This document shows positions 1 through 64,000 of a stretch of DNA of 64,000 nucleotides, piece by piece. Under the pieces are notes generated by a model that saw only the letters and a program-made list of their open reading frames with translations, was not told the DNA's origin and searched no databases. Position numbers and translations under genes: made by a program. The stretch's first letter is position 1, and each line of letters starts with the position of its first letter. This DNA is from Bifidobacterium catenulatum DSM 16992 = JCM 1194 = LMG 11043 (lineage in GTDB: Bacteria > Actinomycetota > Actinomycetes > Actinomycetales > Bifidobacteriaceae), in assembly GCF_001025195.1 (NCBI RefSeq), contig NZ_AP012325.1, forward strand, positions 310,001 to 374,000, given 5' to 3'.

Positions 1-3000
1 TCGACCATCTCATCGAACTGGAAGTCAGCGAAGACGAACTGCTCAAGCATATCGGCGAACAAATCGCGCTGACCAGCTGGGCCGAAGACTACTTCGAATC
101 GGCATCCGGCCGTGTGGTGACCATCCACGTCACCCACAGCACGCAAGACGGCACCGTGCTTGCCAACGAAACCGAACGTTTCGCCATCCGTGGTCGTGCA
201 TACTCCGACGCACTGCCGACGGAAGCACCAGACTATGGTGGAATCGACGCGGAAATCGAAAGCACTCCGCGCCGACTGCTGCGCCGCGTCAAGGTGACCG
301 CTCCGCACGAGATGACCGCCTTCGCACGTACTTCCGGCGATTTCAACCCGATTCACACCTCGCATCGTGGCGCTGCTGTTTCCGGTCTTGCGGCACCGCT
401 CGTGCACGGCATGTGGCTCTCCGCAACCGCACAATACGCGGTGCAGGCGCTTGACGGCAAGGGTGCGCACTATGAAATCGCAGGCTGGACCTACAACATG
501 TACGGCATGGTGCAGCTCGACGACGAAGTGGAAATCTCCATCGAACGCGTCGGACGCGTGGCTCACTCCGGCATGGTGCTCGAAGTGACCAGCCGTATCA
601 AAGGCAACATCGTGTCTCGTGGTACCGCCATCGTGCGCGCGCCGAAGTCCGCGTTCGTATACCCGGGCCAGGGCATACAGCAGCAGGGCATGGTGCTCGA
701 CGAGCGTGCCAAGTCCCCGGCCGCACGAGACGTATGGAAGCGTGCCGACAAGGTGACCCGCGAGAAGCTTGGATTCTCGATCCTTGCCGTCGTGCGTGAC
801 AATCCGAAGGAACTGACCGCCAACGGCGTGACCTACCGCCATCCGGAAGGCCTGCTCAACCTGACCCAGTTCACGCAGGTGGCGCTCGCCACCGTGGCAT
901 TCGCCCAGACCGCACGTCTGCGCGAAGCCGGCGCCGACATTTGGCCTGCCTATTTCGCAGGCCACTCGCTGGGCGAATACAACGCGTTGAGCTCCTTCGC
1001 CGGCGTGATTCCGCTGGAAACCGTGATCGAACTCGTGTTCCACCGCGGCTCCACCATGCATCACCTCATTCCGCGCGATGCGAAGGGCCGTTCCAACTAC
1101 CGTATGGGTGCGTTGCGTCCGAACCAGTTCGGTGTGGGCGATGACGGTGTGCGCGAGTACGTTGAATCCGTGTCGAAGGCTTCCGGCGAGTTCCTGCAGA
1201 TCGTGAACTACAACCTGGCTGGCCAGCAGTATGCCGTGGCAGGCACCATTGCCGGTTTGAAGGCGCTGAAGGCCGATTCCAGCCGCCGCGTGGCCGAATA
1301 TGGCGGCAAGCCAGCGTTCATGCTGGTGCCGGGCATCGATGTGCCGTTCCATTCCACGCTGCTGCGCAAGGGTGTGCCGGAATTCCGTGACAAGCTTGAC
1401 GCGCTCCTGCCGCAGACCATCGATTACCGTGGCCGCCTGGTCGGACGCTACATTCCGAACCTGGTTGCGGCTCCGTTCGAAATGACGAAGGAATTCGCGG
1501 CCAAGATTCTCGAAGTCGTGCCGTCCGAGCGCATTCAGGCCGCTTTGGATGATCCGCAGATTTGGGATTCCTATGCTGCTGATGATCAGAAGCTCGGCCG
1601 ATTGCTGCTTACGGAACTGCTGTCTTGGCAGTTCGCCTCTCCGGTGCGTTGGATTGAGACGCAGGCTCTGCTGTTCGGTTCCTCCGAGCAGGGCGGTCTT
1701 GGTGTGGAAGAGTATGTTGAGGTTGGTCTCGGCAATGCTCCGACGCTCGCCAATCTGGGTTCCAAGACGTTGCGTCTGCCGCAGTTTGCCGGTCGCGATG
1801 TGACGGTGTACAACGTTGGTCGCGATGAAGGCCGCGTGTACATGACTGATTCCGATTCGTTGGTTCCGGAAGAAGATGCTGACGATTCTGCGGTTGCGAC
1901 TTCTGCTTCTTCTGCGGCTGCTGCTCCGGCTGTTGCCTCAGCTCCTGCGGCTGCTCCTGCTGCTGTTGCGGAAGTTCCGGTTGTTGCAGCTCCCGCCGGC
2001 GCTCCGTCTGACGTTGCCGTTGCGGATATTGCATTCAAGGCATCCGATGCGATTGCCACATTGCTGGCTTACTCGGCTAAGGTTCGCCCCGATCAGATCG
2101 GCGAAAGCGATACCACCGATACGCTGACCAATGGTGTGTCTTCTCGCCGTAATCAGCTGCTTATGGACATCAGTTCCGAACTGGGTGTGGCATCCGTGGA
2201 TGGTGCTGCCGAAGCGACGGTCAAGGCGCTGAGCGCTTTGGTCAATAAGGTCGCTCCGAACTACAAGGCGTTCGGTCCGGTGCTGTCCGACATTGTGCGC
2301 GACCGTGTGCGTGGCATGTTCGGTGCCGCCGGTGTGAAGCTCGGCCAGATCACTAAGCGTGTGACCGATACATGGCAGCTTGGCGAAGGGTGGGCTTCCC
2401 ATGTGGTGGCTGCGCTCGTGCTCGAAACCCGTGAGGGGGCCAGCTCTCGTGGCGGTGATCTTGCCTCGTTGAGCACGGATGCCGCTTCCAATGCGGCCGC
2501 TGCCAACGCGCTGATCGATGCGGCCGTGCAGAAGGTTGCTGCCGATAAGGGCATCGCCGTTGCCATGCCGAGCGCCGGTGGCGCAGCCGGCGGGGCAGTG
2601 GTTGATTCCGCCGCTTTGGACGCGTTCGCAGCCAAGGTGACCGGTGCTGACGGCGTGCTCGCCTCCACGGCGAAATTCGTGCTGAACCAGCTGGGCGTAG
2701 TCGCTCCGGTTGCCGAGGAAACCGCTGATGAGAACGCGGCTGTTGTGGCTGCGGTCGAAGCTGAACTCGGCGCTGACTGGCCGAAGCAGGTCGAACCTCG
2801 TTTCGACGAGCGCAAGGCCATTCTGTTTGACGATCGTTGGGCATCCGCACGTGAAGACTTGGCACGCGCCTACTACAACAACGATGAATCCGCATTGAAC
2901 GGCAGCTTCATCGGTCTCGGCAAGACCATTGCCGACGAAGCCGCTTGGTATGCAGGCAAGAGCGACAACGCGGATCTGAAGATCGCATTCAATCGTGTCG

Positions 3001-5978
3001 CTGCCGAAGCAGGAGAAAACGCTTCCGAATCGGCAGAAAACAGCCGTTTTGCTGGAGATATCGCAGTGGTGACCGGCGTGGCTCCGAACTCCATCGCAGC
3101 CCAGGTGGTCAACGGCCTGCTTGCAGGCGGCGCTACCGTGGTGGCCACCTCGCACAGCTTCAAGCCAAGCGTGAAGGCATGGGCCAAGCAGACCTACCGT
3201 GAGCATGCGGCGGGCGATGCCAAGCTGTGGCTGGTTCCCGCGAACCTGTCAAGCTACCGTGATGTGGACGCGTTGGTCGCTTGGGTCGGCAATGTGCAGA
3301 AGAAGACTTCCGGTGCGACCACCACGATTCTCAAGCCTGCTTACGAGCCGAGCCTGTTCTTCCCGTTCGCGGCTCCGCCGGTACATGGCAACCTTGCCGA
3401 TTCCGGTGAACTGTTCGAATCCCAGACTCGCCTCATGCTGTGGGGTGTTGAGCGTGCGATTGCCGGACTTGCGAAGATCGGTGCCGACACCGATGTGCAG
3501 CATAAGTTGCATGTGGTGTTGCCGGGATCGCCGAACCGCGGTATTTTCGGCGGCGACGGTGCCTATGGCGAAGTGAAGAGCGCATTTGATGCGATCGTGA
3601 ACCGTGCTCGCGCCGAAAAGGTGTGGTCGAGCCGTGTGACCTTCGCCCATCCGAAGATCGGTTGGGTGCGCGGCACGGGCTTGATGGGTGGCAATGATCC
3701 GCTGGTCGAAGTGGTGGAGCGTCACGGTCTGAAGACCTATTCCACCGCCGAAATTGCAGTTGAACTGCTGAACCTTTCCACCCGCGAATCCCGTATCGAA
3801 GCAGCCAAGGCCCCGCTTGACGTGGATCTGACCGGCGGACTCGGCAACGAGCCGATCGACATCAAGGCATTGCGTGCGGAAGCCATGGAAGACGCGGTCC
3901 AAGCGGAAGCAGCGAATGCCAAGAACGCAATCGCAGGCGACGAATCCGATACCGCGGCCAAGACGCTTATTAAGGCGCTGCCAAGCCCGCGTGCTCCGCG
4001 TCAGGCCAAAGTCGATCTTGTCGATTGGCAGAACGTCACCGCTCGTCCGGAAGACGAAATCGTCATCGTGTCTGTGGGCGAGCTTGGACCGTGGGGTTCC
4101 GGCCGTACCCGCTTCGAAGCCGAACTCGGCATTCATTCCGATGGTCAGGTGGATCTGTCTGCCGGCGCGGTGCTCGAACTGGCATGGAACATGGGTCTGC
4201 TGACGTGGAACGACAGCCCCAAGCCGGGCTGGTACGACGTGGACGGCAACCTCGTGCCTGAGGAGGATATCGCGGAACGCTACCATGACGAGGTCGTGGC
4301 ACGCTCCGGCGTGCGTCCGTTCGACGAAGGCATGGGCAACGACTACAAGGACGGCACCGACGAGGAAGAGGCCGAGGTGTTCCTTGACCACGATGTGACC
4401 TTCTCGGTTCCGACTCGTGAGATTGCCGAAGAGTACGTCAAGCTTGACGAAACGCACACCAGCTTCGCGGCCGATGTCGAATCCGGCGAATGGAACGTCA
4501 CCCGCCATGCCGGCTCCATGATTCGCGTGCCTCGGCGCGCGGCCATGACCCGTACGGTTGGAGGCCAGTTCCCGAAGGGCTTCGACCCGGTCAAGTGGGG
4601 CATTCCGGCCTCCATGGTCGGCGACGTCGACAAGATCGCCTTGTGGAACATCGTCACCACGGTCGACGCCTACCTGTCCGCAGGCTTCACGCCGACCGAA
4701 ATCCTCGAAGCGGTGCATCCGTCGATGGTCGCCTCCACGCAGGGCACCGGTTTCGGCGGCATGGCCTCCATGCGCAAGCTGTACTTGGATCGCTTCCTCA
4801 ACCATGAGATTCCGACCGACATTCTGCAGGAAGCTCTGCCGAACGTTGTCGCGGCCCATGTGATGCAGTCCTATATCGGCGGCTACGGCAACATGGTCCA
4901 GCCGGTTTCCGCCTGTGCCACGGCAGCCGTCTCTCTTGAAGAGGGTGCCGACAAGATCGCGCTCGGCAAGGCCGACTTCGTGGTCACCGGCGCAATCGAC
5001 GACATCGGCGTGGAATCCGTGATCGGATTCGGCAACATGAACGCCACCGCCAATTCGGAGGAAATGTACGCCAAGGGCATCGATGCGCGCTTCTTCTCCC
5101 GCGCCAACGACCGTCGTCGTGGCGGATTCGTGGAATCCCAGGGTGGCGGCACCATTCTGCTGACCCGTGGCGATATCGCGTTGAAGCTCGGCCTGCCGGT
5201 TGCCGGCGTGATCGGATTCGTACACTCCTACGCAGATGGCGCGCACACTTCCATCCCGGCTCCGGGCTTGGGTGCGCTTGCAGCGGGCATGGGCGGCAAG
5301 GATTCCAAGCTGGTGCGCGATCTGGCCCGTCTTGGCATCACTCCGGACGACATCGCCGTGGTTTCCAAGCACGATACGTCCACCAACGCCAACGATCCGA
5401 ACGAATCCGAACTGCACAACACGTTGGCCCACGCCATTGGCCGCACCGACGGCAACCCGCTGTTCGTGATCTCGCAGAAGACGCTCACCGGCCATGCCAA
5501 GGGCGGTGCCTGCATCTTCCAGGTCAACGGTCTGACCCAGCTGTTCAAGTCCGGTGTGATTCCGGCCAATGCTGCCCTTGACTGCGTTGATCCGAAGCTC
5601 ATGCGCGACGACCACATGGTTTGGCTGCGCGAGCCGCTGAAGGTCGGCTCCGTCAAGGCGGGCCTGGCCACGTCGCTCGGTTTCGGCCACGTGTCCGGCT
5701 TCGCTGCGATTGTCAATCCGGGCGCATTCGAAGCGGCGGTGGCCAACACCGCGGGCGTCGAGGTGCTGAACGCATGGCGTGATCGCGCCAACGAGCGTCT
5801 GGCCGCTGGCCAGCGTCGCCTTGAGGAAGGTATGATGGGCCGCGCCGCTCTCTACGAGCCGATCGACAACCGTCGTTTCCATGAGGATGGCCGCGGCTAC
5901 AACGCGCACGAAGTGGAGAAGGCCATGCTGCTCGATCCGAATGCGCGCCTGAGCGCATCCGGTTACTTCGAAGCCTGA
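1..5978 (+). CDS. fas: Type I fatty acid synthase, C-terminal two thirds (partial at window start)
   Basis: The reading frame is open from the first bases (first full codon at 3) and gives 1991 residues, so the true start lies upstream. Domains in order are a MaoC-like dehydratase (DFNPIH motif near 340), malonyl/palmitoyl transferase with nucleophile Ser in GHSLGEYNA (codon 966-968), an Ala-rich linker, an acyl carrier domain with candidate phosphopantetheine Ser in NGVSSRRNQ (2139-2144), a Rossmann-type ketoreductase (from about 3060), and a ketoacyl synthase with Cys in VSACATA (codon 4914-4916) and His in SKHDTS and LTGHAKGG. This is the fused type I FAS of actinobacteria, a cytosolic multienzyme making long-chain acyl chains from acetyl- and malonyl-CoA. 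The gene for its activating transferase, acpS, follows. The upstream acetyltransferase and enoyl-reductase parts are outside the window. Confidence 0.96.
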   Translation, partial: DHLIELEVSEDELLKHIGEQIALTSWAEDYFESASGRVVTIHVTHSTQDGTVLANETERFAIRGRAYSDALPTEAPDYGGIDAEIESTPRRLLRRVKVTAPHEMTAFARTSGDFNPIHTSHRGAAVSGLAAPLVHGMWLSATAQYAVQALDGKGAHYEIAGWTYNMYGMVQLDDEVEISIERVGRVAHSGMVLEVTSRIKGNIVSRGTAIVRAPKSAFVYPGQGIQQQGMVLDERAKSPAARDVWKRADKVTREKLGFSILAVVRDNPKELTANGVTYRHPEGLLNLTQFTQVALATVAFAQTARLREAGADIWPAYFAGHSLGEYNALSSFAGVIPLETVIELVFHRGSTMHHLIPRDAKGRSNYRMGALRPNQFGVGDDGVREYVESVSKASGEFLQIVNYNLAGQQYAVAGTIAGLKALKADSSRRVAEYGGKPAFMLVPGIDVPFHSTLLRKGVPEFRDKLDALLPQTIDYRGRLVGRYIPNLVAAPFEMTKEFAAKILEVVPSERIQAALDDPQIWDSYAADDQKLGRLLLTELLSWQFASPVRWIETQALLFGSSEQGGLGVEEYVEVGLGNAPTLANLGSKTLRLPQFAGRDVTVYNVGRDEGRVYMTDSDSLVPEEDADDSAVATSASSAAAAPAVASAPAAAPAAVAEVPVVAAPAGAPSDVAVADIAFKASDAIATLLAYSAKVRPDQIGESDTTDTLTNGVSSRRNQLLMDISSELGVASVDGAAEATVKALSALVNKVAPNYKAFGPVLSDIVRDRVRGMFGAAGVKLGQITKRVTDTWQLGEGWASHVVAALVLETREGASSRGGDLASLSTDAASNAAAANALIDAAVQKVAADKGIAVAMPSAGGAAGGAVVDSAALDAFAAKVTGADGVLASTAKFVLNQLGVVAPVAEETADENAAVVAAVEAELGADWPKQVEPRFDERKAILFDDRWASAREDLARAYYNNDESALNGSFIGLGKTIADEAAWYAGKSDNADLKIAFNRVAAEAGENASESAENSRFAGDIAVVTGVAPNSIAAQVVNGLLAGGATVVATSHSFKPSVKAWAKQTYREHAAGDAKLWLVPANLSSYRDVDALVAWVGNVQKKTSGATTTILKPAYEPSLFFPFAAPPVHGNLADSGELFESQTRLMLWGVERAIAGLAKIGADTDVQHKLHVVLPGSPNRGIFGGDGAYGEVKSAFDAIVNRARAEKVWSSRVTFAHPKIGWVRGTGLMGGNDPLVEVVERHGLKTYSTAEIAVELLNLSTRESRIEAAKAPLDVDLTGGLGNEPIDIKALRAEAMEDAVQAEAANAKNAIAGDESDTAAKTLIKALPSPRAPRQAKVDLVDWQNVTARPEDEIVIVSVGELGPWGSGRTRFEAELGIHSDGQVDLSAGAVLELAWNMGLLTWNDSPKPGWYDVDGNLVPEEDIAERYHDEVVARSGVRPFDEGMGNDYKDGTDEEEAEVFLDHDVTFSVPTREIAEEYVKLDETHTSFAADVESGEWNVTRHAGSMIRVPRRAAMTRTVGGQFPKGFDPVKWGIPASMVGDVDKIALWNIVTTVDAYLSAGFTPTEILEAVHPSMVASTQGTGFGGMASMRKLYLDRFLNHEIPTDILQEALPNVVAAHVMQSYIGGYGNMVQPVSACATAAVSLEEGADKIALGKADFVVTGAIDDIGVESVIGFGNMNATANSEEMYAKGIDARFFSRANDRRRGGFVESQGGGTILLTRGDIALKLGLPVAGVIGFVHSYADGAHTSIPAPGLGALAAGMGGKDSKLVRDLARLGITPDDIAVVSKHDTSTNANDPNESELHNTLAHAIGRTDGNPLFVISQKTLTGHAKGGACIFQVNGLTQLFKSGVIPANAALDCVDPKLMRDDHMVWLREPLKVGSVKAGLATSLGFGHVSGFAAIVNPGAFEAAVANTAGVEVLNAWRDRANERLAAGQRRLEEGMMGRAALYEPIDNRRFHEDGRGYNAHEVEKAMLLDPNARLSASGYFEA

Positions 5979-5984
5979 TCCCCG

Positions 5985-6080
5985 CGTCTGAGCGCCTGAA
6001 ATTTCTGGCGTTCAGACGAACGGTCATCAAATCCCGTATCTGTCGCAATCTCAGTTTTTCGCGACGGATCCGGGATTTTC
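5985..6080. terminator. Two consecutive hairpins after fas
   Basis: Hairpin one spans 5985-6018, with 12-nt arms pairing except for one G-T. Hairpin two spans 6029-6078 with 18-nt arms carrying two mismatches; it is preceded by AAA and followed by TTTT. The second looks like an intrinsic terminator. The rest of the fas-acpS gap (6081-6298) shows no further gene. Confidence 0.65.
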
Positions 6081-6298
6081 ATATTCTTGAATCACCCTAC
6101 TTTCCGTCTGCACGACTCCCGTTTGGTGCCGTATTTTCGCTTGTGCAGACTCAAAACGAGGGACTCGCAATGTGGGTGACAAAGGATGAAGCGCTTAAGC
6201 AAGGATGGTACCCTTGCATGAAAACGAAGTGTCGCCCGCCTGTTTTGCGGAAGTCGACATGGTTCGTTTCTTTCTGAAAACTTTCGAAAGGCTGGAAA

Positions 6299-6757
6299 AT
6301 GCTGGGTTTGGGGCATGACGTCGTGGATGTGCCTGCGTTCGCCGAGCAACTGGACGAACCTGGGTCGCGCATGCGAAACCTGTTCTCCATGCGCGAGCGA
6401 TGGCAGACCGCTCAACGGATGCAGGTCAAGCGAGATGGCGAGGCGGTGCATCTTGCGGCCCGCTGGGCGGGCAAGGAGGCCTTCCTCAAGGCGTGGTGCG
6501 AGGCGATTTCGCATAGGACGAAAGGCGATGGCGACGTTGCCTATCCGTACACGCTTGACGATTTTCCTTGGGAACGTATCGAGATACTTGACGATTCCCA
6601 CGGCGTGCCCCACGTCATGCTCTCGCCCGGGGTGCGATGCAAGCTGCAGCAATCGTTGGGGTTGCCGGTTAACGGGGATGGCCAATCGTGCGAAATACAC
6701 ATTTCCATGAGCCATGACGGATCTGTTGCATCCGCGGTGGTGACAATAGAAGCGTGA
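6299..6757 (+). CDS. acpS: Holo-[acyl-carrier-protein] synthase
   Basis: The 152-residue product opens with MLGLGHDVVDV, the AcpS signature (usually GIGTDIVDI) with the metal-binding Asp at residue 7, and has the second signature in AARWAGKEAFLKAW. AcpS transfers 4'-phosphopantetheine from CoA to the carrier-domain serine. A purine-rich site (CGAAAGG) lies just upstream of the ATG. Its position directly after fas, also found in mycobacteria, indicates that the FAS carrier domain is its substrate. A strong hairpin separates the two genes, so acpS probably has its own promoter. The C-terminus (HISMSHDGSVASAVV) is the usual end of the family. Confidence 0.9.
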   Translation: MLGLGHDVVDVPAFAEQLDEPGSRMRNLFSMRERWQTAQRMQVKRDGEAVHLAARWAGKEAFLKAWCEAISHRTKGDGDVAYPYTLDDFPWERIEILDDSHGVPHVMLSPGVRCKLQQSLGLPVNGDGQSCEIHISMSHDGSVASAVVTIEA

Positions 6758-6803
6758 ATGGCAATTGCACAATCTCGGCCAATCGCACAATAACCAATAA
6801 TTT

Positions 6804-6819
6804 CGTCAATCGATTGACG
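6804..6819. promoter_or_regulatory. 16-bp perfect palindrome, LacI-type operator candidate
   Basis: CGTCAATCGATTGACG is perfectly self-complementary with a central CG, the usual form of LacI-family operators. It lies 135 bp upstream of the amylosucrase-like gene. The regulator is not in this window. Control by a sugar-responsive LacI protein is inference. Confidence 0.6.
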
Positions 6820-6842
6820 TTGGTCATCAAAACGCCTCGAAC

Positions 6843-6858
6843 CGGTTTGATAAAACCG
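6843..6858. promoter_or_regulatory. Second palindrome upstream of the amylosucrase-like gene
   Basis: CGGTTT-GATA-AAACCG is a perfect 6+6 inverted repeat with a 4-bp centre, and it overlaps a second 8-bp palindrome, AACCGGTT. Its centre is about 39 bp from that of the 6804-6819 palindrome. It may be a second operator or part of the promoter. Confidence 0.4.
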
Positions 6859-6954
6859 TTGATTCACGTTACACTTGTGCCAGCATCGCAGCAATGAAAG
6901 CAGCGAAACCCAATACTCATAACAACGAGGTTCCCTGAGAAGAGGAGTAGAGGC

Positions 6955-8772
6955 ATGGCACGTTCCAAGTCCGACCAAGCGTTTGACGAGCGCATCGCGA
7001 AGAACAGCGAAGAACTGCATGAACTGCTGACGGAACTGTACGGAGAACAGGCCGACGAAGCCTTCCGAAACCTCACCGAGCTGATGAAGTCGTCGTATGC
7101 GGCGCGCCCCGCCGATCTGAAACGCCTCGACACCAAGCGTCTCGCCGATCCGGAATGGTACAAGCGTGGCAACATGTTCGGCATGACCATGTACACCGAT
7201 CTATTCGCTGGGGATCTAAAGAAACTCGCAGACAAGGTGCCATATCTGAAAGAGCAGAAGCTCACGTATCTGCACCTGATGCCGTTGCTGAAAATGCCGC
7301 ATCCGCAGAACGACGGCGGTTATGCGGTGGAAGATTTCGACACCGTCGATCCGTCGCTTGGCACTAATGAAGACCTCGCGGCACTCACCAAAAAACTGCG
7401 TGCGGCCGGCATTAGCCTGTGCCTCGACTTCGTGATGAACCACACCGCATCCAGCCATCGTTGGGCCAAGGCGGCTCAAGCGGGCGATCCGAAATATCAG
7501 GATTACTACTACTGCTACGACGACCGCACTGTTCCCGACCAGTACGACGCCGTGGTACCGGAAGTCTTCCCGGCCACCGCCCCCGGCAACTTCACCTGGA
7601 GCGAACAGATGCACAAGTGGGTGCTCACCTCGTTTTACCCGTTCCAGTGGGATCTGAACTACCGCAACCCGAACGTGCTCGTGTCGGTGCTCTCCAGCGT
7701 GCTCGGCCTCGCCAACCTTGGCGTCGAAGTATTCCGCATCGACGCCGTGCCTTACATTTGGAAGGAACTCGGCACCAACTGCCGCAACCTGCCGCAAGTG
7801 CACACCATCGTGCGCATGTTGCGCATCGTGCTCGAATGCGTCTGCCCGTCCGTAGTGCTGAAGGGCGAAGTGGTGATGGCCCCCAAGGAGCTCGCCGCCT
7901 ACTTCGGCACGCCGGAAAAGCCGGAATGCCACATGCTCTACAACGTGTCGATCATGGTGAATCTGTGGAGTGCGCTTGCCAGTGGGGACGTGCGCCTGCT
8001 CAAAGACCAGCTCGACAAGCTTAACGCGCTGCCGGAGAACTGTTGGTTCGTCAACTACCTGCGCTGCCATGACGACATCGGCTGGGGCTTGGACGAGCCG
8101 GTGGAGGAGAGTCTTGGCATCGACCCGCTCAAGCACAAGGAATTCCTGTACCACTTCTACGAGGGCTCGGTGCCCGGCAGTTGGGCCATGGGCGAGCTGT
8201 ACAACTACGACGAGGCGTCGAAGGATGCGCGCAGCTGCGGCACCACGGCCAGCCTGTGCGGTGTGGAACGCGCGCTGATCACGCATGACAAGCCGTTGCT
8301 CGACATTTCGATGAAACGCGATCTGATGATGCATTCCGCCCTGTCGTTCCTGCGTGGCTTCCCCATGTTGAGCTGCGGCGACGAAATCGTGCAGCTCAAC
8401 GGCTGGGAATACAAGGAAGATCCTGACCGCGTCGAGGATTCGCGTAATCTGCATCGTAGCCCCTTCAATTGGGAGAATGCGGCTAAGCGCAAGCGGGCTG
8501 GCACCCTGCAGAAGCAGATGTGGGATGGATTGAAGAGCATTCGTGAGATGCGCGACGATTCCGCTTTTACGCCCGAAGCGTGGGTCACCACCTGGGACAC
8601 GCATAATGATGCGGTTCTTGCGGTGGTGCGCCACGTTGAAGGACGCACTGTTCTCGGATTGTTCAATTTCTCATCTGCACGCCAGAGCGCGCATCTTGAT
8701 TCGGATGGCGATATCACGCTTCCCGCTGAGGTCGCGTTGGAACCGTACCAGGTTTGCGTGGTCAAAAAATAA
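6955..8772 (+). CDS. Amylosucrase-like glucosyltransferase / sucrose hydrolase (GH13 subfamily 4 type)
   Basis: The 605-residue protein has the amylosucrase layout: a helical N-terminal region (1-90), then a (beta/alpha)8 barrel. Motifs are DFVMNHT, GVEVFRIDAVPYIWK with nucleophile Asp263, LKGEVV with acid/base Glu305, and RCHDDIGWG with transition-state Asp373. The VPYIWK and HDDIGW contexts match amylosucrase rather than ordinary alpha-amylase. Family members split sucrose and either build an alpha-1,4-glucan or release glucose and fructose; which applies here cannot be read from sequence. There is no signal peptide, so it acts in the cytoplasm. It is monocistronic, starts after AGAAGAGGAGTAGAGGC, and lies behind two palindromes (6804-6858) that suggest sugar-dependent repression. 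Confidence 0.85.
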   Translation: MARSKSDQAFDERIAKNSEELHELLTELYGEQADEAFRNLTELMKSSYAARPADLKRLDTKRLADPEWYKRGNMFGMTMYTDLFAGDLKKLADKVPYLKEQKLTYLHLMPLLKMPHPQNDGGYAVEDFDTVDPSLGTNEDLAALTKKLRAAGISLCLDFVMNHTASSHRWAKAAQAGDPKYQDYYYCYDDRTVPDQYDAVVPEVFPATAPGNFTWSEQMHKWVLTSFYPFQWDLNYRNPNVLVSVLSSVLGLANLGVEVFRIDAVPYIWKELGTNCRNLPQVHTIVRMLRIVLECVCPSVVLKGEVVMAPKELAAYFGTPEKPECHMLYNVSIMVNLWSALASGDVRLLKDQLDKLNALPENCWFVNYLRCHDDIGWGLDEPVEESLGIDPLKHKEFLYHFYEGSVPGSWAMGELYNYDEASKDARSCGTTASLCGVERALITHDKPLLDISMKRDLMMHSALSFLRGFPMLSCGDEIVQLNGWEYKEDPDRVEDSRNLHRSPFNWENAAKRKRAGTLQKQMWDGLKSIREMRDDSAFTPEAWVTTWDTHNDAVLAVVRHVEGRTVLGLFNFSSARQSAHLDSDGDITLPAEVALEPYQVCVVKK

Positions 8773-8788
8773 TTATTGCGATTTCGAC

Positions 8789-8816
8789 TTGCGATTGTTG
8801 AGAGAGTGTGTATAAT
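8789..8816 (+). promoter_or_regulatory. Promoter for tRNA-Gly
   Basis: TTGCGA (8789-8794) and a consensus TATAAT (8811-8816) are separated by 16 bp, placing transcription start about 40 bp before the tRNA. Confidence 0.7.
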
Positions 8817-8860
8817 GGCTCGAGTCGTTTCGTGTCGACTTCGGTCGGCATAGACGGTGC

Positions 8861-8934
8861 GCGGATGTAGCTCAATGGTAGAGCCTCAGTCTTCCAAACT
8901 GATTACGCGGGTTCGATTCCCGTCATCCGCTCCA
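8861..8934 (+). tRNA. tRNA-Gly (anticodon TCC), CCA encoded
   Basis: The acceptor arms GCGGATG and CATCCGC pair fully. The D loop, a TCAGT/ACTGA anticodon stem with loop CTTCCAA (anticodon TCC at 8893-8895) and the T arm with GTTCGATTC are all present. The discriminator is T at 8931, followed by encoded CCA (8932-8934). Confidence 0.97.
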
Positions 8935-8954
8935 CATAATCGTTAGAGAAGAAG

Positions 8955-8981
8955 AAAGGCGTGCTTAATGGCACGCCTTTT
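8955..8981 (+). terminator. Terminator after tRNA-Gly
   Basis: AAAGGCGTGC and GCACGCCTTT form a perfect 10-bp stem with a 6-nt loop, running into TTTT. Confidence 0.85.
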
Positions 8982-9085
8982 GCATACCTGCCGTGCGATT
9001 GCTTCGATGACTGGGTATGCTGGACGTGTCGCGACAGCGACGTGACGGTCGCAACAGGCGGTAATCGCAATACAACGGAGCGGGT

Positions 9086-9760
9086 ATGGCACAAACGCAA
9101 GGTAACAAGGTGACGGAAGTCGTCGACGGCGTGGTCGAACAGGTCGACGTTTCCAAGCATCCAACGGCATCCATCGAAGCGTCTGATCTTTCCTTGGCCG
9201 ACATCGAGCGTCGCAAATCGCATCCGGGACACTGGGCGCTGTTCATCGCGCTGATGCTGGTGGCTCTGATCGTGCCCTACTGGTGGGGACGTTTTCTTGC
9301 GGTCAAGGATGCGGCTTGGATTGTCGCCAACCTCGGTTTCCTTGATCCCAAGGGCGTTGCGTTGATTTCGTGGACCGTCACCATCATGGCGATGACCGGC
9401 TTGGGATTGATGGTCGCCGATGTGAAGAAGTGGCTGTGGGGCACGGTTTTCGTGGTGGGGCTCGCCGCCGAGCAGTTCGTTGCCGGCATGTGCCTGCTGA
9501 GCTTCAACTTCTGGAACGCCACTTATGTGATGTACGGCGATTCTTCGGGGCTTGCCAACGCCGCGAATCTTGGCATCATCGCGGCTGGATGCGGTGTCGC
9601 CGTCTACGCGGTGCTGTGGGTTGGGCTGCTGGTCTGCATCAAAAAAGAATCGAAATTTAATGTGCTTACGCGCAGTTGGGCGTCGTTTCTGCTGTTTTTT
9701 GTGATTGAGGGCATTTCGCTCGCGGTGGTGCTGTTCGGCGGGCTGCTGAACGTGGTCTGA
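9086..9760 (+). CDS. Conserved membrane protein of unknown function
   Basis: I do not recognise a family for this 224-residue protein. About 50 charged N-terminal residues precede four or five hydrophobic segments (roughly 50-66, 90-112, 119-137, 159-182, 198-222), with a conserved-looking PYWWGRF between the first two. There is no signal peptide or cofactor motif. It starts at ATG 9086 after a GGAGCGGG site and stands alone between tRNA-Gly and rpsO, with its own upstream space, so context gives no clue to function. Confidence 0.7.
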   Translation: MAQTQGNKVTEVVDGVVEQVDVSKHPTASIEASDLSLADIERRKSHPGHWALFIALMLVALIVPYWWGRFLAVKDAAWIVANLGFLDPKGVALISWTVTIMAMTGLGLMVADVKKWLWGTVFVVGLAAEQFVAGMCLLSFNFWNATYVMYGDSSGLANAANLGIIAAGCGVAVYAVLWVGLLVCIKKESKFNVLTRSWASFLLFFVIEGISLAVVLFGGLLNVV

Positions 9761-9780
9761 AGCGTCGCTTGCGGCATGGT

Positions 9781-9808
9781 TTGATTTGGTCTGCCCCTCG
9801 TGTATGAT
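9781..9808 (+). promoter_or_regulatory. Promoter for rpsO
   Basis: TTGATT (9781-9786), a 16-bp spacer and TATGAT (9803-9808) lie 85 bp before the rpsO start codon. Confidence 0.65.
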
Positions 9809-9892
9809 TTCCCTTTGGCGTGTTTCGCCCGCGGATAGAGAGCGCGTCGGTATTGGACTGGCAGCACCGCGCAGCAACATAAGGAGGATGCC

Positions 9893-10162
9893 GTGGCACT
9901 TACGGCTGAGGAAAAGCAGGAAATCATCAAGACTTACGCTACCCACGAGGGCGACACCGGCTCCCCGGAGGTCCAGGTTGCTCTGCTGACCAAGCGTATC
10001 GCTGATCTGACCGAGCACCTCAAGGAGCACAAGCATGATCACCACTCCCGTCGTGGTCTGCTGCTGATGGTCGGCGATCGTCGTCGTATGCTTGATTACC
10101 TCAAGCGTGTTGACATCAACCGTTACCGCTCCCTGATTGAGCGTCTGGGTCTGCGCCGATAG
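9893..10162 (+). CDS. rpsO: 30S ribosomal protein S15
   Basis: The 89-residue product matches S15 along its whole length, with the typical [24 protein letters not shown] segment split around the conserved HHSRRGL and RRRLLDYL core. It binds the central domain of 16S rRNA early in 30S assembly. The start is GTG at 9893, chosen because an AAGGAGG site lies 5 bp upstream and the family begins MALT. It is followed by its own terminator and then pnp, the common rpsO-pnp order. Confidence 0.98.
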
Positions 10163-10173
10163 TAAAATTCTTC

Positions 10174-10209
10174 CGCCCGAATGCCTTCCCTGGTGTTCGG
10201 GCGTTTTTT
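10174..10209 (+). terminator. rpsO terminator
   Basis: CGCCCGAA and TTCGGGCG pair perfectly around a 14-nt loop and run into six T. Confidence 0.92.
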
Positions 10210-10393
10210 GCATGACAGCCGCGTTGAGGAAAAGACAGTTTGAAAGCCCCAGGTTTAGGGCGCATGAGGTCTAGAATCTAAAGATGAGGAAGCGACGAAG
10301 GTAACGTCGCGTCACGCATGCAGAAATCGGTTGGAGTCCGCTGAAGAGGACTGCCGATAGTTGGTAAAAGAAAAAGAAAAAAGGAGGAACCCT

Positions 10394-13075
10394 ATGGAGG
10401 GTCCCGAAATCAAGGCTGTTGAAGCCGTAATTGATAATGGTTCGTTTGGTAAGCGCACGTTGCGCTTCGAGACCGGTCGTCTCGCCCAGCAGGCGGATGG
10501 TGCCGTCGCCGCCTATCTTGACGATGATTCGATGATTCTGTCGACCACCACCGCCGGTTCCAGCCCGAAGGAGAACTACGACTTCTTCCCGCTGACCGTG
10601 GACGTGGAAGAGAAGATGTACGCCGCCGGCAAGATCCCGGGATCGTTCTTCCGCCGTGAAGGCCGCCCGAGCTCCGAAGCTATTCTCGCTTGCCGCATTA
10701 TTGACCGCCCACTGCGCCCGTTGTTCCCGCACACGCTGCGCAACGAAGTGCAGGTTGTGGAAACCGTGCTCGCCGTCAACCCGGACGATGCTTACGATGT
10801 GATCGCACTGAACGCTGCTTCCGCTTCCACTCTGATTTCCGGTCTGCCGTTCGAAGGCCCGGTTTCCGGCGTTCGCCTGGCTCTGATCGACGGCCAGTGG
10901 GTTGCTTTCCCGCGTTGGAGCGAGCGTGAGCGCGCCGTGTTCGAAATCGTGGTTGCCGGCCGCGTGGTGGAGAACGGCGATGTCGCCATCGCTATGATCG
11001 AAGCTGGCGCAGGCAAGAACGCCTGGCACCTCATCTACGACGAAGGCCAGACCAAGCCGGACGAGGAAGTCGTTGCCGGTGGTCTTGAAGCAGCCAAGCC
11101 GTTCATCAAGGTGATCTGCGAGGCTCAGACCGAACTTAAGAACATCGCTGCGAAGGAAACTAAGGAATTCCAGCTCTTCCCGGAGTACACCGAAGATCTG
11201 TACAACCGTATCGATGAGATCGCCCACGCTGATCTCGACGAGGCTCTCTCCATTGCCGAGAAGCTGCCGCGCCAGGATCGCATTCATGAGATCAAGGAAG
11301 GTGTCAAGGCCACTCTCGCCGGCGAATTCACCGACATGGACGATGCCGAAAAGGAAAAGGAGATCGGCAATGCGTTCAAGGAGCTGCAGCGCCAGATTGT
11401 GCGTCGCCGCATCCTGACCCAGGATTACCGCATTGATGGCCGTGGCCTGCGCGACATCCGTACCCTGTCCGCTGAAGTGGACATCGTTCCGCGCGTGCAC
11501 GGTTCCGCACTGTTCCAGCGTGGCGAAACCCAGATTCTGGGCGTCACCACCCTGAACATGCTCAAGATGGAACAGCAGATCGACGCACTGTCCGGCCCGC
11601 AGTCCAAGCGTTACATGCACAACTATGAGATGCCGCCGTACTCCACCGGTGAAACCGGTCGCGTCGGCTCCCCGAAGCGTCGCGAAATCGGTCACGGTGC
11701 TCTGGCGGAGAAGGCTCTCGTGCCGGTGCTGCCGAACCGCGAGGAGTTCCCGTATGCCATCCGTCAGGTCTCCGAAGCCATTGGCTCCAACGGTTCCACC
11801 TCCATGGGCTCCGTGTGCGCATCCACCCTGTCGCTGCTCGCCGCAGGCGTGCCGCTGAAGGCTCCGGTTGCCGGCATCGCCATGGGCCTCGTGTCCGGTG
11901 ATGTTGACGGCCAGCACATCTTCAAGACCCTGACCGATATTCTCGGTGCTGAAGACGCATTCGGCGATATGGACTTCAAGGTCGCCGGTACCTCCGAATT
12001 CATCACCGCCCTGCAGCTCGACACCAAGCTCGACGGCATTCCGGCAGACATTCTTGCCTCTGCTCTGCAGCAGGCCAAGGAAGCTCGCACCACCATTCTC
12101 GAAGTCATCAACGAGTGCATCGACGGCCCGGCCGAGATGAGCCCGTATGCTCCGCGCATCATCACCACCACCGTTCCGGTCGACAAGATCGGCGAGGTCA
12201 TCGGCCCGAAGGGCAAGATGATCAACCAGATCCAGGAAGAGACCGGTGCGGAGATCGCCATCGAAGATGACGGTACCGTGTTCATCTCCTCCGAGGGTGG
12301 CGACGGCGCTGAAAAGGCTAAGCAGATCATCGAACAGATCGCCAACCCGCACGTTCCTGAAGCCGGCGAAACCTACAACGGCAAGGTTGTGAAGACCACC
12401 TCCTTCGGTGCCTTCGTGAACCTGACCCCGGGCACCGACGGACTGCTGCACATCTCCCAGATTCGTAATCTGGCCAACGGCGAGCGTATCGACGCCGTCG
12501 AAGATGTGCTCAAGGAAGGCGACACCGTTGAGGTAGTCGTGCAGGGCGTTGATGATCGCGGCAAGATCTCCTTGGCCATTCCGGGCTTCGAAGATCAGGA
12601 ATCCTCCGCTCCGCGTCGTGAGCGTTCCGATCGCGATGACCGTCGCGGCAGCCGTGGCCGTCGTGATGACCGTCGTGATGACCGTCGTTCCGACCGTGAC
12701 GATCGTGATTATGATGATCGTCCGCGTCGTCGTCGTTCCGATCGCGATGATGACCGTGATTATGATGATCGTCCGCGTCGTCGTCGTTCCGATCGCGACG
12801 ATCGTGATCGTGATTACGATCGTGATGACCGTCGTTCCGACCGTGACGATCGTGATTATGATGATCGTCCGCGTCGTCGTCGTTCCGATCGCGATGACCG
12901 TGATTACGATCGTGATGATCGCCGTTCCGACCGTCGCCGCAGCAGCCGCCGCGACGACCGCAACCCGCGTTACGCAGCCGACGAGAACTACGACGAGTAC
13001 CGTGCCGATCGCGAAGAGCGTTCCGAGCGTCCTCGCCGCCGCGTCCGCCGCGACTTTGATCCTTTTGAGGACTGA
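10394..13075 (+). CDS. pnp: Polyribonucleotide nucleotidyltransferase (PNPase) with long Asp/Arg-repeat tail
   Basis: The 893-residue protein has two RNase PH-type domains joined by a helical domain, a KH domain around GPKGKM (near residue 604) and an S1 domain (about 655-727). It degrades RNA 3' to 5' with phosphate, releasing NDPs. The start is ATG 10394 behind AAGGAGG; an in-frame upstream start at 10361 lacks a site. After the S1 domain come about 155 residues made almost only of Asp, Arg, Tyr and Ser, in which the unit [15 protein letters not shown] recurs three times. Such a tail is disordered and could bind RNA or partners; longer, charged tails occur in other actinobacterial PNPases. 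The gene has its own terminator. Confidence 0.97.
12704..12940 (+). repeat. Imperfect 44-bp coding repeats in the pnp tail
   Basis: Near-identical copies begin at 12704, 12755 and 12851, each starting CGTGATTATGATGATCGTCC and continuing through CGT-rich Arg codons. Shorter versions (CGTGATTACGATCGTGATGA) fill the gaps. Length variation between strains by slippage or recombination is likely. Confidence 0.85.
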
Positions 13076-13113
13076 TGTCCTCAAGGATCCCTCGCAGCAT
13101 AGCTGACTGACTG

Positions 13114-13147
13114 AAGTGCCCTGTACCGAAAGGTACGGGGCACTTTT
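13114..13147 (+). terminator. pnp terminator
   Basis: AAGTGCCCTGTACC and GGTACGGGGCACTT pair around a GAAA tetraloop, with one G-T, and are followed by T-rich sequence. Confidence 0.9.
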
Positions 13148-13254
13148 CGTTTCATGCAGAATGCATGAAAATGAGACACGGGGTATGAGTTTTGCCATAA
13201 CGTACCTAGATGTATGCAAGAATGGTTTGAAGAGCCATTAACGAAGGAGCTGTC

Positions 13255-13815
13255 ATGGTCGTTGGCATTATCATTGCTGTCATCGTTGTACTTATTGTGC
13301 TTTGGGCCGTCAGCGCCTACAACGGGCTGGTCACGTTACGCAATCGTGTGAAGAACGGCTGGGCGCAGATCGATGTGCAGCTCAAGCAGCGTACCGATCT
13401 TATTCCGAACTTGGTGGAAACGGTCAAAGGTTATGCGGCCCACGAATCCCAAGTGTTCACGCAGGTCACGAAGGCCCGTGCCGGCGTGGTGCAGGCCGCG
13501 CAAAGCGGTGACGTGGCGCAGCGCATCGCCGCGGAGAACCAGCTGAGCCGCGCGCTTATGAATCTGCAGGTTGTGTCTGAAAATTATCCGCAACTGCAGG
13601 CCAATACGAATTTCATGGATCTGCAGAGTCAGCTGAAATCATTGGAAGAGAAGATCGCTTACGCACGCCAGTTCTACAACGATGTCGTGCAGAAGTACAA
13701 TACCCAGACCGAGGTTGTGCCGACCAATATTATCGCCGGCTTGTTCCATTTCGAACAGGCTCCCTACTTCCAGGTGGATGAAGCGGATCGTCAGGTTCCG
13801 CAAGTTAAATTCTGA
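13255..13815 (+). CDS. lemA: LemA family protein
   Basis: This 186-residue protein has one N-terminal membrane helix (about 3-20) followed by the LemA helical bundle. The hallmark YNGLVTLRNRVKNGWAQIDV and QLKQRTDLIPNLVETVKGYA are both present, and the helix holds the bundle outside the membrane in the usual topology. The biochemical role of LemA is not known. It starts at ATG 13255 after GAAGGAG. The next gene is a DUF2207 membrane protein; LemA and DUF2207/TPM-type proteins are often neighbours, which suggests a joint envelope role. Confidence 0.93.
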   Translation: MVVGIIIAVIVVLIVLWAVSAYNGLVTLRNRVKNGWAQIDVQLKQRTDLIPNLVETVKGYAAHESQVFTQVTKARAGVVQAAQSGDVAQRIAAENQLSRALMNLQVVSENYPQLQANTNFMDLQSQLKSLEEKIAYARQFYNDVVQKYNTQTEVVPTNIIAGLFHFEQAPYFQVDEADRQVPQVKF

Positions 13816-13824
13816 TATGCATGT

Positions 13825-13855
13825 AAAAGCCCCGTCTGATAACGATGGGGCTTTA
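13825..13855 (+). terminator. Hairpin between lemA and the DUF2207 gene
   Basis: AAAGCCCCGTC and GATGGGGCTTT pair with one G-T and a 7-nt loop. The T run is short, so it may be only a partial stop. Confidence 0.7.
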
Positions 13856-13912
13856 CTGTTCAATTCGGCCTGTACGGCCATCTGAGGGAAGAAGAAGCGA
13901 GAAAGAGGGATT

Positions 13913-16126
13913 ATGACGGCCAAACAGCATGCGTCACGAGCGGTGCGCAGCTTCGGTATTGCAATCGTTGTTACCGTTGGTATCGTAGCGGCCTTGCTGC
14001 TGTTCATGGTATTGGATGACGGTGGGGCCGATCTGAGCTACAAAACGCTCGACTACGATGTGCAGGTGCAAAGCAATGGCGATTTGAAGGTCACCCAGCA
14101 TATCGACATGAAACTCGCCGACCGCAGCGATGACGACGGAGATCATCCATGGAAGCAGTTGTACCAACAGTACATGCTGAAGGGAAGCGATCTGACCAAT
14201 ATCACCGATATCAGCGTGCGCAATGTAACAACGGGGGAAACCTACCAGCAGGGCGATATCGCAATCCCAAGCAGCTACAGCACCGACGAATGGAATCGAG
14301 AACATGCGAAGCAGTGGTATATCGCCGATGTCTCGCAAGGTGACAGCAATCCGCAGCCGTTCGATCCCGCAAAAGACGGTCTTGTTTCCGGCAATACCGA
14401 CGATCGTTCCAAGAAGATCGAAATCGGGTGGAACATTCCCTCCATCACATCGGCAAGCAGCTTGAAATTCGACGTGACCATGACTATGCAGGGCGTGACC
14501 ACCGCCTATCAAGACATGGCCACGTTCCAGTGGGAGCCGCTCGGCGTGAGCAATCAGATTCCCATCGGCAAAGTCACCGGCACCGTCACCTTCCCCAAAG
14601 GCATTGACGCCGATAATTCGTGGGCTTGGCTGCATACGGAATGCACGTCGGAAACGGAGCGAGACAAGAACGGCTCGCTGAAATTCACCGTATATGACGT
14701 GCGTGCCGGCGACTATGTCGACGTGGTCGCCATGTTCGACGTTGGCGCGACCGGCGGCGTGGAACGCACCAGAGATACCACCATCAAAAACGGCATTATG
14801 AAAAGCGAAGCCAAGCAGGAACAGCAGTGGCGCGACCAACAGCGCAAACAAGCGCGCATCCGCCTGATCACGTGGATCGCCATTGCAGTGGTCGGGCTGG
14901 TCTTGTGTGTGATCGCCATCATCTTCGCGTTGCGCAGCTTCAACCGTTCGCAATATCATGGCGGCGTTGAGTATTGGCGTGACGAGCCGGAAATGAGTCC
15001 TGCTAGCGCTGCAGAGCTGCTGCATATGGTCGACAACAAGCATTCGAGCACGCTGACGAGCCGTAAAATGTCGGCTTCCGTGCTTTCGCTTGCCTCGCGT
15101 GGCGCGATCGCCATCTACCCGGGAGTGGCTGCCATGTATCGGGGCATTGATATGAGCCAGGCGAATAATGCTGACATCGCACGGATGATCGCCAACGATC
15201 CCGCTCGAATCCGCGATGTGGGCAAAACCAGTACGGTGGTGATACTTCCCGTGGTGTTTAACAACGTGCAATCGTTGCAGTTGCGCCCGAGCGAGCAGGC
15301 CGCGCTCGACTTGCTGGTGACGGCGTCCGAACGCATCGGCTCTCCGGTGTTCGATCTGGATCAGATGAACGAGAATTTCTCTGGTTGGAAGAACGGCTAC
15401 AAGCTTCAGGAGAAGTTCACGAATACGTGCGACAACGAATTCGCCATGCTGGGCGCCACGTCGATATACGGTGGGGGAGCGTTTGCCGCGAGTATTTGCG
15501 CTGTGATGCTGGCATTCCTGTCCATGCTGTATTTCGGAGCCATCGGCAATCTTGCGTTGCTCGCGGTGATTTCCGCGCCGATGATGTTCGCTTCTGTGTT
15601 CGCGTTGAGCTACCTCAAACTGAAGGGGCTTACCGACAATGGGCAGTATCTTGCTGGCCAGGTGCTCGGATTGAAGCATTATATGGAGGATTTCAGCGAA
15701 TTCAAGGATCGCGGTGTGACGGATATGACGTTGTGGGGCCGGTATATGGTGTATGCCACCGCGTTCGGCATTTCCGAAAAGGCGATGAAGCAGCTGTTGA
15801 AAGCGTATCCGCAATTGGCTGATCCGCATTGGCTTGATAATAATGCTTCCGATTCGCTGCTGTACTGGAGTTATCGTTCATGGTATTTCGACCATCGTTA
15901 CACCGGTCCTGCTTCGTTTGATACGAATTCGATGGATTTCTCGCAATTCAGCGCCAATTTTGGTGATATTGGCGCGCAGTTGGAATCAGGTTTCGCTGAT
16001 ATTCAATCGACGATTTCAGCGGCGTCGACGTCCGGAAGTTTTAGTGGTTCCGGCGGCAGTTTCTCCGGTGGTGGTTTCGGCGGTTCGTCCGGCGGTTCCG
16101 GCGGCGGCAGCTTCGGCGGTCGCTGA
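13913..16126 (+). CDS. DUF2207 membrane protein with Gly/Ser-rich tail
   Basis: The 737-residue protein has an N-terminal membrane helix (about 12-35) and an extracytoplasmic region of beta type (about 38-300) beginning LSYKTLDYDVQVQSNGDLKV, typical of DUF2207. A membrane helix follows near 318-340, then a cytoplasmic part, two close membrane helices near 520-565, and a terminal low-complexity stretch rich in GGSFSGGG repeats. Function in the family is unknown. It lies 97 bp after lemA, with an intervening hairpin, and probably works with it at the envelope. Confidence 0.88.
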   Translation: MTAKQHASRAVRSFGIAIVVTVGIVAALLLFMVLDDGGADLSYKTLDYDVQVQSNGDLKVTQHIDMKLADRSDDDGDHPWKQLYQQYMLKGSDLTNITDISVRNVTTGETYQQGDIAIPSSYSTDEWNREHAKQWYIADVSQGDSNPQPFDPAKDGLVSGNTDDRSKKIEIGWNIPSITSASSLKFDVTMTMQGVTTAYQDMATFQWEPLGVSNQIPIGKVTGTVTFPKGIDADNSWAWLHTECTSETERDKNGSLKFTVYDVRAGDYVDVVAMFDVGATGGVERTRDTTIKNGIMKSEAKQEQQWRDQQRKQARIRLITWIAIAVVGLVLCVIAIIFALRSFNRSQYHGGVEYWRDEPEMSPASAAELLHMVDNKHSSTLTSRKMSASVLSLASRGAIAIYPGVAAMYRGIDMSQANNADIARMIANDPARIRDVGKTSTVVILPVVFNNVQSLQLRPSEQAALDLLVTASERIGSPVFDLDQMNENFSGWKNGYKLQEKFTNTCDNEFAMLGATSIYGGGAFAASICAVMLAFLSMLYFGAIGNLALLAVISAPMMFASVFALSYLKLKGLTDNGQYLAGQVLGLKHYMEDFSEFKDRGVTDMTLWGRYMVYATAFGISEKAMKQLLKAYPQLADPHWLDNNASDSLLYWSYRSWYFDHRYTGPASFDTNSMDFSQFSANFGDIGAQLESGFADIQSTISAASTSGSFSGSGGSFSGGGFGGSSGGSGGGSFGGR

Positions 16127-16148
16127 CATGCGCATTACGCGCATGTTT
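16126..16148 (+). terminator. Hairpin after the DUF2207 gene
   Basis: ACATGCGC and GCGCATGT form a perfect 8-bp stem with a 5-nt loop; only three T follow. Confidence 0.55.
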
Positions 16149-16232
16149 GGTGGGTTTGCTGTCTGCTGAGGCGGGTTGGCTGGTAAGGTTGCACTCGGAA
16201 AGACACTCTGTACGTTGTTGAAGGAGATCGGG

Positions 16233-17096
16233 ATGGCTTTGTTCCGTAATCTTGGACCGTTCCACACCACGGCTATAGGTCATGGCGAAATGCCGTTGAC
16301 CATTGAAAACAATCGTGGTCACGATGTCGGTATCGAAACATTGCACGCCTCGTTGGATGCCGGATGCCGTCACATCGACACCGCTTGGGCGTACTACACG
16401 CCGGGCGAAGAGGAACAGACCGGCGAAAAGCTGGTGCGTGAGGCGCTTGACTCGTGGAAGGGTCCGCGTGAGGAAGTCACCGTGGCCACCAAGGTGGGTT
16501 TGCGTCGCGCTTGGGAGGGTGACAAGCCGGTTTGGCCGCGTGACGGCAAGCCGGAGCATCTGATCGAATACGGCAAGCAGTCCGCGATGGCGCTTGGCGT
16601 TGACAGCATCGATCTGCTTTACCTGCACCGTCATGATCCGGAAGTACCGTACAACGAGTCCTGCGAAGGCATCAAGGCGTTGCTCGATCAGGGCGTGGCC
16701 CAGTGGGCGGGTGTTTCCAATGTGAGCATCGAACAGTTGAAGATCGCACAGGAGATTCTCGGCGACAAGCTTGTGGCCGTGCAGAACCAGTATTCTCCGA
16801 TTCATCTGGACACTCAAGACACGCTTGACTATTGCGCCGAGCAGGGTCTGGCATTCGTGTGCTGGAGTCCGTTGGGCGGTTACCGTCACCCGTATGACGA
16901 GCACCTGTTCGATCCGTTCCGTGAGGTGGCCGAAACCCGTGGCGTGAGCTATCAGCGTGTGGTGCTCGCATGGGAGCTGGCCAAGGGCGACCACATGTTC
17001 GTGATTCCTGGCGCTCACCGGCCGGAAACCATTCTCGATTCCCTCAAGGCCGACGAGCTCGAACTCACCGAAGAGGAGCTCGCCAAGCTCGGCTGA
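16233..17096 (+). CDS. Aldo/keto reductase
   Basis: The 287-residue product has the AKR barrel and the catalytic tetrad Asp49, Tyr54 (HIDTAWAYY), Lys87 (ATKVG) and His132 (YLHRHD), with the NADPH-binding end IPGAHRPETILDSL. Members reduce aldehydes or ketones with NADPH in the cytosol; the substrate cannot be predicted. ATG 16233 is chosen because AAGGAGA lies 5 bp upstream; an in-frame ATG at 16176 lacks a site and lies before the conserved region. It is monocistronic with its own terminator. Confidence 0.92.
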   Translation: MALFRNLGPFHTTAIGHGEMPLTIENNRGHDVGIETLHASLDAGCRHIDTAWAYYTPGEEEQTGEKLVREALDSWKGPREEVTVATKVGLRRAWEGDKPVWPRDGKPEHLIEYGKQSAMALGVDSIDLLYLHRHDPEVPYNESCEGIKALLDQGVAQWAGVSNVSIEQLKIAQEILGDKLVAVQNQYSPIHLDTQDTLDYCAEQGLAFVCWSPLGGYRHPYDEHLFDPFREVAETRGVSYQRVVLAWELAKGDHMFVIPGAHRPETILDSLKADELELTEEELAKLG

Positions 17097-17122
17097 GTGT
17101 CATATTCGCAACGATTTGCATC

Positions 17123-17152
17123 AAGGCGTCCGTCTCCACGATGGACGCCTTT
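17123..17152 (+). terminator. Terminator after the aldo/keto reductase
   Basis: AAGGCGTCC and GGACGCCTT pair perfectly around an 11-nt loop, followed by TTGGTTTTT. Confidence 0.8.
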
Positions 17153-17259
17153 GGTTTTTCCGCATGTGTTTTTCCGTGTATGTATTTCCCGGATACGGCA
17201 GAAGTGTCCCGTGAATAGTTGAGAATATAGAGCGGAAAAATCGAGTAAGAGGAACAAGC

Positions 17260-18798
17260 GTGCAAAGAAGAAATAAGCCTGAAGTATTGGCTCCCGCGGG
17301 CAATCTGCGAGGACTAAAAACCGCCGTCGATTACGGTGCGGACGCCGTCTACTGCGGAGGCAAGGCGTTCGGCATGCGTTCGGCGCCGAAAAACCTGAGC
17401 TTGGAGGATTTCGAAGAAGGCTCCCGTTATGCGCATGAGCGTGGCGCCCGCGTGTATGTGACCTGCAATGTGTTGCCGCGCAACAACGAAGTCGAAGCGA
17501 TGCGCGAATACATCGGCCAGCTCAAAGACACCGGCGTGGACGCACTGATCGTTTCCGACATTGGCGTGATGCTCATGGCCCGCGAAGTGGCGCCGAATCT
17601 GGAACTGCATGTGAGCACGCAGGCGGGAGTTACCAACTATCAGGCAGCGAACGCCTTCTACCAGTTGGGTGCACGCCGTGTGGTGCTCGCCCGCGAAATG
17701 GATCTGCAGGCCGTGCGAGACATTCGCGCACGCATCCCCGACGATCTTGACATCGAATGCTTCGTGCATGGCGCGATGTGCATGGCGTTCTCCGGTCGTT
17801 GTCTGTTTTCCAATTATCTGACCGGACGTGACGGCAATCATGGCGAATGCGCTCAACCGTGCCGCTGGAAGTATTCCATAGTCGAAGAAAAGCGCCCCGG
17901 CCAGTATTTTCCGATAGAACAGACTAAGGAAGGCGCATATCTGTTCAATTCGCAGGATATGAACATGCTTGCGCATATCGACGATCTGCTTGATTCGGGC
18001 GCTACCAGTCTGAAAATCGAAGGTCGTTCCAAGAGCGCCTACTATATTGCGGCGATGACGAACGCTTACAAGACCGCTGTTGACGCATACATGGTGCAAC
18101 GCGGTTTTGAAGACGAGGATGGCACTGTGCTGAAGCCGTTCCACGATCGTGTGATTCGTCCGTCCGATCCGGATTACGGCAAGCCGGAAACCACCGATGC
18201 GATTATGGAGCATGCGGATGGAGCGTTCGCAGGAAAGCCGGATATTGCAGCCGTTCCCGTCGCTTCTGCCGGCGAACCGGATGATCTGAGCTACCATGCC
18301 CGCAGTACAAGGCGTAAGTCGAACACGGCTGCCGAAATCCTGCCGGAAGGCTGGTATCACGCCGGAGTGCGCCCCGCGGAGCATGTGTCTCTGCCTGACT
18401 GGCTGCTGGATGAGCCAGACAAAGTGGCGCACCGCGACTATTCCACCGGCTTCTACTATCCGGAGCACAAAGTGCAGCAAAGCACCGATCGTTCCGCGTA
18501 TTTCCGCGCATGGCTGGTGGTCGGCGAAGTGCTTTCGTGGAGTCCTGAAGACGGTGGTCGCGTGACCATTATGAGCCGCAACAAGATTGAAGCCGGTCAA
18601 GAGGTTGAATTCGTGCTTCCGGGCGCGGCTCCGCTCGCCTATACCGTTCCGGCTGGCGGATTCCGTGACGCCGATGGGCATTGGGTCGAAGCCATCAACA
18701 ATCCGGCGCATGTGTTCTCCATGCCATGCCCGCAGGAAGTGCCGGTGAACGCGGCCATCCGATCGCGCACCAAGAAACCGACGCTCAAAGCGGAATAA
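17260..18798 (+). CDS. Peptidase U32 family protein (TrhP/YegQ-like tRNA hydroxylation type)
   Basis: The 512-residue protein opens EVLAPAGNLRGLKTAVDYGADAVY, the U32 barrel start, and has the U32 signature ECFVHGAMCMAFSGRCLFSN followed by HGECAQPCRW, with conserved Cys residues. Members once called collagenases include TrhP, needed for 5-hydroxyuridine in tRNA; that role is more likely here than proteolysis, but it is inference. Between the barrel (ending near 265) and the C-terminal domain (resuming at AHRDYSTGFYY near 388) there is an extra stretch of about 100 polar residues. The start is GTG 17260 behind AAGAGGAAC, directly before the conserved region. It is 440 bp longer than the compact family form. 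Confidence 0.9.
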   Translation: MQRRNKPEVLAPAGNLRGLKTAVDYGADAVYCGGKAFGMRSAPKNLSLEDFEEGSRYAHERGARVYVTCNVLPRNNEVEAMREYIGQLKDTGVDALIVSDIGVMLMAREVAPNLELHVSTQAGVTNYQAANAFYQLGARRVVLAREMDLQAVRDIRARIPDDLDIECFVHGAMCMAFSGRCLFSNYLTGRDGNHGECAQPCRWKYSIVEEKRPGQYFPIEQTKEGAYLFNSQDMNMLAHIDDLLDSGATSLKIEGRSKSAYYIAAMTNAYKTAVDAYMVQRGFEDEDGTVLKPFHDRVIRPSDPDYGKPETTDAIMEHADGAFAGKPDIAAVPVASAGEPDDLSYHARSTRRKSNTAAEILPEGWYHAGVRPAEHVSLPDWLLDEPDKVAHRDYSTGFYYPEHKVQQSTDRSAYFRAWLVVGEVLSWSPEDGGRVTIMSRNKIEAGQEVEFVLPGAAPLAYTVPAGGFRDADGHWVEAINNPAHVFSMPCPQEVPVNAAIRSRTKKPTLKAE

Positions 18799-18881
18799 TT
18801 GCGAAAAACATCGTATAGGCGCAGAAAATCAGCAGAAATTAGTTGAAATAATCGTAGAACAATCAAGGAAAACAGAAAAAT

Positions 18882-19898
18882 ATGACTGACAAGCAGTATG
18901 ACGACGCTATTCTTGACAGCAATGCGATCGACCCGACCGATGTGGACGGCAATCCGATTCCGGTGACCATTCCGATCATGCTTGCGCCGGGCGTCAAAGT
19001 CGTATACACCACGCGACTTGGCGGCACCAGCGAAGGAGACTATGCGCACTGCAATCTCGGGGGTAAAACCGGCGATGATCCGAACCATGTGCTCGCCAAT
19101 CGTGTGGCGCTCTCCAACGCCATCGATGCGAAACTGAGCTTGGTCAGCCAGGTGCATTCCGGCGTTGCCGTCGATATGGACGAATCGTTCGTAATGAACC
19201 GTCCGTTCGGTTTCGACGCGTCCGGCAGCAAAGGCGAAACCGCTCAGCAGGTGGCCGAAACCGCGGATAATCCGGCAGTGGTCGAAGCCGACGGCCAGGT
19301 GACCGCGCAGAAGAACGTGGCGCTCGGCATGTTCGCGGCCGACTGCCTGCCGGTGCTCATGGCCGATGCGGAAGCCGGTGTGATCGGTGCCGCGCATTGC
19401 GGTCGCCGTGGCCTGCAGAACGGTGTGATCGGTGCCACCGTTGAAAAGATGGTGGCCAAGGGAGCCAAGCCGGAACGTATTGTCGCCACGCTCGGCCCGT
19501 GCATCTGCGGCGACTGCTACGAGGTTGGCGGAGACATCGCCGACGAATTCGACGCGCAGTTCCCTGGAACCTTCACACTGAGCCGTTTCGGCCAGCCGGG
19601 CATCGATATCGCGGCCGCTGCGCTACAGGAGCTTGCTAAAGCCGGTGTTCCGGCTGATAACGTCGTTTCCTCTCGCGCCCGCGTCAACGCAGCCACCCAG
19701 TATCTTTCCGAAGACGAGGAATTGGCGGAAATCTGCCAGTCCGATGGCGAAGGAGAACCGCAGCTCGCGGAACGTTTCAAGAAAATCCGCCGTAGCCTGT
19801 GCACGCTGGAAAATCCGCTCTGGTTCTCGCATCGCCGTGCCACCATCGCAGGCAAAGCGCACGAAGGCCGTATGCTTGCGCTGATCGTACGCGAATAG
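18882..19898 (+). CDS. pgeF: Peptidoglycan editing factor / multicopper-polyphenol oxidase family (YfiH/LACC1 type)
   Basis: The 338-residue protein has the family motifs: SQVHSG (near 88), DCLPVLMAD, AAHCGRRGLQNG and GPCICGDCYEVG, whose His and Cys residues bind zinc. Homologues act as purine nucleoside phosphorylase/adenosine deaminase-type enzymes, and in E. coli YfiH prevents L-Ser misincorporation in peptidoglycan. The exact role here is open. About 90 residues longer than E. coli YfiH, with extra residues at the N-terminus and around 115-140. The start is ATG 18882 after AAGGAAAACAG. It lies 83 bp after the U32 gene in the same direction. Confidence 0.87.
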   Translation: MTDKQYDDAILDSNAIDPTDVDGNPIPVTIPIMLAPGVKVVYTTRLGGTSEGDYAHCNLGGKTGDDPNHVLANRVALSNAIDAKLSLVSQVHSGVAVDMDESFVMNRPFGFDASGSKGETAQQVAETADNPAVVEADGQVTAQKNVALGMFAADCLPVLMADAEAGVIGAAHCGRRGLQNGVIGATVEKMVAKGAKPERIVATLGPCICGDCYEVGGDIADEFDAQFPGTFTLSRFGQPGIDIAAAALQELAKAGVPADNVVSSRARVNAATQYLSEDEELAEICQSDGEGEPQLAERFKKIRRSLCTLENPLWFSHRRATIAGKAHEGRMLALIVRE

Positions 19899-19976
19899 TG
19901 GGAGAGCGGTGCGCTGTTGCGGATTGCGTGCAGAACGTAAGACAAAGCGCGTTGCAAACCGATTCGGGGGTTTACG

Positions 19977-20813
19977 GTGGGACGTATGAGTGAGAGAGAG
20001 CAGATGCAGGAACAGAAGATGCCGGTTGTGGCCGTGGTGTTGGCGGCCGGTTTCGGCACGCGATTCGATGAGAACAATCCCAAGCAGTTGGTTTCGGTGG
20101 GGGATAAGCCAATCGTCTGCTGGAGCATCGAGGCGTTCGAGCGCAACGATCGCGTGAGCGACATCATCGTCGTGGTCAACGAGCGTGTCAGCAATATGGT
20201 GAACATGCTGATCGACGAAGCCGGTTATACCAAGGTGCGTGCCGTGATTCCGGGTGGCTCCGAGCGTGTGGACAGCACCCGCGCCGCTCTCGACCTGCTC
20301 AAGCAGGCGGGCATTCCCGATGGCGCGAAAATCCTCATCCACGATTCCGTGCGACCGTTCGTTGAACAGCAATCCATCGACGGCTGCATCGACGGTCTCG
20401 ACCAGTTCAACGCGGCGACCGTGGCATACGCGTCCACCGACACGATTCTGCTGACCGAAGATCTTGGAGAGCGCAAGGTGGTGCGCTCCGTGCCCGATCG
20501 TACGGACGCATTCCGCGCGCAAACCCCGCAGGCCTTCCGTTTCGGCACTATCACCAAAGCCTACGAGCTCGCCACTGCCGACCCTGACTTCCACCCGACC
20601 GACGACACCCGCGTGGTGGTGGACTATCTGCCGAACGAGCCGGTCGCCATTGTCGCCGGATCCGAAACGAATCTCAAAATCACCACACAGGCCGACATGC
20701 CGATCGCCGAGAACATCGCGCACAGCCTCGACCCGGAACATGCCAAACAAGAAGCGAAAGCGCGCATGCACGCGGTGTTCGCTGAAGCGTTCTCGCAAAT
20801 GCATAAGCATTGA
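19977..20813 (+). CDS. ispD: 2-C-methyl-D-erythritol 4-phosphate cytidylyltransferase
   Basis: The 278-residue protein contains VVLAAGFGTRF, the nucleotide-binding loop, then PKQLVSVGDKPI, the VIPGGSERVDST segment and HDSVRPFV, all typical of IspD. It joins CTP to methylerythritol phosphate in the MEP isoprenoid pathway. The related ribitol-phosphate enzyme TarI has similar motifs and is the main alternative. The start is uncertain: GTG 19977 has a GGGGG site 6 bp upstream, while ATG 19986 and ATG 20004 (before MPVVAVVLAAG) are also in frame. The C-terminal 25 residues are a charged helix. The next gene starts about 40 bp later. Confidence 0.82.
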   Translation: MGRMSEREQMQEQKMPVVAVVLAAGFGTRFDENNPKQLVSVGDKPIVCWSIEAFERNDRVSDIIVVVNERVSNMVNMLIDEAGYTKVRAVIPGGSERVDSTRAALDLLKQAGIPDGAKILIHDSVRPFVEQQSIDGCIDGLDQFNAATVAYASTDTILLTEDLGERKVVRSVPDRTDAFRAQTPQAFRFGTITKAYELATADPDFHPTDDTRVVVDYLPNEPVAIVAGSETNLKITTQADMPIAENIAHSLDPEHAKQEAKARMHAVFAEAFSQMHKH

Positions 20814-20854
20814 TCGTAAACGAACCCACCTTTCGACCACGTACACTGGAACAC

Positions 20855-21544
20855 ATGCAGCAGATCAACATCGTCATCTCAGGTTTCACCCCGTACGACG
20901 GCATCGACGTGAATCCGGCCGTACTTGTTCCCGTGGCGCTCGCCGAATATTGGAATGATCCATCTCAATCCGTGGTGCTGTCCGACGATCTTCTGCAGGA
21001 TATTTCCATTAGCGTGACGACGGTGACGCTTCCGGTCAGTTTCGCCAATGCCTGGCCCATGTTGCTGAACGCCATCGAACAGGCGAATCCCGATATTGTC
21101 ATCGCCACCGGTTTGAAGCGGTCCGCCCGCGGCGTGCTGCTGGAGCGATGCGCCACGAATCTGATGGATGCGGCCAAGCCTGACGCCGACAATGTGATTC
21201 CGCCGCGCCGTCCGATCAATCCAGAAGGTCCGGCAGCATATTGGACACGCTTGCCGTTGCGTTCGATTCTGCGCGATTTCGCCAAACATGAGATTCCCGC
21301 CGCGTTGAGTTCGGATGCGGGCACGTTCGTCTGCAATTCGCTGTTCTACCATCTGCTCGACTGGTCTGCCGCGCAGGAAAAGCGCATTCTGTCGGGTTTC
21401 GTAAGCCTGCCGATCGTCAACGAGCAGCCACATCCGCAACATGGACTGTCGATCGCGCAGCAAATCGCCGCAGGTAACGATGTGATTCGCGAATCGGTGC
21501 GTTATTATCTGCAGCCATCCTCAAGTGAGATTCTGCTCGGCTGA
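20855..21544 (+). CDS. Pyroglutamyl-peptidase I-like protein lacking the catalytic His
   Basis: The 229-residue product aligns with Pcp (peptidase C15) along its length: the start NIVISGFTPYDG, the Glu motif ERCATN and the Cys motif SDAGTFVCNSLFYH. The family triad is Glu-Cys-His, with His normally in a G-F-[IV]-H-[IVL]-P segment near the C-terminus. Here that segment reads SGFVSLPIVNEQ, so Ser stands where His is expected; other His residues follow shortly after (EQPHPQHG). The enzyme may be inactive, altered, or use a shifted His. ATG 20855 is chosen because the fold starts there; a TTG start at 20810 would overlap ispD. Confidence 0.8.
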   Translation: MQQINIVISGFTPYDGIDVNPAVLVPVALAEYWNDPSQSVVLSDDLLQDISISVTTVTLPVSFANAWPMLLNAIEQANPDIVIATGLKRSARGVLLERCATNLMDAAKPDADNVIPPRRPINPEGPAAYWTRLPLRSILRDFAKHEIPAALSSDAGTFVCNSLFYHLLDWSAAQEKRILSGFVSLPIVNEQPHPQHGLSIAQQIAAGNDVIRESVRYYLQPSSSEILLG

Positions 21545-21692
21545 ACGGCGTCGGCGTTTCCTCGAACGATTTCTGTGCTCTCTGTGAGAATTATGCGACT
21601 GCCGTGTGCCGAACGTTTTTCCTGCGCTAAAGTTCAAGACGGATAGGCGCGGGCAAGATGCGCGATGGAAGGGAATTCGTGAAAGGAATACC

Positions 21693-23171
21693 ATGGTTGA
21701 GCAGTTCCCAATCGTGTTGAGGGGGTACGACAAGGAAAGGGTCGATGAAGCGTTCGCTTCGGCTCAGGAGACGGTGGACCGTCTGCGTGAGCAGGTCAAG
21801 GCCGACGATCAGACCATCCTTGAACTGCAGGCACAGCTGCAGGAAGAGAAAAACAAGAAGGCCAACCCGAATTCGTTCGCATCTCTGGGCGCCAACGCGC
21901 AGCAGATGCTCGCCAGTGCGGAACAGACCAGCGCCGAGCTGCTTGACCGTGCCAAGAAAGACGCTTCCGCGGCACGCGCCACGGTGCAGCTTCAGGCCGA
22001 AACCCTGCTGAACAACGCCAAGCTCGACGCCAAGCGTATTCTCGACGAGGCTAACGCCAAGGCTGAAGCGGTGCTGTCGAAGGCCAATAATGATGCCGGC
22101 ACGCTGAAGTCCAACGCCCAGCGCGAAGCTGACCAGCTGCGTGGCGAAGCGCAGAAGGCCGTGGTGGCGCAGCGCCAGACCGTTGATCTGGAATTGACCA
22201 ACTCCCGTGAGGAGCACGACAAGCGTCTCGCATCGGAGCGCGCCACGCAGGAGCGTGAGCTCTCCGATATGCGTGCCGCAGCCACCGAACAGATCGCGGC
22301 GCAGCGCAAGAACGCCAATGACGAGATTAACCGCATGAAAAGCGAGACCAACGACCAGATCGAATCCGCGTTGGCCGAAGCCAACAAGAAGCTGGCCGAC
22401 GTGCGTGAGCAGGTGTCCAAGATGATGACGGATGCGCAGCGCCGTGCCTCGGAAATCACGGATACCGCCAAAGCCAAGGCACAGGAGATCACCGACGAGG
22501 CCGAAGTGCATCGCACCAAGACCATCAGCCAGGTCAATGCCGAGGTGGAGCAGATCCGCGCCGACATTTCCGCCCAACAGGATGAGGCTACGAAGAAGGT
22601 CAACGAGCTGCTCGCCGACCTGAACGAACGCCGTGAAACCGCCAAGAAGCAGTCCGAAGAGCTGATTTCCGAAGCGCAGCATACGCGCGATGAGGCCGAG
22701 GCATACGCTTCCGACAAGCGTGAGGCAGCCGACAAGCAGGCTGCCAGCATTCTCAAGCAGGCCACCGAAGAGGCCGACGAGCAGATCAACGAGCGTCGTG
22801 AGGCAGCCAAGAACGAGCTTGAAGGTGTGCAGCAGCGCATCGCCGACCTGCAGACCCGTGAGGCGCAGATCACGCAGCGTGTCAGTGAACTGCGTGCCAT
22901 GTTTGCCAACGCGTTCTCCGGTTTCGGCGCGAACGGCCTGTCCGTGGTCAATTCCATCGACGGCGAACAGCATGAGTCTGCAGCTGAAGCTGAAACTCCG
23001 GCGGAATCGCACGACGAGAGTGGCGAAACTGTTGCTGGTGAACCGGAAGTGACCTTCGATGAGGATGTTGTCTCCGACGAACAGCAGAATAATGACGACT
23101 TTGAAGAACCGTCCGAAGATGAGCAGTCTGACCAGGGCGAGGAAGCACAGGAGGAACAGAACAATGACTGA
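21693..23171 (+). CDS. Long coiled-coil protein with DivIVA-like start (Scy/FilP-type polarity protein)
   Basis: The 492-residue protein begins FPIVLRGYDKERVDEAF, close to the GYD-x-x-EVD lipid-binding start of DivIVA proteins, then forms an almost unbroken coiled coil (about 25-420) rich in Ala, Glu, Lys and Gln, and ends in an acidic tail rich in Glu and Asp (about 435-492). Streptomyces Scy and FilP have this layout and organise cell poles and growth zones. A similar scaffold role here is inference. ATG 21693 has GAAAGGAA upstream. The last 8 bp overlap the start of pepC, so the two are co-transcribed. Confidence 0.82.
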   Translation: MVEQFPIVLRGYDKERVDEAFASAQETVDRLREQVKADDQTILELQAQLQEEKNKKANPNSFASLGANAQQMLASAEQTSAELLDRAKKDASAARATVQLQAETLLNNAKLDAKRILDEANAKAEAVLSKANNDAGTLKSNAQREADQLRGEAQKAVVAQRQTVDLELTNSREEHDKRLASERATQERELSDMRAAATEQIAAQRKNANDEINRMKSETNDQIESALAEANKKLADVREQVSKMMTDAQRRASEITDTAKAKAQEITDEAEVHRTKTISQVNAEVEQIRADISAQQDEATKKVNELLADLNERRETAKKQSEELISEAQHTRDEAEAYASDKREAADKQAASILKQATEEADEQINERREAAKNELEGVQQRIADLQTREAQITQRVSELRAMFANAFSGFGANGLSVVNSIDGEQHESAAEAETPAESHDESGETVAGEPEVTFDEDVVSDEQQNNDDFEEPSEDEQSDQGEEAQEEQNND

Positions 23172-24504
23172 TATCACGCCGTTGAGCGCTGATGCATTGG
23201 CAACGCTGGTTGAGGATTTTGAAGCCAGCGACCACAACCGTATGGCCATGAACGCGGTCACCGCGGCGGGCGTTAACAAGGTGGCGCGCAACTATGACCG
23301 TGCCCGCTTGATGCAGCGCAGGTTTTCCACCATTGTCGACAATGGCACCGCCACCCATCAGGATCGTTCCGGCCGTTGCTGGCTGTTCAGCTCACTGAAC
23401 GTGGCCCGTTTCGTGGCCAAGAAGAACATGGGGCTGAAGGAATTCGAGTTCTCCCAGAACTATGCCATGTACTACGACAAGCTCGAGCGCGTCAACTACT
23501 TCCTGCAGGACGTGGCCGAACTGGTGAAGGCCGGCGAGCCGTCCGACTCCCGCCTGATCCAGCATCTGCTCGCCGACGTGATGGGCGACGGCGGTCAGTG
23601 GACCATGGCCATGAACGTGTACAAGAAGTACGGTGCCGTTCCGAAGGATCTGTTCCCGGAAACTGAATCCTCCAAGAACACCGGCGAAATGAACGTGCAA
23701 TTGCGTCGCCTGCTGCATACAGCCGTCGCGCACATGTATGCTGATCCGGCTTCGATCGAATCGGTGATCGCCGAAGCAACCGCCGCCGGCCACCGTATTC
23801 TGACGATTCACTTGGGCGAGCCGCCGAAGAGCTTCGACTGGGAGTGGACCGACAAAGACGGCGAGTTCCACCGCGATGGTGAGATCACGCCTGTGGAATT
23901 CTGGCAGAAGTACGTCGGTTCCGCCGATTTGGAAAGCTACGTGTGCCTGGTCGACGATCCTCGTCAGGAGCATGCGAAGGGCAAGAAGATCGGTATCGAG
24001 CACTTGGGTAATGTGGCCGGGGGAGACCCGACCGAATATCTGAACGTGCCGAACCAGTTCATGAAGGATTGCGTGCGTCAGATTCTCGAAGAGCAGGGCA
24101 TTCCAGTATGGTTCGGTGCCGACTGCCACCCGATGATGGACCGTGAAAACGGCGCTTGGGCCACTGATCTGTTCGAATACGGCAAGGTGTATGGCGTCGA
24201 CTTCGATCTGAACAAGGAAGATCGCGTGCGTTTCGCCGATTCCGCGATGAACCACGCTATGGCGTTCGTTGGCGTGGACGTTGCCGAAGACGGCACGACC
24301 ACCCGTCGTTGGCGTGTGGAGAACTCTTGGGGCGACAAGATCGCTGACAAGGGCTACTTCACCATGAGCGATGATTGGTTCACCGAATACGTGTACGAGG
24401 TCGCCGTTCCGAAGGCGTTGCTCCCTGCCGAATATCAGGCCGCTCTTGACGAACCTGCCACCATGCTCCCCGCATGGGATCCGATGGGCGCTCTGGCTGA
24501 CTGA
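23164..24504 (+). CDS. pepC: Aminopeptidase C (bleomycin hydrolase family, C1B)
   Basis: The 446-residue protein has the papain-type triad of PepC: Cys72 in DRSGRCWLFSSLN, His364 in SAMNHAMAFVG and Asn387 in VENSWGD. The family forms a cytosolic hexamer that trims peptides from the N-terminus. The start is ATG 23164, overlapping the upstream coiled-coil gene by 8 bp and preceded by AGGAGGAAC; longer in-frame extension to 23059 lies inside the other gene. It ends at a very long hairpin. Confidence 0.96.
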   Translation: MTDITPLSADALATLVEDFEASDHNRMAMNAVTAAGVNKVARNYDRARLMQRRFSTIVDNGTATHQDRSGRCWLFSSLNVARFVAKKNMGLKEFEFSQNYAMYYDKLERVNYFLQDVAELVKAGEPSDSRLIQHLLADVMGDGGQWTMAMNVYKKYGAVPKDLFPETESSKNTGEMNVQLRRLLHTAVAHMYADPASIESVIAEATAAGHRILTIHLGEPPKSFDWEWTDKDGEFHRDGEITPVEFWQKYVGSADLESYVCLVDDPRQEHAKGKKIGIEHLGNVAGGDPTEYLNVPNQFMKDCVRQILEEQGIPVWFGADCHPMMDRENGAWATDLFEYGKVYGVDFDLNKEDRVRFADSAMNHAMAFVGVDVAEDGTTTRRWRVENSWGDKIADKGYFTMSDDWFTEYVYEVAVPKALLPAEYQAALDEPATMLPAWDPMGALAD

Positions 24505-24527
24505 TACGTAAACCGACAAGCTGATTG

Positions 24528-24583
24528 ACGAATGCCGACTGCATGGGACTTCGCAAAAAGTCCAGCATGCAGTCGGCATTCGT
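24528..24583. terminator. Very long hairpin after pepC
   Basis: An 18-bp perfect stem (24528-24545 with 24566-24583, arm starting ACGAATGCCGACTGCATG) encloses a second stem, GGACTT with AAGTCC. T-rich sequence follows (GTTATTCCACTTTT). Confidence 0.85.
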
Positions 24584-24680
24584 GTTATTCCACTTTTATC
24601 CGTTAAGGTAACTTCGGTGATTATCATCCATGCAAAGTATGCATGAAGCAGGTATGCAGGTATAAGGAGGAGCAGAAGAG

Positions 24681-25814
24681 ATGTCAGGTCTTCGCGGTCC
24701 AGATAGTTCGAGGGATGCACAATTGTTGGATAACGCTGTGTTTCCGGAGACCGTGGATGTCAATATTCGACAGTTGGACCCGATTCCCGCTCCTCGATAT
24801 TTTCTGAAGGAAATCCCTCTTACCGACGAGATGAGCAATCTGGTGTTGAAGTCCCGTCAGGAAATCCGCGATGTGCTGAATGGCAAAGACGATCGTCTGC
24901 TTGCCATCGTCGGTCCCTGCTCGATTCATGATCCGAAAGCCGCGCACGAATACGCCGAAAAGCTCGCGGCCGTCAAAAAAGAGCTGGAAGACCGGCTGGT
25001 CATCGTGATGCGCGTGTATTTCGAAAAGCCGCGCACCACCATCGGTTGGAAGGGTCTGATCAACGATCCTGATCTCGACGGCCAGTTCAACATTCGCAAG
25101 GGCATGTGGCTCGCACGCAAGGTGCTGGCCGATGTGCTGGGCCTTGGACTCCCGGCAGCTACGGAATGGCTTGACCCGATCACCCCGCAGTACATCTGCG
25201 ACCTGATCAGCTGGGGTGCGATCGGCGCTCGCAATACCGAAAGCCAGGTGCATCGCGAGCTCGCTTCGGGCATGTCGATGCCGATCGGCTTCAAGAATGC
25301 CACCGACGGTTCGGTCAAGCCGGCAGCGGACTCCTGCTTCGCGGCCGCCTTCGAGCATCATTTCCTGTCCATCAATCTTGACGGACGTGTGATTTCCGCC
25401 GAAACCAAGGGCAATCCCGATTGCCACCTGGTGTTGCGCGGTTCTTCGCACGGTCCGAACTACGACACCGAATCCGTGGCGAAGGCGTTGGCCGATCTGA
25501 AAGTTTCCAAGGCTTCCGGACCGAGCGAACACGGCATCGTCATCGACGCGGCGCACGGCAACTGCGGCAAGAACGAAGTGCGCGAAGCTGAAGTGGTCGA
25601 AAACATCGCATCCCGCATCGCAGCAGGCGAACAGGGAATCAGCGGCATTATGATGGAAAGCTTCCTGAAAGCCGGCAATCAGAAGCCCGCTCCGCTCGAC
25701 CAGCTGGAATACGGCAAGTCCATCACCGACGCCTGCGTGCCGTGGGAACGTACCGAACAGCTGCTACACACGCTTGCCGAAGCGGTCGAAAGCCGCCGCA
25801 GGCTTGCCGAATAA
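24681..25814 (+). CDS. aroG: 3-deoxy-7-phosphoheptulonate (DAHP) synthase, first of two
   Basis: The 377-residue type I alpha enzyme has IVGPCSIHDP, the phosphoenolpyruvate-binding KPRTTIGWKGLINDP, GARNTESQVHRELASGMSMPIGFKN split over two motifs, and GNPDCHLVLRG and DAAHGNCGK with metal ligands. It joins PEP and erythrose 4-phosphate at the start of the shikimate pathway. ATG 24681 follows AAGGAGGAG. It has its own terminator and is followed by a paralogue. Which aromatic amino acid inhibits it cannot be read with confidence. Confidence 0.96.
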   Translation: MSGLRGPDSSRDAQLLDNAVFPETVDVNIRQLDPIPAPRYFLKEIPLTDEMSNLVLKSRQEIRDVLNGKDDRLLAIVGPCSIHDPKAAHEYAEKLAAVKKELEDRLVIVMRVYFEKPRTTIGWKGLINDPDLDGQFNIRKGMWLARKVLADVLGLGLPAATEWLDPITPQYICDLISWGAIGARNTESQVHRELASGMSMPIGFKNATDGSVKPAADSCFAAAFEHHFLSINLDGRVISAETKGNPDCHLVLRGSSHGPNYDTESVAKALADLKVSKASGPSEHGIVIDAAHGNCGKNEVREAEVVENIASRIAAGEQGISGIMMESFLKAGNQKPAPLDQLEYGKSITDACVPWERTEQLLHTLAEAVESRRRLAE

Positions 25815-25844
25815 TCGCAAATAAGCGTAAATAACCGTAAATAG

Positions 25845-25890
25845 AAAAACCGTGCGAAAACCGCGTAATCTGCGTAATCGCACGGTTTTT
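25845..25890 (+). terminator. Terminator between the two DAHP synthase genes
   Basis: AAAAACCGTGCG and CGCACGGTTTTT pair perfectly around a 22-nt loop. Confidence 0.88.
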
Positions 25891-25911
25891 GCATTGTGAT
25901 TGCTATTCTTG

Positions 25912-25943
25912 GGAAAGATAGTGATTTGGAAAGATAGTGATTT
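25912..25943 (+). repeat. 16-bp perfect tandem repeat upstream of the second DAHP synthase
   Basis: GGAAAGATAGTGATTT occurs twice without a gap (25912-25927, 25928-25943) and ends 3 bp before the AAGGAGAG ribosome site of the next gene. It lies in the 5' leader or promoter. Confidence 0.95.
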
Positions 25944-25960
25944 CCAAGGAGAGCAGTGAG

Positions 25961-27145
25961 ATGCAGCAACAGCTGAACACGCCTGAAGAGCTTCGTGCCA
26001 TCCGTCAGGCCATGGATGAAGGTAAGAATCCGCTGGTGGTTACGGATGTGCCGCGATGGGAAGATCAGGTTGGCATCAGCCGCATCGTGAACCGCCGAGT
26101 GCTTGAATTTGAGGTGCTTCCCACACCGGCGCAGGTGTTAGGCGATCTGCCGCTCAGCGATCAGGCGCAGGAAATCGTCGCCTATTCTCGAGATGAGATT
26201 CGCGCCTGCCTATATGGTCAGGATGATCGATTGCTGGTGATTGTAGGCCCATGTTCCGTGCATGATCCTGCTGCAGCGCTCGATTACGCCCGTCGTTTGT
26301 CCGCGTTGAAAGACGAGTTGTGCGGCGAATTGCTGATTGTGATGCGCGTGTATTTCGAAAAGCCGCGTACCACAGTCGGTTGGAAGGGTCTAATTAACGA
26401 TCCCGACATCGATGGCAGCTGCAATATCAAGAAGGGTTTGCTGTTGGCCCGCCGTACACTGCTTGGCGTATTGGACGCCGGTTTGGCTGCGGCCACGGAA
26501 TTCCTGGAACCAACCAGCCCACAGTACATTTCCGACGCGGTCAGCTGGGGTGCGGTCGGCGCTCGCAACACTGAAAGCCAGGTGCACCGTCAGCTCGCTT
26601 CGGGCATGTCGATGCCGATCGGCTTCAAAAACGCCACTGATGGTTCCATCAAAGCGCCGACCGATTCATGTTTTGCTTCGGCGCAACAGCACACGTTCTT
26701 CGGCGTCGATCACATGGGCCGTGCGGCCGTGGTCAAAACGCTCGGCAACCCCGACTGCCATGTGGTGTTGCGCGGTTCGAGCAGCGGTCCTAACTATGAC
26801 TCCGAATCCGTGGCGAACGCCATGAAGCTGATCCGTGAGAAAATGCCGGCTGAATCCGCGGCCGCGCACGGCCTGATCGTTGACTGTTCGCATGGCAATT
26901 CCGGCAAAGACGAGCATCGTCAGGCCGAAGTGGTGCGCAATATCGCAAGTCGCATCGCCGACGGTGAAGAAGGCATCACCGGCATCATGATGGAAAGCTT
27001 CATCGAGGGTGGCAGCCAAAAACCGGCACCGCTTGCCGAGTTGACGTACGGTCAATCCATCACCGACAAATGCTTGAGCTGGCAGACCACGGAACAGCTA
27101 CTGCGCGAACTTGCGCAGGCCGTGAGCAAGCGCCGCTGGAAGTGA
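25961..27145 (+). CDS. aroG: DAHP synthase, second of two
   Basis: The 394-residue type I alpha paralogue of the preceding gene shares VGPCSVHDP, KPRTTVGWKGLINDP, WGAVGARNTESQVHRQ and DCSHGNSGK, so all catalytic and metal residues are kept. The N-terminal 70 residues differ most and carry the regulatory interface in this family. ATG 25961 is chosen because AAGGAGAG lies 8 bp upstream; an in-frame ATG at 25937 lies inside the 16-bp repeat. The two adjacent copies with separate transcription suggest differently inhibited isoenzymes. Confidence 0.95.
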   Translation: MQQQLNTPEELRAIRQAMDEGKNPLVVTDVPRWEDQVGISRIVNRRVLEFEVLPTPAQVLGDLPLSDQAQEIVAYSRDEIRACLYGQDDRLLVIVGPCSVHDPAAALDYARRLSALKDELCGELLIVMRVYFEKPRTTVGWKGLINDPDIDGSCNIKKGLLLARRTLLGVLDAGLAAATEFLEPTSPQYISDAVSWGAVGARNTESQVHRQLASGMSMPIGFKNATDGSIKAPTDSCFASAQQHTFFGVDHMGRAAVVKTLGNPDCHVVLRGSSSGPNYDSESVANAMKLIREKMPAESAAAHGLIVDCSHGNSGKDEHRQAEVVRNIASRIADGEEGITGIMMESFIEGGSQKPAPLAELTYGQSITDKCLSWQTTEQLLRELAQAVSKRRWK

Positions 27146-27205
27146 GCGAAGCGAAAATAAGCGAAACCGAGCGAAAAGCGTGAAGCAATTGAAAGGAACG
27201 AACGC

Positions 27206-27913
27206 ATGAGCACAATCGCCATCATTGGTGCCATGGACGAGGAAGTCGCCAATATCGCATCCGCATTAAGCGACATCACCGTAACGGAGGAAGCCGGCGT
27301 CAGCGTGACGCGCGGCACCATCGAAACCAACAAGGGCACGCGCGTCAACGTTGCGGCAACGGTTGGCGGCATGGGCACCGTCAATATCGCCGCCACCACG
27401 CAGCATCTCATCGACGCGGACCAGCCTGACGCCGTGATCTTCTCCGGCATCGCAGGCAATCTCAATACGCATCTGCACATCAACGACGTGGTGCTTGGTG
27501 GCACGCTGCGCTACCTCGACACCGACATGCGTCTCGTCGGCCAGTGGAAGCCAGGAACTGCGGACCAGCCGGTGGAGGAATTCCACTCCGACGACCGCCT
27601 GATCGAAGTCGCCGATAAGGTGCTGACCGATTTGAACGTGCATCATATTACCGGCATCATCGCCACCGGCAACTATTTCGTGGACGATCCGAAGAAAGTG
27701 GAGCAGGTAATTCGTGAAACCGGCGCGGACGCGGTCGAAATGGAAGGCGCCGCGGTGGCGCATATCGCGGCACGCAACGACCTGCCCGTGCTGGTCATTC
27801 GCGCGTTGAGCGACAATGCTGACACGGATTACGTGGAATTCAAGGAATTCGACATTTCAGAATACGCTGACACTGCGGCGAAAATCGCAGTGAACATCGT
27901 CAAGCGCATGTAA
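27206..27913 (+). CDS. mtnN: 5'-methylthioadenosine/S-adenosylhomocysteine nucleosidase
   Basis: The 235-residue protein starts IAIIGAMDEEV with catalytic Glu12 and has VFSGIAGNL, the VEMEGAAVAH ribose-binding motif and RALSDNAD with catalytic Asp203. It cleaves adenine from MTA and SAH in methyl-group and quorum-signal (AI-2 precursor) metabolism. The ATG follows GAAAGGAACGAACGC. It has its own terminator. Confidence 0.95.
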   Translation: MSTIAIIGAMDEEVANIASALSDITVTEEAGVSVTRGTIETNKGTRVNVAATVGGMGTVNIAATTQHLIDADQPDAVIFSGIAGNLNTHLHINDVVLGGTLRYLDTDMRLVGQWKPGTADQPVEEFHSDDRLIEVADKVLTDLNVHHITGIIATGNYFVDDPKKVEQVIRETGADAVEMEGAAVAHIAARNDLPVLVIRALSDNADTDYVEFKEFDISEYADTAAKIAVNIVKRM

Positions 27914-27920
27914 GCGCAGC

Positions 27921-27957
27921 ACGGCCCGTCCAGCGCATCGATTGCTGGACGGGCCGT
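27921..27957. terminator. mtnN terminator
   Basis: ACGGCCCGTCCAGC and GCTGGACGGGCCGT form a perfect 14-bp stem with a 9-nt loop. The T run is weak. Confidence 0.8.
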
Positions 27958-28095
27958 CTCATATTTCGGTATTGCGAATTTCATGAAAGTGAACTGCAGG
28001 GAAACTTCCGATGGCGTGAGGGAATCGCGCACGGGAATCGCTTTCGGGAACCGCTACTGTTGAAGAAGAATGACGGATTATCGGAAGGTTAACGT

Positions 28096-29442
28096 ATGAC
28101 GCTGGAGCACGTGGCGATGGCGATTGTGGTTGTCGCCGTCGCTGTGGTCGCCTTTCTGCTGGGGCGTGCCCGGGGCGTGCAGCTCGGGGAGGATGAGATC
28201 GACCCGAACGATCCAAGCCTGTTCGGCGCGCAGAAGAACATGTCGCTATTCGGTCCGCGCGTGCCTGTGCAGCCTACGGAACGCCAGCTTATTGCCGTCA
28301 TGCCGGAGGCGTTGATCGTCGTCGATTCGCTGGCGTCGGTCAAATATGTGTCTCCGGGCGCGCAACGTTTCGGCATTGTTGAAGACCATGCGATGACGCT
28401 CGCCGAAATCCGCGATATTCTGCGCTTGGTATCGACCGACAGCGTGGTACGTGAGCGTGAACTGTCGATTCCGTTGGATCGCGCCGCTCGCGCCGCCGCA
28501 AAGAACACGAACGGCAAGGGCATTGAGGCGGGCAAGTTCCGCCCTTCCGACACGCTGTATCTGCATGTGCGCGTCGGCCAGATTTCCGACGATCTGTTTG
28601 CGATTTTCATTTCCGACATGAGCGAGCAGCGTCGTTTCGAAATCATGCGTCGTGATTTCGTGACGAATGTTTCGCACGAATTGAAAACGCCGGCAGGTGC
28701 GATTTCTCTGCTTGCCGAAACGATTGGCGATGCTGCAGACGATCCCGATATGGTGAAGTATTTCGCAGGTCGCGTGTCCAAGGAATCCGAACGATTGACG
28801 GAATTGGTGCATCGTCTGATCGACTTGCAGAAGGCGCAAAGCGCGGCTGCGGTGCTGAATGCGGAACGGCTTTCCGTGCTTGCTTTGGTACGCGAGGCGA
28901 TTGTTGAAAACCAAGTGAATGCTGAATCGAAGCATATCAGCATGGTGCTTTCGCTGAATGGCAAGCAGAAGCTGGTGCACGTCGAGGGTGCCGAAAACGC
29001 TGTTGACCGGGATGACGTGTTCATCAACGCCGACCATGAAACCATCAAAACCGCGGTGAAGAACTTGGTGGAGAACGCCATCAACTATTCTCCGGAACAC
29101 ACCACAGTCGCGGTAGGTGTCGGCAGTGGCGATGGCAAGGTCTCGATTCGTGTCGTCGATCAGGGCATCGGTATTCCGGAATCCTCGTTGGATCGTATTT
29201 TCGAGCGATTCTACCGTGTCGATCCCGCGCGCTCCCGCGAAACAGGGGGTACAGGATTGGGCTTGGCCATCACCAAGCATTGCGTGCAGGATTGCGGAGG
29301 CACTATCGCCGTGTGGTCGCGTGAGGGGGAGGGATCGACCTTCACCATCACCTTGCCCCAGGCGAAATCGGAGCAAGACGAGGAATCTGCGAAATCTGAA
29401 ACCGCGGAAATTAGTGAATCAGAGCAGCTTCCAATCGAATAA
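28096..29442 (+). CDS. senX3: Sensor histidine kinase, SenX3/PhoR type
   Basis: The 448-residue protein has one N-terminal membrane helix (about 7-24), a PAS-like region (about 60-170), a HisKA domain with phospho-acceptor His194 in NVSHELKTP, and an ATPase domain with NLVENAINYSP, DQGIGIP and GGTGLGLAI. The single helix and PAS domain match SenX3 rather than a two-helix sensor. It sits before the regulator gene and the pst operon, so phosphate sensing through the Pst complex is the likely input. The stop codon lies inside an 18-bp repeat (29436-29471). Confidence 0.93.
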   Translation: MTLEHVAMAIVVVAVAVVAFLLGRARGVQLGEDEIDPNDPSLFGAQKNMSLFGPRVPVQPTERQLIAVMPEALIVVDSLASVKYVSPGAQRFGIVEDHAMTLAEIRDILRLVSTDSVVRERELSIPLDRAARAAAKNTNGKGIEAGKFRPSDTLYLHVRVGQISDDLFAIFISDMSEQRRFEIMRRDFVTNVSHELKTPAGAISLLAETIGDAADDPDMVKYFAGRVSKESERLTELVHRLIDLQKAQSAAAVLNAERLSVLALVREAIVENQVNAESKHISMVLSLNGKQKLVHVEGAENAVDRDDVFINADHETIKTAVKNLVENAINYSPEHTTVAVGVGSGDGKVSIRVVDQGIGIPESSLDRIFERFYRVDPARSRETGGTGLGLAITKHCVQDCGGTIAVWSREGEGSTFTITLPQAKSEQDEESAKSETAEISESEQLPIE

Positions 29443-29471
29443 TTCAAGCAAAACGAATAATTCAAGCAAAT
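29436..29471 (+). repeat. 18-bp tandem repeat at the end of senX3
   Basis: CGAATAATTCAAGCAAAA is followed directly by a copy differing only in the last base. The senX3 stop TAA (29440-29442) lies in the first copy. Confidence 0.9.
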
Positions 29472-29524
29472 AACCAAATCAATCAACGTTCCAATCAACA
29501 AGAGCACACAGAGGAGAAGCACCA

Positions 29525-30229
29525 ATGACGCGCATTCTGATCGTCGAGGACGAGGAATCGTATCGAGAGCCGCTGGTCTACCAGCTCACCCGCGAAGGCT
29601 ACGACGTGTCCGCCGCTGCCACCGGTGAGGAAGGATTGGAACTGTTCACCAAAGGAGGCATCGATCTGGTGCTGCTCGATCTGATGCTGCCCGGGCTTGA
29701 CGGCACTGCACTATGCCGCAGAATTCGTGAGCAAAGCCGTGTGCCGATCATCATGCTCACTGCGAAAAGCGCGGAAATCGACAAGGTGGTCGGTTTGGAA
29801 ATCGGCGCGGACGACTACATCACCAAGCCGTACTCGTTCCGCGAGCTGCTGGCGCGGGTGCGTGCGGTGCTGCGACGCAACCAGATGGTGGCCGACGCGG
29901 CGGAATCCTCCGATGACGATATTCCGCTGATCTGCGGCGACATTTCCATGAAGATCGGCCAGCATGAGGTGATGGTGCGCGGAGAGAACGTGTTCTTCCC
30001 GCTGAAGGAATTCGAGCTTCTCGAATATCTCATGCAGAACAAGGGCCGTGTGATGACTCGCCACCAGCTGATCGACCGTATCTGGGGGTCCGATTACGTT
30101 GGCGACACCAAAACGTTGGATGTGCACGTCAAGCGTGTCCGCTCCAAAATCGAGGAGGATCCGGCGCATCCGAAATATCTGACCACCGTGCGCGGTTTGG
30201 GATACAAAATCGACGTTCCTGCGGAATAA
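29525..30229 (+). CDS. regX3: Response regulator, RegX3/PhoB type
   Basis: The 234-residue protein has a receiver domain with acidic residues Glu8-Asp9, phospho-acceptor Asp52 (LLDLMLPG) and Lys in ITKPYSFREL, and an OmpR-type winged helix (about 130-230) ending TVRGLGYKI. It partners the preceding kinase and should bind direct repeats of the GTTCACC type, such as those upstream of pstS. The ATG follows GAGGAGAAGCACC. Confidence 0.95.
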   Translation: MTRILIVEDEESYREPLVYQLTREGYDVSAAATGEEGLELFTKGGIDLVLLDLMLPGLDGTALCRRIREQSRVPIIMLTAKSAEIDKVVGLEIGADDYITKPYSFRELLARVRAVLRRNQMVADAAESSDDDIPLICGDISMKIGQHEVMVRGENVFFPLKEFELLEYLMQNKGRVMTRHQLIDRIWGSDYVGDTKTLDVHVKRVRSKIEEDPAHPKYLTTVRGLGYKIDVPAE

Positions 30230-30407
30230 AGCGGAAATATCGCGATAGCTGGAAATATATAAGATAAAATATTGCGATTCCAGTAATCATCGTAATTTAC
30301 CGAATAATTGATTATCGATTGATAACTGAATATAAGACCGTGGTATCACGGTAGTCGCCGAAGATCGGTGAATGGAAATGACGAAAACGTCCGAAGTGTC
30401 GTAGAGT

Positions 30408-30429
30408 GTTCATCTTCCGTTCACCGATT
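30408..30429 (+). promoter_or_regulatory. Pho box upstream of pstS
   Basis: GTTCATC (30408-30414) and GTTCACC (30419-30425) are direct repeats 11 bp apart, the spacing and sequence of actinobacterial PhoP/RegX3 boxes. The box is 122 bp before pstS. A 7-bp inverted repeat (TTTTGGT/ACCAAAA, 30428-30449) follows. The rest of 30230-30550 is AT-rich, with no gene seen. Confidence 0.75.
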
Positions 30430-30550
30430 TTGGTTTTGCAGGACCAAAACCACCAATAGGCTTGACATTGTCATGAAGAACGATGGCGACAACAGAATAT
30501 GAAATGTCAGAAACATACGCCATCAGAATGTTGACAGAGGGAAAAGAATA

Positions 30551-31681
30551 ATGCGTAATTCCATTCTCGTACGCTCCATTGCAGCTGTGTCCGGCATTGT
30601 GATGCTGGCTTCCGTCGCGGCTTGCGGCGACAACACTGCTTCCAACACTGATTCTTCGGCTAGCACCGACACCAAGACCACCGAAACCGTGTCCGGCAAC
30701 TTCTCCGGCGCTGGCGCTTCCTCCCAGCAGGCTGCTGTGGAAGCTTGGATCGCCGGCTTCCAGGGCACCAACCCGGATGCCAAGGTCGCTTACAACCCAT
30801 CTGGTTCCGGCGCTGGCGTTTCCACCTTCCTGACCGGTGCCACCGCATGGGCCGGCTCCGATGCCGCCCTGTCCAATGACGAGGTCGAGCAGTCCAAGAG
30901 CGTGTGCGCTTCCGGCAACGCCTTCGACATCCCGGTCTACGTCTCCCCGATCGCAGTGGTCTTCAACCTCAACGGTATCTCCGGCAAGGGTAAGACCCTG
31001 AACATGGACGCCGACACCATCGCCAAGATCTTCGACGGCAAGATCACCAAGTGGAACGATGACGCCATCAAGCAGCAGAACCCGAAGGTTGACCTGCCTG
31101 ATCTCGACATCACCGTGGTGCACCGCTCCGACAAGTCCGGCACCACCAAGAACTTCCTGAGCTACGTCAAGGATGCCGCTGGCGACGCTTGGGGCTATGA
31201 GCTCGGCGAGAACTGGCCGAACGAGGTTGGCCAAGGCGCCAAGGGCACCTCCGGCGTGATCTCCACCGTGCAGCAGGGTGACGGCACCATCGGCTACGCC
31301 GACGCCTCCCAGGCTGGCGAGCTCGGCACCGTTGCAGTGAAGGTCGGCGACAATTACGTGCCGTTCTCCGCTGAGGCTGCCGCCAAGGTTGTGGATGCCT
31401 CCCCGCTCGACGAATCCGCCACCGGCGACAACCGTGTGGTCGTCAAGCTCGATCACAACACCACCGAGGCCGGCGCCTACCCGATTGTGCTTGTCTCCTA
31501 TGACATCGCCTGCCCGGCATACAAGGATGCCAACACCGCCAAGTTCGTCAAGTCCTGGCTCACCTACGTGGTCAGCGACGAAGGCCAGCAGACCGCTGCC
31601 TCCGCAGCAGGCTCCGCTCCGCTGTCCGACACCATGCGCCAGAAGGTCCTCAAGTCCATCGACGCCATCGAAACCAAGTGA
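30551..31681 (+). CDS. pstS: Phosphate ABC transporter, phosphate-binding lipoprotein
   Basis: The 376-residue protein has a lipoprotein signal ending ASVAAC with lipid Cys25, a Ser/Thr-rich linker (to about 50), then the PstS fold with GAGASSQQ and phosphate-contacting HRSDKSGTTKNF. It captures phosphate outside the membrane and passes it to PstCA. The ATG is preceded by GAGGGAAAAG. It lies behind a Pho box. A stable hairpin after it separates it from pstC, which would favour higher expression of the binding protein. Confidence 0.96.
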   Translation: MRNSILVRSIAAVSGIVMLASVAACGDNTASNTDSSASTDTKTTETVSGNFSGAGASSQQAAVEAWIAGFQGTNPDAKVAYNPSGSGAGVSTFLTGATAWAGSDAALSNDEVEQSKSVCASGNAFDIPVYVSPIAVVFNLNGISGKGKTLNMDADTIAKIFDGKITKWNDDAIKQQNPKVDLPDLDITVVHRSDKSGTTKNFLSYVKDAAGDAWGYELGENWPNEVGQGAKGTSGVISTVQQGDGTIGYADASQAGELGTVAVKVGDNYVPFSAEAAAKVVDASPLDESATGDNRVVVKLDHNTTEAGAYPIVLVSYDIACPAYKDANTAKFVKSWLTYVVSDEGQQTAASAAGSAPLSDTMRQKVLKSIDAIETK

Positions 31682-31731
31682 GCTTTGGTACAGTAAACGA
31701 TAAGCTCTCGGTGAACGGCAACTGACCGTCT

Positions 31732-31776
31732 GTTTCAGGCCGCAGCCGCAACATGAAAGCGGGTGCGGCCTGAAAC
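31732..31776 (+). terminator. Stable hairpin between pstS and pstC
   Basis: GTTTCAGGCCGCA and TGCGGCCTGAAAC form a perfect 13-bp stem with a 19-nt loop and no T run. It may protect the pstS message end or attenuate downstream transcription. Confidence 0.6.
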
Positions 31777-31806
31777 GGTACTTGTAGGTGAAACGGAAAA
31801 CGTAAC

Positions 31807-31855
31807 CATCGAACGTCATCATGACGCAAGTCATCGCAAGTCATCGAACGTCATC
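31807..31855 (+). repeat. Short direct repeats upstream of pstC
   Basis: CATCGAACGTCATC occurs at 31807-31820 and 31842-31855. Between them GCAAGTCATC is repeated in tandem (31826-31845). Confidence 0.85.
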
Positions 31856-31893
31856 GTAGACCTGTTCAAGTAATCGCAAGTTAAGGAGAACCC

Positions 31894-32847
31894 GTGAGTT
31901 CGCAAAGCAAAACGGCACAGCAGCCGGTGAGCGGCAAAAACGCGGACAAGGTGTTCAAGGGCGTGGCCTACGCCTGCGGCATCCTGATCCTCGTGGTGCT
32001 CGCCGCCGTCGCGCTGTTCCTGCTGTTCCGCGCATGGCCGTTGATCGGCGGCGATCAGCAGGCCAATAGCGAAACCATCAGCAACTTCACCGGCGGCAAG
32101 GCCTCCAGCTTCTGGGGTTACGTCGGACCGCTGCTGTTCGGCACCGTGCTGATCTCCGCGCTGGCACTGTTGATTTCCTTCTTCGTGTCGGTCGGCATCG
32201 CACTGTTCATCTCGCACTATGCGCCGAAGAAGCTCGCTACCGCCTTGAGCTATGTGGTCGATCTGCTTGCCGCAATCCCGTCCGTTATCTACGGTCTGTG
32301 GGGCGGCCTGGTGCTGGTGCCCGCCATCTACCCGTTCTGGAATTGGGTGGCCAAGTATCTTGGCTGGATTCCGCTGTTCGCAGGTCCTGCCGCTAATCCT
32401 TCCCGTACCGTCGCCACCGTGGCTGTGGTACTTGCAGTCATGATTCTGCCGATCATCACCTCCATGTCCCGTGATATCTTCCTGCAGACCCCGCGCCTTC
32501 AGGAAGAGGCAGCGCTCGCCTTGGGTGCCACTCGTTGGGAAATGGTCAAGCTTGCGGTGCTGCCGTTCGGCAAGTCCGGTGTGGTGTCTGCTTCGATGTT
32601 GGGCTTGGGTCGTGCCCTTGGCGAAACCATGGCCGTGCTCATGATCCTGTCTCCGGGCCTCAACTACTCCATCAAGCTGCTGCAGGCCTCGCAGAATCAG
32701 ACGATTGCAGCCAACATCGCCGCGCAGTATCCGGAAGCCAACAATCTCGGCGTGTCCGTGCTGATCGGCACCGGTCTGGTGCTGTTCCTCATTACTTTCG
32801 TGGTGAATTTCATCGCCCGTAAGCTTACCGAGAAAGCGAGTGCGTGA
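31894..32847 (+). CDS. pstC: Phosphate ABC transporter, permease PstC
   Basis: The 317-residue protein has six membrane helices (first near 27-48) and the binding-protein-dependent permease loop EEAALALGATRWEMVKLAVLP. It forms the inner-membrane channel with PstA. The start is GTG 31894 with AAGGAGA upstream. Its stop overlaps the start of pstA. Confidence 0.95.
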   Translation: MSSQSKTAQQPVSGKNADKVFKGVAYACGILILVVLAAVALFLLFRAWPLIGGDQQANSETISNFTGGKASSFWGYVGPLLFGTVLISALALLISFFVSVGIALFISHYAPKKLATALSYVVDLLAAIPSVIYGLWGGLVLVPAIYPFWNWVAKYLGWIPLFAGPAANPSRTVATVAVVLAVMILPIITSMSRDIFLQTPRLQEEAALALGATRWEMVKLAVLPFGKSGVVSASMLGLGRALGETMAVLMILSPGLNYSIKLLQASQNQTIAANIAAQYPEANNLGVSVLIGTGLVLFLITFVVNFIARKLTEKASA

Positions 32848-33842
32848 TGACCGCAGTGAATAACAACGCTTCTCCGATGGACGGTGCCCCCGTCATCGAT
32901 TTCGACAAGTTCAAGCCGACGCGTTCCTTTACCGCTGCACGTAAGCGCAAGGACCTCGCGATGCGCGTGCTGATTGCGCTTGCATTCATTGTGGCGCTGA
33001 TTCCGCTGTTCTCGGTGCTGCTCACCACCATCGTCAACGGTGTCAAGAGGCTGAACCTCAACTTCCTGAGCTATAACATGACCGGCGTGGTCGGTGGCAA
33101 TCCGACGCCGTCCGGTGGTTACGGCGGTATTCAGCACGCCATCATCGGTACTCTGGAAATCACGTTCGGCGCTATGGTCATTTCCATTCCGATCGGTCTG
33201 ATGTGCGCCGTGTACTTGGTGGAATATTCCAATCGCGGCAAGCTGGCTCGCGTCATCACCCTGCTGGTCGACGTGATGAGCGGTATCCCATCCATCGTTG
33301 CCGGTTTGTTCGCATTCTCGATGTTCACGATTCTGATTGGACCTGGCGCCATCAACGGTTTCGAAGGTTCCGTGGCACTGTCGCTGCTGATGCTGCCGAC
33401 CGTGGTCAAGTCTTCTGAAGAAATGTTGAAGATCGTGCCTCATGATTTGCGTGAAGCGTCGTATGCTTTGGGTGTTACCAAGCAGCGCACGATTACGAAG
33501 ATCGTGTTGCGTACTGCTTTGCCGGGCATTGTTTCGGGTGCGATTCTCGCCGTTGCCCGTGTGATTGGTGAGACAGCTCCGTTGCTGATGACCGCAGGCT
33601 ACATCGCCTCCACGAACGTCAACCTCTTCTCCGGCCAGATGACCACCCTTCCGGTGTACGTCTATCAGGAGTACTCCAAGCTCAACGCGAACTGCCCGGC
33701 TTCCGCCGACGCTTCCTGCGTGACCACCATCCCGATGGAACGCGCATGGGCCGCAGCTCTCGTGCTGATCCTCATCGTGCTGATTCTCAACCTTATCGGT
33801 CGACTCGTGGTGAAGATCTTCGCCGTCAAGTCGGAACGATGA
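32847..33842 (+). CDS. pstA: Phosphate ABC transporter, permease PstA
   Basis: The 331-residue protein has about 35 cytoplasmic residues, then six membrane helices and the permease loop LREASYALGVTKQRTITKIVL. ATG 32847 overlaps the pstC stop by one base; a GTG at 32844 is also possible. It pairs with PstC. Confidence 0.95.
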   Translation: MTAVNNNASPMDGAPVIDFDKFKPTRSFTAARKRKDLAMRVLIALAFIVALIPLFSVLLTTIVNGVKRLNLNFLSYNMTGVVGGNPTPSGGYGGIQHAIIGTLEITFGAMVISIPIGLMCAVYLVEYSNRGKLARVITLLVDVMSGIPSIVAGLFAFSMFTILIGPGAINGFEGSVALSLLMLPTVVKSSEEMLKIVPHDLREASYALGVTKQRTITKIVLRTALPGIVSGAILAVARVIGETAPLLMTAGYIASTNVNLFSGQMTTLPVYVYQEYSKLNANCPASADASCVTTIPMERAWAAALVLILIVLILNLIGRLVVKIFAVKSER

Positions 33843-33883
33843 GCGGTAGTCTTACATACAGAAACAACATATAAGGAACCAAA

Positions 33884-34650
<767 letters not shown>

Positions 34651-34663
<13 letters not shown>

Positions 34664-34689
34664 TCGGCAAAGCCGATTCGCCAAAGCGT
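34651..34689. terminator. Hairpin overlapping the pstB stop codon
   Basis: ACGCTTTGGC pairs with GCCAAAGCGT, and inside it ATCGGC pairs with GCCGAT around AAA. There is no T run, so it may act in message processing rather than termination. Confidence 0.6.
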
Positions 34690-34838
34690 AGCGTCGGTCC
34701 AGGGCGACGCCGTTAAGCAAACAGTCCAGTGGACTGTTTGTAGGCGGCGCCGAGATGCGACAGTATCGAGGCAGGAAATAGTGCCTTGCCTTGGCAAGGC
34801 TCCTTTTCCTGCGAGCTTGCACGCGGCTGATCGGCAAA
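34658..34838 (+). repeat. 14-bp direct repeats bounding a hairpin-rich segment
   Basis: GGCTGATCGGCAAA occurs at 34658-34671 and 34825-34838. Between them lie a dyad of CAAACAGTCCA and TGGACTGTTTG (separated by 1 bp) within a longer GGCGACGCC/GGCGGCGCC pairing, and a second dyad, GCCTTGCC-TT-GGCAAGGC, enclosed by GCAGGAAA/TTTCCTGC-type arms. Confidence 0.8.
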
Positions 34839-34847
34839 TCATCTCTT

Positions 34848-34955
34848 ACTCCCGCTTACGGGGGATTGTCGCACGAATGTGTGGTCGAAAGTGGTTGTTT
34901 CGCTAACCATTTCGATCTCATTCGTGGCGGCCGTTCCCCTGGGCGGGAGTTTTTT
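34848..34955 (+). ncRNA. Candidate structured RNA ending in an intrinsic terminator
   Basis: Nested pairings build one long hairpin: ACTCCCGC (34848-34855) with GCGGGAGT (34943-34950), CGGGGGA with TCCCCTG, CGCACGAATG with CATTCGTGGCG (one bulge), and TCGAAAGTGGTT with AACCATTTCGA (one bulge). The loop is GTTTCGCT. Six T follow directly. This could be a stand-alone small RNA, an elaborate terminator, or a leader element. I do not recognise an Rfam family, and no promoter is evident immediately upstream. Confidence 0.5.
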
Positions 34956-34985
34956 GTATGTGGTGTCTGATTGCGACACGCTCTA

Positions 34986-35014
34986 TTGATAATGATTCTC
35001 AATTAGGTTATGAT
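34986..35014 (+). promoter_or_regulatory. Promoter with Fur-family (Fur/Zur/Mur) box
   Basis: TTGATA (34986-34991), a 17-bp spacer and TATGAT (35009-35014) form a good promoter. TTGATAATGATTCTCAA (34986-35002) is an inverted repeat of Fur-family type covering the -35 and spacer, so metal-bound repressor would block it. Confidence 0.8.
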
Positions 35015-35044
35015 GGTGTTATATCACGTTAGAGAGGATTTATC

Positions 35045-35938
35045 ATGCACCGTATTGCGAGAATTGCGATTGCTGCACTTGCTTCTGTAGGAATGCTTGC
35101 GTCGGTTGCTGCGTGTGGAAGCGGCCAATCAACATCCGAAAAAAACGGAACCATCGAAGTGGCCGCTTCCGTGAATCAGTGGGGTACCGTGGCGAAAGCC
35201 CTGGGCGGCGACAACGTCAACGTAACCAGCATCATCAATTCCACCAATGTGGATGCGCATGATTACGAGCCGACAACGTCGGATATCGCTAAACTGCAGA
35301 AAGCGCAGGTCATCATCGTCAATGGAGCCGGCTACGACGCATGGGCGGTCAAAGCGGCGCAAACCGCCAACGCAATTATCGTCAACGCCGCTGAAATCGG
35401 CGGGGTGAACGACGGTGAGAATCCGCATGTCTGGTTCTCCGCCGATGTGCGCAAGGCGGTGGCACAGGCGATCACCGAAGCGTACGAACAGGCCGACGCC
35501 GCGAAAAAGAACGATTTCGACAAGATGAACGACCGATGGACGGCTGAAGAAAACAACGTCGAAAGCGAAATCGCCGAAGTGAAACAGAAAACGGATGGAT
35601 TGGCATACGCCGCAACGGAATCCGTGGCAAGCTATCTGGCGGAAGACATGGGTCTGGCTGACGCAACGCCAAGCGGGTACGCGCGAGCCACCGCGAACGA
35701 AAGCGAGCCGACGCCAACGGATATCAAGCAGTTCACCGATGCGCTGAAGGCGGGCGAAATCAAACTGTTGGTGGTCAACACGCAAGAGGAAAGCGAGCTG
35801 ACAGGCAAAATCACGGACGCTGCGAAATCCGTGGAAGTGCCCATGGTCGAACTGACCGAGCAAATGCCGGAACAATACGATTCCCTGACGGCGTGGATGG
35901 AAGGTCTTGTTGACGCCTTTTCGCAAGCCATTGCGTAA
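35045..35938 (+). CDS. Metal ABC transporter substrate-binding lipoprotein (ZnuA/PsaA family), orphan
   Basis: The 297-residue protein has a lipoprotein signal ending ASVAAC (lipid Cys24) and the cluster A-I metal-binding fold. Ligand positions read His72 (DAHDYEP), His128 (NPHVWF) and Glu192 (ATESVASYLAEDMGL) in place of the third His. The His-His-Glu pattern is typical of Mn/Fe-binding members such as PsaA, so manganese may fit better than zinc; this is inference. No His-rich loop is present. No permease or ATPase gene is adjacent. It is controlled by the Fur-family box at 34986. Confidence 0.88.
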   Translation: MHRIARIAIAALASVGMLASVAACGSGQSTSEKNGTIEVAASVNQWGTVAKALGGDNVNVTSIINSTNVDAHDYEPTTSDIAKLQKAQVIIVNGAGYDAWAVKAAQTANAIIVNAAEIGGVNDGENPHVWFSADVRKAVAQAITEAYEQADAAKKNDFDKMNDRWTAEENNVESEIAEVKQKTDGLAYAATESVASYLAEDMGLADATPSGYARATANESEPTPTDIKQFTDALKAGEIKLLVVNTQEESELTGKITDAAKSVEVPMVELTEQMPEQYDSLTAWMEGLVDAFSQAIA

Positions 35939-35985
35939 GTCAGTTACATAACAAGTAATACGAGCAAGCAAAACGGGATAACAAG

Positions 35986-36020
35986 AGGGGCGACTCCGCA
36001 GTGAAAGCGGAATCGCCCCT
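35986..36020. terminator. Bidirectional terminator between convergent genes
   Basis: AGGGGCGACTCCGC and GCGGAATCGCCCCT pair with one mismatch around a 7-nt loop. It serves the metal lipoprotein gene and the oncoming permease gene. Confidence 0.82.
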
Positions 36021-36076
36021 ATCGTATTTTCACATCAGTCGTTTCCATGGATACCGATGCGAACCGACATTCGGAA

Positions 36077-37465
36077 TTACAGCACTGCGGTGATGATGAA
36101 GTCCAGAATGAACAGCACGGCCACGACCCAGATCACCGGATGCACTTCCTTGGCCTTGCCCTTGCAAGTCTTGATCAGGCAGTAGGTGATGAAGCCGCCG
36201 GCGATGCCGTAGGAGATGGAGTAGCTGAACGCCATGAATACGGAGGCGAAGAACGCCGGCACGGCCTCGGAGATATCGCCCCAGTCGATTTCCTTCAGCG
36301 AGGACGCCATCATGCAGCCCACCACCACGAGCACGCCTGCGGTTGCGGCGGACGGAATGGCGGAGATGACCGGGGAGAGGAAGGCGGACAGCGCGAAGCA
36401 GATCGCCACGACCACGGAGGTCAGGCCGGTGCGGCCGCCGGCGGCGATACCCGCGGAGGACTCCACGTAGGTGGTGGTGTTCGAGGTGCCGCAGATGGCG
36501 CCGATGGAGGTGGCGATGGAGTCGGCGAACAGGGCCTTGTCCATCTTGGAGGAGAAGCCGGAACCGTTCTCAAGAGCCTTCTCGTCCTCGGCGGAGAAGA
36601 TGCCGGTACGACGGCCGGTGCCGATGAAGGTGCCGATGGTGTCGAAGGTGTCGGACATGGAGAACGCGAAGATGGTCAGCAGGATGATCGGCAGCTTCGA
36701 CACGTCGGAGAACAGCGCCGGGAAGCCATCCTTGGTGAAGATCACGCCGAAGGTCTGCGGCAGCTGGGCGAAGGTGTCGGCGATGGACACGGAGTTGGCC
36801 ATGGTGGTCTGGCCCATCGGAATGCCGACGACCGCGGTGACGGCGATGGCGATCAGCATGCCGCCGCGTACCTTGAGCACGGTGAGCACGATGGCCAGCA
36901 CCAGGCCGATGATGAACAGCCAGATGGTCGGATTGTTCATGACGGCAAGGCCCGGGGTGGCCTGCACGGCATCGCCGTTCTTGGCGTCCGCCTTGGTGGT
37001 GAAGGTGAAGAAACCGACGTTGAGGAAGCCGACGTAGGCCACGAACAGGCCGATGCCGCCGCCGATGGCGTTCTGCAGCACTTCCGGAATGGCTTGGATG
37101 ATCATCTTACGAATCTTGGTGACGGTGATGATGATGTTGATCAAACCGCACAGGAACACCATGCACAGGGTTTCCTGCCACTTGAAGCCGAGGCCGAAGC
37201 ACACGGTGTAGGTGAAGAACGCGTTGAGGCCCATGCCGGCGGCCTGCGCGTACGGAACGTTGGCGAACAGGCCCATCACGAGCGTGCCGATGATGGCCGC
37301 GATGATGGTGGCGAGGAACACGCCGCCCCACGGCATACCGGTCGAAGACAGGATCTGCGGGTTGACGATGATGATGTACGACATTGCGAAGAACGTGGTC
37401 AGACCGGCCATGACCTCAGTGGACACGGTGGTGCCGTTCTCTTTAAGATGGAAGAACTTTTCCAT
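36077..37465 (-). CDS. NCS2-family purine permease (AzgA/PbuG type)
   Basis: The 462-residue protein has about 12-13 membrane helices and the AzgA-type features: the start KENGTTVSTEVMAGLTTFFAMSYII, GMGLNAFFTY, FSMSDTFDTIGTFIGTG and ICGTSNTTTYVESSAGIAAGGRTGL. Relatives import guanine, hypoxanthine or adenine with protons. ATG 37465 has the purine-rich GAGAGATAGAGAGAT upstream. I looked for a purine riboswitch in its leader and saw none. It is divergent from rplJ and monocistronic. Confidence 0.93.
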   Translation of the reverse strand: MEKFFHLKENGTTVSTEVMAGLTTFFAMSYIIIVNPQILSSTGMPWGGVFLATIIAAIIGTLVMGLFANVPYAQAAGMGLNAFFTYTVCFGLGFKWQETLCMVFLCGLINIIITVTKIRKMIIQAIPEVLQNAIGGGIGLFVAYVGFLNVGFFTFTTKADAKNGDAVQATPGLAVMNNPTIWLFIIGLVLAIVLTVLKVRGGMLIAIAVTAVVGIPMGQTTMANSVSIADTFAQLPQTFGVIFTKDGFPALFSDVSKLPIILLTIFAFSMSDTFDTIGTFIGTGRRTGIFSAEDEKALENGSGFSSKMDKALFADSIATSIGAICGTSNTTTYVESSAGIAAGGRTGLTSVVVAICFALSAFLSPVISAIPSAATAGVLVVVGCMMASSLKEIDWGDISEAVPAFFASVFMAFSYSISYGIAGGFITYCLIKTCKGKAKEVHPVIWVVAVLFILDFIITAVL

Positions 37466-37659
37466 ATCTCTCTATCTCTCTTGGGTTGGTAGGAACGTTC
37501 CGACTATTGCGCGGCGCGTTCCGGCGAGAATTGCGACTCGCCTTATGGAATCATAGGATTCCGAACAAGGCTTAACCGTAGCACTTAAGCAAGTCATGAT
37601 GATTTCGTGAAGCGCGACACGCCCGGATCTTCGCAAGTCCAAGCATGGCCGTAGGTTAT

Positions 37660-37809
37660 TCATCTGTAAACCACAGACCGTTGGTTGGAGTGCGCAAGTG
37701 CTCATGAAGTTTGGTTCGCCAAGCCAGCGCAGGTTGAAGAACATACGCCCACCAAGGGCTTTCCGCTTAGCGGTCGAATGTTGCTCTGCCTGCGTGCAGG
37801 GCTTTTTTG
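37660..37809 (+). promoter_or_regulatory. L10 leader-type element with attenuator upstream of rplJ
   Basis: ACCACAGACCGTTGGT (37670-37685) resembles the conserved L10-binding motif of ribosomal L10 leaders, and GCCTGC-GT-GCAGGGC followed by TTTTTT (37788-37808) is an attenuator. L10(L12)4 would bind the leader and repress its own operon. The remainder of 37466-37865 is shared with the divergent permease promoter; no other gene is seen. Confidence 0.55.
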
Positions 37810-37865
37810 TTGCCCGGTGAAACGTTCCTGCTTCACAGTCAATGGTTGACTAAGGAAGGAACGCC

Positions 37866-38387
37866 ATGAAGAGGCCCGAAAAGGAAGCGGTGATCGCCCA
37901 GCTTACGGATAAGTTCCGTGACGCTGATGCTATCTACCTGACCGAGTACCGCGGGCTTACCGTTCCGCAGATCTCTGAACTGCGCGAAAAGCTAGGCCGC
38001 GATACTTCCTACACTGTGGCTAAGAACACGCTGATTCGCATTGCAGCCAAGGAAGCTGGCGTCGAAGGTCTCGATGAGATCCTCGCTGGTCCGACCGCTG
38101 TGACCTTCGTGAAGGGTGACTTCATCGAAGCTGCGAAGACCCTGCGTGACTTCGCCAAGACCAACAAGGCACTGATCATCAAGGGCGGCTTCGCTGATGG
38201 CACCGTCTACGATGCTGAAGGCGCCAAGAAGCTGGCAGACCTCAAGTCTCGCCCGCAGCTGCTCGCCGAGTTCGCCGGCGACATCAAGGCTACGATGTCC
38301 AAGGCCGCGTACTTGTTCAACGCTCTGCCGACCAAGGCTGTGCGTACGATCGATGCGCTCCGCGAGAAGCAGGAAAAAGCCGCCTGA
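37866..38387 (+). CDS. rplJ: 50S ribosomal protein L10
   Basis: The 173-residue product is L10, with LTEYRGLTVPQISELREKL and the C-terminal helices that hold L7/L12 dimers. It anchors the ribosomal stalk at the GTPase centre. ATG 37866 follows AAGGAAGGAACGCC. It is in an operon with rplL. Confidence 0.98.
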   Translation: MKRPEKEAVIAQLTDKFRDADAIYLTEYRGLTVPQISELREKLGRDTSYTVAKNTLIRIAAKEAGVEGLDEILAGPTAVTFVKGDFIEAAKTLRDFAKTNKALIIKGGFADGTVYDAEGAKKLADLKSRPQLLAEFAGDIKATMSKAAYLFNALPTKAVRTIDALREKQEKAA

Positions 38388-38497
38388 TTTCATTGCGGTT
38401 AGCCGCATGAATGATAGTGACCACAAAAGAAAATAATTGTTTTAGGTGACGGTCACCTCTTCAATCAAGCCGTCGCCAAGAATGAAAGGAAGCCATT

Positions 38498-38878
38498 ATG
38501 GCTAAGTACACCAACGATGAGCTGCTCGAAGCTTTCGGTGAGATGACCCTGGTTGAGCTCTCCGAGTTCGTCAAGGCTTTCGAAGAGAAGTTCGACGTCG
38601 AGGCTGCCGCTCCGGCTGCTGTCGCCGTTGCTGCTCCGGGCGCTGCTGCTCCGGCTGAGGAAGAGAAGGACGAGTTCGACGTCATCCTCTCCGCCGTTGG
38701 CGACAAGAAGATCCAGGTCATCAAGGCCGTCCGCGCTATCACCTCCCTGGGTCTGGCTGAGGCCAAGGCTCTGGTCGACGGCGCTCCGAAGGCTGTCCTG
38801 GAGAAGGCCAAGAAGGAAGACGCTGAGAAGGCTAAGTCCCAGCTCGAAGAAGCCGGCGCTACCGTCGAGCTCAAGTGA
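38498..38878 (+). CDS. rplL: 50S ribosomal protein L7/L12
   Basis: The 126-residue protein has the N-terminal dimerisation helices, an Ala-rich hinge (about 35-50) and the C-terminal domain with [20 protein letters not shown] and LVDGAPKAV, the elongation-factor contact surface. A good AAAGGAAG site precedes the ATG. It lies 110 bp after rplJ and is followed by a terminator. Confidence 0.98.
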
Positions 38879-38915
38879 TTCGCGCGGTTTGAAGCCGCAT
38901 ATCACGATCTTGAGT

Positions 38916-38950
38916 GGAAACCCCGTTCGCCACAAGGCGGCGGGGTTTCC
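38916..38950 (+). terminator. rplJL terminator
   Basis: GGAAACCCCG and CGGGGTTTCC form a perfect 10-bp stem with an inner GCC/GGC pair. Confidence 0.82.
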
Positions 38951-39141
38951 GCATATTCGCAGGTTTTTCTTTCGCTGACAATCCAATAAAACCCGATTTG
39001 GGCGTGAACGCTTCCATATCGTGCCATACAATGGGGGAAATAGGCGAAAGTTGTCAATTAATCGCGTCATAATCCTGAAATATGTGGCAAGGCATGACAC
39101 AATGGCAAAGAGTGTTGTGTGTGAAAGGAAGGCCGACAACG

Positions 39142-40551
39142 GTGAGCGAAGATCAACGAACGGCGCAGCAGTGGACCGTCAAGGTTGATGGAACCGAACT
39201 CAAGAAGCTGGAAAGCGGCGAAAGCGTGGAAATCGGTCGTAAGCCGTTGCGTCCTCTGGTGGATGATGGATTCGCGCGACTCGACATTATGGACGCAAGC
39301 AAATCCATGTCGAAACGGCATGCCATTTTTTCAGTCGATGCGCAGGGCAATGCTTCCGTGCGTGATCTCAAGTCGACCAATGGTTCGTTTGTGGTGGCCG
39401 ACAATGGCCAATTGATGCGTCTGCCGGCGGATGAGGATTTCCAATTGCCAACCACACCGATGACGCTGCAATTCGGTGACGTGCGCGTCACCTTCGAACG
39501 AGACATCGCACAGACAGTGCCTGAGACCGAGGACCATACGTCGGCTTCGGTCTCCAACCTGTTCTCCTACGCGGTGTCCGACGAGGTGCCGCAGGCGCCT
39601 GATGCGGTGGATATGTCGGTCGATGATATTCTCAACCTGCGTGCCGGCGAGCCAACCGCATTGTTCAACGCGCGTAGCGTCGCCAATCGTGTTAATTTCA
39701 TGCAACTTGCCGAGCGTCAGTCTTTTGCTCCCGTCCGTTCCAACGAGCCGGATTATGGAGATTTGCCATCCGTTTCGCTGGTGCAGCATAACGTGATCGC
39801 AGACAATACTCCGCGCGACCTGTTCGCGGATGCCGTGGCGGAACAGCATGCCGCGGAGGAAGCCGCCAAGAAGAACGCTGCGGAAAACGAACATGAAGCG
39901 AATCAGTCGGAATCCGTGCAGGAAGTTTCGTTGCCGATGCAAACCGCAATAGGAAATGAAACTGAGCATGACACGATTCCCGTGAGCAAGCTGTTCAGCG
40001 CGCGTCCGAGCAAGCCGATTATCGTGGCGTTGCCGGCTGAAGAAAACAATATGTCGGAACAACAGACAGAAGCATCGCACGAGCAGTCCAACGAAATAGG
40101 GGAGCAGTCTGCCGCGATCGTGCAACAGGCAAATGACGAAACTCCAAGCCAGGAGGAAACCTCGTCGCAGCAGGCCGATGATGAGCGCTTCAGACCACAT
40201 GCTACACAATCGCAGGTTGCGAGCGAACCGTCGCCGGACGAAACCAGCGCGTTCAAGCCTGTTTTCGAACCCGGATCAGTGTTCGACCGCGTTTCCAAGG
40301 GCGAGCTCGTCAAGCAGGAGCAGACCATCGAAGTCGACGGGCTGACTTCGGATGATGCCAAGCGCACCGACGATTTCACCGTGCAGTTCGAGATGGCGCG
40401 TCATCCGGAACTGCTGCCATTCCTTGCCATGAACCCGTCGCTATACGACGATCTGTATGCATGGCTGGGCGCATTGGGCAATACAGACATCGACGCGGCC
40501 CTGTCACATAATCCGGGGTATGCGGAATACCGTAAAGCGGTAGGGAAGTGA
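39142..40551 (+). CDS. FHA-domain protein with C-terminal variant leucine-rich repeat-like segment
   Basis: The 469-residue protein has an FHA domain (about 20-115) with the phosphothreonine-binding residues intact: GRK near 34, Ser57-x-x-His60 in SMSKRH, and Asn80-Gly81 in LKSTNGSF. A long acidic, Gln/Glu-rich disordered middle (about 150-415) follows. The last 50 residues (HPELLPFLAMNPSLYDDLYAW onward) resemble the variant leucine-rich repeat unit found in several bifidobacterial proteins. GTG 39142 is chosen for its GAAAGGAAGG site. Its stop overlaps the next start (GTGA), so it is translationally coupled to the helicase-like protein and probably binds a phosphorylated partner. Confidence 0.85.
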   Translation: MSEDQRTAQQWTVKVDGTELKKLESGESVEIGRKPLRPLVDDGFARLDIMDASKSMSKRHAIFSVDAQGNASVRDLKSTNGSFVVADNGQLMRLPADEDFQLPTTPMTLQFGDVRVTFERDIAQTVPETEDHTSASVSNLFSYAVSDEVPQAPDAVDMSVDDILNLRAGEPTALFNARSVANRVNFMQLAERQSFAPVRSNEPDYGDLPSVSLVQHNVIADNTPRDLFADAVAEQHAAEEAAKKNAAENEHEANQSESVQEVSLPMQTAIGNETEHDTIPVSKLFSARPSKPIIVALPAEENNMSEQQTEASHEQSNEIGEQSAAIVQQANDETPSQEETSSQQADDERFRPHATQSQVASEPSPDETSAFKPVFEPGSVFDRVSKGELVKQEQTIEVDGLTSDDAKRTDDFTVQFEMARHPELLPFLAMNPSLYDDLYAWLGALGNTDIDAALSHNPGYAEYRKAVGK

Positions 40552-43500
40552 GCCAACACATGAGCGAAAGCAAAGAGAACGTCACTGAGCTGGATCGTAT
40601 TCGTGGGTGGCGTGAGAAGTATCGTCTTGGCCTGTCGCCGTCGCCGCTTGAGGATGTGACGCAGCTGAGTGCCCAACTTGATATGACGCACGCGCACCCG
40701 TCCGGCATCGCGCAGCTATTCGCCAGCGGGCATGTTCAGCTCAATTCCTTGTTCCGTGACAATGGCATGTTACGTGCCGCGGGTCGTCGTGTGGAACGTG
40801 TGCTTGACGACCGTGAGGCGAAAAGCCGCGTCAGCGGCGTGGGCGAACTGTCTTTGGTGGTCGGCGTGGCCATTTGGAAGGGCAATCAGATGCCGGTGCT
40901 CATGTACCCGGTCGAAGTGCGCAAAGAAGGCCGCAATATCGAAAACGGCACGGTGATCGCATTCACAGGGCGTGTGCGCCTGAACGCGGCTTTCGCGGCC
41001 GTGCTGCGCGAGAACAACGTCATATTGGATGAGGCCAAGCTGTTTGACGGTTCGAACTATGAGAGCGGCACGCCAGAGACGTCTGCAGTGTTCGCGGCCA
41101 TTACGGATCGTGCGGCCAACGCGTTCCCCGATTTTGAGATCGAACGGCACATTATTCTCGGGTGCTTTATGGATCCGGCGTCGCAGATGCTGGTGGAAAG
41201 CCAGAAGATCATCGATCAGTTGGCCCAAGGTCCGACCGGCAACACCGCTTTGGACGCTTTGGCTGGAGACAAGGCCGCCGCTGAAGCATTGGAGGGGGCT
41301 GAGATTCCGGAATACAGCCCGTTCGATGCCGACCCGCATGGCGAGTATGAGGTCGGCGATATCGACAATACCGTCCGATACGCTTCGCAGCTTGCGTCCG
41401 CGGGTCATTCGCTGTTTGTGGATAGCTCGATTGCCAACAATACCGCCGAGCAGGCTGCCGCGATCGCGTCCCGTTGCGTGATGAACGGACGTTCCGTGCT
41501 TTATGTGCCGTGCGTGACCGATCAGAAACGTCGATTTGTGCAAGCCGTCGCCGCGAATGAGATGAGCGGACAGTTGTTGGATATCGCCGATGACGGTGCC
41601 AATGCGGCGATTGATCGTCAGCTGATTGCCGCTGTTGGATTCCAATCCGGTGTTGCTTCGTCTCGATTTGATCAGATTTCCGATGAATTGGTTGGTGTGC
41701 GCTCCCGTTTGACCCGTTATCTGGGTGATCTTCACGGCGTGAGCCAGGAGTGGGGCGTATCCGCCTACCAGACGATTCAGAATCTCGCACAGATCGCGGT
41801 GCTACCCACCCATCCGACCACGCACGTGCGTTTGAGCAAGCAGACTGCGCATTCCATTGCAGACAAGATCGAGGATTGGGCTGCGAAACTGCAGCGTGCG
41901 GGTGAGCTTGGCGAATACACCATCACGGAGAACGACACCGCATGGTACAAGGCTTCGCTGTATTCCGAAGAGGAAGCGGTGAGCGCATACCAGCGTGTGG
42001 TCGAACTGTTGCGCAAGGTGCTGCCCGCCACCCGTGAGCAGGTGGCCAGCACGGTGCAGACCTGCGGATTCCCGATTCCGACGACTGCCCAGGAGTGGGG
42101 TCGACAGGTCATGGTGCTGAAGAACCTGCGCCGAGTGCTTGACGTGTTCCAGCCGGAAATCTTCGAACGTGACATCGCATCCATGATCGAGGCGACCAAG
42201 CCGAAGGCCGAACGCAGGGCTGAAGGCAGTTCCATGGGATTCTGGGAGCGTCGCCGCCATATCAAAGAAGCCAAGGGCATGCTGCGCGTCGGCGCCCAAG
42301 TGGAGAACCTGCACGAGGCGTTGCTTGTGGTGTCCAAGCAGGCCGATCAGTGGCATATGTTCGTGCCTCATGGCGGATGGCCGGTGCTGCCCACCAAGCT
42401 GGATGACATAATCGAAACGCAGGAGAATCTCAATCGGGATATGACCGCGTTGAATGCGGTGCTTGCCACAACCCCACAGAGAGGCAATCTCGAAACCGTT
42501 GATTTCAACCAGGTCGAAGAGCGTTTGAAGGCCCTGTATGACGACAAGCAGGCGCTTGACAATCTGCCGGAGCGTGCCCGTTTGGAGCGTGACTTCCACT
42601 CGGTTGGTCTTGACGAGCTGATTGAGGATCTGAACAATCGTGGTATTCCCAACGATGCCGTCGCAGGGGAACTGCAGTTGGCATGGTGGACCACGGCGTT
42701 CGAGGATATTGTGAAATCCTCCGCCATCATCTCCAACCAGGATGGTTCGGCATTGCAGGGCGCTGCGGAACGCTTTGCCCAAGTCGATGTGGAGCATGTG
42801 CGTTCGATCGGGCCGATGGTGGCACAGGAATCCATGCGTCGCCTGTGCGACATGCTGTTCTCGCGTACGCAGGAAGCCAATCTGCTACATACCATGCTTG
42901 CCGGCTCCCACAACGTTTCGTTGAATCGCTTGCACAAGGAACATCCGCAGATTCTCGCAGCGGCGAAACCGATTCTTGTTGCGACGCCCGCCACACTTGC
43001 GGCGATCACCGATCCGGCGCCGTTGGCTGACATCGTCATCATCGATGCGGCCGCGCATATCCAGTCCATCGAATTGCTGGGCATCATCAGCCGTGCCAAG
43101 CAGGTGGTGGTGATCGCACATCGTGAAACAGTCACATCCGATGGTCTGAAGCGTCTTATCGCACTGCTACCGAGCGTGAAAATCGCCAATCGTCCTGTTC
43201 GGCGCGCTCCGAAGCTCAATGCGTTCCTGGAATCGGAAGGCTACGGCTCCGTACCTTTCGATGTGGCAAGAGAAGGTGCGCAAGGCGAGATCGCCTACCA
43301 CTTTGTGGCTGACGCCAACGGTGTGCCGGTTATCACTTCGGGACTGGTGGAAAGCAGCCAGCAGGAGATCGACGAGGTGGTTAGGTTGATCACCAAGCGC
43401 GCCGCCGGTTTTACCATTGTGCCCGCATCATACATGCTTACAGTGGTGACGCTTACGCATACGTTCCGCACCCGACTGGGGGCAGAGCTCAAGGCCATCG

Positions 43501-44180
43501 CCAACAAGAACAAGGCCATGGGCATGTTCCTTCGCCATGTGCGCATCGTGGATATCTCCGATGTGGCCGGAGCGCATGCCACTGACGCGATTCTTGCGAT
43601 GTGCTATGCGAAAACCTCCCATGGGCGCCTGCTGCAGCAGTTCGGAGCGTTGGAATCCGAAGGCGGGCGAGGTATGCTGCTGGACGCATTGGCCGTGCCG
43701 GACCGCCATCTTGACATCGTGTCCGCGTTCTCGTCGTCCGACATGGATGACGAACGTCTGCATCAGGCTGGCCCGAAGATGCTGAAGACCGTGCTTCGTT
43801 GGATGGAACAGCTTGATGACAGCGTGGTGCGTCCCGCCGTCAAGATGACCGGCTCGAACGTGCTTCTCAACGATCTTGCCGATCGCATTCGAGCCCGTGG
43901 GCTGAATGTGGCCGTCGATTATGGTTTCGACAATGGATCCAAGCTGCCGCTGGTGGTTGGTCTGAACGACAAGCCGTTCGCGTTGGCGGTACTCACCGAC
44001 GATGCGCAATTCATGGGATTGCAGTCCACCAGGGAACGTCACCGTGTGCTTTTGCAGAACATCGAATCGCTTGGCTGGTCTGTTATGACCGTGTGGAGCG
44101 TTGGCGCGTTCGTGAATCCAGACAAGGAAGTGGACCGCATCGTGGCACGCCTGAGCGACCTGTATCAGGAGGTCAAGTGA
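40548..44180 (+). CDS. Degenerate superfamily 1 helicase-like protein with Vsr-like C-terminal domain
   Basis: The 1210-residue protein has the order of large helicase-nuclease proteins (N-terminal region, split helicase core, Vsr/MTES-1575-type end), but the catalytic motifs are gone. The Walker A position (about 288-300) reads SLFVDSSIANNT, without GxGKS. The Walker B segment reads ADIVIIDAAAH (Asp833, then Ala-Ala-Ala), where DEASQ is expected. The C-terminal part (about 1108-1205) keeps ESLGWSVMTVWSVGAFVNPDKEVDRI but has hydrophobic or polar residues at nuclease positions. A helical insertion occupies about 440-700. It is likely a structural or DNA-binding pseudo-enzyme. The start is GTG 40548 (overlapping the FHA gene) or ATG 40560. 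It overlaps the next gene too. Confidence 0.78.
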   Translation: MSQHMSESKENVTELDRIRGWREKYRLGLSPSPLEDVTQLSAQLDMTHAHPSGIAQLFASGHVQLNSLFRDNGMLRAAGRRVERVLDDREAKSRVSGVGELSLVVGVAIWKGNQMPVLMYPVEVRKEGRNIENGTVIAFTGRVRLNAAFAAVLRENNVILDEAKLFDGSNYESGTPETSAVFAAITDRAANAFPDFEIERHIILGCFMDPASQMLVESQKIIDQLAQGPTGNTALDALAGDKAAAEALEGAEIPEYSPFDADPHGEYEVGDIDNTVRYASQLASAGHSLFVDSSIANNTAEQAAAIASRCVMNGRSVLYVPCVTDQKRRFVQAVAANEMSGQLLDIADDGANAAIDRQLIAAVGFQSGVASSRFDQISDELVGVRSRLTRYLGDLHGVSQEWGVSAYQTIQNLAQIAVLPTHPTTHVRLSKQTAHSIADKIEDWAAKLQRAGELGEYTITENDTAWYKASLYSEEEAVSAYQRVVELLRKVLPATREQVASTVQTCGFPIPTTAQEWGRQVMVLKNLRRVLDVFQPEIFERDIASMIEATKPKAERRAEGSSMGFWERRRHIKEAKGMLRVGAQVENLHEALLVVSKQADQWHMFVPHGGWPVLPTKLDDIIETQENLNRDMTALNAVLATTPQRGNLETVDFNQVEERLKALYDDKQALDNLPERARLERDFHSVGLDELIEDLNNRGIPNDAVAGELQLAWWTTAFEDIVKSSAIISNQDGSALQGAAERFAQVDVEHVRSIGPMVAQESMRRLCDMLFSRTQEANLLHTMLAGSHNVSLNRLHKEHPQILAAAKPILVATPATLAAITDPAPLADIVIIDAAAHIQSIELLGIISRAKQVVVIAHRETVTSDGLKRLIALLPSVKIANRPVRRAPKLNAFLESEGYGSVPFDVAREGAQGEIAYHFVADANGVPVITSGLVESSQQEIDEVVRLITKRAAGFTIVPASYMLTVVTLTHTFRTRLGAELKAIANKNKAMGMFLRHVRIVDISDVAGAHATDAILAMCYAKTSHGRLLQQFGALESEGGRGMLLDALAVPDRHLDIVSAFSSSDMDDERLHQAGPKMLKTVLRWMEQLDDSVVRPAVKMTGSNVLLNDLADRIRARGLNVAVDYGFDNGSKLPLVVGLNDKPFALAVLTDDAQFMGLQSTRERHRVLLQNIESLGWSVMTVWSVGAFVNPDKEVDRIVARLSDLYQEVK

Positions 44181-44446
44181 GCGTCGACGAGCATTCTCCG
44201 CAGGAGTCTTCCCAGGAAACTGACCAGCCTGCCGTTCGCGTGGTGTCCGGCTATTGCGCCACTCGCCGAACGGCACGCAAGCACAAGCGTGTGATCCGCC
44301 AGGGCACTGAGCTGTTCGATGCGGACGGCGTTAAGCTCGAACCGTCCGATGTGCTCACCGAACGTCAGCGCAATGCGGATGACGACAAGCGTATTCTGGG
44401 TGAACTGCCGCCGCATTGGGGCGTGTTCTCCGAGAGGGGACGCTGA
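44177..44446 (+). CDS. Small protein of unknown function, third gene of the FHA operon
   Basis: The 89-residue protein starts at GTG 44177, overlapping the preceding stop by GTGA, with AGGAGG 4 bp upstream. It has a short acidic start, a basic middle (GYCATRRTARKHKRVIRQG) and a conserved-looking C-terminus, DKRILGELPPHWGVF, a motif I associate with short actinobacterial proteins of unknown role. There is no membrane segment. Tight coupling suggests it is made with, and perhaps binds, the helicase-like protein. Confidence 0.7.
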   Translation: MSVDEHSPQESSQETDQPAVRVVSGYCATRRTARKHKRVIRQGTELFDADGVKLEPSDVLTERQRNADDDKRILGELPPHWGVFSERGR

Positions 44447-44474
44447 CATTCGCGTGGGATTTGCTTCGTTGCCG

Positions 44475-45164
44475 TCACGAACTGACGATGGCGATAATCG
44501 CACTGTACTCTTGAGCCTGCAAAACGGTCGCCGCCTCATGAGGAGGCATGGCAAACACTGCAAGGGTGTTGCCGTCCGCATCGCGCGAGGGTTTCGCGGT
44601 CAGGATCGCGCCCGAGCATAGTTCGCGCAGCGTCACGGCATCTGTATCCGGGGATGCTTCCGGTGTTGCCTCGCCGAATATCGTGGCGCTGGAAAGCGTC
44701 ACGATATCGCCAAGCGACAGATTGTCGGCGGAACTTGCCAATCGCACTTCGATCGCCGTGTATCCTTCGGGAACAACGGGAGAGGCGCGTGCCATGGTCG
44801 ACGTGACGATGCCACCTTCCGCAACGTCCACTTGGGCGATTAGCCCGACGGCATCGTCGCAATCATGGAAAACGTTACGTAAGGCCTCGTCATACGGAAG
44901 ATCACGCAATGCGAGCGAATCCGCGGTAATCACGCTACCTTTCGCAATGGGCTGCGCTGCGATGACAACCGGTTGCGTGGAAATCGTCAATCGTACACAC
45001 TGCAGGGCTGCGAATACGGCAAGTCCGGCACAGACCGCGGCGAGCAGCCGGTGCAATCGTGCATTCCTCCGTCGCCGATGGGACGCAGTCCGCGTGCCAT
45101 CGGTCGTTCGCCTGCCATCCATGTCCTGCAGACGTTGCAACAAATCATGAAAAAAGGTCACCAT
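44475..45164 (-). CDS. SAF-domain membrane protein (CpaB/RcpC-like)
   Basis: The 229-residue protein has a basic N-terminus with many Arg (about 18-38), one membrane helix (about 38-58), then a SAF domain (about 65-125) beginning VVIAAQPIAKGSVITADSLALRDLP and a second beta domain. Such proteins occur in Flp pilus assembly, but no pilus genes are near; a stand-alone form next to FmdB is common in actinobacteria. ATG 45164 has AAGG 9 bp upstream. It is convergent with the FHA operon, 28 bp away. Confidence 0.8.
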   Translation of the reverse strand: MVTFFHDLLQRLQDMDGRRTTDGTRTASHRRRRNARLHRLLAAVCAGLAVFAALQCVRLTISTQPVVIAAQPIAKGSVITADSLALRDLPYDEALRNVFHDCDDAVGLIAQVDVAEGGIVTSTMARASPVVPEGYTAIEVRLASSADNLSLGDIVTLSSATIFGEATPEASPDTDAVTLRELCSGAILTAKPSRDADGNTLAVFAMPPHEAATVLQAQEYSAIIAIVSS

Positions 45165-45302
45165 GCATGCATGATGACCTTACGAATAGCTGTTGCGCAA
45201 GCCGAATCAAGGGTTGTGGTCGGAGGATGTGAGTTATCCACAGGCTTCGACATGTCGCCTTGTTTTCCAAGGGTTGAGCTTGTTTGAATTATGTGATTGA
45301 GC

Positions 45303-45485
45303 TCACTTGGATTTGTCGGTGCGGTAGAAACCGGATCCCTTGAATTCGATTGGCGGTGCGGAATACACCTTGCGGACCTGTTCCTCGCCGCATTCGGGGC
45401 AGATGGTGATCGGGTCGTCGGTGAACGACTGCTGCTCGGTGAAATCGTATTTGCAGTTCTTGCAACGGTAATGATAAGTAGGCAA
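45303..45485 (-). CDS. FmdB-family zinc-ribbon protein
   Basis: The 60-residue protein has two Cys-x-x-Cys pairs (CKNC near 8-11 and CPEC near 29-32) in the FmdB ribbon MPTYHYRC. It starts at TTG 45485 with GAGG upstream. Mycobacterial Rv0991c (Ruc), in the same gene neighbourhood, is a redox-regulated chaperone factor; this protein is much shorter and lacks the long disordered tail, so equal function is not assured. Confidence 0.9.
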   Translation of the reverse strand: MPTYHYRCKNCKYDFTEQQSFTDDPITICPECGEEQVRKVYSAPPIEFKGSGFYRTDKSK

Positions 45486-45582
45486 AGTATCCTCGCTTCA
45501 ATCAGGTTCTCAAATTTCTTAACGGGACATATCCTAGTACGCTCCCTGAGACGGCCGCATGAACGTCTTGTTCACGAATGGT

Positions 45583-46245
45583 TTATTGGCGAACCTCCGT
45601 GAATCCATCCGGCGTAAGCACTCCGTCAACGGGAATGTCGTGCGCTTCATGTGGCACCGGCTTGTCGGCCGGCTCCCAGGGCCAGCAGACCGCTACCACG
45701 CGCGATCCGACCGCACGGTATTCAAGTGCCCGATCGTACCATCCTCCGCCACGCCCCAAACGGAATCCCTCATGATCGACGGCAAAAGCGGGAACGATGA
45801 TCAGTCCAGCGTTTTTCAACGCTTCGGGCCCACATACGCTGTTGCTGGGTTCCTGCGGACGATGTGTGTTGGTGGAGCCGTCGCTGTTGGTCTGATCGCG
45901 CAGATCGTGGATGCTGTCAAGCTCGCTCCAACCAATATCCGTGCCTTCTCCAAGCCGTGGAACGAGTACGCGGCAGTTCGAATCGAAAAGCGCCTGCAGC
46001 ATTGGTGTCATCGACATTTCGCTACCCATGGATGCGAATGCGGCCACCGTGGTGAATGAATGGATGAGATTCGCCTGCCGTGCCTGCTCGGCCAGTTTTC
46101 GACCGGCTTCCATCCGTTCCTCAGGACTTGTCCGTTTTCTTCTTGCGATTGCGTTCTTGCGCCATTGCCTTTTCAGATCGCGTTGCGTTGCGGTTTCGTC
46201 ACGCGTGCTGTCGCCTGCGACATCGGTTTGCATATTCGGGGTCAT
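45583..46245 (-). CDS. 5-formyltetrahydrofolate cyclo-ligase
   Basis: The 220-residue protein has the basic N-terminal helix LKRQWRKNAIARRKR and the family motif GFRLGRGGGWYDRAL, which binds ATP and folate, then DIPVDGVLT. It converts 5-formyl-THF to methenyl-THF. The start is set at ATG 46245; an ATG at 46233 is equally possible and neither has a clear ribosome site, so a short or absent leader is likely. A loop rich in Asp, Ser and Asn (about 115-140) is unusual. It is divergent from the acetyltransferase gene, 67 bp away. Confidence 0.9.
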   Translation of the reverse strand: MTPNMQTDVAGDSTRDETATQRDLKRQWRKNAIARRKRTSPEERMEAGRKLAEQARQANLIHSFTTVAAFASMGSEMSMTPMLQALFDSNCRVLVPRLGEGTDIGWSELDSIHDLRDQTNSDGSTNTHRPQEPSNSVCGPEALKNAGLIIVPAFAVDHEGFRLGRGGGWYDRALEYRAVGSRVVAVCWPWEPADKPVPHEAHDIPVDGVLTPDGFTEVRQ

Positions 46246-46312
46246 ATCGCATGTTGTACCACGGGATGGTTGCGCGAAAACGAAAATGTTATGCGCATGG
46301 CAGAATGAAAGC

Positions 46313-46963
46313 GTGACGATTTTGCAATCTTTGCGCGGCATGATGCGTTCGGAATCCAATGCCATCGATGTTCCGCGGTTCATCCAATCGCACGGGCTCC
46401 ACGTTCCCATAATCCTGCGGCCGCTGACCTTCGACGACTGCGACGAATGGAACGACGTCCGTTGGCGTAATGACGACTGGCTGAAGCCGTGGGAATCCGG
46501 CGACCCGTTGCATGGCGCGTCGATGTCGTTCAATGAGTGGGTGCGCGCGATGCGGCGCAACGAGCGAAACGGCACCGGAGTGGTGTTCGCCATTGAGCAG
46601 CATAGACGTATCATCGGCCAGATTTCGCTGGGAGCGATCTGTTATGGCGCCATGCGCACTGGTGTGGTCGGCTACTGGATCGACGAACGTTGCGCAGGTC
46701 GTGGATATGCTCCTATGGCCGTCGCGTTGTTGGCTGATTGGGCGATGTTCGATCCTTCCGGACCGCAATTGCATCGCATGGAGATCGACCTGCTTCCCGA
46801 AAACGCGCGTTCCCGCAAGGTCGCGCTCAAGGTGGGAGCATGTTATGAGGGTGTGCGCACATCGTACATGTTCGTCAACGGGCAATGGCGTGATCATGAA
46901 TCGTACGCGTTGCTGCCGGAGTGCGCGCCAAACGGTTTCACCGCACGGTTGATGGGCGAGTGA
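46313..46963 (+). CDS. GNAT-family N-acetyltransferase (RimJ/RimL type)
   Basis: The 216-residue protein has the RimJ-like core: LRPLTFDDCDEW, GQISLGAICYGAMRTGVVGYWID, RGYAPMAVALLADW (acetyl-CoA loop) and ENARSRKVALKVGAC. Its target is unknown; RimJ and RimL acetylate ribosomal protein N-termini. GTG 46313 is used; ATG 46340 is the alternative. The place between folate cyclo-ligase and a GlpR-like gene matches Rv0992c-Rv0996. Confidence 0.88.
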   Translation: MTILQSLRGMMRSESNAIDVPRFIQSHGLHVPIILRPLTFDDCDEWNDVRWRNDDWLKPWESGDPLHGASMSFNEWVRAMRRNERNGTGVVFAIEQHRRIIGQISLGAICYGAMRTGVVGYWIDERCAGRGYAPMAVALLADWAMFDPSGPQLHRMEIDLLPENARSRKVALKVGACYEGVRTSYMFVNGQWRDHESYALLPECAPNGFTARLMGE

Positions 46964-47062
46964 GCCGTTGACGAGGTTCAACCCGCGCTTTCGACGCACA
47001 TGTTCGACACGCGGGGGCGTGTGCCCCGAAGAATGTCGGAATGTCACCTATTCTTATGAGTT

Positions 47063-48265
47063 ATGGGTTATGAATCGTTAAGCACGGTTGTGGTGCTTGC
47101 GATTGTGATTATTCTCATGGCTTTCTGGCTGCCCAAACGGACGGTCAAAGGCATGAAGCGGGTAATCGAGCACCGAGAGGACCGCTTTTCGCCGTCGCTG
47201 CATCTGGTGGATGCCGACAGTGGAACGCGATTCTCCGATGAGACCGCCGCAAAGGCGAAAGGGGCGATAATGCAGTCCAACGAGACGCATGAGGGCAAGC
47301 TGACCGACGAAAGGATCGCGCATGTCCGTGCCCTTCGTCGTGCCGCGATCCGCAGAAGACGGATTATTGTTGTCTCGATGCTGGTGATCACAATCGTCGT
47401 GTTGATGTGCGCGTTTGTGTTGCATTTCAGTCCGTTGTTTGCTTTGATTCCCGCATCGCTGCTTGCCGGAGTGCTCGCTTTGGGGGTGAGGGCCGCCAAG
47501 CAGGCCGCAGCGTGGGAGCATAAGGTCGCCAAGTATCGTTCCAAGATGAGGAAGCGGGCTGCGGCGGAGCGCAAGCGTGCCCAAGAGGAACAGGCGGAGC
47601 GCTCGCGTTTGCGGGAGCAGGAGCTTGAGGAAATTCGTAGGATCGCCGAATCTCAGGTGCCGACCGATGTTATGCCGGAAGGTGAGATTCGTCAGGCGAT
47701 CGATCGCGGCAAGGTCGACCGCGATGCTGCCGTAAGCAAGCGTAAGGAGACGCCTGAGGCGAAAACCGATACTGAAGCGAATATTGTGGATGCGCAAGTC
47801 GTGCCGAGTGAGACGAACGGTCTGTCCATCCACGATGAGCGGGATGAAATCGCCAAAACCGAGAATGTGGACCCCCGTGACGATATGTCGTCGCCCACTG
47901 TGATGAACGCGTCGCAGGATCTGATTTCGTTTTCGCTGGGCGCGCCGCGCGACGGCAACGATATCGTGCAGGCCGCTCCGGAAAGCATGGAAATCAAATC
48001 CACCCGTCAGGTGGCCAAGGCCGTGCCTCCGACTGCGAGTGCGGTTTCCGACAATATCGAGCCGTTGATTGTGCCAACCGACGCGATCAGCAGCATGGAT
48101 TCCGACGAGGCCGCCGCCCGCGTGGAGGCTGGTGTGCATCTGCGGGACGTGGATGCCGTGGGATTCCACGACGCCGAGGTCAGCGCCGACGTCGAGGCTC
48201 CCAGCGTCACCTCCGATTCTCTGGGTGTGGGCTTGGCATCCATTATGGCCCGTCGTGGTGCATGA
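47063..48265 (+). CDS. GlpR-like membrane protein with coiled coil
   Basis: The 400-residue protein has an N-terminal helix (about 7-23), a cytoplasmic stretch to about 95, two close helices (about 99-140), then a charged coiled coil (about 145-200, rich in Arg, Glu and Ala) and a disordered acidic tail. This layout and the neighbours match actinobacterial GlpR (Rv0996), the membrane receptor of the gephyrin-like division protein Glp. Assignment rests on topology and synteny, not on clear sequence identity. No moeA/glp gene lies next to it. ATG 47063 begins the conserved hydrophobic segment. Confidence 0.65.
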   Translation: MGYESLSTVVVLAIVIILMAFWLPKRTVKGMKRVIEHREDRFSPSLHLVDADSGTRFSDETAAKAKGAIMQSNETHEGKLTDERIAHVRALRRAAIRRRRIIVVSMLVITIVVLMCAFVLHFSPLFALIPASLLAGVLALGVRAAKQAAAWEHKVAKYRSKMRKRAAAERKRAQEEQAERSRLREQELEEIRRIAESQVPTDVMPEGEIRQAIDRGKVDRDAAVSKRKETPEAKTDTEANIVDAQVVPSETNGLSIHDERDEIAKTENVDPRDDMSSPTVMNASQDLISFSLGAPRDGNDIVQAAPESMEIKSTRQVAKAVPPTASAVSDNIEPLIVPTDAISSMDSDEAAARVEAGVHLRDVDAVGFHDAEVSADVEAPSVTSDSLGVGLASIMARRGA

Positions 48266-48323
48266 CGGAGGGAAAGCGAACGTACGAAACGCACGAAACG
48301 TGCAAACAAGCGTAAAGAACATT

Positions 48324-48355
48324 AGCCTGAAACCGAATAGTTTCAGGCTTTTTCG
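48324..48355 (+). terminator. Terminator after the GlpR-like gene
   Basis: AGCCTGAAAC and GTTTCAGGCT pair perfectly around a 6-nt loop and run into TTTTT. Confidence 0.9.
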
Positions 48356-48373
48356 TATATTTTGCTCTCAGCG

Positions 48374-48400
48374 TTAGCACTCGAGTTGGCAGAGTGCTAA
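48374..48400. promoter_or_regulatory. CIRCE element
   Basis: TTAGCACTC, 9 bp and GAGTGCTAA match the CIRCE consensus exactly. HrcA would repress groES here and release it on heat stress. Confidence 0.98.
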
Positions 48401-48415
48401 TAATCGCGCTAGGAT
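48386..48415 (+). promoter_or_regulatory. groES promoter
   Basis: TTGGCA (48386-48391) and TAGGAT (48410-48415) are 18 bp apart. The -35 lies within CIRCE, which explains the repression. Confidence 0.65.
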
Positions 48416-48518
48416 ATGTCTCAGCGCGGAAGGACGACGCCGTAAGTGATCGTCAGCCTCTTGCAAGCGGGTCCCGGCGCGGTAAGTAACGATTTCTCTT
48501 AGAAAGAGGAGGTCCACA

Positions 48519-48812
48519 GTGTCGATCTCACTCACACCGTTGGAAGACAAGATCATCGTCAAGCAGGCGGAAGCCGAGACCCAGACCGCATCCGGTCTGT
48601 TCATTCCGGACAACGCCAAGGAGAAGCCGCAGCAGGGTGAAGTCCTGGCTGTCGGCCCGGGCCGTCGTAACGACGCCGGCGAGCGCATTCCGGTCGACGT
48701 CAAGGTCGGCGACAAGGTGCTGTACTCCAAGTATGGCGGCACCGAGGTGCACTATCAGGGTGAGGATTACCTGATCGTCTCCGCCCGCGATATTCTGGCC
48801 ATTCTCGGCTGA
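48519..48812 (+). CDS. groES: Co-chaperonin GroES
   Basis: The 97-residue product is GroES, with [14 protein letters not shown], the mobile loop SGLFIPDN and [15 protein letters not shown]. It caps GroEL. The start is GTG 48519 behind AAAGAGGAGG. groEL does not follow, in line with bifidobacteria having the two genes apart. A leader of about 100 bp separates promoter and gene. Confidence 0.98.
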
Positions 48813-48832
48813 GCGTAGCGCGTAGCTGTTTG

Positions 48833-48885
48833 AAGACCCCGTCAGCGAACGATTGGTGAACAATCGTTGCCGTTGGCGGGGTCTT
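48833..48885 (+). terminator. groES terminator
   Basis: Long imperfect hairpin: AAGACCCCG with CGGGGTCTT at the base and ACGATTG with CAATCGT at the tip. Confidence 0.82.
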
Positions 48886-49145
48886 GTTGATTTCAAGCGC
48901 TTGAAGTTCCTGCAATAGGCTGTGCGCGGTCAATGCGTGCCATGTTCATCGGCATTGGCGTGCTGGTGTTGGCATCGCTGTTCAAACGGTCTGCAGGAAA
49001 GTCCAGAAAAAATACTCATGATTTTTCTTTTCGGGATTTTTTTCGTGAGGATTTGCTCTGATTGGCGCTGACATGTGGCTGATAGTGGGAAAACGTTGGA
49101 ATTTCAACGATTTGAGACTTTTTGAGCTGTTGCGACACGCCGTAT
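48886..49145. other. Intergenic stretch without recognised gene
   Basis: Between the groES terminator and the tRNA promoter I see no supported coding region or RNA. It contains T-rich blocks (near 49014-49040). Confidence 0.6.
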
Positions 49146-49175
49146 TTGCATTATTCGCATGGTCTGTGGCATACT
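49146..49175 (+). promoter_or_regulatory. Promoter of the tRNA-rpmG unit
   Basis: TTGCAT (49146-49151) and CATACT (49170-49175) are 18 bp apart, 41 bp before tRNA-Tyr. Confidence 0.55.
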
Positions 49176-49215
49176 AAACGGGTTGCCGGTTCGGGTTCAA
49201 CCAAACAGGCAGCAC

Positions 49216-49297
49216 GGCGGATTTCCCAAGCGGTCAAAGGGAACTGACTGTAAATCAGTCGCCTCGTGCTTCAGTGGTTCGAATCCACTATCCGCCA
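49216..49297 (+). tRNA. tRNA-Tyr (anticodon GTA)
   Basis: Acceptor arms GGCGGAT and ATCCGCC pair fully. The anticodon loop CTGTAAA holds GTA at 49250-49252. A long variable arm (class II) and the T arm GTTCGAATC follow. CCA is not encoded. Confidence 0.96.
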
Positions 49298-49298
49298 C

Positions 49299-49370
<72 letters not shown>

Positions 49371-49375
49371 CTCAT

Positions 49376-49449
49376 GGCGGGATAGCTCAGCTGGCTAGAG
49401 CGTACGACTCATAATCGTAAGGTCAAGAGTTCGAGTCTCTTTCTCGCTA
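49376..49449 (+). tRNA. tRNA-Met (anticodon CAT), elongator
   Basis: Acceptor arms GGCGGGA and TCTCGCT pair with two G-T. The anticodon loop CTCATAA holds CAT at 49410-49412. There is no initiator-type C1 mismatch. The order tRNA-Thr, tRNA-Met, rpmG matches other actinobacteria, supporting elongator Met over Ile2. Confidence 0.92.
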
Positions 49450-49501
49450 CAAAGGTCGACGGAACGTCGGCATAGCAACGAACCACAAGAGGTGAACTTA
49501 A

Positions 49502-49672
49502 ATGGCAAGCAAGAGCGCCGACATTCGTCCGGGCATCACGCTGGCATGCACCGAGTGCAAGGAGCGTAACTACATCACGACGAAGAACCGCCGTAATACG
49601 CCGGATCGTCTTGAGCTGAAGAAGTTCTGCTCCCGCTGCGGTAAGCAGACCGTGCATCGCGAGACCCGCTGA
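49502..49672 (+). CDS. rpmG: 50S ribosomal protein L33
   Basis: The 56-residue L33 begins [20 protein letters not shown] and keeps the zinc-ribbon Cys pairs CTEC and CSRC. This is the zinc-binding (C+) form. It lies 53 bp after tRNA-Met, probably in the same transcript, with AAGAGGTGAACTTAA upstream of the ATG. Confidence 0.97.
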
Positions 49673-49689
49673 GCGAGTTCAAAGCTTTC

Positions 49690-49716
49690 AACCCGACCAA
49701 TTGGTCGGGTTTTTTT
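49690..49716 (+). terminator. rpmG terminator
   Basis: AACCCGACCA and TGGTCGGGTT form a perfect stem with almost no loop, followed by a run of T. Confidence 0.92.
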
Positions 49717-49780
49717 GTTTTCTCCGAAACCCCTCTTGACACCTTTTCAGCTGCCTTCCCCGCACGCTAAGCTAATCACC

Positions 49781-50980
49781 ATGACTAATTTCGCAGATCT
49801 CACCACTATTGCCGTAGGCGGGCCAATCGCATCCTTTATTGAACCGACCTCGCGTGTCGGCGTTATTGAAGCCGTTGAAGATGCCGACGCCAAAGGCTTG
49901 CCGTTGTGCGTGATCGGAGGCGGATCCAACATGCTCGTGGCCGACACGCCGTTCGATGGCGTCGTGGTCCGTGATGCGCGACACGCCGTAAGTGTGCTTG
50001 ATGAGGCAGCGCCTGCCGAAAACGACGAAAAAATCGTGCATGTCAACGCCGAAGCCGGATGCAATTGGGATGATTTCGTCGACTACTGCGTCGGGCTTGG
50101 CCTGGAAGGCGTGGAAGGACTTTCCGGCATTCCGGGCACCGTCGGCGCGTCAGTGGTGCAGAATATTGGCGCATACGGCCAAGAGGTCGCATCCAGCGTC
50201 GAAAGCGTGGAAGTCTGGGACCGCAAAGACAAGCAAACCAAAGAGCTCACCAATCAGGAACTGCATTTCGGTTACCGTATGAGTGCGCTCAAAGCCAGCA
50301 TGTACAGCGCTCCGGCCACGCCCGCAGCCGACTTCTTCCCGACGCCGCGTTACGTGGTGTTGTCCGTCACCTTCGCTTTGCATCACAGCGCAACCGGTGT
50401 GGTCGGCTACGGGCAGCTCGCCAAGGCATTGGGCGTGGAAGTGGGCGAACGCATGTCGACAACGGATATTCGCAACGCGGTATTGAACGTACGTGCCTCC
50501 AAGGGCATGCTTGAGGATTCCCACCGTTACTTGACCGAAGCCATGCGCGGCACCAAAAAAAGCGAACTGGTCGCCATCGCGCATAATGCGCAGCGTACAC
50601 AGGCAGGCAATGACGAACCCGACTATAATCGCCATAGCTGTGGCAGCTTCTTCATGAATCCGATTCTCCCCAAAGAGCAGGCGGCAAAGCTTCCCGAAGA
50701 TGCGCCGCGATTCAGCGCTACCCTGCCGGATGGCACGCCTGGAGTCAAAACGTCCGCAGCATGGCTTATCGATCATGCAGGCTTCCATAAAGGCTACAAA
50801 ACCAGCGAAAACGCTACTGCGGGACTGTCCACCATGCATACGTTGGCGTTGACCAACCGAGGAGGAGCCTCAGCAGCCGATATCGTGAAGCTTGCCAAAA
50901 CCGTGCAGGATGGTGTCGAGCGGGCGTACGGCATCCGTCTCGTTCCAGAGCCGGTCGTCATCGGCATGAGCCTCAAGTAA
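49781..50980 (+). CDS. murB: UDP-N-acetylenolpyruvoylglucosamine reductase
   Basis: The 399-residue protein has the FAD-binding TTIAVGG and VIGGGSNMLVAD, then EGLSGIPGTVGASVVQNIGAYG, FGYRMSALK and the catalytic Ser segment SCGSFFMNP. It makes UDP-MurNAc with NADPH in the cytosol. ATG 49781 is chosen because the family begins there; no ribosome site is seen, so translation may be leaderless. The protein is longer than the E. coli enzyme because of insertions around 85 and 200. Confidence 0.95.
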   Translation: MTNFADLTTIAVGGPIASFIEPTSRVGVIEAVEDADAKGLPLCVIGGGSNMLVADTPFDGVVVRDARHAVSVLDEAAPAENDEKIVHVNAEAGCNWDDFVDYCVGLGLEGVEGLSGIPGTVGASVVQNIGAYGQEVASSVESVEVWDRKDKQTKELTNQELHFGYRMSALKASMYSAPATPAADFFPTPRYVVLSVTFALHHSATGVVGYGQLAKALGVEVGERMSTTDIRNAVLNVRASKGMLEDSHRYLTEAMRGTKKSELVAIAHNAQRTQAGNDEPDYNRHSCGSFFMNPILPKEQAAKLPEDAPRFSATLPDGTPGVKTSAAWLIDHAGFHKGYKTSENATAGLSTMHTLALTNRGGASAADIVKLAKTVQDGVERAYGIRLVPEPVVIGMSLK

Positions 50981-51010
50981 ACGTAAGAACGAAGGGAGAA
51001 GGGAAACGTA

Positions 51011-52501
51011 ATGAACGTATTACGCAAGAAATCCGTCGAGCAGACGCTGGCGGAAACAGAGGAGTCGGGGCATTCCCTGAAACGAGACCTGACCTGGTGG
51101 GATTTGGCCATTATGGGCGTGGCCGTGGCAGTCGGCGCGGGCATCTTCTCCATCGGAGCCCAGGCGGCAGCCTTCCATGCGGGTCCGGCCGTAATCATCA
51201 GCTTCCTCATCGCCGGCGTGGTATGTGGTGCGGCCGTAATGTGCTATGCCGAATTCGCGTCCATGATTCCGGTTGCGGGATCCGCCTACACCTTCACCTA
51301 CACCACCGTCGGTGAGATCGTCGCGTGGGTGATCGGCTGGGATCTGATCCTTGAAATGCTGATGGCAGGCTCCGTCGTCTCCAAATATTGGGGCGTCTAT
51401 CTCAACGATTTCTTCCGGCTGGTTGGCTGGAATATCAACACCAACATCACCATCGGATCATTCAATTTCGATTTCGCGCCAATCATCGTCGTAGCTTTCT
51501 TCACGGCACTCTTGGTGTGCGGTACGAAAATCGGCGCACGAGTCGACGGCGCGCTCACCATACTGAAAATCGCCATCGTGCTATTCGTTGTAATCGTCGG
51601 ATTCTTCTACGTCAAAGCCGAAAACTTCACCCCATTCATTCCACCGAGCGAACCAGCGACCGCCACCGGATCCGGGTTGACCGCAACCATGGAGCAGCCA
51701 TTATGGCAGTGGGCCACCGGCATGACCCCCAGCATTTACGGCATTGCCGGCATCATCTCCGGAGCCGCGCTCGTGTTCTTCGCGTTCCTCGGCTTCGATG
51801 TGGTCGCCACCACCTCCGAAGAAACCGTCAATCCGAAGAAGAATGTTCCGCTGGGCATCGGCGTGGGCATGGGACTGATCATCGTGCTCTACACCCTCGT
51901 TGCCATTGTCACCACCGGCATGGTCTCCTACAAAGACCTCGCCAAGCAGAAAGACCCGTCGCTCGCCACGGCATTCGAAATGGTCGGCGCTGACTGGGCC
52001 GCCAAAATCATCAGTTTCGGCATTGTGATCGGCCTGGCAACCGTGGTCATGGTGCTGCTGCTCGGCCTGACCCGCGTGGTGTTCGCCATGAGCCGAGATG
52101 GCCTGCTGCCGCGCTCGCTCAGTCACACGGGCAAGCACGGCACTCCAGTACGTCTGCAGATTGCCGTCGGCGTGGTCATGGCGCTCATCGCAGCCAGCTG
52201 CAACGTCAGTATCCTTGCCGACATGGTGAACATCGGCACGCTGTCGGCATTCACCCTTGTTTCAATCTCTATTCCAATCATGCGCAAGAAGCGCCCCGAC
52301 CTGAAGCGAGTCTTCAAAATCCCCGGCAATCCATGGGTGCCTATCATCATCGCGCTCGCCAACATCTGGCTCATGCTCAACCTGAGCGTGCTCACCTGGA
52401 TTCGATTCGTGGTCTGGCTTGCGGTCGGCTTCTGCATCTACTTCGGCTACGGCTACCGCCACGCCCGACTCGGTACGGGAGAGCTGGAAGTTGGCAATTA
52501 A
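51011..52501 (+). CDS. APC-superfamily amino acid permease
   Basis: The 496-residue protein has 12 membrane helices. The first holds the substrate-binding GVAVAVGAGIFSIG motif, and a later one has ALVFFAFLGFDVVATTSEETVNPKKN, the cationic amino acid transporter (CAT/YfnA-like) signature. It imports amino acids at the membrane; the substrate is unknown. ATG 51011 has a GAAGGGAGAAGGGAAACGTA site. It is 30 bp after murB, without a terminator between, so co-transcription is likely. Confidence 0.92.
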   Translation: MNVLRKKSVEQTLAETEESGHSLKRDLTWWDLAIMGVAVAVGAGIFSIGAQAAAFHAGPAVIISFLIAGVVCGAAVMCYAEFASMIPVAGSAYTFTYTTVGEIVAWVIGWDLILEMLMAGSVVSKYWGVYLNDFFRLVGWNINTNITIGSFNFDFAPIIVVAFFTALLVCGTKIGARVDGALTILKIAIVLFVVIVGFFYVKAENFTPFIPPSEPATATGSGLTATMEQPLWQWATGMTPSIYGIAGIISGAALVFFAFLGFDVVATTSEETVNPKKNVPLGIGVGMGLIIVLYTLVAIVTTGMVSYKDLAKQKDPSLATAFEMVGADWAAKIISFGIVIGLATVVMVLLLGLTRVVFAMSRDGLLPRSLSHTGKHGTPVRLQIAVGVVMALIAASCNVSILADMVNIGTLSAFTLVSISIPIMRKKRPDLKRVFKIPGNPWVPIIIALANIWLMLNLSVLTWIRFVVWLAVGFCIYFGYGYRHARLGTGELEVGN

Positions 52502-52537
52502 GAGTAGTCTTGAACGGTAAGTGTTAAGGAGGTAACC

Positions 52538-52858
52538 ATGCCATACGTTGTCGCTCAGCCGTGCGTCGATGTCAAAGACAAGGCCTGCGTGGACGAATGC
52601 CCGGTCGATTGCATCTATGAGGGCTCCCGTTCCCTGTATATCAATCCGAACGAATGCGTGGATTGCGGTGCATGCGAACCGGTGTGCCCGACCGAAGCCA
52701 TCTTCTATGAAGACGATCTGCCAGACGAGTGGGCTTGGTACAAGGATGCCGCAGTCAGCTTCTTCGCCGAAGTTGGTGATATGGGCGGCGCTTCCGCAGC
52801 CGGCCCGATCGGCAAGGATCCGGAGCAGGTAGCTGCTCTGCCGCCGCAAAATCAGTGA
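52538..52858 (+). CDS. fdxA: 7Fe ferredoxin
   Basis: The 106-residue protein has Cys9, Cys17, Cys21 (with an extra Cys25) and [12 protein letters not shown] (Cys40, 43, 46, 50), the [3Fe-4S]/[4Fe-4S] pattern of FdxA/FdxC. It carries electrons in the cytosol. AAGGAGGT precedes the ATG. It is followed by dapC, as in mycobacteria. Confidence 0.95.
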
Positions 52859-52871
52859 TTGGCATTTGAAA

Positions 52872-52906
52872 GCGGCCTTTTCCCGTTGGAAGAGGCCGCA
52901 TATTTT
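52872..52906 (+). terminator. fdxA terminator
   Basis: GCGGCCTTTTCC and GGAAGAGGCCGC pair with one mismatch around CGTT, followed by ATATTTTGTTT. Confidence 0.82.
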
Positions 52907-52937
52907 GTTTATAGAGGATTATTAAGGAGTTTTCACG

Positions 52938-54092
52938 ATGGGCTTTCATGAGTTTTCTTCGCCATACGATTGGTCGCGTATCGCAGCATACAAGCGCACG
53001 GCAAAAGCTGCGTTCGGAGGCATGATCGACCTGTCCGTGGGATCTCCCGTCGATCCTGTGCCCGACTCGGTGCGCAAGGCGCTCGCAGCGGCGGCGAATG
53101 ATCCGAATGCGTATGGATATCCGGCTACTGCAGGTACTGCCGATTTACGTACTGCGATTGCTGAATGGTTTTCGGCGACTCGCAATGTTGATTTGCAGGC
53201 GATTCATGCTGATGTGGTGCCTACCGTCGGCTCCAAAGAGGGTGTTGCGTTGATGGCGTCGCTACTGCATTTCGGTGAGGATGATGTTGTGGTGCAGCCG
53301 AAGGTTTCGTACCCGACGTATGAGATCGGCACGCAGTTGGCTGGGGCGAAGGTGCTTAAGGTCGACGATGTGGCTGATGTTGCGTCGTGGCGCAATGTGC
53401 CTGGTGTCAAAGCGGTGTGGGTGAATTCCCCTTGCAATCCGACGGGCGAGGTGTATTCGGCCGAGCGGATGGCTGGCATTGTCGCAGCTGCGCGTGAGAT
53501 CGGCGCGGTGGTGCTTTCCGACGAATGCTATGCGCTGATGCAGTGGAGGGGTGCTGTGAATGGTGCTGAAGGTGAAGCTGATTCACTTGCGTCGACGCCG
53601 TGCGCGCTTTGTGACGATGTGTGTTTGGGCTCCGCCGAGGGCGTGCTGGTGCTTTATTCGTTGAGCAAGCAGAGCAATATGGCTGGGTATCGTACCGCGT
53701 TCATTGCCGGAGATGAGTCTTTGATTGCATCGATGAGTGCATATCGCAAGCAAATTGGTCAGATTATTCCTGGTCCGGTGCAGGCTGCGATGGCTGCCGG
53801 ATTGCGTGATCTGGAATCCGTCAAGGTTCAGCATGCGCGCTATCGGGAACGTCTCAGCGTGTTGGTGAGCGCGTTGCGTGCTTACGGATACTGCACCGAC
53901 ATGCCGGATGGTGCATTGTATGTGTGGGTAAGAGCCAAGTCGGGCGATTGTTGGACCGATATGGAGCAGCTTGCCAAGATTGGCATCATCGCCAGTCCCG
54001 GCGAGTTCTATGGTGCGCCGGAATGTCTGCGTTTCTCCGCCACCGCCAGCGACGAGGCGATCGCTTCCGCTGCTGAACGTTTGGCGCGCTAA
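52938..54092 (+). CDS. dapC: N-succinyldiaminopimelate aminotransferase
   Basis: The 384-residue class I/II aminotransferase has VGSKEG, NSPCNPTGEV, the Asp-Tyr pair in LSDECYAL and the PLP Lys244 in SLSKQSNMAGYR. The family transfers amino groups in lysine/peptidoglycan precursor synthesis. Assignment as DapC rests on its length and its place after fdxA. An Ala/Glu-rich loop (about 202-225) with several Cys is unusual. The ATG follows AAGGAG. Confidence 0.9.
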   Translation: MGFHEFSSPYDWSRIAAYKRTAKAAFGGMIDLSVGSPVDPVPDSVRKALAAAANDPNAYGYPATAGTADLRTAIAEWFSATRNVDLQAIHADVVPTVGSKEGVALMASLLHFGEDDVVVQPKVSYPTYEIGTQLAGAKVLKVDDVADVASWRNVPGVKAVWVNSPCNPTGEVYSAERMAGIVAAAREIGAVVLSDECYALMQWRGAVNGAEGEADSLASTPCALCDDVCLGSAEGVLVLYSLSKQSNMAGYRTAFIAGDESLIASMSAYRKQIGQIIPGPVQAAMAAGLRDLESVKVQHARYRERLSVLVSALRAYGYCTDMPDGALYVWVRAKSGDCWTDMEQLAKIGIIASPGEFYGAPECLRFSATASDEAIASAAERLAR

Positions 54093-54102
54093 GTCGATAT
54101 GC

Positions 54103-54134
54103 AAAAGGGCTTCCGGCAATCGCTGGAAGCCTTT
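54103..54134 (+). terminator. dapC terminator
   Basis: AAAAGGGCTTCC and GGAAGCCTTTT pair, with an inner GC pair in the loop. Confidence 0.88.
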
Positions 54135-54272
54135 TATCTGCGGAGTCAGGGGGAGTCCAACGCCCATGCGTCTTATGATTATGCGCAGCTGTTGATGTCG
54201 CTGATGGCAAAGTGAACGGCGTAGGCTAGGCCGCAGGGCGTCGTCCCTGATTTACTTAAATCTATTCGAAAG

Positions 54273-54305
54273 TTTCGTAAATATTTGCATATAGAACTTT
54301 CGTAA
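54273..54305 (+). promoter_or_regulatory. Direct repeats of TTTCGTAA upstream of the xylo-oligosaccharide operon
   Basis: TTTCGTAA occurs at 54273-54280 and 54298-54305, 25 bp apart, the first within TTCGAAAGTTTCGTAA. They may be activator or repressor half-sites. The surrounding 54135-54330 holds no gene and becomes AT-rich from about 54240. Confidence 0.35.
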
Positions 54306-54331
54306 CAAAAAATTTTAAGTATTTAGTTAAG

Positions 54332-54365
54332 TGACTTGACTTTCTTGAAAATCAAGTCATATAAT
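54332..54365 (+). promoter_or_regulatory. Promoter and overlapping operator of the xylo-oligosaccharide operon
   Basis: TTGACT (54336-54341), 18 bp and TATAAT (54360-54365) form a strong promoter. A 28-bp dyad (54332-54359), with outer arms TGACTTGA and TCAAGTCA and inner TTTC and GAAA, covers the -35 and spacer. A repressor bound there would block RNA polymerase. A second dyad (TGCTTTA/TAAAGCA, 54373-54396) lies in the leader. Confidence 0.7.
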
Positions 54366-54447
54366 CAAGTAGTGCTTTAACTGAAATGCTAAAGCATCTA
54401 TGAAACATGACGATGTGTGTTCATGCATGTCACCAAAGGAGAAAGAC

Positions 54448-56139
54448 ATGATGAAGTCAAGAACTTGGAAACGAGTGCTTGCTGCTGTTTGCGCTGGTGT
54501 AGCGGCCGTTTCAATGGCTGCTTGCGGCGGAGGTACTAATAACACCGCGAAGGACGGAGTCATTATCAACAGTGTTATGAATTCAACTTCGCAGGCGTCG
54601 TTGAATTATAATCCGTTCTCTTCTACAGCTTTGACCGGTGTGGTCGGTGCTCTGTACGAGCCATTGTTCTATATGAACAACCTTAAGGACGACCCTACTA
54701 AGCTGGAACCGCTAATGGGTAAATCCTACACTATCAGTGACGATGCGAAAACTATTGATGTAACGATTCGTGACGGTGAAAAGTGGTCTGATGGCGAACC
54801 TTACACTACCGAAGATGTTGCATACACATTCAACCTCCTTAATTCCAACAAGGCTTTGAATACCAGTGGCTTTGCTGGCTCTGCCAAGGTCCTTAGCGAT
54901 ACGGAAGTTCGTATCACTTTGGACAAGCCTGAATCGGTGAATGCTCTGTCGTATCTGTCCGGCACGATGATTGTTCCGAAGCATGTGTGGGAAAAGATCG
55001 ATGATCCGGTGACCTATACCAATAAAGACGCTGTTGGCTCTGGGCCTTTCACAGTTAAGGGCGGGAACTTTTCCCCAACCGCTTACACGTTTAAGAAGAA
55101 TCCGTACTACTGGGATGAAGGTAAGCCTGAAATTGATGGCGTCCGTTATGTTCTGATCACCGGTGGCACCCAAGCTTCTCAAAATGCCTTGACCGCTGGC
55201 GATGTGGACTGGATGTCTGCGATCTTCCCGAATATGGATGATGTGCTGTCGGGATATCCTGATATTAAGACGGTTAACGTTCCTTCTAGTCAGATGGCAT
55301 TCATGACCTGTTCGAACAAAGAACTCGGCTGCAGTGGTCCTACCACTGATCCGGCAGTGCGCAAGGCTATCTATTACGCTCTTGATCGTAATCAGATTAA
55401 TAAACTCGCTCTGAATGGCCAGTACAGTGAGCTGGCTGGTTCTCTGTATCCGTATGGACAGTTCACCAAGTACGCTTCGGATGACGTCCCGGATTCACCT
55501 ATTCCAGGTAAAGGACGTACGGATGAAGCCGTCAAGATACTGGAGGACGCCGGCTATACGAAGGGTGATGACGGCATCTATCAGAAGGACGGAGTTAAGC
55601 TGAGCATCAAAGTCGCTGTTATGAGTGATGTCTCTGACTGGATCAACGCGATTAACGTCGCCTCGCAGCAGCTGAAAAAAATCGGTATTGATCTGCATGC
55701 GGACCAAATGTCTTCTAATGAATGGACTCAGGCGATGCAGCAGGGCCAGTTTGAAATGTCCATTTATGGTCTGTGGGTCGCAGGTGCCGAACCATGGATG
55801 TTCTACAACCAGTTCTATGCCACTGCCAATACGGCTGCAGTGGGTAAAAGCGCTTGGCCTAATTACGCTCGCTACAGCAATAAGACCGTGGATGATGCTC
55901 TTAATGTCATCAATACCACCACTGATGTGGCGACCAAGAAGTCTGAATATGAGAAGATTCAGACTCAGGTGTTTGAGGACATGCCGTATATCCCGATTCT
56001 GCGTCAATCCGGTCTGAGCGAAGTGTGGAGCGATAAGGTTACCGGTTGGCCGACAGACGATAACGTCTATGCTAATCCGCAGACTTGGGCAAATCCTGAT
56101 TTGGGCATTGTCCTGAAGAACCTGAAGGTTAAGAAGTAA
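54448..56139 (+). CDS. Family-5 ABC substrate-binding lipoprotein, probably for xylo-oligosaccharides
   Basis: The 563-residue protein has a lipoprotein signal ending VSMAAC (lipid Cys26) and the SBP family 5 fold with YEPLFY, WSDGEPYTTEDVAYTF and KNPYYWDEGKPEIDGV. The family binds peptides but also oligosaccharides such as cello- and xylo-oligomers. Placement ahead of three xylan-oligomer glycosidases points to sugar. ATG 54448 follows AAAGGAGAAA; an upstream ATG at 54400 would place charged residues before the signal. Base composition is AT-richer than in flanking genes. Confidence 0.88.
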   Translation: MMKSRTWKRVLAAVCAGVAAVSMAACGGGTNNTAKDGVIINSVMNSTSQASLNYNPFSSTALTGVVGALYEPLFYMNNLKDDPTKLEPLMGKSYTISDDAKTIDVTIRDGEKWSDGEPYTTEDVAYTFNLLNSNKALNTSGFAGSAKVLSDTEVRITLDKPESVNALSYLSGTMIVPKHVWEKIDDPVTYTNKDAVGSGPFTVKGGNFSPTAYTFKKNPYYWDEGKPEIDGVRYVLITGGTQASQNALTAGDVDWMSAIFPNMDDVLSGYPDIKTVNVPSSQMAFMTCSNKELGCSGPTTDPAVRKAIYYALDRNQINKLALNGQYSELAGSLYPYGQFTKYASDDVPDSPIPGKGRTDEAVKILEDAGYTKGDDGIYQKDGVKLSIKVAVMSDVSDWINAINVASQQLKKIGIDLHADQMSSNEWTQAMQQGQFEMSIYGLWVAGAEPWMFYNQFYATANTAAVGKSAWPNYARYSNKTVDDALNVINTTTDVATKKSEYEKIQTQVFEDMPYIPILRQSGLSEVWSDKVTGWPTDDNVYANPQTWANPDLGIVLKNLKVKK

Positions 56140-56162
56140 CCTGACGGATTTTATGAATCAAC

Positions 56163-56205
56163 GGTGCACAAGGCGTTTTAGCTGTGCGTTTTGTGCACCA
56201 TTTTT
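56163..56205 (+). terminator. Hairpin between binding protein and permease genes
   Basis: GGTGCACAA and TTGTGCACC pair perfectly, followed by ATTTTT. As it lies inside the operon, it probably lets only part of transcription continue, keeping the binding protein in excess. Confidence 0.75.
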
Positions 56206-56225
56206 CCATGTAGAAATGAGGTAAC

Positions 56226-57218
56226 ATGAGGTTCTACCTGAAAAAGATAGGATTTTACCTTGTTGCATTGTTTGCGGCTTTGACATTGAACTTTGCCATC
56301 CCGCGACTGATGCCAGGTGATCCGGTTTCAGCTGTTCTTACCAGGCTCGCATCGCGAGGTGGTACTGTTGCGCCCGAAACAAGGGAAGCGATTACTGCAA
56401 TGCTGGGACAAGATGGAGGCAACATCTTCCAGCAGTATATTGGTTATCTGAAGAATATCTTCACCGGCAACTGGGGCGTATCTGTAACGTATTTCCCCAA
56501 CCAAGTTACAACGTCCATTGCTTCTGCACTGCCTTGGACCATTTGTCTTGTCGGCACAACCACGATTATATCGTTCTTTGTTCAACAGGCTCTTGGTATC
56601 TGGGCTGGTTGGCGTCGTGGTGGCGCTTTTGATAACATCATTTCCCCTGTGTCCACCATTTTCCAAGCTGTTCCTTACTTCTGGCTTGCACTCATCTTCA
56701 TTTGGGTGTTTGCCCGTACGCTGCATTGGTTCCCTCAGTCAGGCGGATACAATTATCGTGAGGTTGTGCCCGGCTTCACTTGGGAATTCTTCTCGAGCGC
56801 AGTGCAGTATGCAATCTTGCCGGCCTTGACGATTCTTGTCAGCTCTCTGGGCATGGGTGTTGTCGGTATGCGTAATATGATGGTCTCCACGTTGTCTGAG
56901 GACTACATTGTTACTGCTGAGGCCAAGGGTTTAAGTCCTAAACGCGTTATGATGTGCTACGCAGCTCGTAATGCAGTGTTGCCATCCATTTCTGGCTTTG
57001 GCACGTCTATCGGTGCAGTGGTGGGTGGATCGCTGCTTACTGAACAGGTGTTCTCCTATCCAGGTGTTGGTCAGATGCTTTTGCAAGCAGTGACCAGTAA
57101 CGATTACGCGCTGATGCAAGGTATCTTCCTGATTATTACCGTTACTGTTCTAGTCGTGAACTTTATCATTGATTTGCTTTACGGCATTATCGATCCACGT
57201 ACGCGGCAACAGGATTGA
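56226..57218 (+). CDS. ABC transporter permease, DppB/OppB type
   Basis: The 330-residue protein has six membrane helices, the start YLKKIGFYLVALFAALTLNF, FAIPRLMPGDP-like loop and the permease motif TAEAKGLSPKRVMM. It pairs with the following permease. The ATG follows GAGGTAAC. Codons ending in T are frequent, as in the neighbouring transporter genes. Confidence 0.93.
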   Translation: MRFYLKKIGFYLVALFAALTLNFAIPRLMPGDPVSAVLTRLASRGGTVAPETREAITAMLGQDGGNIFQQYIGYLKNIFTGNWGVSVTYFPNQVTTSIASALPWTICLVGTTTIISFFVQQALGIWAGWRRGGAFDNIISPVSTIFQAVPYFWLALIFIWVFARTLHWFPQSGGYNYREVVPGFTWEFFSSAVQYAILPALTILVSSLGMGVVGMRNMMVSTLSEDYIVTAEAKGLSPKRVMMCYAARNAVLPSISGFGTSIGAVVGGSLLTEQVFSYPGVGQMLLQAVTSNDYALMQGIFLIITVTVLVVNFIIDLLYGIIDPRTRQQD

Positions 57219-57226
57219 GGTTAAAT

Positions 57227-58156
57227 ATGTCTGCAACAAATTCTTCTGCTGCTGTGGCTCGTAGCCAAGCTAAACGTCGTCGCTCCGCTTTGGATTCTCT
57301 CAAGCGAGTTCTTCCTGAGCGTTCTGCAAAATTGACGGCTGGATTAACCATTGTGATCGCAATGGTTTTGTTCGCCATTATTGTTCCTATCTTCACGAAG
57401 GATCCTAATAAGATCAATGACATTGGCTTGTCTGCGCCATCTGCCCAGCATTGGTTGGGCACTACGCAGTCTGGCCAGGATGTTTTCACTCAGCTTGGCT
57501 ATTCTGTCCGTGGCTCTCTGATTATTGGCTTTGCTGTTGGCTTGATTGCAACTGCGTTGTCGTTCATTTTTGGTGTTTTGGGCACATATATTGGCGGAAT
57601 TTGGGATGATTTGTTCTCTCTGATTACCAATATCATGCTGGTGATTCCGGGGTTGCCTCTGACCATCGTGATTTCTGCATTGATGCCTTCCAAGGGCACG
57701 ATGATGTTGGTCATTGTTATTTCAATCACCGCATGGGCTGGCGGTGCCCGTGTACTGCGGGCGCAAACATTGTCGATGCGTGGGCGTGATTATGTTCTTG
57801 CCGCAAAAATTGCAGGTGAACGTCCGTGGCGCGTGATTACCGTTGAAATTCTGCCTAATCTGTTGCCTGTGATGGGATCGCAGTTTGTGTTCTCCGTTAT
57901 TATGGCAATCCTGAGTGAGTCTTCGTTGTCCTTCATTGGCCTGGGATCGACCCAATCCTTCTCGCTGGGAACCATGCTGTATTACGCGCAGAACGGTTCT
58001 GCTCTGAACACGGGCGCATGGTGGTGGTTCCTGCCACCGGGACTGATGATCGCTATCATCGGCGCCGGATTGTCCTTCATTAATTTCTCCATCGATGAAG
58101 TCATCAATCCGCGACTACGTAAGCCTACCAAGAAAAGCAAGGGAAGGAAAGGGTGA
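57227..58156 (+). CDS. ABC transporter permease, DppC/OppC type
   Basis: The 309-residue protein has a polar N-terminus, six helices, and the motif VLRAQTLSMRGRDYVLAAKIAG with an EPS-type loop. ATG 57227 with GAGG upstream is preferred; a TTG at 57215 would overlap the previous gene. The stop overlaps a possible GTG start of the next gene. Confidence 0.93.
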   Translation: MSATNSSAAVARSQAKRRRSALDSLKRVLPERSAKLTAGLTIVIAMVLFAIIVPIFTKDPNKINDIGLSAPSAQHWLGTTQSGQDVFTQLGYSVRGSLIIGFAVGLIATALSFIFGVLGTYIGGIWDDLFSLITNIMLVIPGLPLTIVISALMPSKGTMMLVIVISITAWAGGARVLRAQTLSMRGRDYVLAAKIAGERPWRVITVEILPNLLPVMGSQFVFSVIMAILSESSLSFIGLGSTQSFSLGTMLYYAQNGSALNTGAWWWFLPPGLMIAIIGAGLSFINFSIDEVINPRLRKPTKKSKGRKG

Positions 58157-58161
58157 ACACG

Positions 58162-59013
58162 ATGGCGACTCAGAATTCTGATATCCTGCTTTCGGTCGAT
58201 AACCTCGACGTTATCTACGATACGGATAATCCGGTGCACGCCGTGCAGAACGCTACATTCGAATTGCGTCGCGGTGAGATGCTTGGTTTGGCTGGTGAAT
58301 CCGGTTGCGGCAAGAGTACATTGGCGTATAGCATCAATCAAATGCTGAAAGCTCCGGGTAAGATTAACTCTGGCTCTGTGATTTTCCATGATAAGTCAGG
58401 GAAAGATATTGATATCCGTGCTTTGTCGGGGCGTTCATTGCGTGAATACCGTTGGGAGAAAACCTCCATGGTGTTTCAGGGCGCCATGAATTCATTAAGT
58501 CCTGTAACTAAGATTGGTAAGCAGCTTGCCGATATTTATAAAACTCATCGTCCTCAGATGGCGAAGAGCGAACGACAAGACCGTTGCGCACATTTGCTTG
58601 AGATGGTGCATGTTGATCCAAATCGTCTAGCTGCTTACCCGTTTGAACTTTCCGGCGGCATGCGTCAGCGTGTGATGATTGCCATGGCTTTGGCTCTTGA
58701 GCCGCAGCTGATTATTATGGATGAACCGACCACGGCGTTGGACGTTGTTGTACAGCGTGAAATCATCGAGGAAATTTCGGAACTGCGCCGTGACAAGGGC
58801 TTCTCTGTTATTTTTATCACGCATGATTTGCCGATGCTCTTGGAGATCACGGACAAAATTGCTGTGATGAAAGATGGTGTCATCGTAGAACAAGGCGTTT
58901 CTGAAGACGTGTATTTCAATCCGAAGCATCCGTATACACAACGGTTGCTGAGCTCGTTCCCATCTTTGACAGGAGATCGTGGCTCATTCGTTCGTGTTCC
59001 ACGCCATGCGTGA
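58162..59013 (+). CDS. ABC transporter ATP-binding protein, DppD type
   Basis: The 283-residue ATPase has Walker A GESGCGKST (45-53), signature LSGGMRQRV, Walker B LIIMDEPTTALD and the switch His in FITHDL. The C-terminal part NPKHPYTQRLLSSFP is the peptide/oligosaccharide-importer type. ATG 58162 is 8 bp from AGGG; GTG 58153 is the alternative. Confidence 0.93.
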   Translation: MATQNSDILLSVDNLDVIYDTDNPVHAVQNATFELRRGEMLGLAGESGCGKSTLAYSINQMLKAPGKINSGSVIFHDKSGKDIDIRALSGRSLREYRWEKTSMVFQGAMNSLSPVTKIGKQLADIYKTHRPQMAKSERQDRCAHLLEMVHVDPNRLAAYPFELSGGMRQRVMIAMALALEPQLIIMDEPTTALDVVVQREIIEEISELRRDKGFSVIFITHDLPMLLEITDKIAVMKDGVIVEQGVSEDVYFNPKHPYTQRLLSSFPSLTGDRGSFVRVPRHA

Positions 59014-59024
59014 AAGGAATAATC

Positions 59025-59846
59025 ATGTCAGTATTGAAGCTTGAGCATGTGAAAAAAGATTTCACCCTGCGTAATGGTTTGAAAACCACGACGATTCATG
59101 CGGTGAAGGATGCATCATTCGAGTTAGCTTCGGATAAGACCATTGCTCTTGTTGGTGAGTCTGGTTCCGGGAAATCGACAATCGCCCGAATGATTACATG
59201 TTTGGAGACGCCGACTTCTGGAAGCATCACGTTGGACGGCAAGCCTGTTCCTACGCATGGTAAGGATTTGTATGAATACCGTCATAATGTGCAAATGGTA
59301 TTTCAGGATCCGTTCGCTTCCTTGAATCCATATCATACGATTTTCCACCATATTCTTCGTCCTCTTATGATTAATCACATGGCAAATAGCCAAGAGGAAT
59401 ATGAGCAGAAGGTTATCGAACTGCTGGAACGTGTTGAATTAACGCCTGCCGTCAATTTCATGTATCGACGCCCTCATGAGCTGTCTGGTGGACAGCGTCA
59501 GCGCGTCGCAATTGCACGTGCATTGGCTCCTAAGCCAAAGGTTCTAATTGCGGATGAGCCTGTTTCGATGTTGGATGTTTCTTTGCGGTTAGGCGTGCTT
59601 AACCTGCTGTCTAGAATTCAGCAGGAAGAACACATCGGCATGCTGTACATTACCCATGATCTGGCGACTGCTCGCCATTTTTCGGATGAGATTATGGTGA
59701 TGTGTCATGGAAACATTATTGAACATGGTCCTTCTGATGATGTGATTTTGAATCCGCAGCAAGACTACACGAAAGTGTTGCTTAATGCCGCGCCTGATCC
59801 GGAGAAGCATTTCGCGAAGATTCGTGACGAGCGTAGCCGTCAGTAA
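59025..59846 (+). CDS. ABC transporter ATP-binding protein, DppF type
   Basis: The 273-residue ATPase has Walker A GESGSGKST (44-52), QMVFQDPFASLNP, signature LSGGQRQRVAIARA, Walker B VLIADEPVSMLD and YITHDL. It completes the heterodimeric motor with the preceding gene. ATG 59025 follows AAAGGAATAATC. Confidence 0.94.
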   Translation: MSVLKLEHVKKDFTLRNGLKTTTIHAVKDASFELASDKTIALVGESGSGKSTIARMITCLETPTSGSITLDGKPVPTHGKDLYEYRHNVQMVFQDPFASLNPYHTIFHHILRPLMINHMANSQEEYEQKVIELLERVELTPAVNFMYRRPHELSGGQRQRVAIARALAPKPKVLIADEPVSMLDVSLRLGVLNLLSRIQQEEHIGMLYITHDLATARHFSDEIMVMCHGNIIEHGPSDDVILNPQQDYTKVLLNAAPDPEKHFAKIRDERSRQ

Positions 59847-59890
59847 TACCGCATGGAATACGTCTGATCATCATCTGATTGCTTGCAACT

Positions 59891-59911
59891 CCCTCGGCCT
59901 ATGGCCGAGGG
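59891..59911 (+). terminator. Hairpin between transporter and glycosidase genes
   Basis: CCCTCGGCC and GGCCGAGGG pair perfectly around TAT. There is no long T run, so it is more likely a processing or stabilising hairpin. Confidence 0.6.
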
Positions 59912-59932
59912 TTCCATATAAAGGAGTACTTT

Positions 59933-61564
59933 ATGCAAATCGCAAACCCCGTTCTCCCGGGATTCAATGCCGATCCCTCGATGATTCGGGTCGGGGATAC
60001 CTACTACATCGCCAATTCCACGTTCGAATGGTTCCCAGGTGTCCGTCTGCACGAGTCCAAGGACATGGTCCATTGGAACCTGTTGCCGAGTCCACTGAGC
60101 CGCACGAGCCAGCTTGACATGCGCGGCAATCCGTCATCCGGTGGCATCTGGGCTCCGGATCTTTCCTATGCGGACGGCAAATTCTGGCTGATCTACACGG
60201 ACGTGAAGGTCGTGAACGGTGCGTTCAAGGATTGCACGAACTATTTGGTCACTGCCGAAAGTATCCATGGTCCGTGGAGCGAGCCGATTCGCGTGAACGG
60301 TGTCGGCTTCGACGCAAGCCTGTTCCATGACGACGATGGCCGCAAGTATCTGGTGCAGCAGACTTGGGATTTTCGTGAGTACCATCATGGCTTCGACGGC
60401 ATCACACTGACCGAATTCGATGTGAAGACGATGAAGCTCAAGCCGGAAACTGAACGTACGATTTGGCGCGGTACGGACGTCAAACTCACCGAGGGACCAC
60501 ATCTGTACAAGATCAATGGCTATTACTACCTGTTCGCCGCTGAAGGCGGTACCGTGTATACGCATCAGGAAGTCGTGGCCCGATCCAAGTCTTTGGACGC
60601 GTTGTCCTTCGAAGGCATGCCGTCGAATCCGTTCATCACGAATTTCGACACGCCGCGTTCCTATCTGCAAAAGCAGGGGCATGGCGCGCTGGTCGATACC
60701 CCGTCCGGCGAATGGTATTACGCCTCGCTGTGCGGTCGTCCGTGGCATCACGACAATGAATCCTTCACTGATCCGCGCGGCTGGTGCACGCTGGGGCGTG
60801 AAACCTCCATCCAGAAGGTCGAATGGACCGAGGATGGCTGGCCGTATATTGTCGGAGGCCATGGCGGACAGCGTTATGTGGATGCTCCGAAGGATGCCAT
60901 CGAGACCGAGGCACCTGCGGATCACAGCCAGCATGACGATTTCATGTCCGATACGTTGGATTTGAATTGGAATACGCTGCGTGTGCCGTTCGATGGCGAG
61001 ATGGGCAAGGTCGGTGGCGGCGTGTTGGAACTGCGTGGCCAGGGCTCGCTGTGCAACCTTTTCGATCTGTCGTTGGTGGCACGTCGTTGGCAGGCGTTCA
61101 ACTTCGATGCGACCGTAAAGGTTGAGTTCGATCCGAAGAACTACCGCCAGATGGCCGGCCTGACGAACTACTACGATGATTTATGCTGGTCGTGGGTGTT
61201 CGTGACTTGGGACGAGCGGCGGCAATGCCGCGTGATTGAGGTCGCTCAGAACGATTTCAACAACTACACGTCGTTCCTGCGGGATACCGCTCCAGCAGTG
61301 CCGGATGACGTGAAGTCCGTGTGGCTGCGCACGAAGGTGCGCAAGCAGTGGTATTCGTATGAATATTCGTTTGATGGGACTTCATGGGTCGATCTGGGCG
61401 TGAAACTGGACGCGAAGATCCTGTCGGACGACTATATCCTGCGTCGATACGGCGGATTCTTCACCGGAGCATTCGTCGGTTTGGCTGCAGTCGATCTTTC
61501 TGGATACGACAGGGTTGCGAAATTCAGCGAATTCGATTATCGGGAATTGCCCGATAACGAGTAG
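59933..61564 (+). CDS. Beta-xylosidase, glycoside hydrolase family 43
   Basis: The 543-residue protein has the GH43 propeller start NPVLPGFNADPSMIRVGDTYY with catalytic base Asp14, the modulating Asp127 in GFDASLFHDD and acid Glu187 in LTEGPHLYK, then a C-terminal beta-sandwich (about 345-543). The two-domain layout is that of XynB-type beta-xylosidases acting on xylo-oligosaccharides. There is no signal peptide, so substrates must be imported. AAAGGAGT precedes the ATG at 59933. Confidence 0.93.
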   Translation: MQIANPVLPGFNADPSMIRVGDTYYIANSTFEWFPGVRLHESKDMVHWNLLPSPLSRTSQLDMRGNPSSGGIWAPDLSYADGKFWLIYTDVKVVNGAFKDCTNYLVTAESIHGPWSEPIRVNGVGFDASLFHDDDGRKYLVQQTWDFREYHHGFDGITLTEFDVKTMKLKPETERTIWRGTDVKLTEGPHLYKINGYYYLFAAEGGTVYTHQEVVARSKSLDALSFEGMPSNPFITNFDTPRSYLQKQGHGALVDTPSGEWYYASLCGRPWHHDNESFTDPRGWCTLGRETSIQKVEWTEDGWPYIVGGHGGQRYVDAPKDAIETEAPADHSQHDDFMSDTLDLNWNTLRVPFDGEMGKVGGGVLELRGQGSLCNLFDLSLVARRWQAFNFDATVKVEFDPKNYRQMAGLTNYYDDLCWSWVFVTWDERRQCRVIEVAQNDFNNYTSFLRDTAPAVPDDVKSVWLRTKVRKQWYSYEYSFDGTSWVDLGVKLDAKILSDDYILRRYGGFFTGAFVGLAAVDLSGYDRVAKFSEFDYRELPDNE

Positions 61565-61572
61565 GTGTTTTG

Positions 61573-61603
61573 GTGGCGACGGGAGCTGTGTTTTCGTCGC
61601 CAC
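61573..61603. terminator. Hairpin after the GH43 gene
   Basis: GTGGCGAC and GTCGCCAC form a perfect 8-bp stem with a 15-nt loop, without a T run. Confidence 0.5.
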
Positions 61604-61681
61604 TGACGTATGCAAGCCGTCATGAATCGTATACGGAGGCTTTATGTGGACTTGTCAAAGATGGAAGAAGGAAGAGCAACG

Positions 61682-61804
61682 ATGCTTGCGATGCCGAAGA
61701 TTTTCGATGACGGATGTGTGCTGCAATCCGGGCAGGACGTACCGGTATGGGGTTGGTGCGAACCATGGCGGAGCGTTACTGTTACGGTTCAGGAACATGT
61801 GTGA
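61682..61804 (+). pseudogene. Remnant of a sialate O-acetylesterase-like (SASA family) gene
   Basis: A 40-residue reading frame begins MLAMPKIFDDGCVLQSGQDV and continues PVWGWCEPWRSVTVTV before a stop. This matches the start of carbohydrate esterases of the SASA type (IFSDNMVLQ...VPVWGWA-PG--VTV). A good site (GAAGGAAGAG) lies upstream of the ATG. The rest of the gene, normally 450 residues or more, is missing, so this is the 5' end left after a deletion. It lies between GH43 and GH120, where an esterase removing acetyl groups from xylan oligomers would fit. Confidence 0.72.
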
Positions 61805-61820
61805 ATAAGGAGATTCAGGA

Positions 61821-63863
61821 ATGAAGTTTGAATACCATGTCAAACCAACCGGCAGCGATGCTGCGTGCGGCGACGCGGAGCATCCGTTCGCCACGATTTC
61901 CAAGGCCGCGCAGATGGCCTCTCCGGGTGATACGGTAATCGTGCATGAAGGCGTATACCGCGAACAAGTCAATCCGAGACGCGGCGGTCTGAGTGAACAT
62001 GAGCGCATCACCTACTGCGGAGCCGAAGGCGAAGCACGGCCGGTTATCAAAGGCTCGGAATGCGTGCAGGGCTGGACGGAATTGGCCGATCATCCGCATG
62101 TGTGGACGGTGATGCTTGATAATACGATGTTCGGGGATTTCAATCCATTCGCGACCCCGATTTTCGGCGACTGGCTGGAAATGCCTAAGTTCGGCAAGGA
62201 TCCGGACAAACATCTTGGCGATGTGTATCTCAACGGTGTTTCCTTCTTCGAATCGACGACGTTGGAAGGCGTATACGATCCGCAGCCGCGTGATACGGAT
62301 GAGGATTTCGTGTTGAAGATTCCCTGCCCCGTGCCGGATGTGGACCGTACACGTTATGTATGGCATGCCGAAGTGGACGAAAATGCCGGCACCACAACGA
62401 TCTGGGCGAATTTCCAAGGTGCCGATCCGAATGAGGAACTGGTGGAGGTCAGTGTTCGTCGCACATGCTTCTTCCCTTCCCACAACCATGTCAACTACAT
62501 CACCGTGCGTGGCTTTGAAATGGCGCAGGCCACTGGAGATTGGGCGCCGCCTACCTCGCAGCAGTGGGGCATGATCGGCCCGAACTGGTCGTATGGCTGG
62601 ATCATCGAAGACAACGTGCTGCATGACGCCAAATTCTCCGCGGTGTCATTGGGCAAGGAAATCTCATCCGGCGACAACGAGTGGGCGAAAACCGAGCGCA
62701 AGACCGGTTACCAGTACCAGTTGGAGGCCGTGTTCAAGGCCCGTCGCATCGGCTGGGAAAAGGGGCTGATCGGCGGTCATATCGTACGCAACAACGACAT
62801 CTATGAGTGCGGACAGAATGCCATCGTCGGACATATGGGCAGCGCATTCTGCCGTATCGAGCATAACCATGTCCATCACATTGCGTTGAAGCGTGAATTC
62901 TTCGGATGGGAGGTCGCTGGCATCAAATTCCATGCCGCATTGGATACGGTCATTGCCAACAACAACATCCACGACTGCTCGCTGGGCATGTGGATGGATT
63001 GGCAGACGCAGGGCACGCGCATCACGCGCAATGTGTTCCACGATAACGTCCGTGACCTCATGATTGAAGTGAGTCATGGGCCGTATCTGGTGGACAATAA
63101 CGTTTTCGCCTCGCCGGTGATGTTCCAGAACTGGTCGCAAGGTGGTGCCTTCGTCAACAATCTGATTTGCGGCGGCATTGAACCGCATACCGTCCCCGAC
63201 CGTTCCACGCCGTATCACTATCCGCACACCACCGAGGTGGCCGGGTGCGCTGTGGTATCCGGCGGCGATGAGCGTTGGCTGAACAATATGTTCGCGCCGC
63301 AACCGGTGAAACCGACCGTCGGTGAATATGGTTTGTCCGCCTACAGCGATTGCCCGATGTCGATGCATGAATACTTGGAACGCCAGCGGGCCATGTGGGC
63401 AGATCCTTCGCAGGGTGGTGGCGAGCGCAATCCTCTGCAGTCTCTATACGCGGGCGGCAACATCTATCTGTCCGGCGCACAGGGGCTGAACAAGCAGGAA
63501 GGTGCGGCCGACGATTCGGAACGCATGCAGGAGGACGCCCCGTTCTTCGGCGGCACCGCCTCCACGAGCGTTGCGTGTGATGAGCCCATGCCGGTGACAT
63601 TGGTCGAAGAACCCGATGGACTGTACCTGCAGTGCACTGTGCCACAGGCCGTCACCGATACCAGAATGCAGGTCGTCACCAGCGATATGCTCGGCGTGCC
63701 TCGCATCGTGGAGGAACGCTATGAACAGCCCGATGGCAGTGACTATGTGCTGGACACCGACTTGCTGGGACAAGCCTTGACGACAACGGAACGCAAGGCC
63801 GGGGCGTTGAATGGTCTTGTCTCCGGAGAGAATCACATCCGAATCTGGGAATGGAACAACTGA
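61821..63863 (+). CDS. Beta-xylosidase, glycoside hydrolase family 120
   Basis: The 680-residue protein opens YHVKPTGSDAACGDAEHPFATI, typical of right-handed beta-helix enzymes, and has GMWMDWQTQGTRITRN with nucleophile Asp393 and DLMIEVSHGPYLVDN with acid/base Glu416; the spacing of 23 residues equals that of the known GH120 XylC enzymes. It removes xylose from xylo-oligosaccharides, preferring longer substrates. There is no signal peptide. AAGGAGA precedes the ATG, just after the esterase remnant. Confidence 0.93.
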   Translation: MKFEYHVKPTGSDAACGDAEHPFATISKAAQMASPGDTVIVHEGVYREQVNPRRGGLSEHERITYCGAEGEARPVIKGSECVQGWTELADHPHVWTVMLDNTMFGDFNPFATPIFGDWLEMPKFGKDPDKHLGDVYLNGVSFFESTTLEGVYDPQPRDTDEDFVLKIPCPVPDVDRTRYVWHAEVDENAGTTTIWANFQGADPNEELVEVSVRRTCFFPSHNHVNYITVRGFEMAQATGDWAPPTSQQWGMIGPNWSYGWIIEDNVLHDAKFSAVSLGKEISSGDNEWAKTERKTGYQYQLEAVFKARRIGWEKGLIGGHIVRNNDIYECGQNAIVGHMGSAFCRIEHNHVHHIALKREFFGWEVAGIKFHAALDTVIANNNIHDCSLGMWMDWQTQGTRITRNVFHDNVRDLMIEVSHGPYLVDNNVFASPVMFQNWSQGGAFVNNLICGGIEPHTVPDRSTPYHYPHTTEVAGCAVVSGGDERWLNNMFAPQPVKPTVGEYGLSAYSDCPMSMHEYLERQRAMWADPSQGGGERNPLQSLYAGGNIYLSGAQGLNKQEGAADDSERMQEDAPFFGGTASTSVACDEPMPVTLVEEPDGLYLQCTVPQAVTDTRMQVVTSDMLGVPRIVEERYEQPDGSDYVLDTDLLGQALTTTERKAGALNGLVSGENHIRIWEWNN

Positions 63864-63864
63864 T

Positions 63865-64000
63865 ATGACAAATGCAACCGATACCAACAAGACATTGGGC
63901 GAGTCCATGTTCGCACAGTGCGGATATGCCCAGGACGCCATCGATAAGCGCGTGTCACAGGTCTGGCATGAAATTTTCGAAGGTCCGAACAAATTCTATT
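63865..64000 (+). CDS. Start of a GH8 reducing-end xylose-releasing exo-oligoxylanase (partial)
   Basis: An open frame from ATG 63865 runs off the window after 45 codons. The text MFAQCGYAQDAIDKRVSQVW and HEIFEGPNKFY is typical of Rex-type GH8 enzymes, which release xylose from the reducing end of xylo-oligosaccharides. It starts one base after the GH120 stop. Identification rests on a short piece plus context. Confidence 0.72.
   Translation, partial: MTNATDTNKTLGESMFAQCGYAQDAIDKRVSQVWHEIFEGPNKFY

What the first reader, a model, noticed from the sequence alone, without database searches (positions are those of the whole stretch)
34848..34955. Candidate small structured RNA with multi-stem hairpin
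Four nested stems, two with single bulges, and a direct T run form a 108-nt structure far larger than the other terminators here. It lies between the Pst operon and a Fur-family-controlled gene and could be a phosphate- or metal-linked sRNA, or the processed 3' end of the pst message.
Basis: seen in the sequence. Interest (0 to 1): 0.6.

Follow-up and report, generated by a model that had tools for sequence, protein, structure and literature searches.

The report
Giant pst terminator from palindromic repeat
The 108-base hairpin is real and unusually stable; it most likely is the transcription stop signal at the end of the phosphate-uptake operon, built from an old copy of a scattered palindromic DNA repeat found across bifidobacteria, rather than a separate regulatory RNA.

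Summary
Window 34848-34955 folds into one unbranched 44-bp hairpin (-64 kcal/mol, z -9) with a T6 end, the strongest hairpin-plus-T-run in 464 kb of this Bifidobacterium genome. Five genomes keep it at the same pstB-znuA junction; 9 of 11 stem changes keep pairing, but none is doubly compensatory. The sRNA reading is not supported: no promoter match lies between pstB and the hairpin. Three relatives have different, shorter hairpins in the same slot, so the conserved role is probably ending the pst message before the Fur/Zur-box promoter of znuA. Unexpectedly, the hairpin belongs by sequence to a multicopy palindromic doublet (REPIN-like) repeat of Bifidobacteriaceae, found in 34 of 112 Bifidobacterium species and in one other genus. 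A model of the repeat built without this clade picks exactly 34848-34950 as the only match in the genome (E 8e-4); a pair-shuffled control model finds no copy. Elsewhere the repeat sits at gene 3' ends, mostly without a T run. Best reading: one ancestral repeat copy, single in this clade, now serves as the pst terminator. Termination and repeat mobility were not tested.

The parts
34848..34950 (+). 44-bp hairpin; diverged copy of a REPIN-like palindromic doublet repeat (left arm 34848-34897, loop 34898-34903, right arm 34904-34950)
   Evidence: fold; orthologues; repeat homology
34950..34955 (+). T6 tract directly at the end of the stem (first T pairs with A34848)
   Evidence: sequence; T5-T6 kept in all five genomes; missing from most other repeat copies
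33884..34663 (+). pstB, last gene of the pst operon
   Evidence: ABC_tran; one clear orthologue in nearly every genome of the genus
34652..34688 (+). short perfect palindrome across the pstB stop codon, no T run
   Evidence: sequence; near-identical in relatives
34986..35014 (+). promoter-like site of znuA; overlaps Fur/Zur-type box TGATAATGATTCTCA (34987-35001)
   Evidence: the box is kept in G001, G027 and G051 as TGAGAATCATTCTCA
35045..35938 (+). znuA-like metal-binding lipoprotein gene, the neighbour shielded by the terminator
   Evidence: PF01297; synteny

Best explanation
The feature is the intrinsic (Rho-independent) terminator and 3' end of the pst phosphate-uptake operon. When RNA polymerase has passed pstB and the intergenic repeats, the nascent RNA folds into a 44-bp hairpin with U6 at its end, which releases the transcript. 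This leaves a very stable rod at the 3' end of the pst mRNA and keeps pst transcription out of the separately controlled znuA-like gene. The hairpin derives from one copy of a dispersed palindromic doublet (REPIN-like) repeat of Bifidobacteriaceae, present before the catenulatum/pseudocatenulatum group split; it has drifted, kept its pairing and carries a T tract. Shown by computation: the fold, its conserved position, homology to the repeat, other hairpins in the same slot in relatives. Inferred: termination itself, 3'-end stabilisation, insulation, and the order of events.
For: Fold and T6; outlier among hairpins of the genome; five genomes keep stem and T tract; 9 of 11 stem changes keep pairs; relatives have another hairpin in the slot before the same box and gene. 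Repeat origin: R1 finds multicopy hairpins; arms alike beyond pair-preserving shuffles; shuffled model R2 finds none; reciprocal model R3 finds exactly 34848-34950 as sole match in the own genome. Repeat copies sit at gene 3' ends, 0 of 26 between divergent ORFs against 20% background.
Against: No RNA data. Pair-preservation P only 0.06 and no double compensatory change among orthologues. The R3 score of the locus is modest (37 bits, E 8e-4). G027 and G051 hairpins in the slot lack a clear T run. The T6 is partly used by the stem.
Confidence: 0.7

Rival explanations
1. An independent, or processed and functional, small RNA of about 100-110 nt that regulates phosphate or metal genes.
For: Strong isolated structure with a terminator tail, kept in five genomes; RNA rods can be stable products.
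Against: No promoter-like site upstream within the gap; no Rfam match; hardly any single-stranded sequence to pair with targets; the least constrained bases are the unpaired ones; sequence belongs to a dispersed repeat.
Confidence: 0.08
2. A plain fossil repeat without function: the palindrome inserted here, pairs because it is a palindrome, and the T run is chance.
For: Homology to a dispersed repeat; divergence close to four-fold sites; the region accumulates other repeats.
Against: T5-T6 at the stem end is kept in five genomes but is lacking in nearly all other copies; neighbouring modules turn over while the hairpin stays; relatives have another hairpin in the slot.
Confidence: 0.12
3. An ordinary pst terminator that lengthened on its own; the likeness to the repeat is convergence of CTCCCGC/GCGGGAG stems. 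G027 and G051 have a GGCTCCCGCAGG...CCTGCGGGAGCC hairpin in the slot.
For: Shared outer stem with G027/G051; the clade has no other copy of the repeat.
Against: Collinear likeness over both whole arms, z 5-8 against pair-preserving shuffles; R2 control and reciprocal R3 search.
Confidence: 0.15

Closest known systems
Intrinsic (Rho-independent) terminators
   Same: GC-rich hairpin at an operon's 3' end with an adjoining T run
   Different: 44 pairs where simple terminators in the same genome have 16-21; apparently repeat-derived
REPINs / REP dimers (PMC3116915, PMC3733652)
   Same: Two inverted conserved units around a variable spacer, forming one long hairpin; multicopy, intergenic; solo units also occur
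   Different: No RAYT/Y1 transposase in most repeat-rich genomes; units of about 45 nt rather than 20-40; no GTAG or CGTC tag was looked for systematically; the window copy is single in its genome
Predicted sRNAs of Bifidobacterium animalis (PMC4338058)
   Same: One predicted sRNA, IGR-136, lies beside a phosphate-binding transport gene
   Different: It lies between a response regulator and the phosphate-binding protein gene, i.e. another intergenic gap

Membership tests
Intrinsic terminator | Stable hairpin directly followed by a T run on the transcribed strand | tested here: met
Intrinsic terminator | Located at the 3' end of a gene or operon | tested here: met
   185 nt after the pstB stop, before the znuA promoter
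Intrinsic terminator | Transcript 3' ends at the T run | not testable with these tools
   needs RNA data
Bifidobacterial palindromic doublet repeat | Sequence homology over both arms beyond hairpin shape | tested here: met
Bifidobacterial palindromic doublet repeat | Multicopy in the same genome | tested here: not met
   only this locus in G000: a lone descendant, not an active copy
REPIN (RAYT-dependent) | Inverted REP doublet with variable spacer forming a hairpin | tested here: met
   family alignment
REPIN (RAYT-dependent) | Associated REP tyrosine transposase in the genome | tested here: not met
   PF01797 in 7 of 112 genomes, absent from G015 and G043; hence 'REPIN-like' only
Small regulatory RNA | Own promoter or distinct transcript | tested here: inconclusive
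   no sigma-70-like match in the gap; RNA data not available
Small regulatory RNA | Compensatory changes among orthologues | tested here: not met
   0 pairs changed on both sides in five genomes

The most novel reading that the evidence does not exclude
Bifidobacteriaceae carry an undescribed, RAYT-independent REPIN-like repeat that spreads ready-made, often bidirectional 3' ends to genes, and the pst hairpin is a copy domesticated as an operon terminator.
Probability: 0.4. Interest if true: 0.55.

Novelty: new member of a known kind. Interest (0 to 1): 0.36.

Why it matters
It turns a candidate sRNA into a testable case of a repeat becoming a terminator. It also exposes a hairpin repeat in 34 of 112 Bifidobacterium species that has no Rfam entry and that I did not find in the open literature. 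If the repeat ends transcripts generally, it affects operon maps, RNA-seq reading and the design of genetic constructs in these gut bacteria.

Tried and rejected
Rfam at gathering and relaxed thresholds: nothing at the hairpin; a sub-threshold sucA hit (29 bits against 40) lies upstream and is treated as chance. BLAST to plasmids: none. The first arm-splitting script used a bad pattern and was replaced. The first alignment had one orthologue on the wrong strand, redone. A RAYT link was tested and rejected. Repeat-bearing species were checked for the repeat at pst: none of those examined has it there. Literature searches for bifidobacterial palindromic repeats, REPINs or a pst sRNA found no description. 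Pair counts on A4 are fitted to the model, and A4 holds both strands of copies, so the independent alignment A5 is preferred.

Full report
CHECK OF THE OBSERVATION. The DNA at 34848-34955 folds as one 44-bp rod with small bulges and a 6-nt loop, -64.0 kcal/mol against -33.1 +/- 3.4 for dinucleotide shuffles. The opposite strand folds less well, and the T6 lies on the + side. Scanning the window and 400 kb of sampled stretches of the same genome for T-run-associated hairpins gave 172 unbranched cases. This one has the lowest energy (-63.9); the strongest simple terminators have 16-21 pairs and about -33 kcal/mol or weaker. The context is a pstB gene (ABC_tran) ending at 34663 and a ZnuA-family gene at 35045, with a promoter-like site at 34986-35014 overlapping a TGATAAT-G-ATTCTCA palindrome.

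ORTHOLOGUES. blastn over 112 Bifidobacterium genomes finds the region in five: this one, G019 (contig length equals B. catenulatum subsp. kashiwanohense JCM 15439), G060, G040 and G037 (contig length equals Bifidobacterium sp. N4G05). The window genome is of the same species as G019. All five keep the hairpin and a T5-T6 at the pstB-znuA junction. No pair has changed on both sides. Of 11 substitutions in stems 9 keep a standard pair (7.0 expected, P 0.06), and stems vary less than unpaired positions (11/88 v 5/15, Fisher P 0.055). Divergence is close to that of four-fold sites. So selection for pairing is suggested but weak within this clade.

THE TERMINATOR SLOT. G001 (2,089,645 bp, the size of B. 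adolescentis ATCC 15703 from memory), G027 and G051 keep the order pstB - hairpin - Fur/Zur-type box - znuA but have other, shorter hairpins there; in G001 it is an ACCGACG...CGTCGGT stem with a T-rich tail. Across 50 species the first 400 nt after pstB nearly always hold strong hairpins of unrelated sequence. What is conserved is therefore a hairpin 3' end, not this sequence. There is no promoter-like match between pstB and the hairpin; promoters that depart from the sigma-70 consensus would be missed.

AN UNEXPECTED RELATIONSHIP. A covariance model of the five orthologues (R1) was run on 112 genomes. Besides the orthologues it found ~105-125-nt palindromic hairpins, multicopy in G015, G043 and G055 and also in G074 and G097. 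Their consensus is GCTCCCGCTGGCGGGAGC-TGTCGAACGAAGTGAGACTGAGGGTGGT-variable spacer-ACCACCCTCAGTC...GACA-GCTCCCGCCAGCGGGAGC. BLAST with a copy finds the family in 34 of 112 Bifidobacterium genomes and in 7 genomes of one further genus of the family; solo half-units and near-identical 30-nt cores are common. Rfam has no entry for the copies tested.

IS THE LIKENESS MORE THAN HAIRPIN SHAPE? Four results say yes. (i) Summed local similarity of the two arms to 20 repeat arms is 69, against 38 +/- 5 (maximum 58) for 3000 pair-preserving shuffles; for the five-genome consensus it is 77. Because those copies were themselves picked by likeness to the window hairpin, this test alone is biased, so two controls follow. 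(ii) A control model made from the same alignment with pairs permuted (R2) finds no repeat copy in the same genomes or loci, best genus hit 27 bits, whereas R1 scores copies up to 51 bits. (iii) A reciprocal model (R3) built only from 19 repeat copies of other species finds 34848-34950, with exactly those boundaries and on both strands, as the sole locus at E<=1 in the 2.08-Mb genome (37.4 bits, E 7.9e-4), and the G019, G060 and G040 orthologues too. G037's was not reported in the whole-genome search but scores 32.1 bits when its locus is searched. (iv) Nearer relatives G027 and G051 do contain the repeat, one copy lying in the same flanking sequence in both. Across the family 18 of 30 consensus pairs show double changes on an alignment not fitted to the structure.

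HOW THE REPEAT BEHAVES ELSEWHERE. For 26 copies, mainly in G015 and G043, flanking ORFs from a crude ORF caller were 10 convergent, 16 tandem and 0 divergent, where 20% divergent is the background in the sampled own genome. Many copies begin within about 20 nt of a stop codon. Only 2 of 23 have at least 5 T in the 8 bases beyond either end, and neither has a clean run. The repeat thus prefers gene 3' ends, and the T6 of the window copy is a local feature. The layout resembles REPINs (PMC3116915) and REP dimers (PMC3733652), but Y1 transposases occur in only 7 of 112 genomes and not in G015 or G043. I call it REPIN-like, not a REPIN.

MECHANISM. Most likely pst transcripts end in the T6 after the rod forms, giving a nuclease-resistant 3' end and insulating znuA, whose own metal-responsive promoter follows. 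Termination, stability and insulation are inferences from anatomy. The origin as a repeat copy is supported by sequence; whether the T tract came with the target site or arose later is unknown.

SURROUNDINGS. Between pstB and the hairpin lies a copy of another dispersed palindromic repeat (core 34701-34746; matches in 59 of 112 genomes), replaced by a different module in G040 and G037. Comparing G027 with G051 shows such a module bounded by a ~21-nt direct repeat that is single in G051. The pst 3' region therefore gathers palindromic repeats, yet the hairpin itself is kept.

VERDICT. Observation confirmed; sRNA reading not supported; 3'-end reading supported. A new member of known kinds (intrinsic terminator; REP-like repeat), with the bifidobacterial repeat family the more interesting lead. 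Literature coverage was limited to open papers, so 'undescribed' is not proven.

Noticed in passing
34701-34746 (element roughly 34689-34840): A second dispersed palindromic repeat, core GTTAAGCAAACAGTCCAGTGGACTGTTTGTAGG, with matches in 59 of 112 Bifidobacterium genomes, often several per genome. Not characterised further.
   Followed up: partly
L045 and L044 (pstB downstream in G027 and G051); L041 (G060): A ~115-nt palindromic module after pstB in G027 is bounded by a direct repeat CTGATCGGCAAAGCCAATCTGC that is single in G051, as if inserted there; G060 carries two repeat modules in tandem.
   Followed up: partly
L102-L140 (other species): A 30-nt core GGGAGCTGTCGAACGAAGTGAGACTGAGGG of the REPIN-like repeat recurs almost unchanged in many species and in another genus, while outer stems and the spacer vary.
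   Followed up: partly
34987-35001: Fur/Zur-type palindrome at the znuA promoter, perfect (TGAGAAT-C-ATTCTCA) in G001, G027 and G051 but with mismatch in the window (TGATAAT-G-ATTCTCA).
   Followed up: no
G000:C1:1580335-1580712 (L171), outside the window: One Y1 (IS200-like) transposase in the own genome; only 7 of 112 Bifidobacterium genomes have one.
   Followed up: no
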